Shown here: positions 1 to 64,000 of the stretch, one piece after another
Position numbering within the stretch: the stretch's first letter is position 1
How the letters are laid out: each line of letters begins with the position of its first letter
Origin: Plumapathes pennacea
Taxonomy: Eukaryota; Cnidaria; Anthozoa; Antipatharia; Myriopathidae
Length of the DNA stretch: 64,000 bases
Direction of reading: 5' to 3'
NCBI GenBank assembly: GCA_964036295.1
Contig: OZ038462.1
Location: 28,333,759 to 28,397,758, forward strand
Program-made: the position numbers and the translations under genes
Notes under the pieces: generated by a model
Databases searched by the model: none
What the model saw: only the letters and a program-made list of their open reading frames with translations
Told to the model about the DNA's origin: nothing

Positions 1-5
1 CACAC

Positions 6-2359
6 CTGTTTTGCCACAACAGCATCCTGTGGATCATCAGGCTCTGGTGAGGCCAACAGCGCCTACATGTTTTAACAAAACCACAATCTCAAAATTAATA
101 ATCAATTTATTATATGTTAGAGTACAAAGACTGAGTTTACATGAGCCATAATTTCTGTATATGATAAGTTGTACTGATATGAGTTTTCTTAGAGTTTTCT
201 TTTATTGCTGTGATTTGGAGTTATTTAACAAATAATTAACATGATTTATGATTTTTGAGTTACAGTGGAACCTCCATTAAGGGGACACCCTTGGGACAAG
301 GAAAAGTGTCCCCTGGATGGAGGTGTCCCTTGAATGGAGGTAATCAATAGGAGGATTATATGAGTTTTTTTGGGGGGGACAAGGACAAATGTCCCCTTAA
401 AGGAGGTGTCCCCTTATTGGAGGTGTCCCAAAGTAGAGGCTCCACTGTATTCTTACTGTATTTACAGCACTTGCTCCTCAAACATACCTGTATTGACAAG
501 AGTACTGTCCGCAGGGTCATAGCAGCAGCCCTGGAAGATAGTGAAAAAAGATGTTCACTGCAGACACATATAGCAGACAGTATGTTCTTAAACTCCCAAT
601 AAGATGTACCCATCCAATGTGTATTGTAACTTGTGGCAGTTTCCACACCCAACATCACTGCACTTAGATCCACTGAGATTGTCTCTGCTTCTGGTAGACC
701 TTTGTTCATGGTGATATGGTACTATGGTAATCGTATATTCACAATGCTTGTTTCATATTTAACTTACCACTGGTCTTTCAGAATATCCAGACATATTGCC
801 CCAGTTACAGAGCTGATGTTTGGGTGCCAGATTTTTGTTGTAAACTTCACCTATCACCAGTAACAAAACTTTCAATTAGTTCAGTTGGTTTGACAGATTG
901 AAGTAAAAGACAAGAAGGAAGTAACCAGGGAACAATGGAAGAAAGGCTGAGGGAAGAATTAAGGACAGGATGAAAGAAGATTGGATGGGAAGAGAGGGAG
1001 GGAAAAGGAGCAGAGGAAAGAAGGAATGGAGGGATGGAGCAACAGAAGGAATGAAGAAAGTTAGGGACAGATGGATGGAAGGAAGGAGCTAGAATGGAGG
1101 GCAGCAAAGAAGAAATGGAGGAACGTACAGAGGGACAGAGGGATGAGGAAAGATTAGGGAAGGAGGAAAGGAAGGAAGGAGCTAGAATGGAGGGGAGCAA
1201 AGAAGGAATGAAGCAATGTACAGAAGGGATGGAGGGATGACAAAGGTTAGGGAGGGAGGGAAGGAAGGAAGGAGCTAGAATGAAGGGGAGCAAAGAAGGA
1301 ATGGAGGAAAGTACAGAGGGGTGGAGGGATGAAGAAAGATTAGGGAGGGATGAAAGGAAGGAAGGAGCTAGAATGGAGGAGAGCACAAAGAAGGAATGAA
1401 GGAAAGTACAGAGGGGTGGAGGGAGGAAAGGAAGGAAAATTGATTAGGATGAAGAATGTTGTACAAACCTTTGGTGGATTGAAGGGATATGTTTCTGGAA
1501 TGACAATATCCAAGGAATATAAGCCACCTGTGAATTGAGAAAAAAGTAATTTTTGTTAGAGAGAAATACATTTAAGTCTCAAAACATATAACAACAGCAA
1601 TTAATTGTGACAAGTGAAGAGAGGTCATGTGCACTGAAGCCCGGGGGGACTCCCATATATTTCCTATACAGGGATGTTCCGCACGATAGGGTATCATTTT
1701 CAGGGTCTTCTGTCTTAAACAGGGTATCAAATTTTACATTTTCGTGTCTTAAACAGGGTTATTTTCCAAAGATTTTCTCCTCTTCTCCTCCCCCCTCAAC
1801 CACATTTTTGCTCTCGCCATTTTCGTGCAATTTCTTCGTATGCTCCAGTGGAAATGCGTGCAACGCAGGCTAACTTATCTAAACTTAGTCTTGAACAAGG
1901 TAACAAAACCCCCCTACCCAAATTCCTATTGAGTACCCCCCCTCCCCCCCCCCCCCCCCCCCCCCCCCAGGGCACTGAAGCGAGTTACACTCGTTCAGTT
2001 TATCTTAAACACTCCTGCAGTAAATGTAGTTTAATATCAATACACTTTCGTTGACCCTCAAAATCAGATTCTCGTTATCACCTTCAAACGGGGTATCTGG
2101 AGGGCCCGCTATTTCCCCGCGAAGTCTCTTGAAAGAATCGTCCACAAGCTCAACTTTAATGGCACATTTTAACGCCTACAAAACAAAGACATTTTAAAGC
2201 GAAATTCCTCTCTATGACAACAGAAAATACAGGATATCCGCAATAATTTTAGTTAATAGACATGAATTGTATCAAAAGTACTTGAACTGTACATACCTCT
2301 TCGCTCGATATAACCTCCCTAAACTCACGCTTTATCCTCGAAACAGCTATGTTAGCCAT
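6..2359 (-). CDS. UBE2K: Ubiquitin-conjugating enzyme E2 K, 5' six exons (3' end outside window)
   Basis: E2 enzyme that accepts ubiquitin from E1 on a catalytic cysteine. Coding exons, in gene order: 2297-2359, 2082-2175, 1469-1527, 768-850, 488-530, 6-62; all have AG/GT borders and phases join to 133 codons. The start MANIAVSRIKREFREV, then IKVELVDDSFKRLRGEIAG, PETYPFNPPK, KIWHPNISSVTGAICLDIL, AAAMTLRTVLLSIQ and EPDDPQDAVV follow vertebrate UBE2K almost residue for residue. The active-site Cys falls at residue 92, as in the human enzyme, and the HPN motif is present. The last in-window exon ends at a GTGTG donor at base 5, so the rest of the fold and the C-terminal UBA domain lie to the left. 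The introns hold a 185-bp TA-flanked element, a polypurine minisatellite and a poly-C-ended repeat. Identification is very secure; the exact start relies on the conserved N-terminus. Confidence 0.96.
263..447. mobile_element. Mariner-type MITE with TA duplication
   Basis: Inverted ends CAGTGGAACCTCC and GAGGCTCCACTG are flanked by TA on both sides (261-262, 448-449). The interior repeats the phrase GGTGTCCCCTTAATGGAGG in several variants. It lies in UBE2K intron 5, ending 41 bp from the preceding exon. TA target duplication and CAGT-like ends fit the Tc1/mariner type; there is no coding capacity. A related element with an expanded interior sits at 25948-27325. Confidence 0.8.
900..1440. repeat. 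Polypurine minisatellite in UBE2K intron 3
   Basis: About 540 bp of almost pure A/G on the plus strand, built of irregular units of roughly 80-105 bp, each carrying GGAAGGAGCTAGAATGGAG (GCTAGAAT near 1088, 1191, 1273, 1367). The long Ser/Pro/Leu-rich reading frame on the minus strand here is a by-product of the purine bias. Such strand asymmetry can form triplex DNA, which is inference. Confidence 0.8.
1640..1970. repeat. Poly-C/G-ended dispersed repeat, copy 1 (divergent)
   Basis: Begins with a G run followed by ACTCCCATATAT and ends in a ~30-base C run. The interior repeats 'GTCTTAAACAGGGTAT'. Same architecture as 13740-14010, 17886-18206 and 20745-20925. It lies in UBE2K intron 2. Confidence 0.6.
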
Positions 2360-3202
2360 CTTAGGCTCTCAGAGACACCACAGACAATAAATTCAGACAA
2401 ACTCGACGGCCGTTACCAAACGTTTTTTCTGGCTTTCACTTCCTGTATTTGTTGCTTATGGCGCGGCCGCTGTTCCATGGGAGACTGCGTAACCTGGCCT
2501 TCTGATAGGGACGCGGGGGCATGCGGCCCAGCTAGCGACGAAGTTGGGTCGACACTAGATAACATAGGGTGGAGGACCCCTGAGTTTTCGGAATATTTCC
2601 GACTTTACGATGACGTCACACGAAACCACAATTCGGAAAAACAAGATGGCGGACATGCGAGCGGTTTGAAGCGATGCCCAACGGACGGTATTTTCCAGAG
2701 TATTTCACCTTGTTATTCACTCATTCTTACTGTTACCGATTTCTATATACCGATGCATACGAATCGGCATTTAATAGTCCGTGCAAAAACCTACAAAGAC
2801 TCTCGAGTGGTATGGGTTACCTGACTGGGTGTTAACGACGCGAAACAGCGGCACTTTATAACATAGGTTGAGGTAACCAATAATATTTTCCCGAGTGTTT
2901 CGCCTTGTTCTTCACTCATTCTTACTGTTACCCATTTCTATGTACCGATGCATATGAATCGGCATTTAATAGTCCGTGCAAAAACCTACAAAGACTCTCA
3001 AGCGGTATGGGTTACCTGACTGGGTGTTAACGACGCGAAACAGACTACAAGACACTTTACAACATAGGTTGAGGTAACCGATAATATTAATTAAGAAATT
3101 AAGAAATAAAAAGAAATTCACGCCAATCGCGCTGTCCTGTCTATGTCACATGTATTTTTGGAGAGAAATTTAGGGTGATCGAGATGCAGAGATAGATGAA
3201 CA

Positions 3203-3323
3203 ATGGTTGACTATGGCTTCGTAAACTCTGCAGAAGAGGCCTATAAGTTCATTTCAGAATATGAAGTAAAGCACGCAGTAAATTTTGCCTGCTACAAGGA
3301 TGACAAAGGCTTTGGAAACGCAG
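3203..3323 (+). pseudogene. Possible transposase first-exon remnant inside the Mutator-like element
   Basis: ATG-initiated 40-codon frame ending at a good donor (CAG|GTAAGC). The peptide (SAEEAYKFISEYEVKHAVNF...CYKDDKGFG) has the 'S-EEA--F---Y' look of the N-terminal region of FAR1/FLYWCH-type MULE proteins. That resemblance is weak and from memory. No convincing second exon was found; a short open stretch near 4500-4610 (FVDGVPLLLPVSLGG) might be another fragment. Confidence 0.3.
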
Positions 3324-3344
3324 GTAAGCGAATTATTTCACCCT

Positions 3345-3488
3345 GCCTGGTTTTCACTAAGTGGCATATGTAATGATATACAAGCATCAGATAAGCATAA
3401 ACATAACAACCAATCGAGCATAAGAATCTTAAGGTTCTTATGTTTACGCTCATCATACTTATGCTTATGTCAATAGTGAAAACCAGGC
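3345..3488. mobile_element. Nested MITE (GCCTGGTTTTCACTA ends)
   Basis: Inverted ends GCCTGGTTTTCACTA and TAGTGAAAACCAGGC, with an internal near-palindrome of 'CATAAGCATAA' type. It is inserted within the Mutator-like element and is therefore younger. Its ends resemble those of 38391-38620 (AAGCCTGGTTTCCATA). Confidence 0.7.
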
Positions 3489-5839
3489 TTTAATTGACCT
3501 TGGATAAATAGTTCCATGCCAGACAAAGGAAAACAGTCACTATGTACAATACACTTCTTTATGAAATGTCTTAATTTTTTTTCAAGGAACTGAAATTGAA
3601 TAACTGTGTCCAGATAATGCTATAAACTGACCGGTTAGAAGCAAGCTGGAAGAGTAATTGGGATGTCAACAGTGCTAATAAAAAAGGCTTAAATTAGGGA
3701 TGCTCATAAATATTTACCATGGTGTGGGGTGGGGGGTGGGGATTAGGGTCTCTCTTTTCATATGGAGGGGAGGGGCATGAAATTTTCAAAGTTAAAGCAG
3801 GGGAGGGGGCAGAGGCAGGGGCTATGACATGCAGTTTAGAGAACCCCAACCTGCCACAAGAGAGGAAAACACCAAACAAGTGGAGACAGATGACTTCAGA
3901 TGATATCACATTTACTCACTGCAAAGGAAGGTTCATTTCCTCCCACAACTGAGTTCAAGTAATAACAACAACAACAACAACGCTTTATTAATAACCTTAC
4001 AGTAATATAAAAAAATACAGAGTAACAATCAAAGATAAACTATTTGTTAATACAAGTTATTTGCACTTGGATTATTTGCACTTGAAACAGAACTTAGATG
4101 CTATGCAAATAAAATCTTGCTGAGCAACTTAAAGTGTTGCTAAGACAAAAATGGCCTCAATCTCATTACTCTTATTTGAGAACCATTACAAAATGAGGAA
4201 GAATGGCGTTTTCTGTTTGTCAATATCTCATCTCGTTCGAGAGATATTCAAGATTATGCAATAATTATGCTAATGAGCAGAGCTATGATGTTACTTGGTT
4301 GACAGACAAGAGGGAAATTTCAAAGTGTTGAATATTTCCACAAATATTAGATAAAAAGGATTGAAACTTTACATGCTCATGACAATTGAGGACTTGCACA
4401 TGATCATGATCATGTTGCCATGGAAATATTTTCCCCTTGTTACCTTTTTTTATTTTTCAGAGTTCACGGCTCTCTGTGATGGGAGCAGAAGTCATGGAAG
4501 TATTTAGCATTTGTAGATGGAGTTCCTTTGCTTCTACCAGTTAGTTTGGGTGGTGCAGCGGAGGGTGTGGAAGATCTACCACACATCTTGAAAGAACAGG
4601 GTTACAGGTACATGCCTATAATTCCAAAGGAAAAAAAAACAGCCAAATACATGTAAATTTGAAATAATTTAGTGCAATGATGTATACTGTTCCTCTTTCT
4701 ATCTTGTTTGACACTAAAAGGTATGAGCTAGAGGTTGCAACCCTTTGGTCACCAGTTGGACATTATACCACCTGTTTAAGTTTAAGGGCCAGTGGATGTT
4801 CTATCATGGGATGGCAGTGAAGTATGGAAGGGGACTAAGACCATACAATGGAACACTACAGGGATACCATTTGTCCCATTGCATCTATGTTAATAGGCTA
4901 CTGAAATGAGAAACTGTGTCAGCTGAATGCACTAGATGTAAAACCCTGGCCAAATGAGCTGTGTCCATTTGGCCACCCAGCTGTTGCATGAGTTTTGATC
5001 TTACTCAAAATTTTGTGCAACATTTGTTTTGTCTGGGGTGTTGGTTTTGTTTTGCAGTCATTTGGCCACCTTAATATGCAACATTGTAGTACACTGGAGC
5101 AGGTGCATCTTCCAAGAATTCTTATAGTATGATCTTCTATGTTACACGAAACATGTTTGCTGATTTGGCCACCTCCATAAAACATCGCTTTCTATTGTTA
5201 CCTATTGAACTCTTGTAACAAATAACTGAAAGTTCGTTGCCTTACCTCAACCTATGTTGTAAAGTGCCTCGTAGTCTGTTTCGCGTCGTTAACACCCAGT
5301 CAGGTAACCCATACCACTCGAGAGTCTTTGTAGGTTTTTGCACGGACTATTAAATGCCGATTCGTATGCATCGGTATATATAAATCGGTAACAGTAAGAA
5401 TGAGTGAATAACAAGGTGAAATACTCTGGAAAATACCGTCCGTTGGGCATCGCTTCAAACCGCTCGCATGTCCGCCATCTTGTTTTTCCGAATTGTGGTT
5501 TCGTGTGACGTCATCGTAAAGTCGGAAATATTCCGAAAACTCAGGGGTCCTCCACCCTATGTTATCTAGTGTCGACCACGAAGTTGCGGCTTTTCGTTGA
5601 TGATTTACAACAAAAATTCAGTGATACATATCACTGTTGAAATGTAGCATGGTCATTGATGGCAAGCCATTTTTTATAGTTTTTATTTGGAGAATTTCCT
5701 AACATGCAACTTTGTTATATCTGATGCTTAAACGACAGTTTTTTTGTGATAAAAGTTCACTTGCGAGGACGGCCATTAGTGTGGCGGTCGTGTCTGATTA
5801 TTTGCAGAGCTATGAATTCTCAGACAGTAATGTCATCTA

Positions 5840-6035
5840 TGGTGTCTCTTCGTGAGTAGTATAAAGAACTTAGCATCTGATCATCTCTGCAGCACATAGC
5901 TGATCAAACTATGAATTCTCTTGACGTTACCCATACTTGTCTCTTCGTGAGTAGTATGAAGAACTTAGCATCTGATCATCTGTGCAGCCCATAGCTGATC
6001 AAACTATGAATTCTCTTAACGTTACCCATACTGTC
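5840..6035. repeat. 95-bp tandem duplication downstream of the EF-hand gene
   Basis: Two adjacent copies of a 95-bp unit starting near TCTCTTCGTGAGTAGTAT and ending ACGTTACCCATAC, a few differences apart, just 3' of the EF-hand gene's stop codon. Confidence 0.8.
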
Positions 6036-6065
6036 TCTCTCTTAATCTGAAGGAGAATTTAGTCT

Positions 6066-6680
6066 TTACAGAACACTGAATATTTTCATCATTTGAGGAG
6101 TGATGGTGCATCCATCCAGTTTCCACTTTAGACCACTGAAGTCGGTCTCTTCAAGGACCAATTTGCTGTCTGTGTCCTGGGTTGCATGGCTGTAGCAATA
6201 GTGCAAATATCTCTCAGAAAAGGCAGCCACCGTGACAAACACGGGCACTGTAAACGAAGTGTCCTTCTTCGTTTCTAGCAAATCGAGAATAGCGCTGACT
6301 TGTTCAGTTGAAATAGAATGCGCGTACAGATCGCGGAGAGCGTTGTGCAATTCGCGCCGCGTGAGGCGACCGTCTCTGTCGCGGTCATTTTTGACAAAAT
6401 AATGTCGAAATAAAGTCTTCCTCCGGTTATTAACCCGGCAGAACTCTGCCACGTACTGCAGTGGGGACATTTTTTCGAGTACTTTCATATCCATGGGAAG
6501 TTCAAAACGACAACTTTGACGAGAAAGCGACAGCGGCCCCTGCAACCAAGGTTTCCCGCTGTCTGAGCGAACTCGCTTTGTCTCCTCCTCCTCGAGGGAT
6601 CCCATCATTTTAAGAGCCTCTTGAGATGGCGTGTGGCGGGATATCCTCCTTGAAACCATCACTTTCGTCTGGTCCCGCAT
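6066..6680 (-). CDS. Single-exon EF-hand calcium-binding protein (204 aa)
   Basis: Uninterrupted ATG-to-stop frame of 204 codons. Residues 99-110 form a canonical EF-hand loop (DRDRDGRLTRRE: acidic at positions 1, 3 and 5, Gly at 6, Glu at 12), preceded by a basic helix (NNRRKTLFRHYFVKN) and followed by RELHNALRDLY. A second, degenerate EF-like helix pair may follow (EQVSAILDLLETKKDTSFTV) but lacks ligands, so one functional Ca2+ site is expected. The N-terminal 60 residues are basic and low in recognisable structure, and no signal peptide or membrane segment is seen. I do not recognise the orthologue. The C-terminal SGLKWKLDGCTITPQ is distinctive enough for a search. A splice-acceptor-like TTACAG lies ~25 bp upstream, so an upstream exon is possible. 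An intronless gene among intron-rich neighbours may also be a retrocopy. Confidence 0.75.
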   Translation of the reverse strand: MRDQTKVMVSRRISRHTPSQEALKMMGSLEEEETKRVRSDSGKPWLQGPLSLSRQSCRFELPMDMKVLEKMSPLQYVAEFCRVNNRRKTLFRHYFVKNDRDRDGRLTRRELHNALRDLYAHSISTEQVSAILDLLETKKDTSFTVPVFVTVAAFSERYLHYCYSHATQDTDSKLVLEETDFSGLKWKLDGCTITPQMMKIFSVL

Positions 6681-7658
6681 TGCGGAAGATCAACCAAGAC
6701 CACTGTAATCATAGATTCTTACTTCTGCCTGGTAGAGCTTCGTTTCTGTGTTGAGTTCTAGACTCGAAGGCGAAATGTTCCTTTTGTTGCTATCGCGGCG
6801 GCGTGTGTTGATTTTTGTAACACTGTATAAATAAGCGGAAAAACAAGGCCTACTCTTACTTCACAAACGTAGAGCTACCCTCGACGACAACAGCCAAAAA
6901 CTCTCAACACAGTCGATTGGAGACTGTCTCGCCGTCTTATCATGCACTAGCACCAGGGGACCAGTGGGCTGATTTCACGCGTGTTTGTCGATAACAGTTT
7001 GCAGCTGATGGATGTGTTCGTTTCTTGGTGACGAAAAACTTTCCGCATTAAGACAAATTATTCTTAATCACCTGTCCTTTGCTTGTCACTCTTGTCGATA
7101 TTATTGTGATAGGTTTTTCATAAACGCGAAATCCTCGGGGATTAAATTACATTCCGTACTCAGAGTCGAAGCCAGTCTCGTTTAATCATTTTCCTTTTTT
7201 TAATCTTTATTTTTTCTACTTTGTGTACATTTCCTGTTTGTATTTGCATATGCCTGCCCACTCATTGGCTATGTGCTTTCATTGACACTCTTCATACGCT
7301 TAAAAACTATTGTCTTACTGAATGTTTAATAATTTAATTGTTTACTACAACATATTCGCAGATGGAAGACTAGATCGTGTTAGTGATTCATACGACGCAT
7401 GCAAAACTGGACGATTAAATATCAACTGAATAATCTAGCATATAGTCTTCGCACGCGCCACTGACAGCTTTGGCCAGTCTGTGTAGCCAAGGAAACAACA
7501 CAAGGGTCCCTCTCAAATAGTTTTTGTTTGTTTGTTTGTTTGTTTCATTTCCGACAATGGCTTCAAATATAAGACCATATGGTCTCTTACTTCAAACTAA
7601 TAAATAGCCGTCTCTGTTTCGAGTTTTCAGTAAAGTTCTGGAGGGCAAACTGGCCTTT

Positions 7659-7863
7659 TCGATTGGGTCTATTCCGAAATAGGAATAGTGCTGCTGGTCG
7701 GTAAAATTCTTTGGTTTGGAGCTGATTAGGGTTTGAATGTATCGGGAGCTGTTCAAAATGCAAGCATGGGGGTTTTAAAACAATTTCGAACAAAATATCC
7801 CCCAGAACAGGCAATCCTTTGGGTCAGTTTAGCTTTTCCTATTCCGGAATAGACCCAATCGAA
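7659..7863. mobile_element. MITE with TTCGATTGGGTCTATTCC ends
   Basis: Ends TTCGATTGGGTCTATTCC and GGAATAGACCCAATCGAA are near-perfect inverted repeats around a 205-bp non-coding element. No clear target duplication was resolved. Confidence 0.7.
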
Positions 7864-8011
7864 CGCACCGTAAACTTGCAACTGGGTTGCTATGGCAAAC
7901 GCTATAAGGCATGAACCCAGTGAATCAGTCGCACCCTCACATACACCCCTTCTCACCATTGCGCCAAGTATTTTTAGTTCCACGGCCCACAGCGCGCCAA
8001 CAAACCGACCA

Positions 8012-8222
8012 TTAACCCTTTCACTCCCAAGAGTGATCAACTTCAATTTTCTCTTTTCAGTCTTCCACCAGAGATATATCATACAGTATGGAGAATTTGG
8101 CATTTGATACTTTGGTCAAATGACCGTTGATTAAAACATTAATTCTCATTTTATCACTCATACATTTTCCTATTTTATGGTTGGGAGAATTTGTATTTTG
8201 AGCTTGGGAGTGAAAGGGTTAA
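8012..8222. mobile_element. TTAA-flanked MITE (piggyBac-type), best-preserved copy
   Basis: TTAA, CCCTTTCACTCCCAAG ... CTTGGGAGTGAAAGGG, TTAA. The interior contains 'CACCAGAGATATATCATACAG'. TTAA target duplication and short ends indicate piggyBac mobilisation. Other copies or remnants: 8494-8590, 10630-10825, 14353-14550, 24417-24620, 46525-46702, 56545-56702 and 58925-59085, with possible relics near 22600-22740 and 27955-28075. Confidence 0.85.
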
Positions 8223-9565
8223 AACATCAAGATGGCAGCGGGTGCACAGAGATTCAGGATCCGAGGGGCAACCGTTATATGATTTTTTTTCGCAGGAGTT
8301 TTGAAGAAACGTGTTTAAAGATTCGTTTTTAAAAAACTGTGAAACTTCACTCGCACATGCATGCTTCAAAGTTTTATTCTCTTCTACGCGAGCCACTGCG
8401 TTAACTGCTGACTGTGATATAACTCACAAGTACTTTTACTCCATGGCAGAAGTTTAACAAACCGCTGGTTTATTCTATATCAAGTATTTTTAAACCTTTC
8501 ACTCCCAAGCGTGATCAGTTTCAATTTTCTCCCTCAGTTTTTTACAAGAAAAAAAAAATGGGAGAATTAAAAATTTGGATTTTGAATTACCTTCTTATTG
8601 GACTTCCGACGCCTTACTGCCAAACAAAGAGAAACTTGAGGTTTGACCCGCTCAACAAAATTGAAATTGAGCGGTGTACAATGCTTTCTTTCATTGGTAT
8701 TTGGACAGGGAAATGACGTAGCAGTAACAGGGTTACTGTAGTCCAGTAAAGTTATTGTTATGTACAGAAACTATACAAGAAGTACGTCGTTTAATTTATT
8801 TCACTCTTATCGCGTCAACTACATAATGCTTGAGCATTGCTTCATCAAATATTTCTATATTATTAACATTATTAATATTACTATATAGAGCTGTTTTTGA
8901 CTAAACTTCGTAAAACCAAACCAATCCGGCAGTTTACAGGGTCAACTGTCAGATAAAACCGTAAGAAAGCAATTTAAGTCGACCAAATTAGAGAAGTCAA
9001 AGTAGTTCGCAATTTCGTTTGAGTTATTCTGATTGGCCGAGAATGTTGCAAAACCAGTTTTAACCAATCAAAAAAGCGTATTAGACAGCACAAAACTGAA
9101 ACTGCTCAGAACATCGATAGCACTTGGCCAGCGAGAAGGATGAACATTTTTTACATAAATACGATAAGGAATCTACAATAGTCACTTTGATACACAGAGT
9201 ACAGATATACAGGGAGCTTGGGACAACACATTCTTCACTGAGGGTTCGACATGTCAAACACCAACTTTGCGTTGATGCATGCTATGTTTCCTCTTACAGT
9301 ACCGAGCTGGTTCACTGATTTTCAACAACGTTTGCCTTCATTTCAAAGTACAAGATTGGAGTTGCGCTTTCAACGCGAAGCAAAAAGCAATTAACTTCCA
9401 TATGACTGGATGTGCAGATTACTCTATAAAAACAGCTTGCAACTGTTTTGAAACTAGGCCCTGAAAAGTTAGGGGAGACTGATTCAAATATCTTCTTTTG
9501 ACTAGGCACTCCGCACAGCGAAAATACGCGATAAAGAAACCTGAACGGGCTACGAAAGTCTTTAA

Positions 9566-9822
9566 AGAGACCCTCTCACCGTAGATGCTTTGCTCGCCCA
9601 TGTTTATATTTACATCCGGAGCTCGACTTTCCTGAGGCGCCTACGTTGTGACTGATCGATCTGACTATCGCTGCTTGCCGTATTCAATACACTTTCTGAG
9701 TTTGCGTTGATTTACTTTGCGATAAAACGTAGAAAAACATGAGAATCCGCCGTTTTCGTATGATACCAAAATGGCCGCCGTCAGTCACTGGGCGCGCAAA
9801 GCATCTACAGTGAGAGGGTCTC
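9566..9822. mobile_element. Fold-back MITE, AGAGACCCTCTCAC ends
   Basis: TTAA then AGAGACCCTCTCACCGTAG at the left; CTACAGTGAGAGGGTCTC then TTAA at the right. Copy 2 of the family is at 59277-59549, about 85-90% alike by eye. Non-coding. Confidence 0.75.
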
Positions 9823-10150
9823 TTAATATAAAATTAAATTGTCGCCAGCTATACAAATACACCATGCAGCTATTACTGCGGGCCAAAAATGTGGCTTTAA
9901 GCTTAACTTTGGCCGCCCCTGCAAAGAAAACGGGTTCTACTGTTGTCATTAATGTCTTATTAAACCGTTGTCGAAACAGCAAGCAAACCTGTTGGGTAAC
10001 CTAGCCAAAAAATTCATCAATGACTCCTCCGTTCTGCTTGACGACGTTGCACGCCACTCCATTCTGTCCTTTCCAGGAAGAAGAAACGTCTTTCTGGGAA
10101 ACGTAAATTAAGGAAGCCTGTAGAACCTGTTTCCAGTCCCACGCGACTTG

Positions 10151-12014
10151 TCACAGTCGAGACAGTGGCTTCAGTGTTTTGGTATGCGGGCTGCACTCAA
10201 AGAATAAGAACGCGCCATCACCCTTGCCAGTAGAAGGACGAACTTTCTTGCCCTTCTTCGGCTTGTCATTTTTTCTCAGACCCACGTACCAGTCACTATG
10301 CTGGTAGCTTTGAAGCATCCTAAAGCCGTGCTTGGAATCTTGGAGGCGAAACACTGCGTACAGATCAGGCTTCACCTGAGGAAAAATAGTAACCATGGTA
10401 ACCACAGAGAAAACACAGCTGCACCGCGCAAAGGTCGCCTAGGTTTGCGATTCAGTTACTGGCAGATGGTTCAAGGATTAATCGAACTGTCGGTTGTTTT
10501 TTTTTTTTTTTTCAGTCAAAAACCAATTGAAGCTACTAAAGCAGTTGCTAGGCTCAGTTCCCAGCTGCCAAGTCACTCAGAGCTATATTTCTTTATAACC
10601 ACCGCTTACGTGATGTCCCTGTCCCAGGGCTTCACCCCCAAGAGTGATAAACTCTAATTTTCTCCTTCGTTTCCTACAAATAATATTTTGCACAGTATGG
10701 AGATTTTAGCTTATAGCTTGCTCAGATGAAAGATAATTAAACCAACAATTCCCACTATATCACACATTTTCTTCTTGAAAGGTTGAAGAAATATGCATTT
10801 TTCAACCTGGGAGTGAAAGGGTTAACTTTTCGTTGATATATACTACATATCCTACGTTCATTTACACGAGCCTCATCAGACAGAAATGGATTTTAGTTTA
10901 ATGGTTTCTCCTTGAAAGGGTCACTTTACACATCGCTTTGCACAGGGGGCGGATTCAGGGGGGGGGGGTGGATTGGGTGGCTAGCCATCCCCCCTTGGGA
11001 GTAGCAAAAAATACAGAGTTATGAATATTATGACAGAAAATAAATTCAATCAATCTGTTAAGGTGTCTCAATATAAGTAATATTCCAGCTGTGCGTAAAA
11101 CAGAGTATATCGCGTTTGATAATAAGACTCTTTACTGTGGCCAAAATTGTCTCAAAATGCAGGAAATGTCATTTCAGAGACTATGAGCTTTCAAACATTT
11201 CCTTGGGAGCAAGCCCCCGGACCCCCGTGCAAAAATCTTGGATCCGCTCCTGTTTGCATGGCTAGTAGTTGAAGTCTTACCTGGGTGTACAGCTCCGACG
11301 TGCCGTTTTTCATGGCGAGGTACCTGCCGTTGGCGGTACTTTTTATTCGAACTAAGCAAGCCCCAACAGAGACCATCTCCATCTCCAGTCTTGCTGTAAA
11401 TAAAAAACAAACAAACAAAGAGTTAGGAATTTTGTTGAATAAAGTGATCAAAGTCACTTTGAAGTTCCTTTTTATCTTTTAACCTCAAGCTAGTGGCTGT
11501 AAAAACTAGCTTTTCCAGTAGAAAAACCGGATCGTATCAACCAAAATTAGTGAATAAAGGCAAGCTGAAAACTGTAGAGGATGACTTTGTTGGCGATTTC
11601 CAATAGTAGTTCATAAAACAGAGCCATTCAAGTTGAAAAGGTCTGAGTTTTGTCTTCTAACCTAGTATGGGTTAACTTGACGTCAGAATTCCTAATGAGC
11701 CTTGTTTCACCCACGATTATAGCAGGAGTGCCAAAATGTCATCAAAGTAGTTATCATTAAAATCAATCGTGCATCAGGTAAGTAGTTGACTTGTAGAACA
11801 CTTTGAGTGGATGTTTTGCCAATGAGTTCCATTGGTTTATATTTCGAATATGCTAATGACGTGACGTGCAACCAGGAATAATTTATTACGCAGAACCTAA
11901 AACTACGTTTTATACGCAACTATGTTATTTTCAAAACTTATATAATAAGTGATTAGCCTTTACTTTTTCTGCACCTGACGGCTGTTTCAATCACAAGGAG
12001 AACGAAGTAATATA

Positions 12015-12098
<84 letters not shown>

Positions 12099-15000
12099 TA
12101 TCTATATAATAATACGCTAAGCCACTTCCGTCCGTCCGCCCGTCTGTAACGCTCTTTCCCAGGCCTCTTCATCATAAAAAATACCAAGATGGCCGCCACA
12201 TCGAGTGAAACTTAGTATAAATATTGGCCTCGTATGCCGACCACAGTCCCTTTAGAAATCGGAAATGAGTTTAGCAAGTAGCTTTGCTGCTAGAAAAGTA
12301 GCAACAAACGGGGATACCGCCAGTTGCTAGTGAACAACAAACAATTGCGCACACCGATGACATGTTTTCATTGGGATGGACAGGAAAATTCAGCAGTAAG
12401 CAACTTTCACAGTCATGCGTAGTAGAATATAGCACTTTTTATTGCCCACAGAAACGAGTGTCTGTCGAGTAAATCTCTCTGCTGAACTTAGTTTTGTGTC
12501 TGTATAATTGCATTATAACCATAGAATAAGTTAAACACTCTACCCGCCAAGTTTTATTGTCTGTTTGCCCGCCAGAACACCTGCGCTTCGCAAAATGCGC
12601 ATGATTGTGAAAGTGGCTTATTAGCGGTTAGAGCAAAATATCAGCTGTGGCCTCGGGAACTATTTCTAACTTACTGAATGGAAATGCCACCACACGGCCA
12701 GAATTTCCGACTACGTCACAAATGAACATGAGCCGCTTGCTGGTAAAATCCGAGCCAACTCGCCCCCACAAACATACTCAGTTCTTGTTTACGAAGCAAA
12801 TTGAAAACATCCGAAAACCCAAGGAAATCATTTCCCGTTTAGCAATCGAAATATCAAATTGCACAGCTGTAGTTTGTTTACGCCGACCAAGGTGTTACTT
12901 TGGTTGTCGAGATTTGTTCTGATTGGTCGATAGTTCTTTTTGTTTATACCAAAGGGAAATACATACCGCTTCGTGAAAATAGATAGGGGATGCCCTTAGT
13001 CTGCTCGCAGCCGTTTTTGTGGGCGCAACATCTTTTGCCCCTCCCCCACAAACAATTTGTGGGGGAGGGGCAAAAGGTGTTGCGACCACAAAAGCGGCTG
13101 CGAGCAGACTAGGGATGCCCTTGGCATCCTAAAAAGAGATTTGTGCCAGGTGACCGGATGTCGGGCTGATGCTGCCGCATGTTCGAAAAACGGGGAGATT
13201 TTCATGTCGATCGATCGGCAATTCGTCGAGTGGTACGGTCGAGTGGTACACGCACTACATAGAAGTCTGTATTTTGACACTGGAAAATGCATTCAAGATG
13301 CTCGAAATGAACTTCAAAAAGGAAAATAAAGAAATAAAGAAAAGAAAAAGAAAAAATATCCAATTACCGTATTTTCGGGGGTTCCGCTAATTAACTTATA
13401 TTGCGCAAATTTCATAAAGATAATCAAATGCGAAGAAGCTAAAAGTTCCTAAGTACACGTCACACTATTAACATATTCGAAATATAAACCTTTTAACATA
13501 TTCGAAATATAAACCTTTTAACTCATAGGCGCGACACTCAAACTAAGAAATATTTTACTAGTCAATTATCTGCTTGATATAGAATCGATTATAAAGATAA
13601 CATTTTTGACATTACAGGCACTTTAACTTCATAAAAGAGGACCTGTACCGACCTGGCCTACTCGAGCAAAAGTGACATTTCGTTCGACTATATAATAAGC
13701 ATGGGGGGCAAGCTTGGGGCATGAGTTAAGACAAGCATATGCGCCCCCCCGGGGGGGGGGGGGGGGGGAATACTCCTCAAAGTTTTGGGTGGGAATGTGC
13801 CGCCCGGGACTGAAACCCCATTACCCTATTTCAGACCAAAATTTGCAATTTTCGACCCTATTTCAGACCAAATATCAAAATCTCCGACCCTATTCTAGAC
13901 CAAAAGCTTAAACTCGATATCCTATTTCAGACTAAAATGTTGAAAATGATACCCTTCTGGGAGGCACATACCTCATATATGGGAGTATCCCCCCCCCTCC
14001 CCTCCCCCTGCCCCGGGATATGCTATCACACATACACACACTCGCATACATAAGTACACACCACAATTAACGAAATTAAAATAATAGAGGCCTAGTATGA
14101 AAAAAACTTCATCTGATAGCAACTGCCAAAAACTGTCAAAACGAGGTGAAACTATTTAAAGGTGGGCTGAGAAATGGGCGGACAGATTGGCACTTCCTGG
14201 CAACACTTGAATATTGCACTCGAATATTGCTATGTGCTTTCAGCACGTATCCACCACACTTTTCGTTAGTTCCAAGGTCAGTTGCTGGCACGGACATATA
14301 CGATGTTTTTCAAGCAATTGGTAGAGAAATCAAACATTCTTTATTCTGAGTTAAACCCTTTACACCTAAGAGTGATCAACATCAAGTTTCTCTCTTTAGT
14401 TTCTCACCAGAGATATATCATATAATATGGAGACGCTGGCTTCTTGATTACTTACTCAGATGAAAGCTGATTGAATTATCAATTCTCACTACATCACTTA
14501 TACACTTTCCGTTTAAATGGTTGGGAAAATCTGCATTATAAAGCCGGGACTCCAAATCTCCCAAACCTGATACAGGTGGAAAGTTTGAGTTTGTACCAGC
14601 TTGAAAAGAATTATAGCACGCTCAGATACAGCTGGGTATTATGCCTAGCTGGCTCCATATCATCCCGTCAGTGTCTGTAAGGTATGATACAGCTATGAAC
14701 TATATCGTTCACCGCTATAAAAAGTTAAAAGGCTAAAAGTTTGCTCTACAAAGCCTTGATCATTCATGAACATGAAAAACAGTAGTCGAAAATATACCCT
14801 CTTTCGCAACTGAGTTACAAACAATTTACGCACTTATTCGTGAATTTGAACTTGTGCGAGACAATACGCGCAAGGTCAAGCTTTGACAGCTTCGTTCGTA
14901 CCGTTTTGTGAATGCAGTCACAGAGTAACTCGTGCATGCGAAATACGATCCTAATCAACGAAACCGTGTAAACAACGTTTTGCCACTGATTAATACAGCT

Positions 15001-15862
15001 AGTCCCCTTCAGCAACAGAAATAGTATCCGCTCTTTATCGAAGGTGCGGCGTATTAGACAGGTTCCTAATCAATAAAAATTGGTCAACTAGTAGCACCAA
15101 ATGGCGCGTTGTTTTTTCGAAAGCCACCTAACCGTTAAATAGTGATTGACATTTCCTGACAAAATGATTGGTCAAAAGAAAAACCCTTCGGACGCACAGT
15201 GAAAATAAATACAGTAAGTGACATTGAAGAATCGAAGTAGAGAGCGCTATTTCCCTGGTTTAGCATTCGATTAAAGACTGAATTCTGCTTGACAACTAAC
15301 GATCTAGTAATGCAAAGATCATTAATCTTGCTGAAACATTGCGTCCAAAAAACAAAACAAAACAAAAACGAAAAAAACAAAAAAAAAAAAAAAAAACTTT
15401 TATATATATACTTGGGATGATCTAATTACGCCAAAATCAGTGCGTTGCACCCTGTGGCTTCCAAACAACTTCCCACTTACTAGAACAACTTTAACATACG
15501 GACAATTTCGTCAGAAAATTCCGTAATGGTTGTAGTATCTACAGTCCCGAATTTCTAAAACCACAAGTTCGTGAACAAAACAAGAGAATGAGCAACTTAC
15601 TCTTGTTGACCGAACCTCCCACTCCTTCAGAGGTAATTTGAAGAAACATGGCGTATCGCGGGTAATACAAGCAAAGTGGATGGCTGAAACTCGGTGGAAA
15701 AGACGGCGTACTGCTTGAACAGTTTTCCTGTGCATTTAAACCGGTTTTTCTTTGACCTGCAACCGCGGGTTGGTGCTGCTTGGTTCGTAGTTGAACGGAC
15801 GGAGACCCCCCACAGAGCATCACCAGTGTACACACAGCCAACGGAAAGAACACGCATTGCAT
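10151..15862 (-). CDS. Secreted fibroblast growth factor family ligand
   Basis: Three coding exons: 15601-15862, 11281-11393, 10151-10375. Junctions are phase 1 (AACAAGA|GTAAGT to TTTACAG|CAAGA) and phase 0 (CAG|GTAAGA to CCTCAG|GTGAAG), giving 199 codons plus stop. The start MQCVFFPLAVCTLVML is a good signal peptide. The FGF beta-trefoil core runs from about residue 68: YYPRYAMFLQITSEG; then VGACLVRIKS with NGRYLAMKNG (the family's 'NRYLAMK' motif); then DWYVGLRKNDKPKKGKK and GDGAFLFF, matching the 'WYVALKRNG..K.G' heparin-binding loop and 'AILFLP' of FGFs. The three-exon layout is the classical FGF one. Two places diverge: the usual Cys-x-Phe-x-Glu of exon 3 reads YAVFRLQD, and exon 2 ends in NGTSELYTQ. 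Known role of the family: paracrine ligands for FGFR tyrosine kinases with heparan sulphate. The subfamily cannot be set by eye. A 5' untranslated exon upstream is possible. Confidence 0.93.
10630..10825. mobile_element. TTAA MITE copy in FGF intron 2
   Basis: Member of the 8012-8222 family. The right end GGGAGTGAAAGGG is followed by TTAA (10822-10825); the left end is diverged (ACCCCCAAGAGTGATAAAC). Confidence 0.75.
10943..11252. mobile_element. hAT-type MITE with CAGGGGGCGGATTCA ends
   Basis: CAGGGGGCGGATTCAGG at the left pairs with TTGGATCCGCTCCTG at the right. TTTGCA flanks both ends, consistent with an eroded 8-bp hAT duplication. It ends 28 bp from the FGF exon 2 donor. A related element is at 41583-41762. 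Confidence 0.65.
12018..12097. repeat. (AAT)n microsatellite
   Basis: About 26 AAT/TAA units in FGF intron 1. It is followed at 12101 by CTATATAATAATACGCTAAG, which resembles a Helitron 5' terminus. Confidence 0.95.
12997..13111. mobile_element. 115-bp fold-back MITE with a perfect 10-bp target duplication
   Basis: Ends TAGTCTGCTCGCAGCCG and CGGCTGCGAGCAGACTA form an almost uninterrupted palindrome. GGGATGCCCT is repeated exactly on both sides (12987-12996, 13112-13121). A 9-11-bp duplication points to Mutator-type mobilisation. The perfect duplication suggests recent insertion. Confidence 0.85.
13740..14010. repeat. Poly-C/G-ended dispersed repeat, copy 2
   Basis: G run at 13748-13768, then 'TACTCCTCAAAGTTTTGGG', five tandem variants of CCCTATTTCAGACCAAAA, then 'TATATGGGAGTATCCCCCCC'. 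Closely related to 17886-18206. Lies in FGF intron 1. Confidence 0.8.
14353..14550. mobile_element. TTAA MITE copy in FGF intron 1
   Basis: TTAAACCCTTTACACC left end and interior 'CACCAGAGATATATCATATAA' as in 8012-8222; the right end is decayed. Confidence 0.65.
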
Positions 15863-17885
15863 ACTTGTCGAACGTGGAACAAACATGTTGTTCAAGAGCC
15901 AGCGACTGTGGAATGAATGAAGTAAATTGCTAGGCAATTCTGGTTTTTGTAGAGTTTCTCTGCAGCCAATATCGGGGAGAATGAGCGATGATTTAGTTGA
16001 TATTAAGCTAATGTAGCTACGTGATTCAGGCACAAAGGAGGTAGAGTTTTCAAGAAACTGATTCACTGCACAAGACAATAAGTTATTAGCTTACAATTCC
16101 ATCAAACTTACCAAATTTCAGGAACGAGAGGCAGTACTGACAAAGTACGAGGAGTTTTGCTTCGTGTGTGACCTCAAAGTCCGTTTCCTGCGAAGAGAAA
16201 ATAAAATCTCGTTGACACATACTCTTGAATCGGTGACGAGGTGTAAATGTTATAACAGGGAAGAGAAATATTCATCGATGCATCACCTTCACAGCTCCAG
16301 GCTTACAATTACATAGTCCTCGAAGAAAGCGAAGACCGTTATGTCCACTAGCACAGAAGTTCTGCTTTTTTAACGAGCGCAACCGACTTGGTGGGCCCAT
16401 TGGTTTCCCTCCTCTGCGGGTGAAACCTCCGCTTTATTCAGCGATTTCCGTTTCATTGTTCGTTGCCCCTGAGATTGGAAGATGTTTCCTGCATCAAAAA
16501 GCACAAGCGTTTATATCCTGTTGAGAGACATTAATCAATCAACCATTCAACTTGAAGTAAATCGTTAGCAATCTAATTGAAGCTGCATTCGTTGTTTGAA
16601 TGGAAAAGCACGCCCAACAAACCACAGATTGTATATCAACGAAAAAAATAATCAAAAGGCGGAGCCGCCTATTCAAGGAAGGCTCAAAACAACACGAAAA
16701 ACGAACAAGATACCCCATGAGACCGCACCAAACAATTGAGCTGCTAATACGACGGGGGCGGGACACGTTAGCACAAGCACGTTTCATGCCAAATCGTTTC
16801 TATTATCTCGCGTGGGAAGTTAAGAAGATATTTACATGAATTTCAAAGGATTGTTGTATTTTCATGTGAATTAAGAAGTTTAGAACAAAGAAATTTTACG
16901 CAAAATAAGTCACGCAGTCAACATAGATTTCCGTCAAAGACCGCGTGCAAAGATAACCCCCCTTCTTAGTCGTGAATTTACTTGCGTTCTTGTTTTCCTT
17001 CGCCCGCAGGCTTCAGCTAGCAGAATAATTAAGTAGCAGTTACAACAAAGGTCATTCAAGTGTTTTGATCTTGAAGGCGCCAGGCGATTCAGCTCAAAAT
17101 ATCTTTACACTTTTTCTTTGCTTTGATAGAGATTCAAATTAGGAAACAATTAGCTGATTTTTATCAGGCTGCGCTGAAGAACAGCATTCCTCGGTTTCCA
17201 CGGTGTTTGCGTTCTTTGTACGTCCAAAACGTGACTACAGCCATTTCAGCATTGCTGAACAGGAATCTGATTGATCTCTCACGACTAAGCCAAGTTATTT
17301 GTCCCATGCTTGACTAATCCTCGGTCACAGGAAACTGACTGACTGAAGCAGTTGTATGTGTAGCTGATTTTCTTTAGTTTTAAGGCTTCAGGCAATTTCC
17401 GCATGGCTACGCTGACCTCTAAAACACTCCTGTTTGGAAGAAAATTGAACAGGCAGAGTAAAAACAAAACAAAAAACAAACACACACACACACAAAAAAA
17501 CACGATTTTTAACGAGTACAGATGCCGTATAACTACCCTACCTACGGCAATTTACGCTCGTTTGATATGATTTTTGACCACGAAAACCATTAGTGTGTTT
17601 AAATTAATGCGCTTATCTTACTGACAAAGGAAAACAATTTCGAGGAAACGCATTTTCCTACACATGTAGCCATTGCTTTGTAATACATAATATTTTTGGC
17701 TGACTTGGGGGTTTCCACTAGGATTGAATGGGACTGTAAACTAAATGTGTTGTGTTTACAATTGCCGGAGTTTGTTCAAAACACTCTGACGATGATGATA
17801 ATTATGATGATGGTAGAGACAAAACTTAGCCGAAAGTTTCCGAAAGAAGGTGCGGAGAAAAAAGCGAACGCCAGAGTTGACGACC

Positions 17886-18206
17886 GAGGGGGGGGGGTAC
17901 TCCTCAAAATTTTGGGCGGGAGTGTGCCGCCCGGGACTGAAAACCCTTACCCTATTTCAGACCAAAATTTGCGATTTTCGACCCTATTTCAGACCAAAAC
18001 TTGCAATTTTCGACCCTATTTCAGACCAAAATGTGCAATTTTCGACCCTATTTCAGACCAAATATCAAAATCTCCGACCCTATTTCAGACTTAAATGCTA
18101 AAATCGATACCCTATTTCAGACTAAAATGCTGAAAATGATACCCTTTGGGGCGGCACATACCTATATGGCTCATATATGGGAGTACCACCCCCCCCCCCC
18201 CCCCCG
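17886..18206. repeat. Poly-C/G-ended dispersed repeat, copy 3
   Basis: G run, 'TACTCCTCAAAATTTTGGGC', 'GTGCCGCCCGGGACTGAAA', six tandem variants of the 28-35-bp CCCTATTTCAGAC unit, 'CATATATGGGAGTACC', then a C run. Intergenic. Confidence 0.85.
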
Positions 18207-18356
18207 GGGTTGACGACAAGGAAAGATTGAGTTGAAGCACAAATGTCTTTGCGCATGGAAAATTAAACTCGAAAATCAACTTGCAAATCTTAATCTGCAA
18301 TCGACCTTCATATTAAAGGAAAGACTCTTAAGCTTCTTAGCATTCCAGTTTATAGC

Positions 18357-18862
18357 AAAAAAGTTGCCCCGGGGACCCGAGTCACCCTCCTCCCCGAGTC
18401 AAGTTTACTGAGTGTTTACATGGGAAAAAAGATTGTCCCGGGTAAACCGGGTCAAAGCTGGCCCTCTCGGTTTGGAGAATGAGAAGAATTTTTAAAACTC
18501 AGTTTATAAAGCCCACGGATGACAGACCGAAGAAAAATCGTCATATCGTTAATTTCTATACTCTTGTGTTTTCGATTATGCCGAAATTCTGTTTTTAACA
18601 GCGTTCCGTAAACGCGAGTTGTCGCCGCTCCCCCCCCCCCCCCCCCCCCGAGCCAAAGTGTTTACATGGCGAAAAGTTTTTCCGCCACCCAGGGTCACCC
18701 TATCTTATCAGTCAAGTGTCCCTGCTCCCTGTCACCCTGTTCCCCGAGACAAGTTTTTTCCTGTAAACGTTCGCTTCGATCTATAAAGAAATGAATGAAT
18801 AGTTGGCGCGCCCAGGTGACTCGGGGAGGAGGGTAACTCGGGTCCCCGGGCCAACTTTTTCT
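18357..18862. mobile_element. ~500-bp MITE with CCCCGGGGACCCGAGT ends
   Basis: Left AAAAAGTTGCCCCGGGGACC and right GGTCCCCGGGCCAACTTTTT pair over about 45 bp (through CACCCTCCTCCCCGAGTC). The interior repeats 'GTGTTTACATGG' and contains an 18-C run near 18630. Non-coding. Confidence 0.75.
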
Positions 18863-20744
18863 CATATAAACAGGGTCTAAGACAATTATTTTCACTAAAC
18901 ATGAATAGAAGTTTCATCTTTGGTATGCAGTAAAACGCCGTCACTAACAAAGATAATGTCGTGTTTTGTTTTCCTGAGTGTTCATGAAACTGACGTGCTT
19001 GGCGCATTTGATTGCTAACTAAAAAAACTTGGTTGTTTTGACCGTGTAGTTTGTCTATTATATTAAATACGTAAAACTAATTGCCTGTCATGTTCCTGGG
19101 GGTCATGCGTGGGAATTTAACCATCTCCCGTGCCGTGTAAACAGTTCCAACGCAAAGTAATTGTACAGTGTACAGATAAAACTACTGGATTCCGTCGGAT
19201 CCTACAAGAAAGCTAAATTTAGTTTGGGTTTATTTACGTCAAACGATTCGAAATAAATCACACAAAAGAACACTGCGGTTTTTTTTATGGCCCCTAGTCA
19301 AGTAGGTCTTGAAGGAAACATGTTTTTCTTGTTCGTTCAAGATGTCAGGTTGATAATTTGCCTTTCTAAAAGCTTAGCTGAAGAGAGCCGTGGACACATA
19401 ATGATGACCATAACTGTTCTTCTATATTCGACCAGAGATGTAACAGAACAGGCAATTGTTGTAGAATAGTTAAAAAAAGTGTATATGTTTGTTTCAGTTT
19501 TATCTATGCGACCAACAAAATAAAGCGTGTTATTATCAGTAACTGAATTATTTTTCTTACAACAACTTCGTTCAGATATATACCCGTCTAGCTATGGAAA
19601 TGTTTTTGCTTTTCAGTGAAATAAAGGTGTTAGCACTGACTGATCGTAACAATATCGTCATGAACCTATTGTGAAGATCTAACGTTTGTTATTGGCAATG
19701 AGACAATTTTACAACTAAATATTATTTTGGCTAAGGGCGTGTTCGCATCAAAATGGGTAGCTAATTTTGATAACGAGTTCTGACGAATTTTGATGACGAA
19801 TTATTTGAAGTTTGGTAGCGACTAAGAAAATATTCGTCGGTGACAAAGTCCTGTTCACACTTAAAAAGATTGTATAACTTTATCTTCTTTAAATTTAACA
19901 AGTGTGCACAGCGCGCCTAAGAAAGAATGACATATTAAACAAAGAAAAAATGCGATCCTTTTACGCGAGGCATATCCGGCAGTATACCGATCTACGGACC
20001 CTAAATATCGTTTAAAAAATATAAATAAATAAAAAAAAAAGGGAAAGATCAACTAAATATTGAAATTTGAAAGCCTAAATTTTCGAAAAACTTCATGACA
20101 AGCCTGTTTACTTTCGGTAATTACTACATAGGCTTCCGTAGTTTTGAACTAGGAACATCGCTGGGCCTAATAGCAGTCCTGACCTCCGAAAAAAGATGGC
20201 CGTGCATGGGAGGTGCAGTTTTAAGGTGGCGAGAAAACAACAAAGAAACTGAGCCGCTAATTCGCCGGTAGCTCCGTTAAATGAAAAGTAGTTCCCAGGG
20301 CTCCACTGTCGCCTGAAGTAGGTCACATGCTTGTGACGTCACAAATCTCGAGCAGCATCGAAACCAATATATCTTGGTCACGTAGCACGTATACTAAAGA
20401 GTGTTCATATACCTAATGATTGACGTGTGTCGTTCTACTGTGAAGTGTCAAGTTACGCCGTCACATCGTTATTGTCACTCAATTTTCGATGCTGTTGAGC
20501 ATCCGGTGGCACTTCTCGTTAACGAGTCGTTAATAGATTCTGCTGTTCTAGTTTGTTCCGGTGGTATAAATTGGGACTCATTGTCGAATTCCTTTCAGAC
20601 TAAATGCTCGTGGTTGAATGGGTTTGTTTGTTTTGTTTGTACTTTGTGTGCGTACGTGTAAGAGCGAAGAGAGAGCGAGCGAGACACACAAAGACAGAGG
20701 AAGAAAGACAGAAAACCAAATTCATAGAGACGAGTGCAAAAATG

Positions 20745-20925
20745 TGGTCGAGGGGAGGGGGGGGGGGGGGGAGGAAAAGATCTTCGAGAGATGGCCCTGT
20801 TTAAGACACGAAAATGTAAAATTGTATACCCTGTTTAAGACAGAATCGCGCGGAACGTCTCTATATAGGAAATATATGGGAGTAACCTCCCCCCCCCCCC
20901 CCCCCCCCCCCCCTCCCTCTCCCCC
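20745..20925. repeat. Poly-C/G-ended dispersed repeat, copy 4
   Basis: G run at 20755-20772, two CCCTGTTTAAGACA units, 'ATATATGGGAGTAACC' and a ~30-base C run. A short variant of the same family. Confidence 0.7.
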
Positions 20926-22329
20926 CTGCCGGCGAAGTTTAATTCAAACGCATTTTAACTCGAGTAGGCCAGAAAAGGAAAGGCCAAAGAGAGCGAAGTT
21001 CAGTTCAAACGCATTTTAACTCGAGTGGGCCAGGACGGGAATGGCTGTATTCGCAGGCTACGCTTTTGATTGGTTCCCGAACTACAGAAGCACGAGGTTG
21101 ACATGCGGGACGGGCGTGACGGTCACACAACACACAAACTCAGTCGCTCAAATTTCAGCTTCACTTCGAACCGAACCGGTATACAGTCTATTCCTGGTTT
21201 GGTTTGCATGAGCATCGCCACTTCTCGAATCGGTAAATGACCGCTTTTATACCAAAGACTAATTCGTCTCGCATATAACAAGAAAATAGGACAGACAAAA
21301 TTTCTACTTCTACAGAGCTGGGGGGAGTTGCAAAAGAAACACTATGCGGCGTGACGGAAAGACTGGTGTAAACAGCAACAGTAATGGTAATAAAAAATAC
21401 AATTATAAGATAACTAAAACATATATAGAATGATTATATGCTCAAGGGCAATGCTAAAACGCTAAAATTGCAAAATGCGAAAGTACAAGGGCAAATAAGA
21501 AATATACTAATGGTTTACCATCATTTCACATGTGTATGCTAATTTTTTGATTTCACAATGTATTCTTCTGCGTCTGTTAGGTGCGCCTTCACGAATACAG
21601 TCATGATTAAGTGGTATCTGGTATCAGTCATGGAGTAAGTAGTGGTAAAGCCATCAAAATATGAGCGGCAAAAGACCGTATGGTGTCAAATCATGCAGTG
21701 TGCTTCTTTGTGTCTTGAAATAACCATCTCAGCTTGTTAATACCTGCTTCAGTGGTGTGACCATAGCGGAGCCGTCAGAGTGAGTCAGTCTCCATTTGCG
21801 TTAAAAGTGCACTCTCGCCTGCTCTAGAGCTGCTTCATTCGACCTCAGCCGTTGACTCACGTCGCCATCTTGTAGTTGTATCCCGGGGTTTTTTGCGCGT
21901 GTTACCCAAAAGTAGGGCGCGCGGAGAATGGGGCGAGAATTACTGTTGCCTGGCGTTTATTAGGCATTGCGCAAAAACTGCACAAAATATTGCTATAGTT
22001 TAAAACGAGATCGCTTTAATTAACTAGACAGAAAGACACTGAAGACCTAACACATTTATGAATGCGCCAATGTATATTTTGACAAGTCTACCTTTATATT
22101 TCCTGATTCGGTTATACATCCTGTGCTGTTACTGTGTCTGACACGAGTGTTCTATTTTATTTTTTGAATCACTTTTAATATTTATTCCGTGTAACGGAGA
22201 TTTTGTATAACGATATTGTATATCGCTTCCATGAGCATCTTGTAATTTAAGTTGATGTGTATGATTATTCAGATTTGAAGTATCCATAAAGCGGTTTCCA
22301 GATCAGTGACTTTTGTGAAAGCAAAACAA

Positions 22330-22565
22330 TTACAGCGCCAATAACAAAGGCAATAAGAAATACTTTCAGCCAATCAGAAGCCACAGTAATTTGCAATCAG
22401 CAGTGCGATGTAAAGCCATCGCCACTGGCTTGCTTTGCAGTCGGGTATTGCTTTTGTTGTTGGTTGGCTGAGAATGCAGCCAAACTTGTTTGAACAAAAG
22501 CGTAGCAAAAACAGTCCCAAAGCAATCACACGATTAATTTCATCCGAAAACCACCCTATATCGAC
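22330..22565. repeat. Dispersed CCAAT-rich repeat ('TCATCCGAAAACC' family), copy 1
   Basis: Contains 'CCAATCAGAAGCCACAGTAA', 'TTGGTTGGCTGAGAATG', 'AAAGCAATCACACGATTA' and 'TCATCCGAAAACCACCCTA'. Related copies: 25235-25460, 34280-34620 (reverse), 44345-44940 (interrupted), 55975-56315 and 63700-63810. Ends of the form TAGGGCCGTTTTCGTATGAC suggest a MITE. Confidence 0.65.
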
Positions 22566-22827
22566 GTATTGATGTTGATACATTGACTTTTGAGACACTA
22601 AAGGGTTTGAGGAATGTTCACCCTTTACTTCTGAGCTCACAATTCAAATTACTCCAACTGATAATCCAATCAGCTTTCGTCTAAGCGGGCTATCAAATGC
22701 CAACTTCTCCACACTGGCGAGAGACTGAAGGAGAATATCGAGCTGTCCACCTCAGGTTTTGTTATGTAAATACTACAGTTAAGCGTGAGGAGACTGGGAC
22801 GACCAGACCCCTGGACGGGCTTACAGC

Positions 22828-25800
22828 TCAGTGTAACGTGACTTGCACGAGGCCTGCATTCAGTTCTATGAAGCTAAAGAACAACAAACAAACAAACAAA
22901 CCATGGTAAGTTAGAGCCAAGCAGCACATTCCTTAACTTGTTCCATCCGATTTTTGTGGATTGTACTCAAGATTAAGGCTCTGGTCGCACTCGTAACTTT
23001 AACGACATTAACATCAACATTTGCATCATTTGAAGTGCAAACAGCGCTTGTCACCAGAAATATGTGTCAGCAAGTTGCTACCAAACACTGAAGAAGCCGT
23101 CGTATTGCTCTCGATGCTGAGTTATTATCGACTAAACTTTCCAGTGCGACCGGGCCCTTAGTCATAAAATCAATGCAGAAATTTAACCTTTGCCTAGGAC
23201 TGTATTTCTTGTTACAATAATAGCATTGAGATGCCACTCGGAAAACATTTAAAAGGTATTCGAGCATTCGGTTAACTTTCGGAGTTCCAGGCTCCTGAAT
23301 TTGTGATAATTTCGAGTATCGAGTAAATAATTTTTTTAAAGCTATTCGGGAGTAAGTGAGCCCGCGGTGCTTATTCACCTGTAGTGATTCCTTCGGAGGT
23401 AATCCAGGACAGCGGGTTTTATACGCGCCTTGCCTCCACGACTGTGCATCCCTCGACCTGTCACCACGCTAATTACCTTAGGAGATGGCCTGGGTGAATG
23501 GCCGCTTGGTGCTAAGGGAAAAATAACAAAAACATCATCGTCTGATCGTAAAAATCCTGATCATCACCAACACCAACACCACCGTCTTCATCACCATCAT
23601 TATCATCGTCATCATAAGACATGTCATACATTAACAAGAGAATAGTAAACAGGTATCGAATCACAAGTGTCTGCCTGCATGCACGTACGTTCGAAAAGTA
23701 TCATGGGGGACACACACCTTCCGGTTTCCACGCAGTCAACATCTGCTCCAGCACAAGCAAGGCTTCTTGCACGTGAAGGCCGTGAAGGTCAATCTCGTCT
23801 ATGCTCCTGTTAGAGTTTCTGTAAACAACATCAAAACAATAAAGGAAACAGAAGAACAACGAACAAACAAGCGAACTTTACTGTCCGTGTGCGTGTGCGT
23901 GTATGTCCGTGTGCGTGTCCGTGCGCATGTATGTGCGTGTGCGTGTATGTAAACTCATTTCTGCTCTTATAATCTAAATCAAGGGCTGTTGAGATTAACG
24001 TATGATGAATCGACTCTCGTCCCCTGAGTTGGACACGTTGGCATGGCTTTTACATCCTCAGGACTCTGGCGCATTCCTGATCCATACTAGAGTTGGCGCT
24101 TTGTGGAGAAGGAAGCGAGGGTAGATTGATAGCTAACAAACATGGTAACACGTGACAAACTGCAGCTGAGCTTCACGTTGACAAGGTTGTGACCTACTTT
24201 TGCTGCAGAATCATGGCTGCTGCTCGCTCATTGGCTTCTTTGATTTTCTGAGTGTGCTCGTGGCCCTGAAAAGGAGAGACCAATCAACACGTGTTGTAGG
24301 AAAAACGGAAACAGTGAACCACTCAGAGCGGATCACAAGCAAACACTGACATGCCAAGGTTACTCATAAACAGTTTTCACTTGAATGGTCATAGTTTGTG
24401 CACCACGCATCAAAATATTAACTCTCTTACTACCAAGCTCAAAATGCAGATTCTCCCAACCTTTCAAGAAAGCGTACGAGTGATGTAGTGAGAACTGATA
24501 GTTCAATCAGCTTTCATCTGAGAAAGCTATCAAAAGCCATGTTCTCCCTACTGTATGATATATCTCTGTAGTGAGAGACTGAAGGAGAAAATTGAACTTG
24601 ATCACTCTTGGGAGTAAAAAGACTTGCAGAGTCAACATGAAAACGATTCATCACCTGTCGTGCGTAAAACTGCGCTAGCTCTCCTTGTTTCCTTGAGAAA
24701 GCCAACGCGGCCTTTTTGAAGCACTCGTCGCGCAGTTTGTAATGCACATCGGCCTCCGCTCGGAAGTCTCTGTAGTCCGGGTCCTTCAGGGCCTGGAACA
24801 AGTCTCCAGCGACGGGCAGAGACTGGGGCAAGGCTGTAAGGAAGAGGTCTGGGTCAGATAGACATGTCGGTCGAGAGGTTGTGGAATTCCAAAAAAAAAA
24901 CAACACAGTGGTAGGAGTTTTAAGTTTTAAGTGCTTACTTTTCCCTTCCTGTGAAAACAGCGAACCTTCATCCGTCTTGGCCACCTCCTTGGTCAGCTAA
25001 AAAATGAAACGAAGATACATGTTGTTTGTGGGAAAGAGAAGTCTATACGCACTACGTAAATCACGTTAGCGAAGAAAACACAACAGATTTTTTTTTATTT
25101 TTTTTTTTTTACTTCATCAAATGGTAAACTAGTTCGGCGGTTGGTGCACCGCGGGCTCAAACAACCCAGAATCCATCGAGAAGCTATGAAACATGAAATC
25201 AAAGCACATAACACTTGGTTGTAAGAACACTTTTAACTAATCAGAAGCGAAAGTAATTCACTTTTGGTTTTACTTAACAAAGCGAGGAAAACGCCATCGC
25301 CACTTGCTTTCTTACGTGATCACAATCAGGTTCGCTTTTGCTCTTGATTGGCCAAGAACGCTATCAAACATGTTTGGGCCAATCCAAAAGCGTAGAAAAA
25401 CCAAAACCAAAGCAATCACACAATGTTTTTTCAACAGGCATCCGAAAACGGCTCTATAAGGGGTATTAATCAGTCCCTTATACAAATCCTCTTATTTTAA
25501 CCATTTGCATTGGGTCTGGCTACCTGTGGTTCGACCTGCTCCGTGGTTTTCTCTTTCTTCTGTTCTCCCTCTGGCCTCGCAAATCCGGACGCAGCAATTA
25601 CGGGTGGTTGCTCAGCCGTCAACATGCCACATGACGCCTTCACCATCTCCACGGTCGGACCCAGTTCCCGCCTGCCACAGAAAAAATATTCAGTTTGTAA
25701 GCTACAGATTCTCAGGTGAGGCAGTGTGAGCTTTTGTTTGAGCTGTCACATCCTTAGGTTTCAAATGACAGTAATCAGCCGGTTAAACTAGTTTTAAGAC

Positions 25801-28800
25801 GGGTTTTGACGTCAGAGAGAACCGAAACATTGAGGGACAACTCTTTGGGTCTATCACCAAACCAACTTTAAACTGATTAAAAGTTACAGATACAGGTATC
25901 AAACGCATATCTACAACATATACAGTATCCGCCATGGTATTGGACTACAGTCAACTACCCCTTAACGGACACACCTCTAAGACGGACACCTGGTAGGAGT
26001 GGTCTCTGCCGTTTCTTTGGTCATTTCCTCTAACTAAACTCTTTTTACGACGGACACCTGGTAGGAGTGGTCTCTGCCGTTTCTTTGGTCATTTCCTCTA
26101 ACTAAACTCTTTCTAAGACGGACACCTGGTAGGAGTGGTCTCTGCCGTTTCTTCAGTCATTTCCTCTAACTAAACTCTTTTTATGACGGACACCTGGTAG
26201 GAGTGGTCTCTGCCGTTTCTTCGGTCATTTCCTCTAACTAAACTCTTTTTACGACGGACACCTGGTAGGAGTGGTCTCTGCCGTTTCTTCGGTCATTTCC
26301 TCTAACTAAACTCTTTTTAAGACGGACACCTGGTAGGAGTGGTCTCTGCCGTTTCTTCGGTCATTTCCTCTAACTAAACTCTTATTAAGACGGAAACCTG
26401 GTAGGAGTGGTCTCTGCCGTTTCTTCGGTCATTTCCTCTAACTAAACTCTTTTTAAGACGGACACCTGGTAGGAGTGGTCTCTGCCGTTTCTTCGGTCAT
26501 TTCCTCTAACTAAACTCTTTTTACGACGGACACCTGGTAGGAGTGGTCTCTGCCGTTTCTTTGGTCATTTCCTCTAACTAAACTCTTTTTACGACGGACA
26601 CCTGGTAGGAGTGGTCTCTGCCGTTTCTTCGGTCATTTCCTCTAACTAAACTCTTTTTAAGACGGACACCTGGTAGGAGTGGTCTCTGCCGTTTCTTCAG
26701 TCATTTCCTCTAACTAAACTCTTTTTAAGACGGACACCTGGTAGGAGTGGTCTCTGCCGTTTCTTCGGTCATTTCCTCTAACTAAACTCTTTTTAAGACG
26801 GACACCTGGTAGGAGTGGTCTCTGCCGTTTCTTCAGTCATTTCCTCTAACTAAACTCTTTTTACAACGGACACCTGGTAGGAGTGGTCTCTGCCGTTTCT
26901 TCGGTCATTTCCTCTAACTAAACTCTTTTTACGACGGACACCTGGTAGGAGCGGTCTCTGCCGTTTCTTCAGTCATTTCCTCTAACTAAACTCTTTTTAA
27001 GACGGACACCTGGTAGGAGTGGTCTCTGCCGTTTCTTCGGTCATTTCCTCTAACTAAACTCTTTTTAAGACGGACACCTGGTAGGAGTGGTCTCTGCCGT
27101 TTCTTCAGTCATTTCCTCTAACTAAACTCTTTTTAAGACGGACACCTGGTAGGAGTGGTCTCTGCCGTTTCTTCGGTCATTTCCTCTAACTAAACTCTTT
27201 TTAAGACGGACACCTGGTAGAAGTGGTCTCTGCCGTTTCTTCGGTCATTTCCCCTAACGGACACCTCCCTAAAACGGACAGTTGGAGCTAGTCCCGAGGG
27301 TGTCCGTTTTAGAGGGAGTTGAATGTAAAATACGTTTACGAAAGTTGGTCCAACTTTAAAAACACGTCTGTAAATATTTCATTTACCCGTTCGACTCAAA
27401 CAGATCATCCAGCGCAGCAGGGTCGATCCCTGGGAACATGGAGTGCAGTTTCTGCTGCTTCAGAACAGTGGCGATGTCTTTGGTAGCCGTATCCACCTGA
27501 ACATCACATTTGGCCTTCAAACATAAGCAAACAGGACAAACTCTAAATTCCTGAATTTTTCTTCTGTTAGAAACGGAAAATTTCAGCGAAACACGCTGAA
27601 ATCGCTACAGCAGCAAGAAAACCACCACCACAACAAGGTTAGCAAGTCTAAGCTCTATTCTCGCATAATTTTTCGAGTTATCGATCGACTAAAATCTCCC
27701 ATAAATTTTCTTATGAAACTCAACCGTGACATCACACAGTCAATCAGCTTGGGCCGCCTGTGGTAGCACAGCGGAGAAAAGCGCTAGTCCCACACAGTTT
27801 CAGCTATACATCTCTACAAACATCAAACTTCTTTCTGCTCAAATTTCTCTCACCTGTTTGCTCAATTCTATCGCAAGCTGCTCATCCATGATATCTCTGA
27901 ACGGATCTAGGAAGGAACATGACATGTATTTATAATTTATAATGCGAGTAGCAAAATGAGGAAGAATCGTGTCATCAGCTTTCCTCTCAGCAAGCTATCA
28001 AATTGATATATACGTGACAAGAAGACTAAAAAGAGAAGTTAAAGGTAATCACTGCCAGGGGTCAAAGGTGAAGGTCAAGTGTATGGATGGGTGGATATCA
28101 GGTCGTGTTGACTCCAAACTGTTTTCGTCTTGATAATTATTGAGTGCATGATATACAACAGTGTGGCATCGTACCCATTTTCAGTTGTTTGGTACCCTTC
28201 TCGCGGCCGTCCTGCCAGTTCGGAGAAACGTCTTTGTCTCTCACCAGTCTCCTGAGTTTTCTGGCTTTTTTCTGACCGGGCGAATTCTTAAGCATAGAGG
28301 CATCAGTCCTAGCTTGACCTTCAAAATAAAGAAGTTTCATATTTTAAACTGTCCCTTTTTCGACAGACTTGTGACCACAGGATGGTCTAGAGAAAACAAG
28401 CCACAGAGCGATAGATTAGCACAGAATTCAAGACACCATTTCTATGGAATGTTAGAATGCCTACTGCTGCTAAGGTAGAGTGTACGATTACCATATACAA
28501 ACTGGGAAATAGTAAAAGTGGATCCTGACCAAGTGGAAAAAGAACCTTTCTACTGTGCCTGAACATTTCGTTATATTACCAAGCTCACCTCCTGTTGCAG
28601 TAGCAGTTGCAGGTTGTCTTGCCTGTCAAATAGAGAGACAAAATATTATATAACAGAAGAGCTCCAAAAATCCCCTAACTAATTAGAACCATTCTTACAA
28701 TATAGAACATCTAGACTCAACGACTTGTTAAATTTAATGACAGTAAAAGTGACCCTTTTGGGATATCCGTGAGGGCCATTCTACGTCCGCGGCTCACATA

Positions 28801-31800
28801 TATGTCGTTACTATATCACATATATCATCACATCGTTTTAGATTTAGTGCTTTTGTTAGTTAGTGTGTCACTTACTTAGTTGTTACGTTCTTGTAACACA
28901 TAAATGTCATTGGGTGAAGAGAATCAAAGAATAGACAGAAACAGTCCACACCTTCACGCTCTTTTTCCACTCCTTGTACAGGGATTCTGCAAATGCCGAG
29001 TCCACTTTGACCACGAGATCTTCAGGCGAAAGCTCATCTGATACAAAAGGAGTTAACAGCGAATGTGGATCACAATTTACTTTTGACATTAATAACGTTC
29101 ACTAGTTCATTTAAGAAACCAAAAACAGAGATTTCGACCTCAGCACAGCGCTTGTACAGTCCTTGCTCAACAGCAAAAAGGAACTGTGGTGTTATATCAA
29201 ACCTAAATAACGTTTATATATATTTTTCCTGGATTAGCCTAATCAAACTTTGAACAACCGGACCCAGGAAAAAAACAAACCTCTCAGATCTGTTCCTGTC
29301 AGAGGGCCAAACATCTCGATCAAATGAAAAGCAACGGCCGGCTCCAGGGACAGTTGAAAACAGGACGTGTCATACACAGGTTCCTCTTCTCCCTTGGTAA
29401 GATCAACGAGAGATTGACCGGAAACTCGACTGGAAGTAATGGTTGAAGTCTCCTTTGTTGTCATAGTTTGGACTCTGCTCGGATCCAAAGGTCTGGCACT
29501 AGGCATCCTCGGAACTTTGGGATTTGTTAGCCCTTCTCTCACTGGCTGCGATGTAGGTGCATTACTCGCGCCTGCCTCAGGGCTCCCTCCTAAATTGGCC
29601 CTTGATGGGTGCGCAGATGGATAACATAACCGGTCAGCGGTCATGTTCCCACTTGCACCTGCGTACGTGAAGGAGTCTGGGAAATCAGGGACACCACTGC
29701 ATCCTGGGACCGACACGTTTGCTGGGTGAAGCATGGAACCGAGGCTCTCAGTATTGTGTTCACTGTTCCTTGGAAGAGATGCTTCATTTCCTGGAAGTCT
29801 CTCAGAATCCTTGGCTGGGGAACTTTTTTGGGTGTCTTCGTCACTGCTTGCAAGAATAATCTCAACCGTCTTCACAACATCCCCGTCGTTTGATGACAAC
29901 AAAGACTCCACGATACTGTAGTCAAGGTCCGGGAAACATGTTTTCAAGAATTCAATTCCATCCACGTCGCTGTCTTTTTCTTCAGGAACACCTGTCGCTG
30001 CTGCTTCATTCACAGCATCCGAGGCCGCTGCGAGGTTGCCAGCCTGCACAGTCAAGATCTCTTGTAAAACATGTGTTCCTGCAGGTCCGCTACCGCCGCG
30101 ATTCTCACTTGCCAAGTGGCGCAAATCTGACGCTGTGGGCATCTCTTTTGCTCCCAGCTCAGCGGGATTTCTCTTCGATGCAGTGTGTTCTGGTCGTGAT
30201 ACCGAGTGGGAGTCAGGAAGATCAACGATTTGAGGCCGACGATAACTGTTGGACTGACGACTCAATCGATCGTGTTGTTCGTCATCACTGGTTTCATCGC
30301 TTTCCACAATGACATCATCATCGCCATCATTGACCAACAGCGGGGAATGATCTCTCGAGCTCGTTTCCATGTTAGCACCATGGCCGGTAATTTTCGTCTT
30401 TTCTATATCGGGGCTCGCAGTTGCCTTCCTGTTCCTGGGTGAGCGTTCCCTCGTGCCTCCCTCATTCTCTGGTACCTCCCGCAATCCAGGTAGACCTTCA
30501 TTTGGTTTCATGTTGCCATTGTCAGGCTTTGGGGAACGTTCCCGAGTTTGATCTGGACGGTTTTCAGCTCCTTTGGTTGAGTCTGCTCTCACTTCTCGGC
30601 TGGAGTTCATTACTTTTTCAACCGTCATACTCCGTTCATAACGTTCCAGCATCCTCCCAATGGTTGCAATCCCAACTTTGTGCTGGTTGCGCCTAGAGTG
30701 AAAACAAGTGAAAGGGAAAACATTGATACGTTCTTTCTCTGTCTTTAGTATTTGTGGGTCACCTAGTCGGCTGGGATGAAGTGGAAATCGTTAAACTGGG
30801 AGTTGATTTAATCAGGAGAGTATCAGCTTTTGCTAGTGTAAGGAAGAAGGATTTCAAAACAATCTGGAATAAAAGTCCGGGTATTCCTATTCACCTAAAC
30901 CCCTCGGACGTACAAGTAAATTTATACCCCTACCACAAACAAGAGAGTTCTTCTCGGAAAATGCTTCTTTTGGCCACTTAATCAATTATTGCTTTGCAAA
31001 TTTTATCTCCCTAAGTTAATAATTGCACCGACCACAAAGCCGCCACCTTGGAATAAAAAAAAAAAAAAAAAAAAAAGGCGAAATGTTTTGTTAACTGTAC
31101 CTGGCAAGCTCTTTCAAATTGAATTTCCACCACGTATCTGGTTCCCTGAAGATTACAGTGTAACCAAACTGCAACCCCTGTTCACCAAGAAGAAGAAAAA
31201 TCTTTCAACTAACAATAAAAACGACCTCAACCTTCTTTTCCCTCCACTGATCATAAAGCGGGCACAGAAGCCAGCGTGGAGCAGAGGACGCGCCCCACTC
31301 CTCGCGCGTCTGCCACCTTCGTGATATAATTTCCCGGCATGCGCCACTTCTGCACCCCAGTCCCCGTGTTCCACCACTTCTGAGCTCCACTCCCCGCGTA
31401 TCCTCTATTTCCGCGCCCCAATCCCCACGCGCCCGCCCTTTCCACATTCTGCTTCACTCGTAATGAAGGGAAAACGGAACCTCGTTCCCAGGCTCTTTCA
31501 TCTCCCGGCCCCCGGAGTACTAGCGCACCATCCTCATTCCAAGCTTGCCATTCTGTTTCTGATGGACTAATCGTGCTGAAAACTGGACTACACTTTCTAA
31601 TGATTCTAGTGTTCATTTCCAACTCAAATATCAAAAATGAAACCTGAAGGTGTAATCACTCGAATCAAAGCTCTGAAAACGGTGAAAACAAGTTCCCGGT
31701 GATACTGCAAGAAATCTCTTTGCAATACCCGGTGTAGTAATACACCAAAAACAAACGGCTCCTTTAGAAACCACCAGTTCTAAATAAAGTTATGATCAAA

Positions 31801-34800
31801 AAACGCTTCTATAAAAAAAAGAAAAAAAAAAAAAGTGGGTGGCATGTAAGTTACCATGTGGTAACTTTTAACGCCACCAAAACGTCTGGGGTCGCGCACA
31901 AGTTACTTGATCCAAGCTCTTAATGAGAACATTCTAATAGCAATGTTCACTTCCAAATCCTGAAATGTCAAATGAAACCTATGATGTGAGGCCAGAGAAT
32001 AGATAAATGCATAATATGGCATCCATACTTACCATGGAGACATATGGTTTCATTTCCCATGCCTGGGTATTGGTGTTGTCAATTATCAAAGGTGTTATAC
32101 CTTTTTCCATTGCTTCTTTAGCTAACATAAAAAGATGCAACACAGAATTAAGTTTGGCAGGAAAGTCTGGTAGCTCCAGGCTGGAGAATTCAGCTTTCGT
32201 GTTCTGTATAAGTTTCTGGTGCTCATGTAATAATTATAATATATTATCATTATAATTATAATAATTATTTATAATGCAGTACCTCGTCTTTGTGTCCACT
32301 CATGAGCCTGGCCAAGTTGCGTCACGTCAAATTCATATCTAAACAAGCAAAGAAACATAAAAAGATAAACAGATTGCCAAAACAATCAATAAAGTATTGA
32401 TAATATATTACAATAAAATTGATATATTATGTATTGATAATATATTACAATAAAATTCTTTATTGTTATAGTTATATAAAATGTGTACAGTAACACTATT
32501 TGTGAAGATAAGGTTTATGTTCCTGGCTGCTTCTGTCATATAAATTACTATTTGTGAAATAAATAGTACAGTGTATACCAGTGTTCACTATTTTTACACG
32601 ATTTGCTTACGGTTCCCAATCGGTGATGAGCCAAAGCATACATGAGATGATATTCCAAAGAGAAAGAAGTAAAACTGTAAGACCCATTTCTTTTTCAATA
32701 TACACTGGTCACTACCACTCATGAAAAAATCCGACATAACTTCATACCTTCCATTTATCATAAAGAAATCATCTGTAGTGAGAATTACACCATTTTGTTT
32801 CAACCTCCTGGGAAAGCAATCGAGAATTAATGCAAGCATAATATACATAAGGTGCAACACCCCTGGATACAATTCACCCTTTTACAGGTGGGATGAACAT
32901 TATATTTTATTCATCTACAATGCTGGGTATCCAGTCAGGCAGAAAAGAAAATAGTGTTCACATGATCTTGAGCAAAGCAAAATGTAATCAGAGCGTATAA
33001 AGCTCAGGGCTTTCACTGTAATTTGAGTAATTATCATAGTAAAATGAAACATTTCTTGTACCAACACAGTTTATTTGTAATTGAGAATTTTTCATCACTT
33101 CCTTGAAGATCTTGATGCCAGGCATCTTTCCATTGTAACACTGAAAGATAATTCACATAACTCTCCAAGAAACAGGAGGAGAAATATTCCTATCAAACTC
33201 CTACTTTGCAATGATAACGCACATATGATATTGTACATTTTAAGCTAGTAAGGCAACCAAAAACACTCACATCTTCCCTCAAGCTTCTTGACTATTTTCA
33301 GTGTTACTCATACATGATCATACATATTCAAACTAGAAAATCAACATAAATCACAGAAATAGTCTTCTTTTTCTGGTACAGACTTTTGCGTGCATTGCTC
33401 AAATTTACAGCTGAAAGCCTCTTATGTTCTCTGAGCTGTACAAGAAGCAGGCGTAACATGATCAAAGTTTGTAGTGCAAGCATTACTTACCAAGCTAATG
33501 TTGACTTCCCACTTCCAGGAAGACCTCTCATAATAATCAAAAGCTTCACAAATGGATGCCGAGGAAAATTTGGGCGGCCAGCTCGTACGGCATCCATACC
33601 TACTGTGTCACGTCATAGTTAATAAATGCAGGCACTTAACTCATTCTTAAGCCCCATGCACACGAGCAAGTTTTCTATGACAAGTTTTCTGTGACAAGTT
33701 TTTTTTGCTCGTGTACATGAGAAAATTTGGGCAAATTTTCTGTGACAAATGCATTTGCTGAAAAGCTGGCATGCTAGCTTTTTTATCGCAAGGAAAACTT
33801 GTCACATGTGAAATTTGATCGTGTACACAAAAACTTGTCAAAGTTTTTCGGAAAACTTTAGTTCCCATGTCTTCATTTGCAAGCATGTTTGCACGGTCAA
33901 GATGGCGGCATCCACAACATTGACAACAAAGTCTTTGAATTAGCCAAATAATGCAGTTAGCCTCTTTCTGGAGGCTTTGAGATCACGCAAAAAGTTTATG
34001 GAAGTCAAAGTCAGAAGGAAAAGAAACAACGAAAACTTGTCAAAAAACTTGTGAAAAAAAAAGTTGCTCGATCGTATACACGGGCAAATCATTTGTCACA
34101 GAAAACTTGTCATAGAAAACTTGCTCGTGTGCATGGGGCTTTATGGTTAACACACTTACAATATCCAAATCCCTTAGTAACATGCAATTAACCCTATAGA
34201 AGGTTAACCATTTGCCATGCAATTAACCCCTTATTAAAACATGTCTCACTTAGTAAAACGTGTCTCACCACGATACTGCATGTCAAAAAAAAAAGAGCTG
34301 TTTTCACATGACTGTGAAAAATAATCATGTAATTTGCTTTGGTTTTGCATTTGTTATGCTCTCTGATTGGTCCTAAAGGGTTTAGCAACATTATTGGCCA
34401 ATCTAGATCAAAAGCAAAACCTGGTTGTGATATTCTCATGCGAGAAAGCAAGTTGCGATGGCATGTTCTCGCACTGCTGATTGGTTAGTAAAACCAATTG
34501 CAATAACTTGGTTTTGCTTTTGTTTACTTCTTATTGGTCAAACATGTTTTTGCTTGCCTCATTGATTGGCTCTGTGACTGCTTGGTTTTAGTTTTCAACA
34601 GTCATCTGAAAAGCGCTGTATATGTATACTATATCACTTTATTATATAGACACGAGTGTTTTACTGGAAAATATACCATGCGTAAAATCCATACAAAACT
34701 ACATCTGGGACCCAAGTGGCGTATTTTCCATATCCTCACTAGTGAGGATATTGTTGGCATCATTTCCTGCTTTTGCACGGTTGTTTGTGCAATTTCTCGT

Positions 34801-37412
34801 AAAACACTCGTGTCTAATATAATAAAAAGAAAATTACACGGCGGCTTGAAGATATGGATTTTATTTTCTCGTGGTAAAAACAATATTTTACTCACTCGCG
34901 AAGCACTTGTTTGTAAAATATTGTTTTTACCACTCGAAAATAAAATTCATATCTTTGCGCTGCCGTGTAATATCCTCTATGTATGTAGCATGGAAGACAA
35001 TATAGTTGGAACATACAAACCTGGTCCAGGTGTATTCTGATGAAATTGCTGCATTTGAGGATCGGGAAGCAGTGGCTGTCTATGGTCGAATCTATAAGGC
35101 GTCCATGTTGTTCCTCTGTTAAAGTTCCCTGATGGTCCTCGTACATTGTTACCAGGTGGCCCATATCCAAGGATATTGCCCCCCAGTGGTTCAACAAGAG
35201 TATTCCCCCTTTGATTTGGGCTACCAAACTTTGGAGCAAAGCGGTGTCTCTGAATTTGTGGAGGGTTATGATTCAGTTTGACTGTTGGGGTCTGTTGTCT
35301 CTTCTCATCATTACTATTAGATTTTCTTTCAGCCTGTGAGTGATCCGAAGTGGAAACATGTTTTTTTCTATGCATAGATTTTTCAAAATTAGAATTATGA
35401 AAATCTGTTGAGCCCTTAGGGAGGGAGTTTAACTGTGCTGTGTGTGAACTGACCAAACTAGAAGAATTAGAAAGTTTTGGAGAGGGATGGTTTGAAGTAC
35501 TTGATGTTATTTTTGTATCTTTTCCTTTATATTTTGAAGTTGTACTACTTGATGTCTGTGATTCGCTTCCCCCTGCATGTGGTGCTTCAAAGTTCAGCCC
35601 ATCACTGACAACATTAGAGTTCCATTCTTCAGATTCTGAAGGTCCATCTGAGATCAACACATGACTCAAAAACTTTTCAAGGGAACCCCGGTATTCACCT
35701 AGCCCAGAAATGGATGGATCTTCAGTGTCTGGTCTCTGTGGAAAAGGTTCACATGGGTTATCAGCTGGTCTAGATGTAACCCCATCATCAACATTATCCT
35801 GCGAATTTGTGCCACTCACAAAACTAGTATGGGCAGAGTCTCCATCTTTTTCATTATGTAATACAAATTCTCCTCTGTTCTCTGAGCCTAAAGTCAAGCT
35901 AGGGAGTGTAATTGCAGCTCTTAAATCCTTCCCATGCTTTAGACGAGGCTGTTCTTTGATACACTGAGTAGCTACTCCCCCATCTGTGACTTCTAATTCA
36001 CTGCCAGGTCTTTGTTGGTATAAAAACCTTGAAGTCACACTAGAATGTGTGTGTGTCGAATTGAAGTGATCTGCAAGTCCTGGCTGCTGAGATTCATCTT
36101 GTACATTGAAGTCATCCAATTCACTAGCAGCACCCATTGAATGCAAAGGTTGTTCAGGATCAGTCTCTTGCGATCCTGACAGTGTAAACAGTTGTTCCAA
36201 AGCAGCATTTACTGCAACAATCAAATTTAACTGATCAGCATATGCAGCAATCTGAACAACACAAGACTTCCTTGAAATGTGATACCTTATTTTTAAATCT
36301 CACTTTTCTGCTAGTGGCTCAAACTGGTAAGGTTCAAACACCTCAGAATCACTCTCATATTCTCCAGAATGATTCATTTTCTTGACCAAAAAACTCTGAC
36401 TACACTCTGTGTGTTCTTGCTTTGTCCAATCAAAAGGCAACCATTACCTCACAAACCAGATCCAGTCCACTCCAAAAAGTAAGATTTCAGAAATGGTGTC
36501 AGGAAGCTCTTGGAAAGTCACAGTTTGTCAGACTAAATGCACAACAGTAAAGTATCTCAAAAACTAGTGTGAATAATCCAGTGAATTTTGGGAATCGGAA
36601 TATTATGGGAAATAGTTTCAACAAAAGTCATTTTGGACATTGCAGGAAAAGTTTCCCAATTACAATTCTTTACAAAAATTTTGAATTTAAAAATACTATG
36701 AGCCTTGAGCTATAACTGCTATGAACCTGAATTTTGTGGTTTCCACGTATTTCATCATGCTTACATTTCTGCAGGTGATAAATTTGGTCATGTAACCAGA
36801 CAATGGTCAGTGGTCACGCCGTGTTGCGCGTACTTCCTGGTAAAAATAATTAGCATTTTATTGAAAAACACGCCGTTTTTCATTTGAAGGGCCCGACTCT
36901 ATAGTATTGTGTGAACAGAACAGCTAGAACCTCGTTCATGCTATAAATCACACACTTTCGCGTCAGAATTGATTTCTAAACAATGGGCTTGCAGATGTGT
37001 AACATCACGACATGTTTATGAATCGAAGCACGATATATGTGTACGTTCGGTTTCTAATCGAATGGCGACTCTGGTTCTTATTCTCAGCAAACCCGGCCCC
37101 GTGGCTTCGCAAAGAAACAAAACACTCAATTGAAAACAACAGCGAATTCAGACAATACCACAGGTATCCAGTTTGTTGTTGATTACCATAAGAAGTGCAG
37201 AACAGTTTCTTACCATCATAGTCACTCTCGCTCAGGATTAGCTTCACCACTTCTGGTTCGAGCGAGGAAGAGAACATATCCTGTAATTCGGCAAGCGTTT
37301 GTGCTCGCTTTTCTTTTATCATTGTGCTCTCCATATTGCCTGGACCGCCGGCAGGTGGTTGTAATGTTCCAACTGGAACCTTTCTGGGTGAATTGAGGGA
37401 ACGAAGGTCCAT
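22828..37412 (-). CDS. N4BP2: NEDD4-binding protein 2 homologue (CUE, P-loop kinase, DUF1771, Smr), complete
   Basis: Twenty coding exons: 37214-37412, 35021-36211, 33491-33599, 32748-32807, 32283-32338, 32033-32121, 31101-31177, 29281-30692, 28952-29037, 28589-28622, 28175-28318, 27854-27906, 27387-27496 (start could be 27514), 25524-25671, 24939-24996, 24655-24833, 24198-24265, 23718-23818, 23379-23511, 22828-22873. All phases join; 4,353 nt, 1,450 residues. Domains: CUE at ~38-75 ([20 protein letters not shown]); low-complexity Ser/Asn-rich linker; P-loop kinase with Walker A GLPGSGKS at 489-496, then [33 protein letters not shown] and [12 protein letters not shown], as in N4BP2; second CUE at ~838-877; [19 protein letters not shown]1771 at ~1292-1365; Smr at ~1367-1450 with DLHG and [10 protein letters not shown]. 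Human N4BP2 has 5'-polynucleotide kinase activity and an Smr nuclease; its relatives yeast Cue2 and worm NONU-1 cut mRNA at stalled ribosomes. All key motifs are intact. The tiny exon 28589-28622 and the exon 13 start are the least certain parts. Confidence 0.95.
22977..23156. mobile_element. MITE with GGCTCTGGTCGCACT ends, in last N4BP2 intron
   Basis: TTAA, GGCTCTGGTCGCACTCGTAA at the left; CCAGTGCGACCGGGCC then CTTA at the right. A second copy, truncated by a (TTA)n tract, is at 61335-61490 (shared 'GTGCAAACAGCGCTTGTCAC'). Confidence 0.7.
24417..24620. mobile_element. TTAA MITE copy in an N4BP2 intron (reverse orientation)
   Basis: Left TTAACTCTCTTACTACCAAG, 'TGATATATCTCTGTAGTGAG', right CACTCTTGGGAGTAAAAAG. 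Family of 8012-8222; ends 35 bp from exon 24655-24833. Confidence 0.7.
25948..27325. mobile_element. TA-flanked MITE carrying an expanded 68-bp minisatellite
   Basis: Ends CAGTCAACTACCCCTTAACG and GAGGGAGTTGAATG are imperfect inverted repeats flanked by TA (25946-25947, 27326-27327). Between them lie almost 19 contiguous copies of a 68-bp unit (about 25979-27257) beginning GACGGACACCTGGTAGGAGT; copies differ mainly at a few positions (TTTGG/TTCGG/TTCAG and the TTTTTAC/TTTTTAAG junction). The whole element sits in the N4BP2 intron between 25524-25671 and 27387-27496. The GGACACC phrase also occurs in 263-447. Confidence 0.9.
33651..34139. mobile_element. ~490-bp MITE with GCCCCATGCACACGAGCAAG ends
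   Basis: TTAA precedes GCCCCATGCACACGAGCAAG; the right end CTTGCTCGTGTGCATGGGGC is followed by TTTA (decayed TTAA). Subterminal 'GACAAGTTTTCTGTGACAAG' is repeated. In N4BP2 intron 2. Confidence 0.8.
34280..34620. repeat. 'TCATCCGAAAACC' family copy (reverse) in N4BP2 intron 2
   Basis: Contains 'TGCTTTGGTTTTGCATTTG', 'CTCTGATTGGTCCTAAAGG' and 'CAACAGTCATCTGAAAAGCG', matching the 22330-22565 family. Confidence 0.55.
34639..34985. mobile_element. Compound fold-back MITE, copy A
   Basis: Starts TTATTATATAGACACGAGTG and later has its inverse CACTCGTGTCTAATATAA. A second palindrome follows: 'TTTTATTTTCTCGTGGTAAA' with 'TTTACCACTCGAAAATAAAA', ending GTAATATCCTCTATGTATG. Copies B (43128-43341) and C (53496-54208) share both ends. 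In N4BP2 intron 2. Confidence 0.75.
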
Positions 37413-39507
37413 GAAATTTCGGGAATTCACTCGAACCAAATAACAATCGCCTCCAACATGAAGTTATTAGTGCCCAGTCTCACGACTTATTATTTGAATG
37501 AGAGGGGGAATGGGAAAGTGTCTCAGATGTACGGCCGTGGACAGTCACGGCCCTGCGGACGTTGTTCTTTGAAAGTAGGTCACTACAAAACGCCTGTGCT
37601 AAAACGAAAGGTTTGTAAAATGGGAGCTGTGCGTTTATTTGTTCGCCGGGCTGTTACAGGCTATAATACAGTATGAGATCAGACCACAAAAAAGGAAAAA
37701 AGGGGAAATATTTATCTTTTCTAAACTGTATGTTTCAAATGACGTCCACATTAATAGTTTCTATTAGTTAATACATCAAAATATACGTTTTATGAATATC
37801 CTGCCTTAGTGACCAGAGAGCATATTTTTTTCGTCGGCGGGGGGATCAAAATTCGCGGAGTCACCGGACACACTGTGACGTCATGGCTTTACCAGATTCT
37901 GAAAATGACCATACCGGGAAAATTCTCGCTTCCAGAAATATTTAGGGCCGTTAAACATCACATTTTATTACTTGTCTCTGATACTAGTCATCTGAAACGT
38001 CGTCTAGTCTCGGATCGATCACGGAACAGTCTGATACTTTGATACAACAATACGGCAGCTCCGTGAAGTCTTGTTACTTCCAAGGTAAAATAATTTTCCG
38101 CGTCAGAAGCTCGGGTGGTGAACTCCCACATAAAAATGGCGGGGATGCTCGTCGGGAATTTTCGTTTTGACCTAAGAAGTACTACAACAGGCGTAGCTTG
38201 AGCTTATTTTGACCCCCGGAAAGTACAAATAAAAGTATAAGTTTCGATGCCTTTAATTGCTATACATACAATAAAAGCTAATTCAACTGACACCCGATCC
38301 CTAAACGGTACACTTCACATAAAAATGTTTGATGCTCGTTTGATGTTCAGCACCCCTGAGCGGTACCAAAATCCGTGATTTTGACCCCTAAAGCCTGGTT
38401 TCCATATAATCGTCTCTGACGTAAGGATCGTCTCTGTCGCAGATTTTTTTGTCAAGCGATCGGGACGATATGGAAACAATCTTGCGATTGTTTCAAACGA
38501 TCCTTATGTCAGAAGCGACTCGATCGTCCCGATAGAACCATGTTCTATCCTTGCGTCGGAGACGACCGGAAATGCAGAGACGATCCTTACGTCAGAGACG
38601 ATTATATGGAAACCAGGCTTAAGAGGTACGACGAGTATCCCTGTCCCTTTCGACACGAGCGGTCAGGAATGGCGGGCGCCTGAATGGCAAGCGGTTGCTG
38701 CCCAGTTAGTAAAAGACGAATGGACAAATATATTTTGCTTTCAATGCTCAAACTTTCTTTTTTTCGTTATTTGTTATCTTTTTTATATTTTCATAGTTCT
38801 AACGAGGTATTTCCCAAGTGTGTTGATTTTGTTCCACCCCCTCAGCTGTCAAAAATGCCTCGTCTAATCCATTTCGTCAGACGATAACATACTTTTTTCC
38901 CGAAACTGATATGTGATTAATACTCTTACGTATCATACGGAGGCACTTGTGAAAGTCTTTCCGTATTGGTTTGTCGAAAGTACACCTTCAAGAAGTCTAA
39001 GTCACCGCTTGCGATACTGCATGTCAATGACGTAATCTCCTACCGGAAACGTTTGTCATCACGGCGCCGGCTGTGTACGCAGCGTTTGTCACAAGGTCCA
39101 GCTACACGTGCTGTGAACTCGCTTGGCTGGTGGGTATCTTAGGAACTTTTAATATCGTCGTTTCTTTCCGGGGTCCTGTACACTGTAACTTAACGTTAAG
39201 GTAATTTGCGGGTATAATTTAGTCACACAATTTCGCATGCTGAAGTGGAATGTTGGCGCAATGTCGATTTTTAGGTCTAAATGTGTTGTGAAACCCGGGT
39301 GTGAATGAAATCTTCCCTTTATATCCCAAATCTAAACATAATTTCCTGTATCTATATCTGGAGAACTGGTTTGGATAGCTAGATTATAAGCACTTTTTTA
39401 TGACAACTCGTCTTTGGTGTGGCCGCAGTAATTCGTTGCATTGCTGTGTCTGTTTATTTTAGTCATTTTATTAATTTTGACTGGTTTTCTGTTCGCCAGT
39501 TTCCAAG
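37413..39507. other. Divergent intergenic region between N4BP2 and the mucin-like gene
   Basis: The two genes start 2.1 kb apart on opposite strands, so promoters of both should lie here. No TATA box was convincingly placed. 38391-38620 is a MITE. No exon recognised. Confidence 0.5.
38391..38620. mobile_element. Fold-back MITE with AAGCCTGGTTTCCATATAAT ends
   Basis: Left AAGCCTGGTTTCCATATAAT and right ATTATATGGAAACCAGGCTT, each followed inward by 'CGTCTCTGACGTAAGGATCG' or its complement; 230 bp, non-coding. Confidence 0.85.
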
Positions 39508-42500
39508 ATGTTCGCCGCCAGAATATTTCTCCTTGGAATTTGCGTCTTCTCTGTTAGAGGTGAGAATATTTTAGCCATGTTTTGCTCTGCTAAGTGACCA
39601 CCAGCAGTCATTAAATATTCGCCAAAAGCGACCAACCGCTCCGAGTGTACAAACTCGAGCAATATTTTTCAAAATATGCTTTTATCGATCGTTTTGTATA
39701 TCATTACGTCCAGGAAAGTAAAATTAGACTTCCTTGTAGCTTATGTGCTGTAGGATACTGTTTCGTAGTCCATCACGCGATAAAAGTGTCATTTGTTTGA
39801 TTACAGCTTTCCGAAAACCGACTGACGAAGCAAGAAGATTTGTTTTATTTGTGGAATCTTCAAACGCGTCTTCGTTTCGTGCAGAAGATTTGCGCACTTT
39901 AACTGTAGAACTGAGAAGTCGTGGTGTAAATGTGAAGCTTGTCTTGGTCAACAAACATGGCAATATAATAAAAACGAACCCCTTCGCATACGCCGCAGAA
40001 AGTCCGGCAGGCGGCAAGTAAGTGCACGTGAAATGTTGTGTACAATATATATATATGGTAACTTTTGTGATTCTCTTTGAAGTGATTGCTGCAACGCTTG
40101 AATGATATTCATGAACAGAAATACCGAAAGCAGTCAACCATGTTATAGCTGATTTCATTTCGAAACGACAAATGTTGTTTACATTGGGAACACTTCGTTG
40201 GAAACGCGCGCGTTCGAATTAAATACACGCATGATAGACTTCGCTTCTTGTTCACGATCGATTGTTGTAGTTAACAGTCGAATTGACCGATTGATTTTGC
40301 TATGTATTATGTAAAGAGTGGGGAAAGAACAGTATTTTACCGCCCAAACTTGCCAATGAAGTAAACGGTTAAAATGTATTTGTCTAGTTTGTAGCAGCTG
40401 TTTCCGTGAGGTCGATTATGGCACTCCCGCTTTACTGCTCACAATATTTATCTATGGAATGTGCCAATATCTTATTTCGCTATCAGTATTGTGGTTTGAA
40501 ACCAAAAGATGGTCTACCTTTTTTGGGAAGGCAAATTATTTATTCAGAAAGGCAAACATGCCGAATTTGGCGATTAATTTAGTTGAACGGAGCATCACTA
40601 AGTTGCTGATTTTACTGCCTCTAAAATGTTTTTGTTCGATATAAGATATGGCTGAGGGGCGTGTTGGAGTATATTTCCACCTCACACTGGGAAATGTAAA
40701 ACTTAGCAGTTTGAAGTTCCTTCCCACCGGATCGGGGCTGACATCTACACATGCAATGTAAATTTTACGAAGGTTCTAATTTTGCGACAAAATTTCATTG
40801 AAATTGTGCGAGCTTGAATCTTTGCTTGTTGTTTTAATAATCAAATGATTTTTTTAACACCACAAACGGTTCTGAGCTGCTATTTTCTCAATAGACAAAA
40901 GTCCTGCTGTGTCATTGCTGAGTTTTGAAATTTGTTTTTGTGACCGCGGTACAATGTTGTTGTGAGGTCCGCACTGAAGTATATATAAATATCTCACTAT
41001 TCATCATAGGTATAATTATTGCACCAGTGATGAATGTCTTCAATTCCCTAATTGTTCGACTTCCAATTGACAAAATCATTTCCCACATGCACAGCGGATA
41101 CAATATTATCTGTGAAAGATTACAAGAGCTTTTGTGACAATTAATGCCATTAATGTTTTTTACAGATATGATTTGCAGTTTTAAGTAGATTAGAAGAGCT
41201 ACTGAAACTAATTAATTTATACCTGATATTTTAGATATTTTGCATCCCAACTTTAAAGAAAATAAGATCCCCAAAAATTAGGGGTGGCAAATGGTGCCTA
41301 GAAAATCGTGATTCATGGAAACTTTTGATCCGACCTCAAAATCTAGGAAGCCTTTGTAATGAGTCACGGAGTCTCGTTTTTGTTTGGTTCTTTCCGGATT
41401 TTCTAAAGTCGTTAAAGACTTAGTCTTGGATCGGACAAGAGTCTCGGCGTCTCAGCAGGTTTTACCATTCTCCACCTAAAAATGTATTTTGTGAATCTAA
41501 ACAAAGTTCAGTCGAATTGAAATTACATACAACAAGTGTGTTGAATTTGATCTGAGGGACTTAGGCTGGATGATACATATTAGTAGGGGTGGATCCAGGA
41601 GAAAATCTGACCTGTTTTCAAATGTACAAATTCCATAGGTGCTAGCTTCTAGAGGGGAAAGCTTTTGAAACTGGGCCCTCCAAAATGCCATTTTCAGAGA
41701 CTGAGAATTTTAATTTTAAAATGTTAAACTCTGACCAGTGTAATCTGGTCTGGACCCACCCCTGATAGTTATAGCTGCATGATTGTGCACAGTGATTGCC
41801 AGTTTGTATAATCCTAACTATACAGTGTGTATCCCTGAGCTTATCACAATACAAATTCTCTCAACTATCCAGGAAGAATATTTGCAGTAACTGAAGGATA
41901 TAATTTAGGACTGAAGGAAAAAAATAACTTTCAGAGCTAAAAAGGATATAACTGACTACTGTGATAGCAGGACAAGTTTGCAATTTATTTGATAATAGCA
42001 TTTATAATCTAGCTCCTAACAAATTTAAGATTATGCAGGAAATGTGTAACTACAGTATATGTCTCACTGCAAAACTTTGTGAGGGTTCTAGTGGATGAGT
42101 ATGGTATTCTTGAGAAATTTTGGCGAAACAGCTGTTGCACCTGATTGAACTTATGCAATTCAGGACTCGATTTTAATGTTATCAGTGGTTCTTTCAACCA
42201 ATCACAAGTGGTTTTCACTGAGTGATAATTAAAGTGGCCTGATCAAATTTCCTAACAGCCTGCAGGTAAACACTTAATGGGTTCCCTGTTTCCATCAACT
42301 TAATTAACCACTTTCACAATCATGTACAGTAGCAAACAAGTGGCTCACCAGAACATCTGCACGTCATGAACTGCATATTATTGTGAAAATGGCTCATTAT
42401 CACATCATATAATTTATGTCTTTAAATTTATAACATAACTATATAATATGGCCTAATTCTGGCGTATATTTTGAATTATTTTCTTGACCTGGCACTTCTT

Positions 42501-43765
42501 TATTCTTTTTGAATGGGAAGCTGAAAAATTTACCTGCCAACCTTTTTTGAGTCAAAGGCATGAGATTTTTATCTTGGAAGTACCAGGATGTTCAAAGACG
42601 ACAGGGCCATCTCCGAAGACATCCAAAGATTTAAATTTCAAGTTTGCCAAACACAACCTCACCCCCAGTGCTTTTCCCTTCAAAAATTGGAGAATTTGGG
42701 GAAAGTACCATCATTTACATAACCTTTTCTTCTCTCGCATCTGTTTGAGTTTCCATATATTTCAAAGGTGTGATAATTAAGGCTGTAAGAGGACCTAGAT
42801 GGGGGAGGGGGCTGTGTAACACTTAACAGTAAAAAATTAAGGCCCATGACACTTAACAGAGGGCCTAGATGGGGTTTACTGTTAAGTGTTATGGGCCTGA
42901 ATTTTTTTCTGTTAAGTGTTATGAAGCCAAAAAAATTGTTAAGTGTTATGTAAAAAAATACAGTTACGTGTTACATAAAATACTTAAATAAAACAAGACA
43001 AGAGGGCCTAGTTGGGGTTTACTGTTAAATGTCACTGAATTTTTTACTGTTAAGTGTTATGCAGACACCCCTCCCCCCATCTGGGCCCTCTTGTCTTGTT
43101 TTATTTAAAATCTAGTCTTGTAACACTCTTTATTATATAGATATGAGTGTTTTACTGGAAAATATACCATGCGTAAAATCCATATGAAACTACATCCGGG
43201 ACTCGAGTGGCATATTTTCCATATCTTCACTAGTGAGGATATCTTTGGCGAAGCGCTCGTTCGTAAAAATAATATTGTTTTTACCACTCGAAAATAAAAT
43301 TCATATCTTCGTGCCGCCATGTAATATCCTCTATGTATTTTTTTACATAACAGTTAACTTTAATTCTTTTGGAAGGTATAGAATAATAATGCAAAGTTTT
43401 AAGATACTCCATGTGTAAGGCATCTAATACTGTTAACCCACATGTTGTTTGTATACTCTGATTCACAGATATTCACATGAGTATGGCAAGGGTGATCATA
43501 CCTTTGTGAAACAAGATGATGTTGTTCAATGGCTTTCTGAACAAAAGCCCACTGATGTTTTGTGTTTGGCACAGGATGCCGCAGTTCCCCACAAGATCCT
43601 CACAGCCAAAAGCAAAGGTGAGGCAAGAGCGTGGTCTTACTATTTTCCTTCAGGGGTTTAACTGAACTGAAAATATTATCGGTGAGCTTTAGAAAACCAA
43701 AATGCACTCATAAAATAATGGCCAGCTCTGGTAAAGTTTACACGTGTACTTTGTCAACAATGCAG

Positions 43766-43803
<38 letters not shown>

Positions 43804-46800
43804 ATTTCAAAAAAGGTTGACCCTCAAAAAATAGCAAATAGGCAAATACCACGACCGAAAGGGATATTGGGATTCGTGATTAATTTCAGCTTGTTTACTG
43901 AATAGCCAAGAATTTCAGGCAAATATATTATTCTCAAGCGAAGTTCACACTCTACTCACACGACATGACTTATTCAAACGTGAATATTATCAGATTCATA
44001 TCATTTCGTCTATTTCACAGAATCCCTTTCGGTCGTGGTATTTGCCTATTTCACTATTTTTGAGGGTCAACCTTTTTTGAAACGACTGTATATATATATA
44101 TACACTGTTTTATATGTCGACATCCAATTCAGTTGATTCCTTTTCCATCATGCACAATGCAACTTTAGTATAAGCGATAGTACGAGTCAGTGACTGGCCT
44201 TTTTCTCTTTGTGGCTTCGATCAACAAGAGGAAGCACGCAATCACTTTTGCAAACTTGCTGTATGTAAAATATATAAGTTTATCAGGGCATGTTATTGGT
44301 ATTTGTTATGGAGATGCGTAACTATTTTTGAATAAATAGAGGACAGTCTACATAGCTGTGCAGTAAGAAAGACTTTCAATCACTCGGAAGCCAAAGTAAT
44401 CCGCGTTTGGTTTTACTACTGACAAAGACACCAATAAGCAATGCAAGAACACTCGAGATGCAGTTCGATGCAAGTTTGACTTGAGTTAAACTTGCATTGA
44501 CTTGCAAAAGGGTGGCCATACTGGAGACGCAAGTCGCTGCAAGCTCATGCAAGTTTCGTAGAAGGGTTCTATTTTAAATGACGTTCTTTTGTGATCACAA
44601 AGTACAACAAATGATGGTCGGTAAGCAAACCTTTCCTTAAAAACAGAAAAACCCGCGTCGACTTGCATTGACTTGCGCTGACTTGCATGAAAATTTGAAC
44701 ATGTTCAACTTGGATGCGAGTGGTTGGCCAAACGAAGCGCAAGTTCGAAAACTTGCATTGACTTTCGTCGACTTGCATCTAATTTTGACCTGGGACTTAA
44801 CCTTGTTGCATGAGAATATCGTAATATTTTGCTCTTGATTGGTCAAGAATGCTGCTAAATTTGTTTGGACAAATCGGAAAGTGTAGCAAACGCAAAACTA
44901 GAGTACTCACGATTACTTTCGATAGTCATCCGAAAAGATGGTCGAACCACAGGCAGCCCACAAGGTGTTACTAAGTCACGCCTGATCGGTCAAGGTCTGA
45001 TGACGTCACGGCCGATTTGTATGGGGAGATTTTCAAATCACATTTTATGCGTGAAAATAAAACAATCTTTCTCCTAAAGTTCGTCAGATAACATTACGAG
45101 TCCTTATTTACCGTTTAAGGTGACTTTCGAGGCGATTTTTATTTTTGTGCTGAATTTCAGTACATACACAGGCAGCACAAAAATAAAAATCGCTAAATCG
45201 GCGCCAAATCGCCTCGAAAGTCACCTTAAACGGTAAATAAGGACTCGTAATGTTATCTGACGAATTTTAGGAGAAAGATTGTTTTATTTTCACGCATAAA
45301 ATGTGATTTGAAAATCTCCCCATACAAATCCTTATTAACCGATCGGCCGTGACGTCATCAGACCTTGACCGATCAGGCGTGACTTAGTAACACCTTGTGG
45401 GCTGCCTGTGGTCGAATGTAATAAGTTCCCTAGCTGCAAAGTAAAAACCTCCAACTGGTCTTGTGGAAAATTCAAAACCCAAAATAGCGAAAGACAGAAC
45501 AGCTAGAGATGGCAACAGCTCAAGTACCTCTTGAGTCTTGAAGGACGGTTTTTTGGCGATGACTACTCTGTGAGGATGTACAGTACACGGATTACCAACT
45601 ACATCATTCTCGTTCTCAGCCTCCTTTTCCTACTTCACCAGGGGAAGAAGCCTGGGAAGGAGGATAAATTGAGACGTCTCGTATGCGCATGTATGCGTAT
45701 ATTACCAATATGGCGGCAGTGTTTACAACAATGTCCTGCGGATTAAGACATAATTTATGTATACCTGCTGACCGCTCTTGTATGAAAACGTTACAGTATC
45801 CAAGCAAACTGTCGGGCATTTTTGCAATATATCACATGCCTTTGTTTCGCAGTTGAACTTTGATCGTGTTCTTTTTTGTCTTTCTTCAGGGCTTCTTCCT
45901 TCAGAAATCAGGGTTTTCGTTTGGATGGATAAGCAGAGCTGGGAAAGCAATAGACCTACAACAGCAGAAGTGGAAATAATTGCAGAGATTGTGCAGTTAT
46001 CTGTAAGTACTATACAGCAACCCTATTAACGTTACTGTATGAAACAACGTATCAAAGTAATTTGGTCCAGTTCAGACGCTCGGCGCATGTGAGGAGCGGC
46101 ATCTGAACCCGGGCCTAACTCACTTATAACAGTTCCTTAGACCTACACGTAACAGGTTACTACCTATATTTCTCCACCCTTATCTTTACCACACATACCG
46201 TAAAAATTCGAATAAGCGCCCGGGGCGCTTATTTAATTTTCGGGGGTCGGGGGCGCTTATTCGGGAGGGGGCGCTATTTAATTTTTGAAAAACCATTGCA
46301 ATCTGAGTCCATAGAAAACACAACTTTAATAACAATCTAACAAGAACTGGAACAATAACAAGGATTTACCAGAGCACACTGGTGTCGTTTCAGTCAACAA
46401 TAGAAGCCCGTAATAAAGTTACTGTCGATTGATATTCACGTGGTTCTTTTCATTGAGTACCGGTTAATCATTTATACAGCAAGAGAAGAGGTGGGGGCGC
46501 TTATTCGGGATTTAAAAACATCAAGTTCATTTTTCTTCATTTTCGGCAGCACAAATATATGATACAGTGAGGAGAACTTGGCTTTTGATACCTTGCTCAG
46601 ATGAAAGCTGATTAAACTATCAATTCTCACTATATCACTCATACAATTTCCTCGTAAAAGGTTGGGAGAATCTGTATTTTGAACTTGGGAGTGAAAGGGT
46701 TAAAACGCGAACTGTCATTGAATATTATCACCGTTTGATCGGGATTTTACACTATGCCAGCTACGTACTATGCATGACCAAACACAAATGCACAAACATG

Positions 46801-49800
46801 ACAGTTTTGTCATGAAATCATGTGTCAACAAACATATCATGCGAGGTAAACCGGATTTTGACTCGTTATAATAGTTTCGTAACGTAACACACTCCAGCCA
46901 AACAAACCTGTTTCTCGTGCTATTCGCACGGTGGTGAAAAGGATTCACAGTAAGATTTCCTGTCGATTTTTCATTAGCGATAGAATCCGCTCGAGACAAT
47001 TTTATAAACAAACAACTTTGATATACCACAGTCAATCTACATCTGCAATTATGTCATGAAATCATGTGTCAACAAACATATCAGCGAACGCAAAAAACTC
47101 GGAATAAGCTTTACCTTTGCCAAAACATATGTCACACCATACAGCCGTGTTGCTTCTTTCGTGAGCGGAGCGTATATTCGCAAATGTGTCCAGTATTGTC
47201 GCTCTAAATGCGAATCTGTGTCGCCTGTTTGCCAGATACTACGGATATGTCAGCCAGGGGCTGAGAGGGATCAGATTTCCACATACAACCAAAGAATCGG
47301 CAACACTCATAGCCGCCATTAAATAGTGCCTTGATTCTCCACGTGCGAGAGAGTAATATTTAGAAGACCCCTCCCTGGAGAGGTAATTTAGCTTCTGACA
47401 TTCTGTCGCCAAGTTATAACATTAGCACGGAAACCCTTTACTGGAAATCTCTCTGTGCATTCTTTGTGTTAAGTAGATAATAAAAGACAACTTTCTCACA
47501 GGTCCTACACCACGGCGGCTTTTATATGGATAGCACTTCATGCCCCTCCCCCCTCAGAAGTTTTTGCCACCTAGAGGGGGGAACACTTTATTGACCTAAT
47601 GAGATGGGCCGAACGGTAGTTTGTCCGAGACGATGACACAGTAGCTGTTTGCATATATGCAAATAGCTTCAAAAACCCAGTGGAGGGGGGAAATCTGGCT
47701 AAGGTTTTTGAGGGCTTAGTGTTACTTTTCCAAGCACATTTGCAAGCCACTTGTGATCTTTAAAGACCCATTAGCACTTACCATGATGCACCGTGCATTG
47801 TTTATTATGACACGTCACCCCGATCGGAAAAAGAACACTACAAGGACACTGCCAGATACATAATCAAGCCCTTGCAATTAAATAAAGGTCAGAGCATGCT
47901 ACAGATGCTCGGATGTCAATGGATTTTCCGCCACTAGCTGTAGAATACGAGAAAAATGATTTTCGTTGCCCCAGAAAATACGAAGCGAACGCGGTGCATC
48001 ATGGTAAGTGCTGATGGGTCTTTAAGGTAGTGGAGCCTTCCTGAATTACAGAAATTGGGGCCGACTTTTTTTCGGATTTTTCCAAAAAGAGCCGCGTATC
48101 TAGCTACCAGACTAATGTTTTGCTGCATTTGCTCCGACAGGTATATACTGGCTTTGCAAAACAGAAGGACATGTTACAAACAGAAACGAGGCTCAAACAA
48201 TGGGGCCCAAATCCAGAAGACTGGACCAGCAAAGTCGGATTTGTATCAGCAGACAATAAAGACAGTCTCATTTTGAAAATACTAGAAACAAGCAAGAATG
48301 TTCAAAGTTATCAACAGATAAAACAACGAGTCAGACGAGTAGTATCTAATGCCGACAACGTCTCTTCAGTCAGTGCTCCGGCAGTCAGTGCGCCGGTGAG
48401 TTCGTCAGCATCAAGTTCTGCAGTGGTTCCACCAGTCAGTCCATCAGCATCAAGTCCTCCTGTAGCTCCACCAGTGAGTTTGTCAACATCAACTTCTGTT
48501 GTTCTTCCACCAGTTGCAAAATGTTCTACCGTTGCACAAACAAGTAACATCATACCTTCAACAACAGGTATTCTTTCACCGTTTTCATCGGTTGCACCAG
48601 TGACTCCAACAACTCCGGCAGATATAGCTTATGTTGTCGTTTTCAACGGTACCTTTGACGGTCTTCAGAAAGAGGAAACGAGGGAGAATTTTACAAGAAG
48701 CTTCAAGGAGGAGATCGTACGCATTCTAGAGATCGATGCTGCCCAAGTTACTATTAACAATGTTAGCTGTGGTTCCGTCAATGTCACATTCACAGTAAAG
48801 GATGCCACGAATGACAATGTTACAAAAAGACTGGATACCTTGGTCAGAGAGGGGAAACTTAAAATTACCTTCAATGACAAACTGTATGTAGCTGAGAAGG
48901 TGGTTGTTGTTCCAGTCCCAACAACACCAACACCAAGTACTACACCGACCACTACATCAGCATCAGCATCAGCATCGAGTTCGTCAGCATCAAGTCCTGC
49001 AGTGGTTCCACCAGTCAGTTCATCAGCATCAAGTTCTGCTGTGGTTCCACCAGTCAGTTCATCAGCATCAAGTTCTGCTGTGGTTCCACCAGTCAGTTCA
49101 TCAGCATCAAGTTCTGCTGTGGTTCCACCAGTCAGTTCATCAGCATCAAGTCCTGCTGTAGCTTCACCAGTGAGTTTGTCAACATCAACTTCTGCTGTTC
49201 TTCCACCAGTCGCAAAATCTTCTACCGTTACACAAACAAGTAATATCATACCTTCAACAACAGGTATTCTTTCACCGTTTTCATCGGTTGCACCAGTGAC
49301 TCCAACAACTCCGGCAGATATAGCTTATGTTGTCGTTTTCAACGGTACCTTTGACGGTCTTCAGAAAGAGGAAACGAGGGAGAATTTTACAAGAAGCTTC
49401 AAGGAGGAGATCGTACGCATTCTAGAGATCGATGCTGCCCAAGTTACTATTAACAATGTTAGCTGTAGTTCCGTCAATGTCACATTCACAGTAAAGGATG
49501 CCACGAATGACAATGTTACAAAAAGACTGGATACCTTGGTCAGAGAGGGGAAACTTAAAATTACCTTCAATGACAAACTGTATGTAGCTGAGAAGGTGGT
49601 TGTTGTTCCAGTCCCAACAACACCAACACCAAGTACTACACCGACCACTAGATCAGCATCAGCATCAGCATCGAGTTCGTCAGCATCAAGTCCTGCAGTG
49701 GTTCCACCAGTCAGTTCATCAGCATCAAGTTCTGCTGTGGTTCCACCAGTCAGTTCATCAGCATCAAGTTCTGCTGTGGTTCCACCAGTCAGTTCATCAG

Positions 49801-52613
49801 CATCAAGTTCTGCTGTGGTTCCACCAGTCAGTTCATCAGCATCAAGTTCTGCTGTGGTTCCACCAGTCAGTTCATCAGCATCAAGTTCTGCTGTGGTTCC
49901 ACCAGTCAGTTCATCAGCATCAAGTTCTGCTGTGGTTCCACCAGTCAGTTCATCAGCATCAAGTTCTGCTGTGGTTCCACCAGTCAGTCCATCAGCATCA
50001 AGTCCTGCTGTAGCTTCACCAGTGAGTTTGTCAACATCAACTTCTGCTGTTCTTCCACCAGTCGCAAAATCTTCTACCGTTGCACAAACAAGTAATATCA
50101 TACCTTCAACAACAGGTATTCTTTCACCGTTTTCATCGGTTGCACCAGTGACTCCAACAACTCCGGCAGATATAGCTTATGTTGTCGTTTTCAACGGTAC
50201 CTTTGACGGTCTTCAGAAAGAGGAAACGAGGGAGAATTTTACAAGAAGCTTCAAGGAGGAGATCGTACGCATTCTAGAGATCGATGCTGCCCAAGTTACT
50301 ATTAACAATGTTAGCTGTGGTTCCGTCAATGTCACATTCACAGTAAAGGATGCCACGAATGACAATGTTACAAAAAGACTGGATACCTTGGTCAGAGAGG
50401 GGAAACTTAAAATTACCTTCAATGACAAACTGTATGTAGCTGAGAAGGTGGTTGTTGTTCCAGTCCCAACAACACCAACACCAAGTACTACACCGACCAC
50501 TACATCAGCATCAGCATCAGCATCGAGTTCGTCAGCATCAAGTCCTGCAGTGGTTCCACCAGTCAGTTCATCAGCATCAAGTTCTGCTGTGGTTCCACCA
50601 GTCAGTTCATCAGCATCAAGTTCTGCTGTGGTTCCACCAGTCAGTTCATCAGCATCAAGTTCTGCTGTGGTTCCACCAGTCAGTTCATCAGCATCAAGTT
50701 CTGCTGTGGTTCCACCAGTCAGTTCATCAGCATCAAGTTCTGCTGTGGTTCCACCAGTCAGTTCATCAGCATCAAGTTCTGCTGTGGTTCCACCAGTCAG
50801 TTCATCAGCATCAAGTTCTGCTGTGGTTCCACCAGTCAGTCCATCAGCATCAAGTCCTGCTGTAGCTTCACCAGTGAGTTTGTCAACATCAACTTCTGCT
50901 GTTCTTCCACCAGTCGCAAAATCTTCTACCGTTGCACAAACAAGTAATATCATACCTTCAACAACAGGTATTCTTTCACCGTCTTCACCGGTTGCACCAG
51001 TGACTCCAACAACTCCGGCAGATATAGCTTATGTTGTCGTTTTCAACGGTACCTTTGACGGTCTTCAGAATGAGAAAACGAATTTTACAAGAAGCTTCAA
51101 GGAGGAGATTGTACACATTCTGGAGATCGATGCTGCCCAAGTTACTATTAACGATGTTAGCTGTGGTTCCGTCAATGTCACATTCACAGTAAAGGATGCC
51201 ACGAATGACAATGTTACAAAAAGACTGGATACCTTGGTCAGAAAGGGGAAACTTAAAATTACCTTCAATGACAAACTGTATGTAGCTGAGAAGGTGGTTG
51301 TTGTTCCAGTCCCAACAACACCAACACCAACACCAAGTACTACACCGACCACTACACCCGACGAAACGTATGTCGTCGTAATGGAAGGTGACTGCAATGC
51401 CATTGTGGAAGATGAAGAAAAGAAGAAAAAGTTCATGCTGGAGTTCAAAAAGAAAGTCGCTGAACTTTTAGAGATTAATGAAACAAAAATCATCGTTCAT
51501 AAGGTTGAGTGTGGCTCAGTGAACGTCACATTTACAGTTACTGATGCCAAAAAGACTAACGTCAAAGAAAAGTTGGAGAAATCTGTCGCAAACAGTGAAC
51601 TGGTAGTCAAAGTTGATGGGAAAGAATACAAAGCTACAAGAGTAGAGGTCGTACCAACCCCTCCAACACCAACACCAACACCAAGTACTACACCGACCAC
51701 TACACCCGACGAAACGTATGTCGTCGTAATGGAAGGTGACTGCAATGCCATTGTGGAAGATGAAGAAAAGAAGAAAAAGTTCATGCTGGAGTTCAAAAAG
51801 AAAGTCGCTGAACTTTTAAAGATTGATGAAACAAAAATTATCGTTCATAAGGTTAAGTGTGGCTCAGTGAACGTCACATTTACAGTTACTGATGCCAAAA
51901 AGACTAACGTCAAAGAAAAGTTGGAGAAATCTGTCGCAAACAATGAACTGGTAGTCAAAGTTGATGGGAAAGAATACAAAGCTACAAGAGTAGTAGAGGT
52001 CGTACCAACCCCTCCAACAGAGGAAGCGCAAACAACCCCTGAGCCAAAGAAAAGCAAACTTGCCTTCATACTGTACGTGACATTTGGCGCACTTATGGGA
52101 GTCATATTCATCGTGGGTGTTATCGTGCTGGTGTCACGCTGCAGGCGTGACCAAAAAGCAGGCGGGTTCACTTTGGCTGCAGATGCCGATTACGAATTGC
52201 GGCACTTTGAGAGGATCCCGCGAGCCAGCTACTACAAGGTTGACTTTTACGGGCACGCCGAGGAAATCGATGCTTCGAGGTTAGGCCCAACAACGGATGA
52301 TGACTTTGACACTGGCATTGTGCCCTACAATCAGAGCTTTGGAGCGGAATCGTCAGCCGGCAAAGAGGTGACAACTGTGAATGAGAATGCACGAGATGAC
52401 GAATTCACTATGGGAACGCTGCCGGAGTGGAACCTGCCCAAGCTGACCAAGTCTGAGGTCACAGTTGAAGACGGCCGTCCCTCGACCACTGATAGCTTCA
52501 AGGGAAGCCGAGAGAATCTGCTTGACGGTGATAGTCCCCCGTCGGGGGGTGGGAGTGGCTATGAAAACCTGGGGATGACCTTCAAGGAGCCCGTAAAGAA
52601 GGAGGATGAGTGA
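39508..52613 (+). CDS. Type I membrane mucin-like protein with six SEA-like modules (1,665 aa)
   Basis: Five exons: 39508-39559, 39807-40017, 43469-43617, 45890-46002, 48141-52613; phases 1, 2, 1, 0 all join. The start MFAARIFLLGICVFSV is a signal peptide. Residues ~19-260 form an unrecognised alpha/beta domain (RRFVLFVESSNASSF, VNVKLVLVNKHG, EIRVFVWMDK). Then Ser/Ala/Val/Pro tracts of a 13-residue repeat (VSSSASSSAVVPP) alternate with a ~97-residue module starting near residues 336, 568, 852 and 1136; two diverged modules follow (~1249, ~1365). Each has the pattern 'F...FKEEIV.ILEI....V.I..V.CGSVNVTFTV', close to the SEA-domain layout and its G-SVVV cleavage motif (as in MUC1), and several Asn-glycosylation sequons. 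A transmembrane helix at ~1482-1505 (LAFILYVTFGALMGVIFIVG) is followed by SRCRRD and a ~160-residue tail ending near SGYENLGM. I infer a cell-surface glycoprotein. The SEA assignment is by eye and not certain; no named orthologue recognised. Confidence 0.88.
41583..41762. mobile_element. hAT-type MITE (AGGGGTGGATCCAGGA ends)
   Basis: AGGGGTGGATCCAGGA pairs with TCTGGACCCACCCCT; related to 10943-11252. In intron 2 of the mucin-like gene. Confidence 0.6.
42788..43092. mobile_element. Fold-back MITE with AGATGGGGGAGGGG arms
   Basis: Left GACCTAGATGGGGGAGGGG and right CCCCTCCCCCCATCTGGGCC, with several 'CTGTTAAGTGTTATG' units inside in both orientations. In intron 2 of the mucin-like gene. Confidence 0.65.
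43128..43341. mobile_element. Compound fold-back MITE, copy B (internally deleted)
   Basis: Same ends as 34639-34985 (TTATTATATAGATATGAGTG ... GTAATATCCTCTATGTAT) but the middle is missing. Confidence 0.7.
43799..44088. mobile_element. Tc1/mariner-type MITE in a TA repeat
   Basis: Ends (T)AGTCATTTCAAAAAAGG and CCTTTTTTGAAACGACTG are inverted over ~70 bp, including 'CAAATACCACGACCGAAAGG'. Both ends abut TATATA, so the TA duplication cannot be separated from the (TA)n tract. In intron 3 of the mucin-like gene. Confidence 0.8.
44345..44940. repeat. 'TCATCCGAAAA' family copy interrupted by another repeat
   Basis: The family's outer parts ('TCACTCGGAAGCCAAAGTAA' and 'GATAGTCATCCGAAAAGATG') are split by ~44430-44800, which repeats 'GACTTGCATTGACTTGC' many times in both orientations. 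Intron 3 of the mucin-like gene. Confidence 0.55.
44947..45410. mobile_element. Long palindromic element (arms ~220 bp)
   Basis: Left CCACAGGCAGCCCACAAGGT and right ACCTTGTGGGCTGCCTGTG pair almost without break for about 220 bp per arm; only ~25-30 bp of loop near 45155-45180. GTCGAA lies directly outside both ends (44941-44946, 45411-45416). Arms differ by a handful of bases. Intron 3 of the mucin-like gene. Confidence 0.85.
46197..46520. mobile_element. MITE with 'AATAAGCGCC' ends
   Basis: Left TACCGTAAAAATTCGAATAA then GCGCCC; right GGCGCTTATTCGGGATTTAA. Intron 4 of the mucin-like gene. Confidence 0.6.
46525..46702. mobile_element. TTAA MITE copy, left end missing
   Basis: Interior 'TGATACCTTGCTCAGATGAA' and right end CTTGGGAGTGAAAGGG plus TTAA match the 8012-8222 family. 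Intron 4 of the mucin-like gene. Confidence 0.75.
47764..48021. mobile_element. TTAA MITE with AGACCCATTAGCACTTACC ends
   Basis: TTAA (47760-47763), AGACCCATTAGCACTTACC ... GGTAAGTGCTGATGGGTCT, TTAA (48022-48025). Inserted 119 bp before the 4.47-kb last exon of the mucin-like gene. Confidence 0.85.
48378..51020 (+). repeat. Exonic VNTR arrays (39-bp unit) inside near-identical ~0.7-0.85-kb blocks
   Basis: A 39-bp unit (TCATCAGCATCAAGTTCTGC...) coding for 13 residues is arrayed at ~48378-48510, 48958-49175, 49654-50027 and 50506-50879. The arrays alternate with SEA-like modules starting at 48621, 49317, 50169 and 51021. Block spacing is 696, 852 and 852 bp; the 156-bp difference is exactly four 39-bp units. 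Between blocks 2 and 3 the DNA is almost base-identical, including synonymous positions. This is coding sequence of the mucin-like gene, not a separate element. Confidence 0.92.
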
Positions 52614-53307
52614 AGGTATGCAGTGCGCGGACAATGAGAGAATTGTACTGAGTGCTGATCAGATTAGAGCTGACTTTTAAAAGCCCGTTGCTATAACCAT
52701 ATGAAATAGGTAGTTTGAACGGTATTATAATAGCGGTTTTGTAATGAGAGTGGCGGGTTGTTTGAAACGTAGAATCGGAGGAATGAAGATTTAGTGAAAT
52801 AAGTCCTACATATATATATATATCAAATCAAGTCTTAATCAAAGACACTTCTGTGGTAGATATACATGTGGAGCTCTGAAAAGTAAGTTTTGTAAAAGCG
52901 AGAAATTTAGCAGCTTAAGATTGCCGTATTCCGCAAACCGCAAACCGCGAAACATCACATGATCTGACTGATATAGCAAATTCTTAAATTGCAGTAGCTT
53001 ATTGCTACGGCTCCCTTATTCGTCCTGGCGTTGAAAACTTGACAAAATTTCGACAAACGTGACTTGTGACTTTTGCCCACGGTCTGCGGTCTGCGGAATA
53101 CGGCAATATTAAACTGTTTAATAATGGAGTGCGTTTCCTTTTAATCGGCTTGTCATACGTTGTATCCAAATATACTTTTGGTTGTTTAGGTTATAGTAGC
53201 TGTATACCCTAGTGTATTTGGGTTGTAGTACCCGTTGTGCGATCGCTGTGTTTCTTCAAATAAGTAACAAGCATCCATACGTTCGGAAAGCAGGCTTTTC
53301 GGGCAGG

Positions 53308-53313
53308 AATAAA
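53308..53313 (+). promoter_or_regulatory. Candidate polyadenylation signal of the mucin-like gene
   Basis: AATAAA about 0.7 kb downstream of the stop codon in the sense direction. It is the first clear hexamer I found there; unverified. Confidence 0.35.
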
Positions 53314-53495
53314 GTGCAGTCCGGAACGTTCTAAAAGCAGTATAACATAGGTCTTGAGCTTTGCTTTTTTTATTGTTGTTGTTTTAAGGATTTTACGTTT
53401 GATTTGGACCGGTATAAGGGTTGAATCAGAGTGTTACCCAACGAGCAGTCGTCGTTGTATGCTGCTGGTCAGGAGTTATCAGTAGCTTGCAGTGC

Positions 53496-54208
53496 ATATC
53501 CATGTTTATTATATAGACACGAGTGTTTTACTGGAAAATATACCGTGCGTAAAATCCATACGAAACTACATCCGGGACCCGAGTGGCGTATTTTCCATAT
53601 CCTCACTAGTGAGGATGTCGTTGGCATCATTTCCCGCTTGTTTGTGTAATTTCTCGTAAAACACTCGTGTCTAACATCAAAAGAAAATTACACGGCGGCT
53701 TGAAGATATTGATTTTATTTTCTCGTGTTAAAAACATAGAGATTACTTCATGGAAAGTGCGCGCGTACGGTTTTTATTCACGAGTTGTGAAGTATCATAA
53801 AACGAACGAACGAGGCTTTGCGAGCGAGTGAGTTTTATGATACGAAACAACGAGTGAATAAAAACTGTACAAAGCACTTTCCATGATGTTTTCTGTTTAT
53901 TATATACATACTGAGACATTTATGATGGGACCGGGAAACCCTTTAAAAGTAGTGAAAAATCGTCGTTCGCAACTTGTGATTGGACGAACGATTTTTTTCA
54001 CGTGTGAAAAGCGTCGTTCGCGGCCTCTCATTGGCTAGAACTCATTTTGCGTACGAAATTTTACGATATGGCTTTTTCGTGAGTATGTCTCAGTATGTAT
54101 ATAATAAAATATTTTACTCGCGAAGCGCTCGTTCGTAAAATATTGTTTTTACCACTCGAAAATAAAATTCATATCTTCGCGCCGCCGTGTAATATCCTCT
54201 ATGTATGT
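53496..54208. mobile_element. Nested cluster of three fold-back MITEs (compound copy C)
   Basis: The outer element has the ends of 34639-34985. Its middle is split near 53745-54110 by two others. One is at ~53752-53890 (CATGGAAAGTGCGC...GCACTTTCCATG, with 'TTTTTATTCACGAGTTGT' and its inverse). The other is at ~53897-54110 (TTATTATATACATACTGAGA...TCTCAGTATGTATATAATAA). The outer copy resumes at 'TATTTTACTCGCGAAGCGC'. Confidence 0.75.
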
Positions 54209-54210
54209 TA

Positions 54211-55499
54211 CACTGGGTTGCTGTGTTCATGATAACGCATCTAGAGCATGTACAGTCATGTAGTCACGTGATTTCAGTATACTCCAGGCCCTTTTGAGGT
54301 TATCTTTTTACTCATACAATATTTTTTAGGTGATTTCCATATTTTAATTTTTACCTCTTCCGTTGTGTTCCCTTTGAAAGGATTCACTTCGCGATTTTTC
54401 AAGGATTTCTTGTGAACAAACATAAAACTTCATTGCTCGTCTAATACATCTATTAATATATTTTATATGTTGCGAACTTAGTCATCGCTGTTTTGTAGTT
54501 TGAGAAACTGGATTTAGGAAACCGAAAGTCGGTTTACTTTATCTGGTTTCGGCTCGTCGTAGGTCCGGCTTTTGTTGGCCGTTCAAAATTTCAAATTTGA
54601 TTGCATATACATGTTTTAACATTAAATTTCTCAGCGTTGATGAAAGAGATGGTTTTTATATGAGAATTTTTAGTGATTACGGTGCCTAGTTTTCTAAACT
54701 TCAATAGAGGTATAATACTTGTTCGCAAATTACCCTGAAAACAATAATTTATTGTTCGAATAGCACCTGTTGCCGTTCTGTTGCAACTATCTAAAGGAGA
54801 ATAGTTTTTGTGATTAATACAATACATAATTGTATTATTAAAAGTTGTGATTTCATTTGCCTATCTGGTGTACCGCGTGGGAAAGACCAGGCATGCGCAA
54901 TATTCCAATCTTTTCCCGTGGTTTGTTGCTTCATACGTGAAAATATCACGTGACACCACGCATGAGCCATAAAAAGTGATCCCATTTTAGCCACGTGCTT
55001 GTCGGTAGGGCCCGGGTTTGCAAATGAGTAAAATCCACTGTTTGAGCTAATTTGCATTGAGTTCGACGCATGCTTAAAAATCACATTCCGCGGCTAGCCT
55101 AATTTTTAGACCTCTTGAGCTCGGTGAAGGCTAAAAGAGGTGACTCAAGCACCATGTCTCAAAAAGATCTTACGTTATGGACATGCTATGGACATCTCCG
55201 AAAAGTTAGGATTAGAGTAAGGGAACTTTGGATAACGTGTTGAAAATGGATGACTCAAAAGGACGTCAGGTCCTATTGAGTCATCCATTTTATCCTCGTC
55301 CCTCTAGCTCGTACACCGCAGAAAACGAATCTAGAGCTTGCTAACGAGCTTGAGACGTCTGAGCTTGCATCGATGTCATGCGCGCAGATGCTGTAACACC
55401 TTGGCTTTTTTGTCGACGTTGCAGTGAGTGATCGTTCTTGCTCGCCCGCAACTAGCGCTGCTCTTATTAGCTTCAGAGATCAGTAATGGTTCTGGAGTG
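54211..55499. other. Gene-free stretch
   Basis: No recognisable exon or repeat family on either strand apart from ordinary AT-rich sequence; 'GACCTCTTGAGCTCGG' near 55109 and 'TGACTCAAAAGGACG' near 55250 recur weakly nearby. Confidence 0.4.
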
Positions 55500-55974
55500 A
55501 TCGACACCGCGGAAGTATGGGTATTTGGCCGTGCGGTCACCTTACTTTTGATTTAAGTGTAGATTTTGTGGTTATAAATGTAACGCTTCAAAACCCGTCA
55601 ATACTTAGCCAAGAAACTCAAAACTAGGACTCGATACTCGACCATAAGTTAGTTCGACGCATTTTCTATAACATAATCTGTGCACAGGAAAAACAAGGCT
55701 TGTACACGATATGAAATCAAGTCATGGCGACGAACACTGACCAAAGGAAGTGACGTCAATATTTCCCCGGTGTCGGATTGATCAGCTTTTACTGACAGAC
55801 TGTGGCGGCGTCAGTGAACAATTTCTGAGGCCTGCTAAAGAATAATTGATACTCAGAGAAACAGGTCAACCGAAGGGCGAAAACATAATGTCATCAAATT
55901 GTGCAATTGCGTCACGAACTGGCTGCGCGACCTTACTGTGTGTATAGGTAATCGCATGATTTCGAGTGCAATTT

Positions 55975-56315
55975 GGAATAGAGCGCTTTTCTTATGACTG
56001 TCGAAAACCAAAACTAAAGCAATCACAGAGCCAATCAATGAGGCCAGCAAAAACACATCAGACCAATTAGAAGTCCGAGCAAAACCCAAACCAAAACCAA
56101 GTAATTGCGATTTGGTTTTACAAACCAATCAGCAGTGCAAGAACACACCATCCCGACTTGCTTTCTTGTGTGAGAATATCGCAACCAGGTTTTGCTTTTG
56201 CTCTTGATTGGCAAAGAATGTTGCTAAACTTGTTAGGATCAATCAGAAAGCATGGCAAACGCAAAACCAAAGCAATCACACGATTACTTTCGACAGTCAT
56301 ACGAAAACGGCCCTA
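55975..56315. repeat. 'TCATCCGAAAACC' family copy in the left arm of the inverted duplication
   Basis: Contains 'ATAGAGCGCTTTTCTTATGA', 'GCAATCACAGAGCCAATCAA' and 'GACAGTCATACGAAAACGGC'; behaves as an insertion, being absent from the opposite arm. Confidence 0.65.
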
Positions 56316-56544
56316 GATGAGCACGAGTAAACTTTCAAAGCGTCGCGCAAGTGCAATTTGTGGTCTTTGAAAACTTTTCGAGTATTTCTTTATTCCAAAC
56401 TACCGAGAAATCATGTGATCACTTGTAACATGCATACAACTAGACTGGCGTTGCCAGTGAGCTCGCGGCGTTAGTTGGGTCGAGAGCAGAATAAACTAAA
56501 ATGGAAAGCAAGGACAAGAGCGGAACTTCCGGGAGGCTTCCAGT

Positions 56545-56702
56545 TTCTCACCAGAAATATATCACACAGTATAGAGAACTTGGCTTTTGACACCTTGCTT
56601 AAATGAAACCTGATTAAACTATAAATTTATCATTACAACACTCATACACTTCGTTCTTAAAGGTTGAGCGACTCTGCAGTTTGAGCTTAGAAGCGAAACG
56701 GT
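56545..56702. mobile_element. TTAA MITE relic in left arm (mirror copy at 58925-59085)
   Basis: 'CACCAGAAATATATCACACAG' and 'TTGAGCTTAGAAGCGAAACG' identify the 8012-8222 family. It occurs in both arms in inverse orientation, so it predates the duplication. Confidence 0.65.
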
Positions 56703-59276
56703 TACCCACCGAGTAAATCTGAGTAATGCGTGACTTGTCTTTTTATGAATCGATTTTAACAGTTTGACTTCGAACACTTAATTCTAATCAGAGGCCACGA
56801 TTATTCCAGCCTTCGCTTCAATACTAGTCTGTCTTGTTTTTTAACTGAATGCGTTTCACTTCTATCAGGCTTTCGAGTATTTGTGCTTTGTAACAAATAT
56901 AAAATTGAAAGCGAGGAATGTAACACGAGCCCAACACGAGACTTGTTTACAATATTATTGCGGTTTTGTTCACAGCGTGTTCAGTCCATTTGTGACTGCA
57001 AACTCAATGCTCAGGACTATTTCGGTGTATTTTTCATTTCTAGTAAACACGCAGGACAGCCCAGGCTCCGGGGGTCTGTCTGTCTGTCACACAGTGATAT
57101 GTGATACCTTTGTTATTACGAAAGAATGGGGATTTTGGTCGTTCGCCGAACGGCGGTCTTCGGCAACGATTGAACTTAAAAACTGGCTAAATATGTTTAG
57201 TTGCGCGTTATCTTACCTCTCTCCGAACGTCAGCTTGCTGCGCTCGCTGGAACCGGTAAAAATATTGGGGCGAAATTCTGACATCTCTTCTTATGCACAA
57301 TCGACTTCGGCTCATTTCTAATCAGAGGCCACGATCAATCCAGCCTTCGCTTCAATACTTGTGTGTTTTCTTGTATTAACTGAATACGTTTCTTCTATCA
57401 GGCTTTCGAGTATTCGTGCTTTGTAAGAAATATAAAATTGAAAGCGAGGAATGTAACACGAATCATGTTTAAAATATTATTGCGGTTTTGTTCACAGTGT
57501 ATTCAGTCCATTTGTGACTGCAAACTTAATACTCAGGACTATTTCGGTGTATTTTTCATTTCTGGTATACAATGACCATTGCGAAACAAAGGCTACATGA
57601 TCGAATGAAAGAAACATTTCAACAGGAAATGTATCCATCAAACATCTGTTTACGGCTACTCTCAAAGCTTCCGCGGTGAACTAAACAACGCAAGCCAAAA
57701 TCGTTCCCTAACATCCAGTTTATCAGTGCGTGTTCGGCACAAACCCAAACGGTGTTGAGTTTGGATTAAATGCAGTCAACTTTTACACATAAGTACAGAG
57801 CAATTCATAGCCACACTCGAGTTAACGAAGTCAATTAGGTCATTGCATATCACGTGATAATCTGAACCAATCACCGTGTGCTGATTCTCGACCGACAAAA
57901 ATAAATAAAAAATGAAAATAAAAAAAAAGAATTTGCAGCTCGCGTTGGGCGTTGGGCCCCAGGCCCCAGGCTCCCGCGAGCAATAATTTACGTCGTGCAA
58001 TTTTTTTTTTAATTTTGTTACAATTTACAAGTGTCTCAAGAACTTTGTTTTCTCGTAAACAGTATTGGAATCGTCCTGAGGAATGGAAACACACTTTCTT
58101 TTTGTTTGGCTTTGCCGCAAATACGCTCGCCAGTTGTCGGCCGCTGTCAACAATTTGCAATTTCAAATTTCTACATTCTTGATTACACATGTTTGCACTG
58201 TTTGGGATAAATTGACGTGCGCTCAGCTAGCCAGAATGCAGAAATTATTGTATGCATGTTATTAGGAGAGAAATTGTAAGACAGACCCCAAAAGCGAAAA
58301 CAACGACAACTTGTTTCTATTAAACTTTCTAAAATTAACTAATAATGTCAATCATAAACTTGACGATACGCAGGTACAAACGATATAAATGCCCAAATGA
58401 AGTTTAAAAGTTTTAGAACTGCGCGACGCGTTCAACAGTTCAGGGATGTATTAAGAAATATATCAACAGAAGGCCTAAAACATTTTAATAGCAGACATTT
58501 TTTTACAAAATACCGTATTTACATCGTAAATCCAGACATTCCTCAAAGTACTGAATCAAGTAGCCTTTGTTTCGCAATGGTCACTGTATACTAGAAATGA
58601 AAAATACACCGAAATAGTCCTGAGTATTGAGTTTGCAGTCACAAAATGGACTGAGCACACCGTGAACAAAACCGCAATAATATTGTAAACATGTCTCGTG
58701 TTATATTCCTCCCTTTCAATTTTATACAGCATTTGTTACAGAGCACGAATACTCGAAAGCCTGATAGAAGAAACACATTCAGTTAAAAAGGAAACAGATA
58801 AGTATTGAAGCGAAGGCTTGATTAATCGTGGCCTCTGATTAGGAATAGTGTTCGAAGTCAAACTGTCCAAATCGATTGTGCATCAAAAGATAAGTCACGC
58901 CTCTTTTCTTGCTGGCTGACTGGCCCTTTTGCTCCTAAGCTTAAAATGCAGAATCGCTCAACTTTTAAGAAGCAAGTGTATGAGTGTTGTAATGATAATT
59001 TATAGTTTATTCAGGTTTCATTTTAGCAAGGTGTCAAAAGACAAGTTCTCTGTACTGTGTGATATTTTTCTGGTGAGAAACTGAAGTCTCTCTTGGCAGT
59101 TCCGCTCTTGTCCCTACTTTCCATTTTAGTTTATTCTGGTCTCGACCTAACTTACGCCGCGAGCTCACTGGCAACGCCAGTCTAGTTAGAGATAAAATTT
59201 CGCATCGTGTGCAAGCCTCGTTTTTCTTGTGCACAACTCATGTTACAGAAAATGTATTGAACTACCTTATAGTTAA

Positions 59277-59549
59277 AAAGACCCTCTCACCCTCTCAAGA
59301 TGCTGTGCGCGCCCATGTTTATAATTTATCCGGAGCTCGACTTTCCTGAGGCGCCCACGTTAGCTCACGTTATGACTAATCGATCTGACTGTCGCTGCTT
59401 GCCGTATTCAATACACTTTCTGAGTTTGTACTGAATTATTTTGCGATAAAACGTAGAAAAACACGAGAATCCGCCATTTTCGTATGATACGAAAATGGCC
59501 ACCGTCAGTCACTGGGCGCGCAAAGCATCTACGGTGAGAAGGTTTCTTG
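59277..59549. mobile_element. Fold-back MITE, second copy of the 9566-9822 family
   Basis: TTAA, AAAGACCCTCTCACC; interior 'GGAGCTCGACTTTCCTGAGG' and 'TCAGTCACTGGGCGCGCAAA' as in copy 1; the right end GTGAGAAGGTTTCTT is decayed. Confidence 0.7.
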
Positions 59550-59811
59550 TATCGAGTCCCAGTGTTACGTTCCTTGGCTAAGTCTTGAGGTTTAACAAGA
59601 GTAACTACAAAATCGACACTTAATTTCACAGTTTCATGATCGTTGGCTCAAAAATGAGGTGACCGCACGGTCGTAAAACGCCGTATTTCCGCGATGTCCC
59701 ACCGTCCTAGCCTCAGTGTTGTTTATGTTCAAAACCACAAAATGATCAAGCTATTACAGCACGAAACCTCCACAAAGTCACGTGAATCACTTCTCTGGTT
59801 CCAGAGGTCCT

Positions 59812-61491
59812 TATCTCCGAGCGAAGCGAGGGTAATAATCACAACGCTGATGCTGTAGTATTGCGCTATTTGGAGACTCCAAGCTGGTTGCCATCTCGAA
59901 ATCTAATGTTCGTGTGTCTGGCCTACGACCTCGTCCCCAGGACCATCCGCGTTAAGCAACGACAAAGGATCGATCACGTGTCCCCTGTAGTTTTACTGAC
60001 ACTCAGTGAACGAAGCAAGAATATCGTAACTGCGTTCACGAAAATGAATTTGAAAACTGGAAAACTTGAAACAGAACGGTCTCGCGAAGCTCGTCTTCAA
60101 AAGAGAAGGGAACAGGCACGGGCAAGGCGAAATCGCTAAGCGATCGAAAAGCGCCAAAAGACGACAAACATGTTATAACCGACAGCATCATGAACGGAAG
60201 CGTGCCCAATAAACGGCTCCGCAAAGGGAACAGCGCTTGAAAGCAAATCGGGAGCTTCAGACGCCGTTTTGTGTTAAACTCAGATAGTTATTCAGAAAGG
60301 ACAAGCAACAAAGGTCAGTCAGTGGAAATCGAACAATCACCGTTATCTTGTAACTCGATCACTTCAAGAATGTATTAAAATCTGTATGCTGATCATTTCC
60401 CTCGAAGTATTGTTTTAATACGCTTCTGTTGCCAGTTTCGGCTACCGTATTCGCTCAGAGCAATCAAAACTTAGTGGAGTCTTGAATGATTTAGTCAGAT
60501 GTCTTTTTTCTTTCAAGAGTAAAACTGTTACAAATGCTGTAATTAAATTTTGAGAACGTTGCTTGGCAGACTGTATGAATTAATTTGACGTGCCGACCGC
60601 GGGAAATACGTTGACTCTTTTTTCAACGCAAAAGTACCGCAAAACACACCATTCTTTTTCTCCTTCCTTTGCGTGTAGCACTTGACTTCGAAGAAAAGAT
60701 TGAGTCAACATTTCGGTAAAACAAAGGCTGCTCTTGTTGAGCAGTACCAAAGTAAAAGTCCAATCAATGGCAGAGCGAGGGAGTATCTGCGATTATTTTA
60801 TTTCTAGTATTACTCCTTTAGGAGTTTTCCGACAAGAACGGCGGCGACAAAGTAAGCGGAAAGGACCTCTGGGCGCGCGAGGTAGGAACCACACTTTCAT
60901 AAGTTCAGCTGCACTTCGTTGCTAATTGGTCAATGTTTAACAAACACAGTGGCGATCGCGAGCGAGACGAACTGGCATAGAAATGAGGTTGCTAAAGCGA
61001 GGAACCTCTGGAACCAGGGTAGTGAAATAATCACGTGACTATTCGAAACTTGCGACTTTCATGGAATTGCAACGTTCAGCTATCGACTTCTCGTCACCAG
61101 TCGTCTAACGTTGCAGAGAATCACATTAGGCTGCACGTGAGTTTCTTGTCTTATTTCTGTTGCCTTCCTTCAATCCGGCAGAGCCTTGCCCTGGGTCTGA
61201 ACTTGTCTGTGATATAGGACTCGTGCCTATAATAAAAACAGGTGAATAATTTCATCGACACCTATGGAACAAATGATGTACAATAAACAAGATATTTGCA
61301 GAGGACCCCTCGCCTTGAAGTTCGGATACTTTATTTAGGTTCCGGTCGCACTTGTAACTTTAACGACATTAATATTGACATCTGCATCATTTGAAGTGCA
61401 AACAGCGCTTGTCACCAGAAATATATGTTAGCAAGTTGCTACCAAACAGTGAAGAAGCCGTCGTATTGCTCTCAATGCTTATATGAGTTGC

Positions 61492-61545
<54 letters not shown>

Positions 61546-62060
61546 CCCCGAACGAAGTGAGGGAAATAATCACGACGCTAATGCAGCAAAATCGTATCAT
61601 TTGAAAACTCCAAGCGTGTCGCCATCTCGAAATTTAATGTTGGTGTGTGTCTGTGTGGGGTACGACTCGTCCCCAGGGCCATCCGCGTCGAGCGACCACT
61701 GCGAGGTTACATCGGCAGCTTAACTGTAAACCGCCATTTTCTTAGTGACATGCGGTAGCTGTAAGAGTACGAACGGAAGTGATTTTGTACAATAAGATGC
61801 AGATACAAGGCCAAGCAGTTCGACGGACGGCTGTAATTTGCCCGGATATTTTGCCGGTGTATGGGAGGCAAGCTTACTAGCCGTGAAACGGATTCTTAAA
61901 GGCACAACTGGTCGACCTGAACACAATCCCAGACGCCAGTACTGTGTTAAAACGCAGACACTTCTTCAGAAAGAAATAGCAAAATACAGTTGGTGGAAAT
62001 CGAACAATCATCGTGGCAAATTTCACCTTTTACAATAACAGGAATGTAGTTTTCAGAATC
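59812..62060. repeat. Two copies of a dispersed repeat (59812-60330 and 61545-62060)
   Basis: Shared order of phrases: 'CCGAGCGAAGCGAGGGTAAT' / 'CCGAACGAAGTGAGGGAAAT', 'GCCATCTCGAAATCTAATGT' / 'GCCATCTCGAAATTTAATGT', 'CGTCCCCAGGACCATCCGCG' / 'CGTCCCCAGGGCCATCCGCG', 'GTGGAAATCGAACAATCA'. The first copy has a 92-codon open frame rich in Arg that is not conserved in the second, so I do not call a gene. 61492-61544 is a (TTA)n microsatellite. Confidence 0.6.
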
Positions 62061-62635
62061 CAAGTTTGACAAGATGACGACACACAATACAATGGAAGTG
62101 GAATTTTCGTACTGTATAAGGACTGCTCTATACAGTGTACTTTGAAATCATTGAAGACGTAAACAATGGTGTTTTGGGTTTTGTTTCCTTTGCTGGAAAA
62201 GAGCTAAAGCTATGGCTTTCAGGAACCGGTGAGTTTTGAAAATTTACATCAATTAACGTACAACGCTTTTGTTAAATGACGGTCGTGTTATCATTATGGT
62301 ATTTCAACAATTGCCGTATATTTTGTCGTTTGATGCCCCGGGAACTGTGATGAAGGCCAAGTAGGATTATACTGTGATCTTTTCGCTAGTTTTCAAAGCT
62401 ATTTCAGAGTGCCTTCGTGCAAGATTGTGTCATCCGATTCCTGACATATTTGCATAATTTCACTGACAGTCTGACACATGCTGTGAAGTTTTGTCGCCGC
62501 GTTTGTTGGCACACTGTATTCAAGGATAAAATGTAACCGGGTTAAAATGCTTTTGCTTTTTGAAGGCTATTAAAGTAGAAAATATCCGGCCACTGCTTTC
62601 CAAATTAAACAATTACAGTCTATTGTATATTATTG

Positions 62636-63267
62636 TCTACTAGCGGGACCCCGTAAGATACTCGCTCAACACAATCGAACTTTGTATTATTTAGTGACCG
62701 GGTTTGCTCGCTCAGTACAATCGGACCTTGTATTATTTAGTGACTTGATTTCTTTTTTCTGTCAAAGATTTTAAAATCGTCAAACGCAGTTTGAAAAGTT
62801 GTTGTGTTCAAAATTGAATACCTGCCAAAATTCACACGGTCCCGAGACTTCGAAAGCGTGTAAACAAGCGACTCGCTTTGACGGCTCTAAATTTTGTCAC
62901 ACTCGAAGAAGCGTATTAAACTTATAAAGTAAAAAAAAAAAAAAAAAAAAAAAATTCGGTGTCCAAGATCGACTTTGCTTGGCTTTCAAGCCTCGGGAGT
63001 ATTCTGTAGTTGCGTGTAAATGTTGTCTCAGCGAATTTTGAAGTTCAGCTTAGTGTCTACGAAAATTGCAGACTGTGCACGTTGTCTGAACTAAACCAGA
63101 CTGCCGTGCGAAAAAGATTTTTTTTAGCGGCCTACTGGTGACGTCGCTACACAGCCGTGGTTTGCAAAAAAATTTTTAAATAATCTCCGAACCGAAAATA
63201 AACAAGAATCCCGCTTTCCGAAAACCCACTACTGAGCGAGGGAATATCTGCGATTATCGTATTTCTA
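62636..63267. mobile_element. Candidate non-autonomous Helitron
   Basis: Begins TCTACTAGCGGGACCCCG and ends in GCGATTATCGTATTTCTAGT, i.e. 5'-TC and 3'-CTAGT termini as Helitrons have, and is followed directly by a (TTA)n tract. The same 3' end occurs at 60776-60812. No convincing 3' hairpin was seen, so this is tentative. Confidence 0.3.
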
Positions 63268-63397
<130 letters not shown>

Positions 63398-63903
63398 GAT
63401 GTTATATGGTTTATTCGGAAGAAGACGCAAGTAAAACTATAAATGTGATTTGGCGGAGGCGATCGGACATGAACAATTCCCCATGAAATGTCCATGATAA
63501 CAGGCGCATTTCAACATATAGCAGACAGCGGTTTTAAAATGACTCTCGAAAGCGATAATTGTATGATTGCTTAGGTTGTGTGTTTGTCACACTTTCCGAT
63601 TAGTTTAAAGATGATTCTCGGTCAATATTGGGAACAATAACAAAATGAGTTTGCAATCTGCTCCCGCAAACAGAGAGTAGCGATAATGTTTCCAGACACT
63701 AATAATTGCTCTACTTTGGTTTTCTGGTTGATTAAAAGTGCTTTCTACAACCTTTGACAAAATAACTGTTTTGGTTTTTAACAGTCATCCGAAAACCGCT
63801 CTACACAAAACAACAACATTTTTTTTACTTTTCCTTACCCGTTTCTTCCTCCCCAACAATTTCCGTAGCATCGCCAAAACTGCTTCCTTTGAATCTGCAA
63901 TGA

Positions 63904-64000
63904 TTATGCTGTGTCCACGTGTTCCCCCAATAACTTCCGTCGCATCGCCAAAGCTTCTTTCACGGACTCAAGTGCATTCTGGTAGTCACCTAAGCTGTAT
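63904..64000 (-). CDS. TPR-protein fragment at window edge (possibly a pseudogene)
   Basis: Reading inward from the right edge: YSLGDYQNALESVKEALAMR then RKLLGEHVDTA and a TAA stop at 63904-63906. 'LGDY..ALE....AL..RRKLLGE..DTA' is the signature of the kinesin-light-chain-like TPR_12 repeats abundant in cnidarian genes. The stop falls in mid-repeat. Directly downstream (63838-63895) is a second, similar DNA segment (KEAVLAMLRKLLG) after a TTGCAG acceptor-like site, so a tandem duplication has occurred. It could be a gene end, an exon with an unseen splice, or a decayed copy. The rest lies outside the window. Confidence 0.5.
   Translation of the reverse strand, partial: YSLGDYQNALESVKEALAMRRKLLGEHVDTA

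Follow-up and report, generated by a model that had tools for sequence, protein, structure and literature searches.

A probable transmembrane mucin with serial SEA-like modules in Plumapathes pennacea

Serial SEA domains carried on linkers rich in Pro, Ser and Thr are known from the membrane mucin MUC16. In its revised model MUC16 comprises 19 tandem repeats, each consisting of a SEA domain and a Pro/Ser/Thr-rich linker, of which repeats 1-17 are described as highly similar and repeats 18-19 as more variable (PMC10829539). Five exons are reported to encode each repeat (PMC3431878). Among cnidarians, Actinia tenebrosa, a sea anemone, is described as having a MUC1-like protein with one SEA domain (PMC9080433), and some of the ectodermal cells of a coral express a unigene that combines a signal peptide with a SEA domain (PMC2629781). 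Within the accessible literature on SEA domains in cnidarians and corals (mucin, skeletal and proteome studies, with subscription journals mostly outside), no cnidarian protein with serial SEA domains appears. MUC1 and Notch-2 are described as cut within their SEA domain, at the loop between beta2 and beta3 (PMC6954182). The autoproteolytic motif is given as GSxxV, where x is V or I (PMC9478142), or alternatively as GS with three hydrophobic residues after it (PMC7349879). The SEA-like domains of EpCAM, IA-2 and Notch are reported to lack the self-cleavage motif or activity (PMC7349879, PMC6586460).

Here we describe a gene of this general kind in the window, that is, the whole 64,000-nucleotide stretch of Plumapathes pennacea DNA that was analysed, which was located on contig C1 of the 290 Mb, 24-contig genome used for comparison. 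A five-exon model on the plus strand (39508-52613) comprises 4,998 bases and 1,665 codons with a single stop at the end, as judged from predicted splicing (Table 1). The gene probably encodes a transmembrane mucin with SEA-like modules, a reading that concerns its class and layout. The features of that layout are all found: a signal peptide, a long Pro/Thr/Ser-rich part, one helix and a cytoplasmic tail, while the domain before the helix is SEA-like by fold and profile, without a Pfam SEA match. The protein seems to belong to a known kind, of which it is an unusual local form, and its N-terminal domain has no family match. The first-pass annotation had described a mucin-like protein of the membrane whose N-terminal domain could not be named, and this description is supported, its signal peptide resting on inferred splicing. 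Just two segments of the spliced protein exceed a hydropathy of 1.6. The first lies at the N-terminus (residues 1-19, hydropathy 1.88), where residues 1-17 read as the signal peptide that had been claimed; the other is the sole internal peak, at residues 1488-1506, in agreement with the one transmembrane helix noted previously. The tail, earlier put at 160 residues, has 159 in the gene model.

Table 1. Features of the predicted gene, in positions of the window
Feature	Position	Strand	Remarks
Exon 1	39508..39559	+	Start codon and signal peptide MFAARIFLLGICVFSVR; from gene model and hydropathy; codon score unsupportive
Exon 2	39807..40017	+	N-terminal domain, first part; sole open plus-strand frame
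Exon 3	43469..43617	+	N-terminal domain; codon score 0.087
Exon 4	45890..46002	+	N-terminal domain; codon score 0.207
Exon 5	48141..52613	+	End of N-terminal domain, linkers, six modules, transmembrane helix, tail, stop
N-terminal domain, last part	48141..48353	+	Residues 176-246, boundary by eye
Module M1	48621..48920	+	CGSVNV, one Cys; predicted fold, pLDDT 87.8
Linker array before M2	48978..49211	+	39-bp unit, 6 copies, SSSASSSAVVPPV type
Module M2	49317..49616	+	CSSVNV (Gly to Ser); one base off M1
Linker array before M3	49674..50063	+	39-bp unit, 10 copies
Module M3	50169..50468	+	DNA identical to M1
Linker array before M4	50526..50915	+	39-bp unit, 10 copies
Module M4	51021..51314	+	CGSVNV
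Module M5	51354..51665	+	CGSVNV, two Cys; predicted fold, pLDDT 86.8
Module M6	51702..52016	+	Membrane-proximal; CGSVNV, two Cys
Transmembrane helix	52059..52133	+	Residues 1482-1506, by eye around peak 1488-1506; hydropathy 2.83
Cytoplasmic tail	52134..52610	+	159 residues; KVDFYG 52236-52253, YENL 52560-52571

Exon 5 (4,473 bases including the stop) lies inside a stop-to-stop frame of 1,522 codons. Its four long linkers, rich in Ser, Ala, Val and Pro, consist of Ser, Thr and Pro to 55-64%, compared with 14-16% for the modules. The array ahead of M1 is short and diverged, and the linkers between M4 and M5 and between M5 and M6 are Thr/Pro/Ser stretches of 13 and 12 residues only. Protein identity to M1 is 99% for M2, 100% for M3 and 95% for M4, which confirms the four modules on Ser/Ala/Val/Pro arrays that had been noted at first sight; the two diverged modules are confirmed as well, M5 and M6 being 96% identical to one another and 39-40% to M1-M4. 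The CGSVNV sequence ascribed to the modules holds for five of the six, the exception being M2, where the one base that differs from M1 and M3 converts it to CSSVNV. M4 departs from the DNA of M1 and M3 by seven changed and six deleted bases. When whole linker-plus-module units are aligned, 693 of 696 bases are alike between units 2 and 3, and 836 of 846 between units 3 and 4, with unit 2 short by 156 bases of array, equal to four 39-bp repeats. Because the units are nearly identical in DNA, the array has either grown recently or been kept uniform by exchange. Such similarity also means that copy number may vary between individuals and that the assembled array could be wrong by one unit.

A search of the genome with M5 returned the six modules of the window and one further place, C5:11945062 (E 8.7e-9). 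The gene at that place (C5:11939929-11945805; loci L020 and L021) has a Ser/Thr-rich frame of 1,343 codons that ends in a single module (CGSVHV) followed by helix and tail. Compared with the window gene, its module scores 137 (27.8 +/- 5.2 in shuffles) and its tail 52 (27.3 +/- 4.5), with none of 500 shuffles as high in either case, and the tail motif KVDYYG corresponds to KVDFYG in the window gene. The YENL near the end of the window tail is presumably a motif of the kind to which Grb2-type SH2 domains bind upon its phosphorylation. The N-terminal parts of the two genes score 28 against each other and 28.9 in shuffles, 289 of 500 being as high; the upstream exon of the C5 gene has its own signal-peptide-like start, contains Cys and has no Pfam match. 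This exon was considered as a distant copy of the N-terminal region of the window gene, and neither BLASTP nor the shuffles supported it. The genes also differ in module number, one in the C5 gene and six in the window gene, and in the intron ahead of the large exon, which is phase 1 (by eye) in the former and phase 0 in the latter. Module, helix and tail thus form a conserved core, while the N-terminus and the number of modules vary between the two genes. Searching back with the C5 module recovered, apart from its own place and the six modules of the window, one match at C2:668290 (E 0.2) that is taken as chance. It was set aside as a third module gene, its frame resembling an ionotropic glutamate receptor by eye. 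At the sensitivity of these searches, two genes of the genome carry this module.

AlphaFold predicts a ferredoxin-like fold for both module classes (M1 and M5; Table 1). The predicted order of elements is beta-alpha-beta-beta-alpha-beta over about 100 residues, as a SEA domain requires, and GS is predicted to sit in the beta2-beta3 loop. At the top of the structural matches listed stand SorCS2 and SEA-type juxtamembrane domains (IA-2, EpCAM, Trop2 and MUC16); MUC1 is absent among the matches listed, which is not counted against SEA. The ferredoxin-like fold is not exclusive to SEA, being common to Cas6 and RRM domains too. M1-M4 have one Cys each and M5, M6 and the C5 module two each. As a ferredoxin topology brings the close of strand 1 and the turn between strands 2 and 3 to one edge of the sheet, the Cys pair of M5, M6 and the C5 module could form a disulfide.

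The name SEA-like was weighed at the level of sequence families as well. Pfam SEA (PF01390) is unlisted up to E 10 for exon 5, M1 and M5, whereas seven other loci of the genome pass its cut-off. For lack of that match the modules are called SEA-like and are not counted as members of Pfam SEA. Comparison within the genome did give a match. Six aligned SEA domains were assembled from the seven loci (a fragment, L028, was left out), and a PDB search with this alignment found 11 sequences at E <= 1, including adhesion GPCR F1 (1.3e-9), TMPRSS11D, MUC1 (4e-4), agrin and MUC16; as these include known SEA proteins, the set is sound. Against it, a module profile of five rows, from which M2 and M3 were left out as near copies of M1, scored 29.4 (E 0.0001, probability 57.7%) over 47 columns, with GS aligned on GS. 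In comparison, 200 column shuffles of the module profile reached at most 18.8 and the reversed profile 9.6. The SEA-like character first proposed for the modules therefore stands on predicted fold and same-genome profile, and fails in Pfam. Searched against PDB sequences, the module profile gave only weak, unrelated-looking matches (E >= 0.32) and no MUC16 chain, and no relatives of the modules were confirmed in prokaryote genomes or viral contigs.

Other family models score on exon 5 through its repetition. FAZ1_cons reaches 52.3 bits over the exon by summed copies (cut-off 27.5), with 18.9 and 17.9 bits for single modules and 12.9 for the C5 module; the profile comparisons covered SEA and TRADD-N. 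Similarly, TRADD-like_N (PF20694) reaches 59.6 bits for the whole exon as a six-copy sum, single modules being below its cut-off. A repeat protein nearer to SEA (PF01390) can thus exceed the TRADD-like_N cut-off through summed copies, an observation about the two models in its own right. Seven NCBIfam families matched exon 5, all far under cut-off, and were read as chance sums over repeats; the best was a Shiga toxin B-subunit model (E 9.6e-6, 25.7 bits, cut-off 204.5). Among the SEA loci of the genome, L022-L025 run on into a hydrophobic helix, as seen by eye. L027 (C7:3495946) has a Pfam SEA domain followed by in-frame alpha/beta stretches that look module-like by eye; it is perhaps another serial SEA-like protein, in which case the genome would contain serial SEA beyond the window gene.

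What the modules are does not settle whether any of them is cut. The strict motif GS[VI][VI]V occurs in none of the six, five of which read GSVNV and one SSVNV, and the Asn of GSVNV violates both motif definitions as published (PMC9478142, PMC7349879). The corresponding sequences in the six SEA domains aligned from the genome are GSVVC, GSIIC, GSVKV, GSVGF, GSVVA and GSFIA, and again none has the strict motif. The motif test is therefore weaker than it appears, as SEA domains that Pfam accepts fail it too. There is close to an even chance that the modules are structural and adhesive spacers that are never cut, in which folding or the binding of a partner would account for the GS retained at the turn. 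The missing strict motif, the loss of Gly in M2 and the GSVHV of the C5 module all agree with this, as do two precedents: GS is conserved at the beta2-beta3 turn of TRADD-N, where Ser67 of TRADD is described as binding a partner (PMC8195603), and the counterpart site of MUC16, DSVLV, is reported as tested with no cut seen (PMC4456727). On the other side, a chimera assay showed proteolysis of the SEA and SEA-like domains of MUC1 and IA-2 even without ligand (PMC6586460), and GS is retained in five of six modules, M1-M3 being near copies, and in the C5 module. That a protease cuts a module, the membrane-proximal pair being the likeliest place, is a serious but tentative proposal, which we hold to be somewhat short of even.

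Self-cleavage is unlikely. On that account several modules would break between Gly and Ser to leave a chain of noncovalently held pieces separable by pulling, this being the multi-nicked glycoprotein of the first-pass annotation. GS does lie in the expected loop in five of the six modules, and the missing strict motif is not special to the window gene. However, the middle residue is Asn, whereas autoproteolytic SEA domains are given as GSxxV with V or I at x (PMC9478142); M2 lacks GS altogether, reading SSVNV; and the Cys that precedes GS in M5 and M6 may be disulfide-bonded. The multi-nicked form is thus weakly supported: the GS part of the proposal stands for five modules, the motif for none.

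The joining of exons 1-4 to exon 5 is the weakest part of the gene model. If these exons were unused, or belonged to another transcript, the N-terminal domain would be foreign to the protein. The N-terminal region has no relative elsewhere in the genome at E <= 1, and comparative support for exons 1-4 is consequently absent. Codon scores were set against 236 open noncoding segments of 50 codons, without length matching and with three frames as the training set; by this measure neither exon 1 (17 codons, -0.349) nor exon 2 (0.030, below the 95th percentile of 0.052) is distinctive, and the stretch of exon 2 is open on the minus strand as well (39724-40218, 164 codons). Against such a separation, exons 3 and 4 exceed the 99th percentile (0.072) of the same control, all four introns have GT/AG sites and phases (1, 2, 1, 0) consistent across the exons, and each of exons 2-4 has one stop-free plus-strand frame out of three, the same as splicing requires. 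Furthermore, the N-terminus is the only place in the spliced protein where a signal-peptide-like segment precedes the transmembrane helix. A foreign N-terminus is improbable, and the five-exon model is retained below.

Some repeats in and around the gene deserve mention. Intron 2 contains an interspersed repeat (41278-41480) with 72-82% identity to at least 39 other places, 40 of 173 candidates having been scored, and intron 3 an inverted repeat (45080-45400) of two long reverse-complement arms by eye, perhaps the remnant of a transposable element. Elsewhere in the window, a tandem array with a 68-bp unit (25978-27258; 18.8 copies, 97% matches) lies between the frames of a likely minus-strand gene. 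The frames of that gene (24517-30790) match CUE (PF02845) and DUF1771 (PF08590) above cut-off, and we take it to resemble N4BP2.

The N-terminal region itself (residues 18-246, about 229 residues) contains 18% Ser, Thr and Pro and one Cys. It has no match in Pfam or among PDB sequences and a single NCBIfam match far under cut-off, and in its own genome at E <= 1 it finds itself alone, exon 2 included. The initial statement that this region belongs to no nameable family is thereby upheld. Its alternation of strands and helices recalls by eye a von Willebrand A or a GT-B-like fold, and neither is claimed. This domain is a target for structure prediction. A more ambitious proposal is that the protein is a receptor, whose N-terminal alpha/beta head binds a microbe, another colony, mineral or glycan while the modules of the serial stalk yield in succession under force or oxidation, as a sheddable network and not a single fuse. 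The lone Cys next to the GS in M1-M4 could then cross-link neighbouring molecules and the Cys pair of M5-M6 close on itself, making the stalk tunable. We regard this as speculative and doubtful. The analysis yielded no evidence for the biomineral role suggested in the first-pass annotation.

It is very improbable that the modules are extracellular offshoots of TRADD-N, an intracellular immune adaptor domain expanded in cnidarians, given a profile score of 13.2 (E 0.12; the shuffle range refers to the SEA comparison only) against six TRADD-N domains aligned from eight same-genome loci (near copies L033 and L035 left out), as opposed to 29.4 for SEA, and given that the window is missing from the genome's eight TRADD-like_N loci at E <= 0.001. 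As the profile score favours SEA over TRADD-N, the modules are best named divergent SEA or SEA-like.

Taken together, the transmembrane mucin with SEA-like modules would work as a single-pass type I membrane protein. Its Ser/Thr/Ala/Val/Pro arrays would, from their composition, be O-glycosylated and keep the N-terminal domain, a candidate binding head, distant from the cell. M1-M4 would be globular, N-glycosylated spacers that multiplied recently along with their linkers. M5 and M6 would form an older, membrane-proximal part, at which release of the ectodomain may occur as in other SEA and SEA-like proteins, and the tail may connect to signalling or sorting. Beyond this gene, the locus shows that a GS at the beta2-beta3 turn, taken alone, is no sign of a cleavage site, and that comparison within a genome can reveal SEA-like domains missed by the Pfam model.

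IA-2/phogrin, EpCAM/Trop2 and Notch each carry a single SEA-like copy and are not known to have mucin arrays. Their SEA-like domains are membrane-proximal and share the fold (PMC7349879, PMC6586460), and Notch is absent among the structural matches listed for the modules. TRADD-N resembles the modules in its RRM-like fold and the GS at the beta2-beta3 turn (PMC8195603); it differs as an intracellular immune adaptor domain whose copies in the same genome have no profile match to the modules. Nearer in layout are MUC1 and the MUC1-like protein of Actinia tenebrosa, with a signal peptide, a Pro/Thr/Ser-rich part, a membrane-proximal SEA domain and one helix (PMC9080433). Compared by description, the anemone protein has one SEA domain where the window gene has six modules. 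The first-pass annotation had called the protein undescribed; its kind is known, as serial SEA domains on Pro/Ser/Thr linkers occur in MUC16 (PMC10829539, PMC4456727, PMC3431878). Besides this architecture, the two proteins share a contrast between similar and more variable repeats, M1-M4 against M5-M6 in the window gene. To our knowledge, MUC16 has no counterpart of the N-terminal globular domain. MUC16 has two Cys per repeat, whereas M1-M4 have one and M5-M6 two, and its five exons per repeat contrast with six modules in one exon and linkers built of 39-bp repeats. The MUC16 plan is thus seen in an animal in which independent multiplication is suggested by the modules, the exon structure and the linkers.
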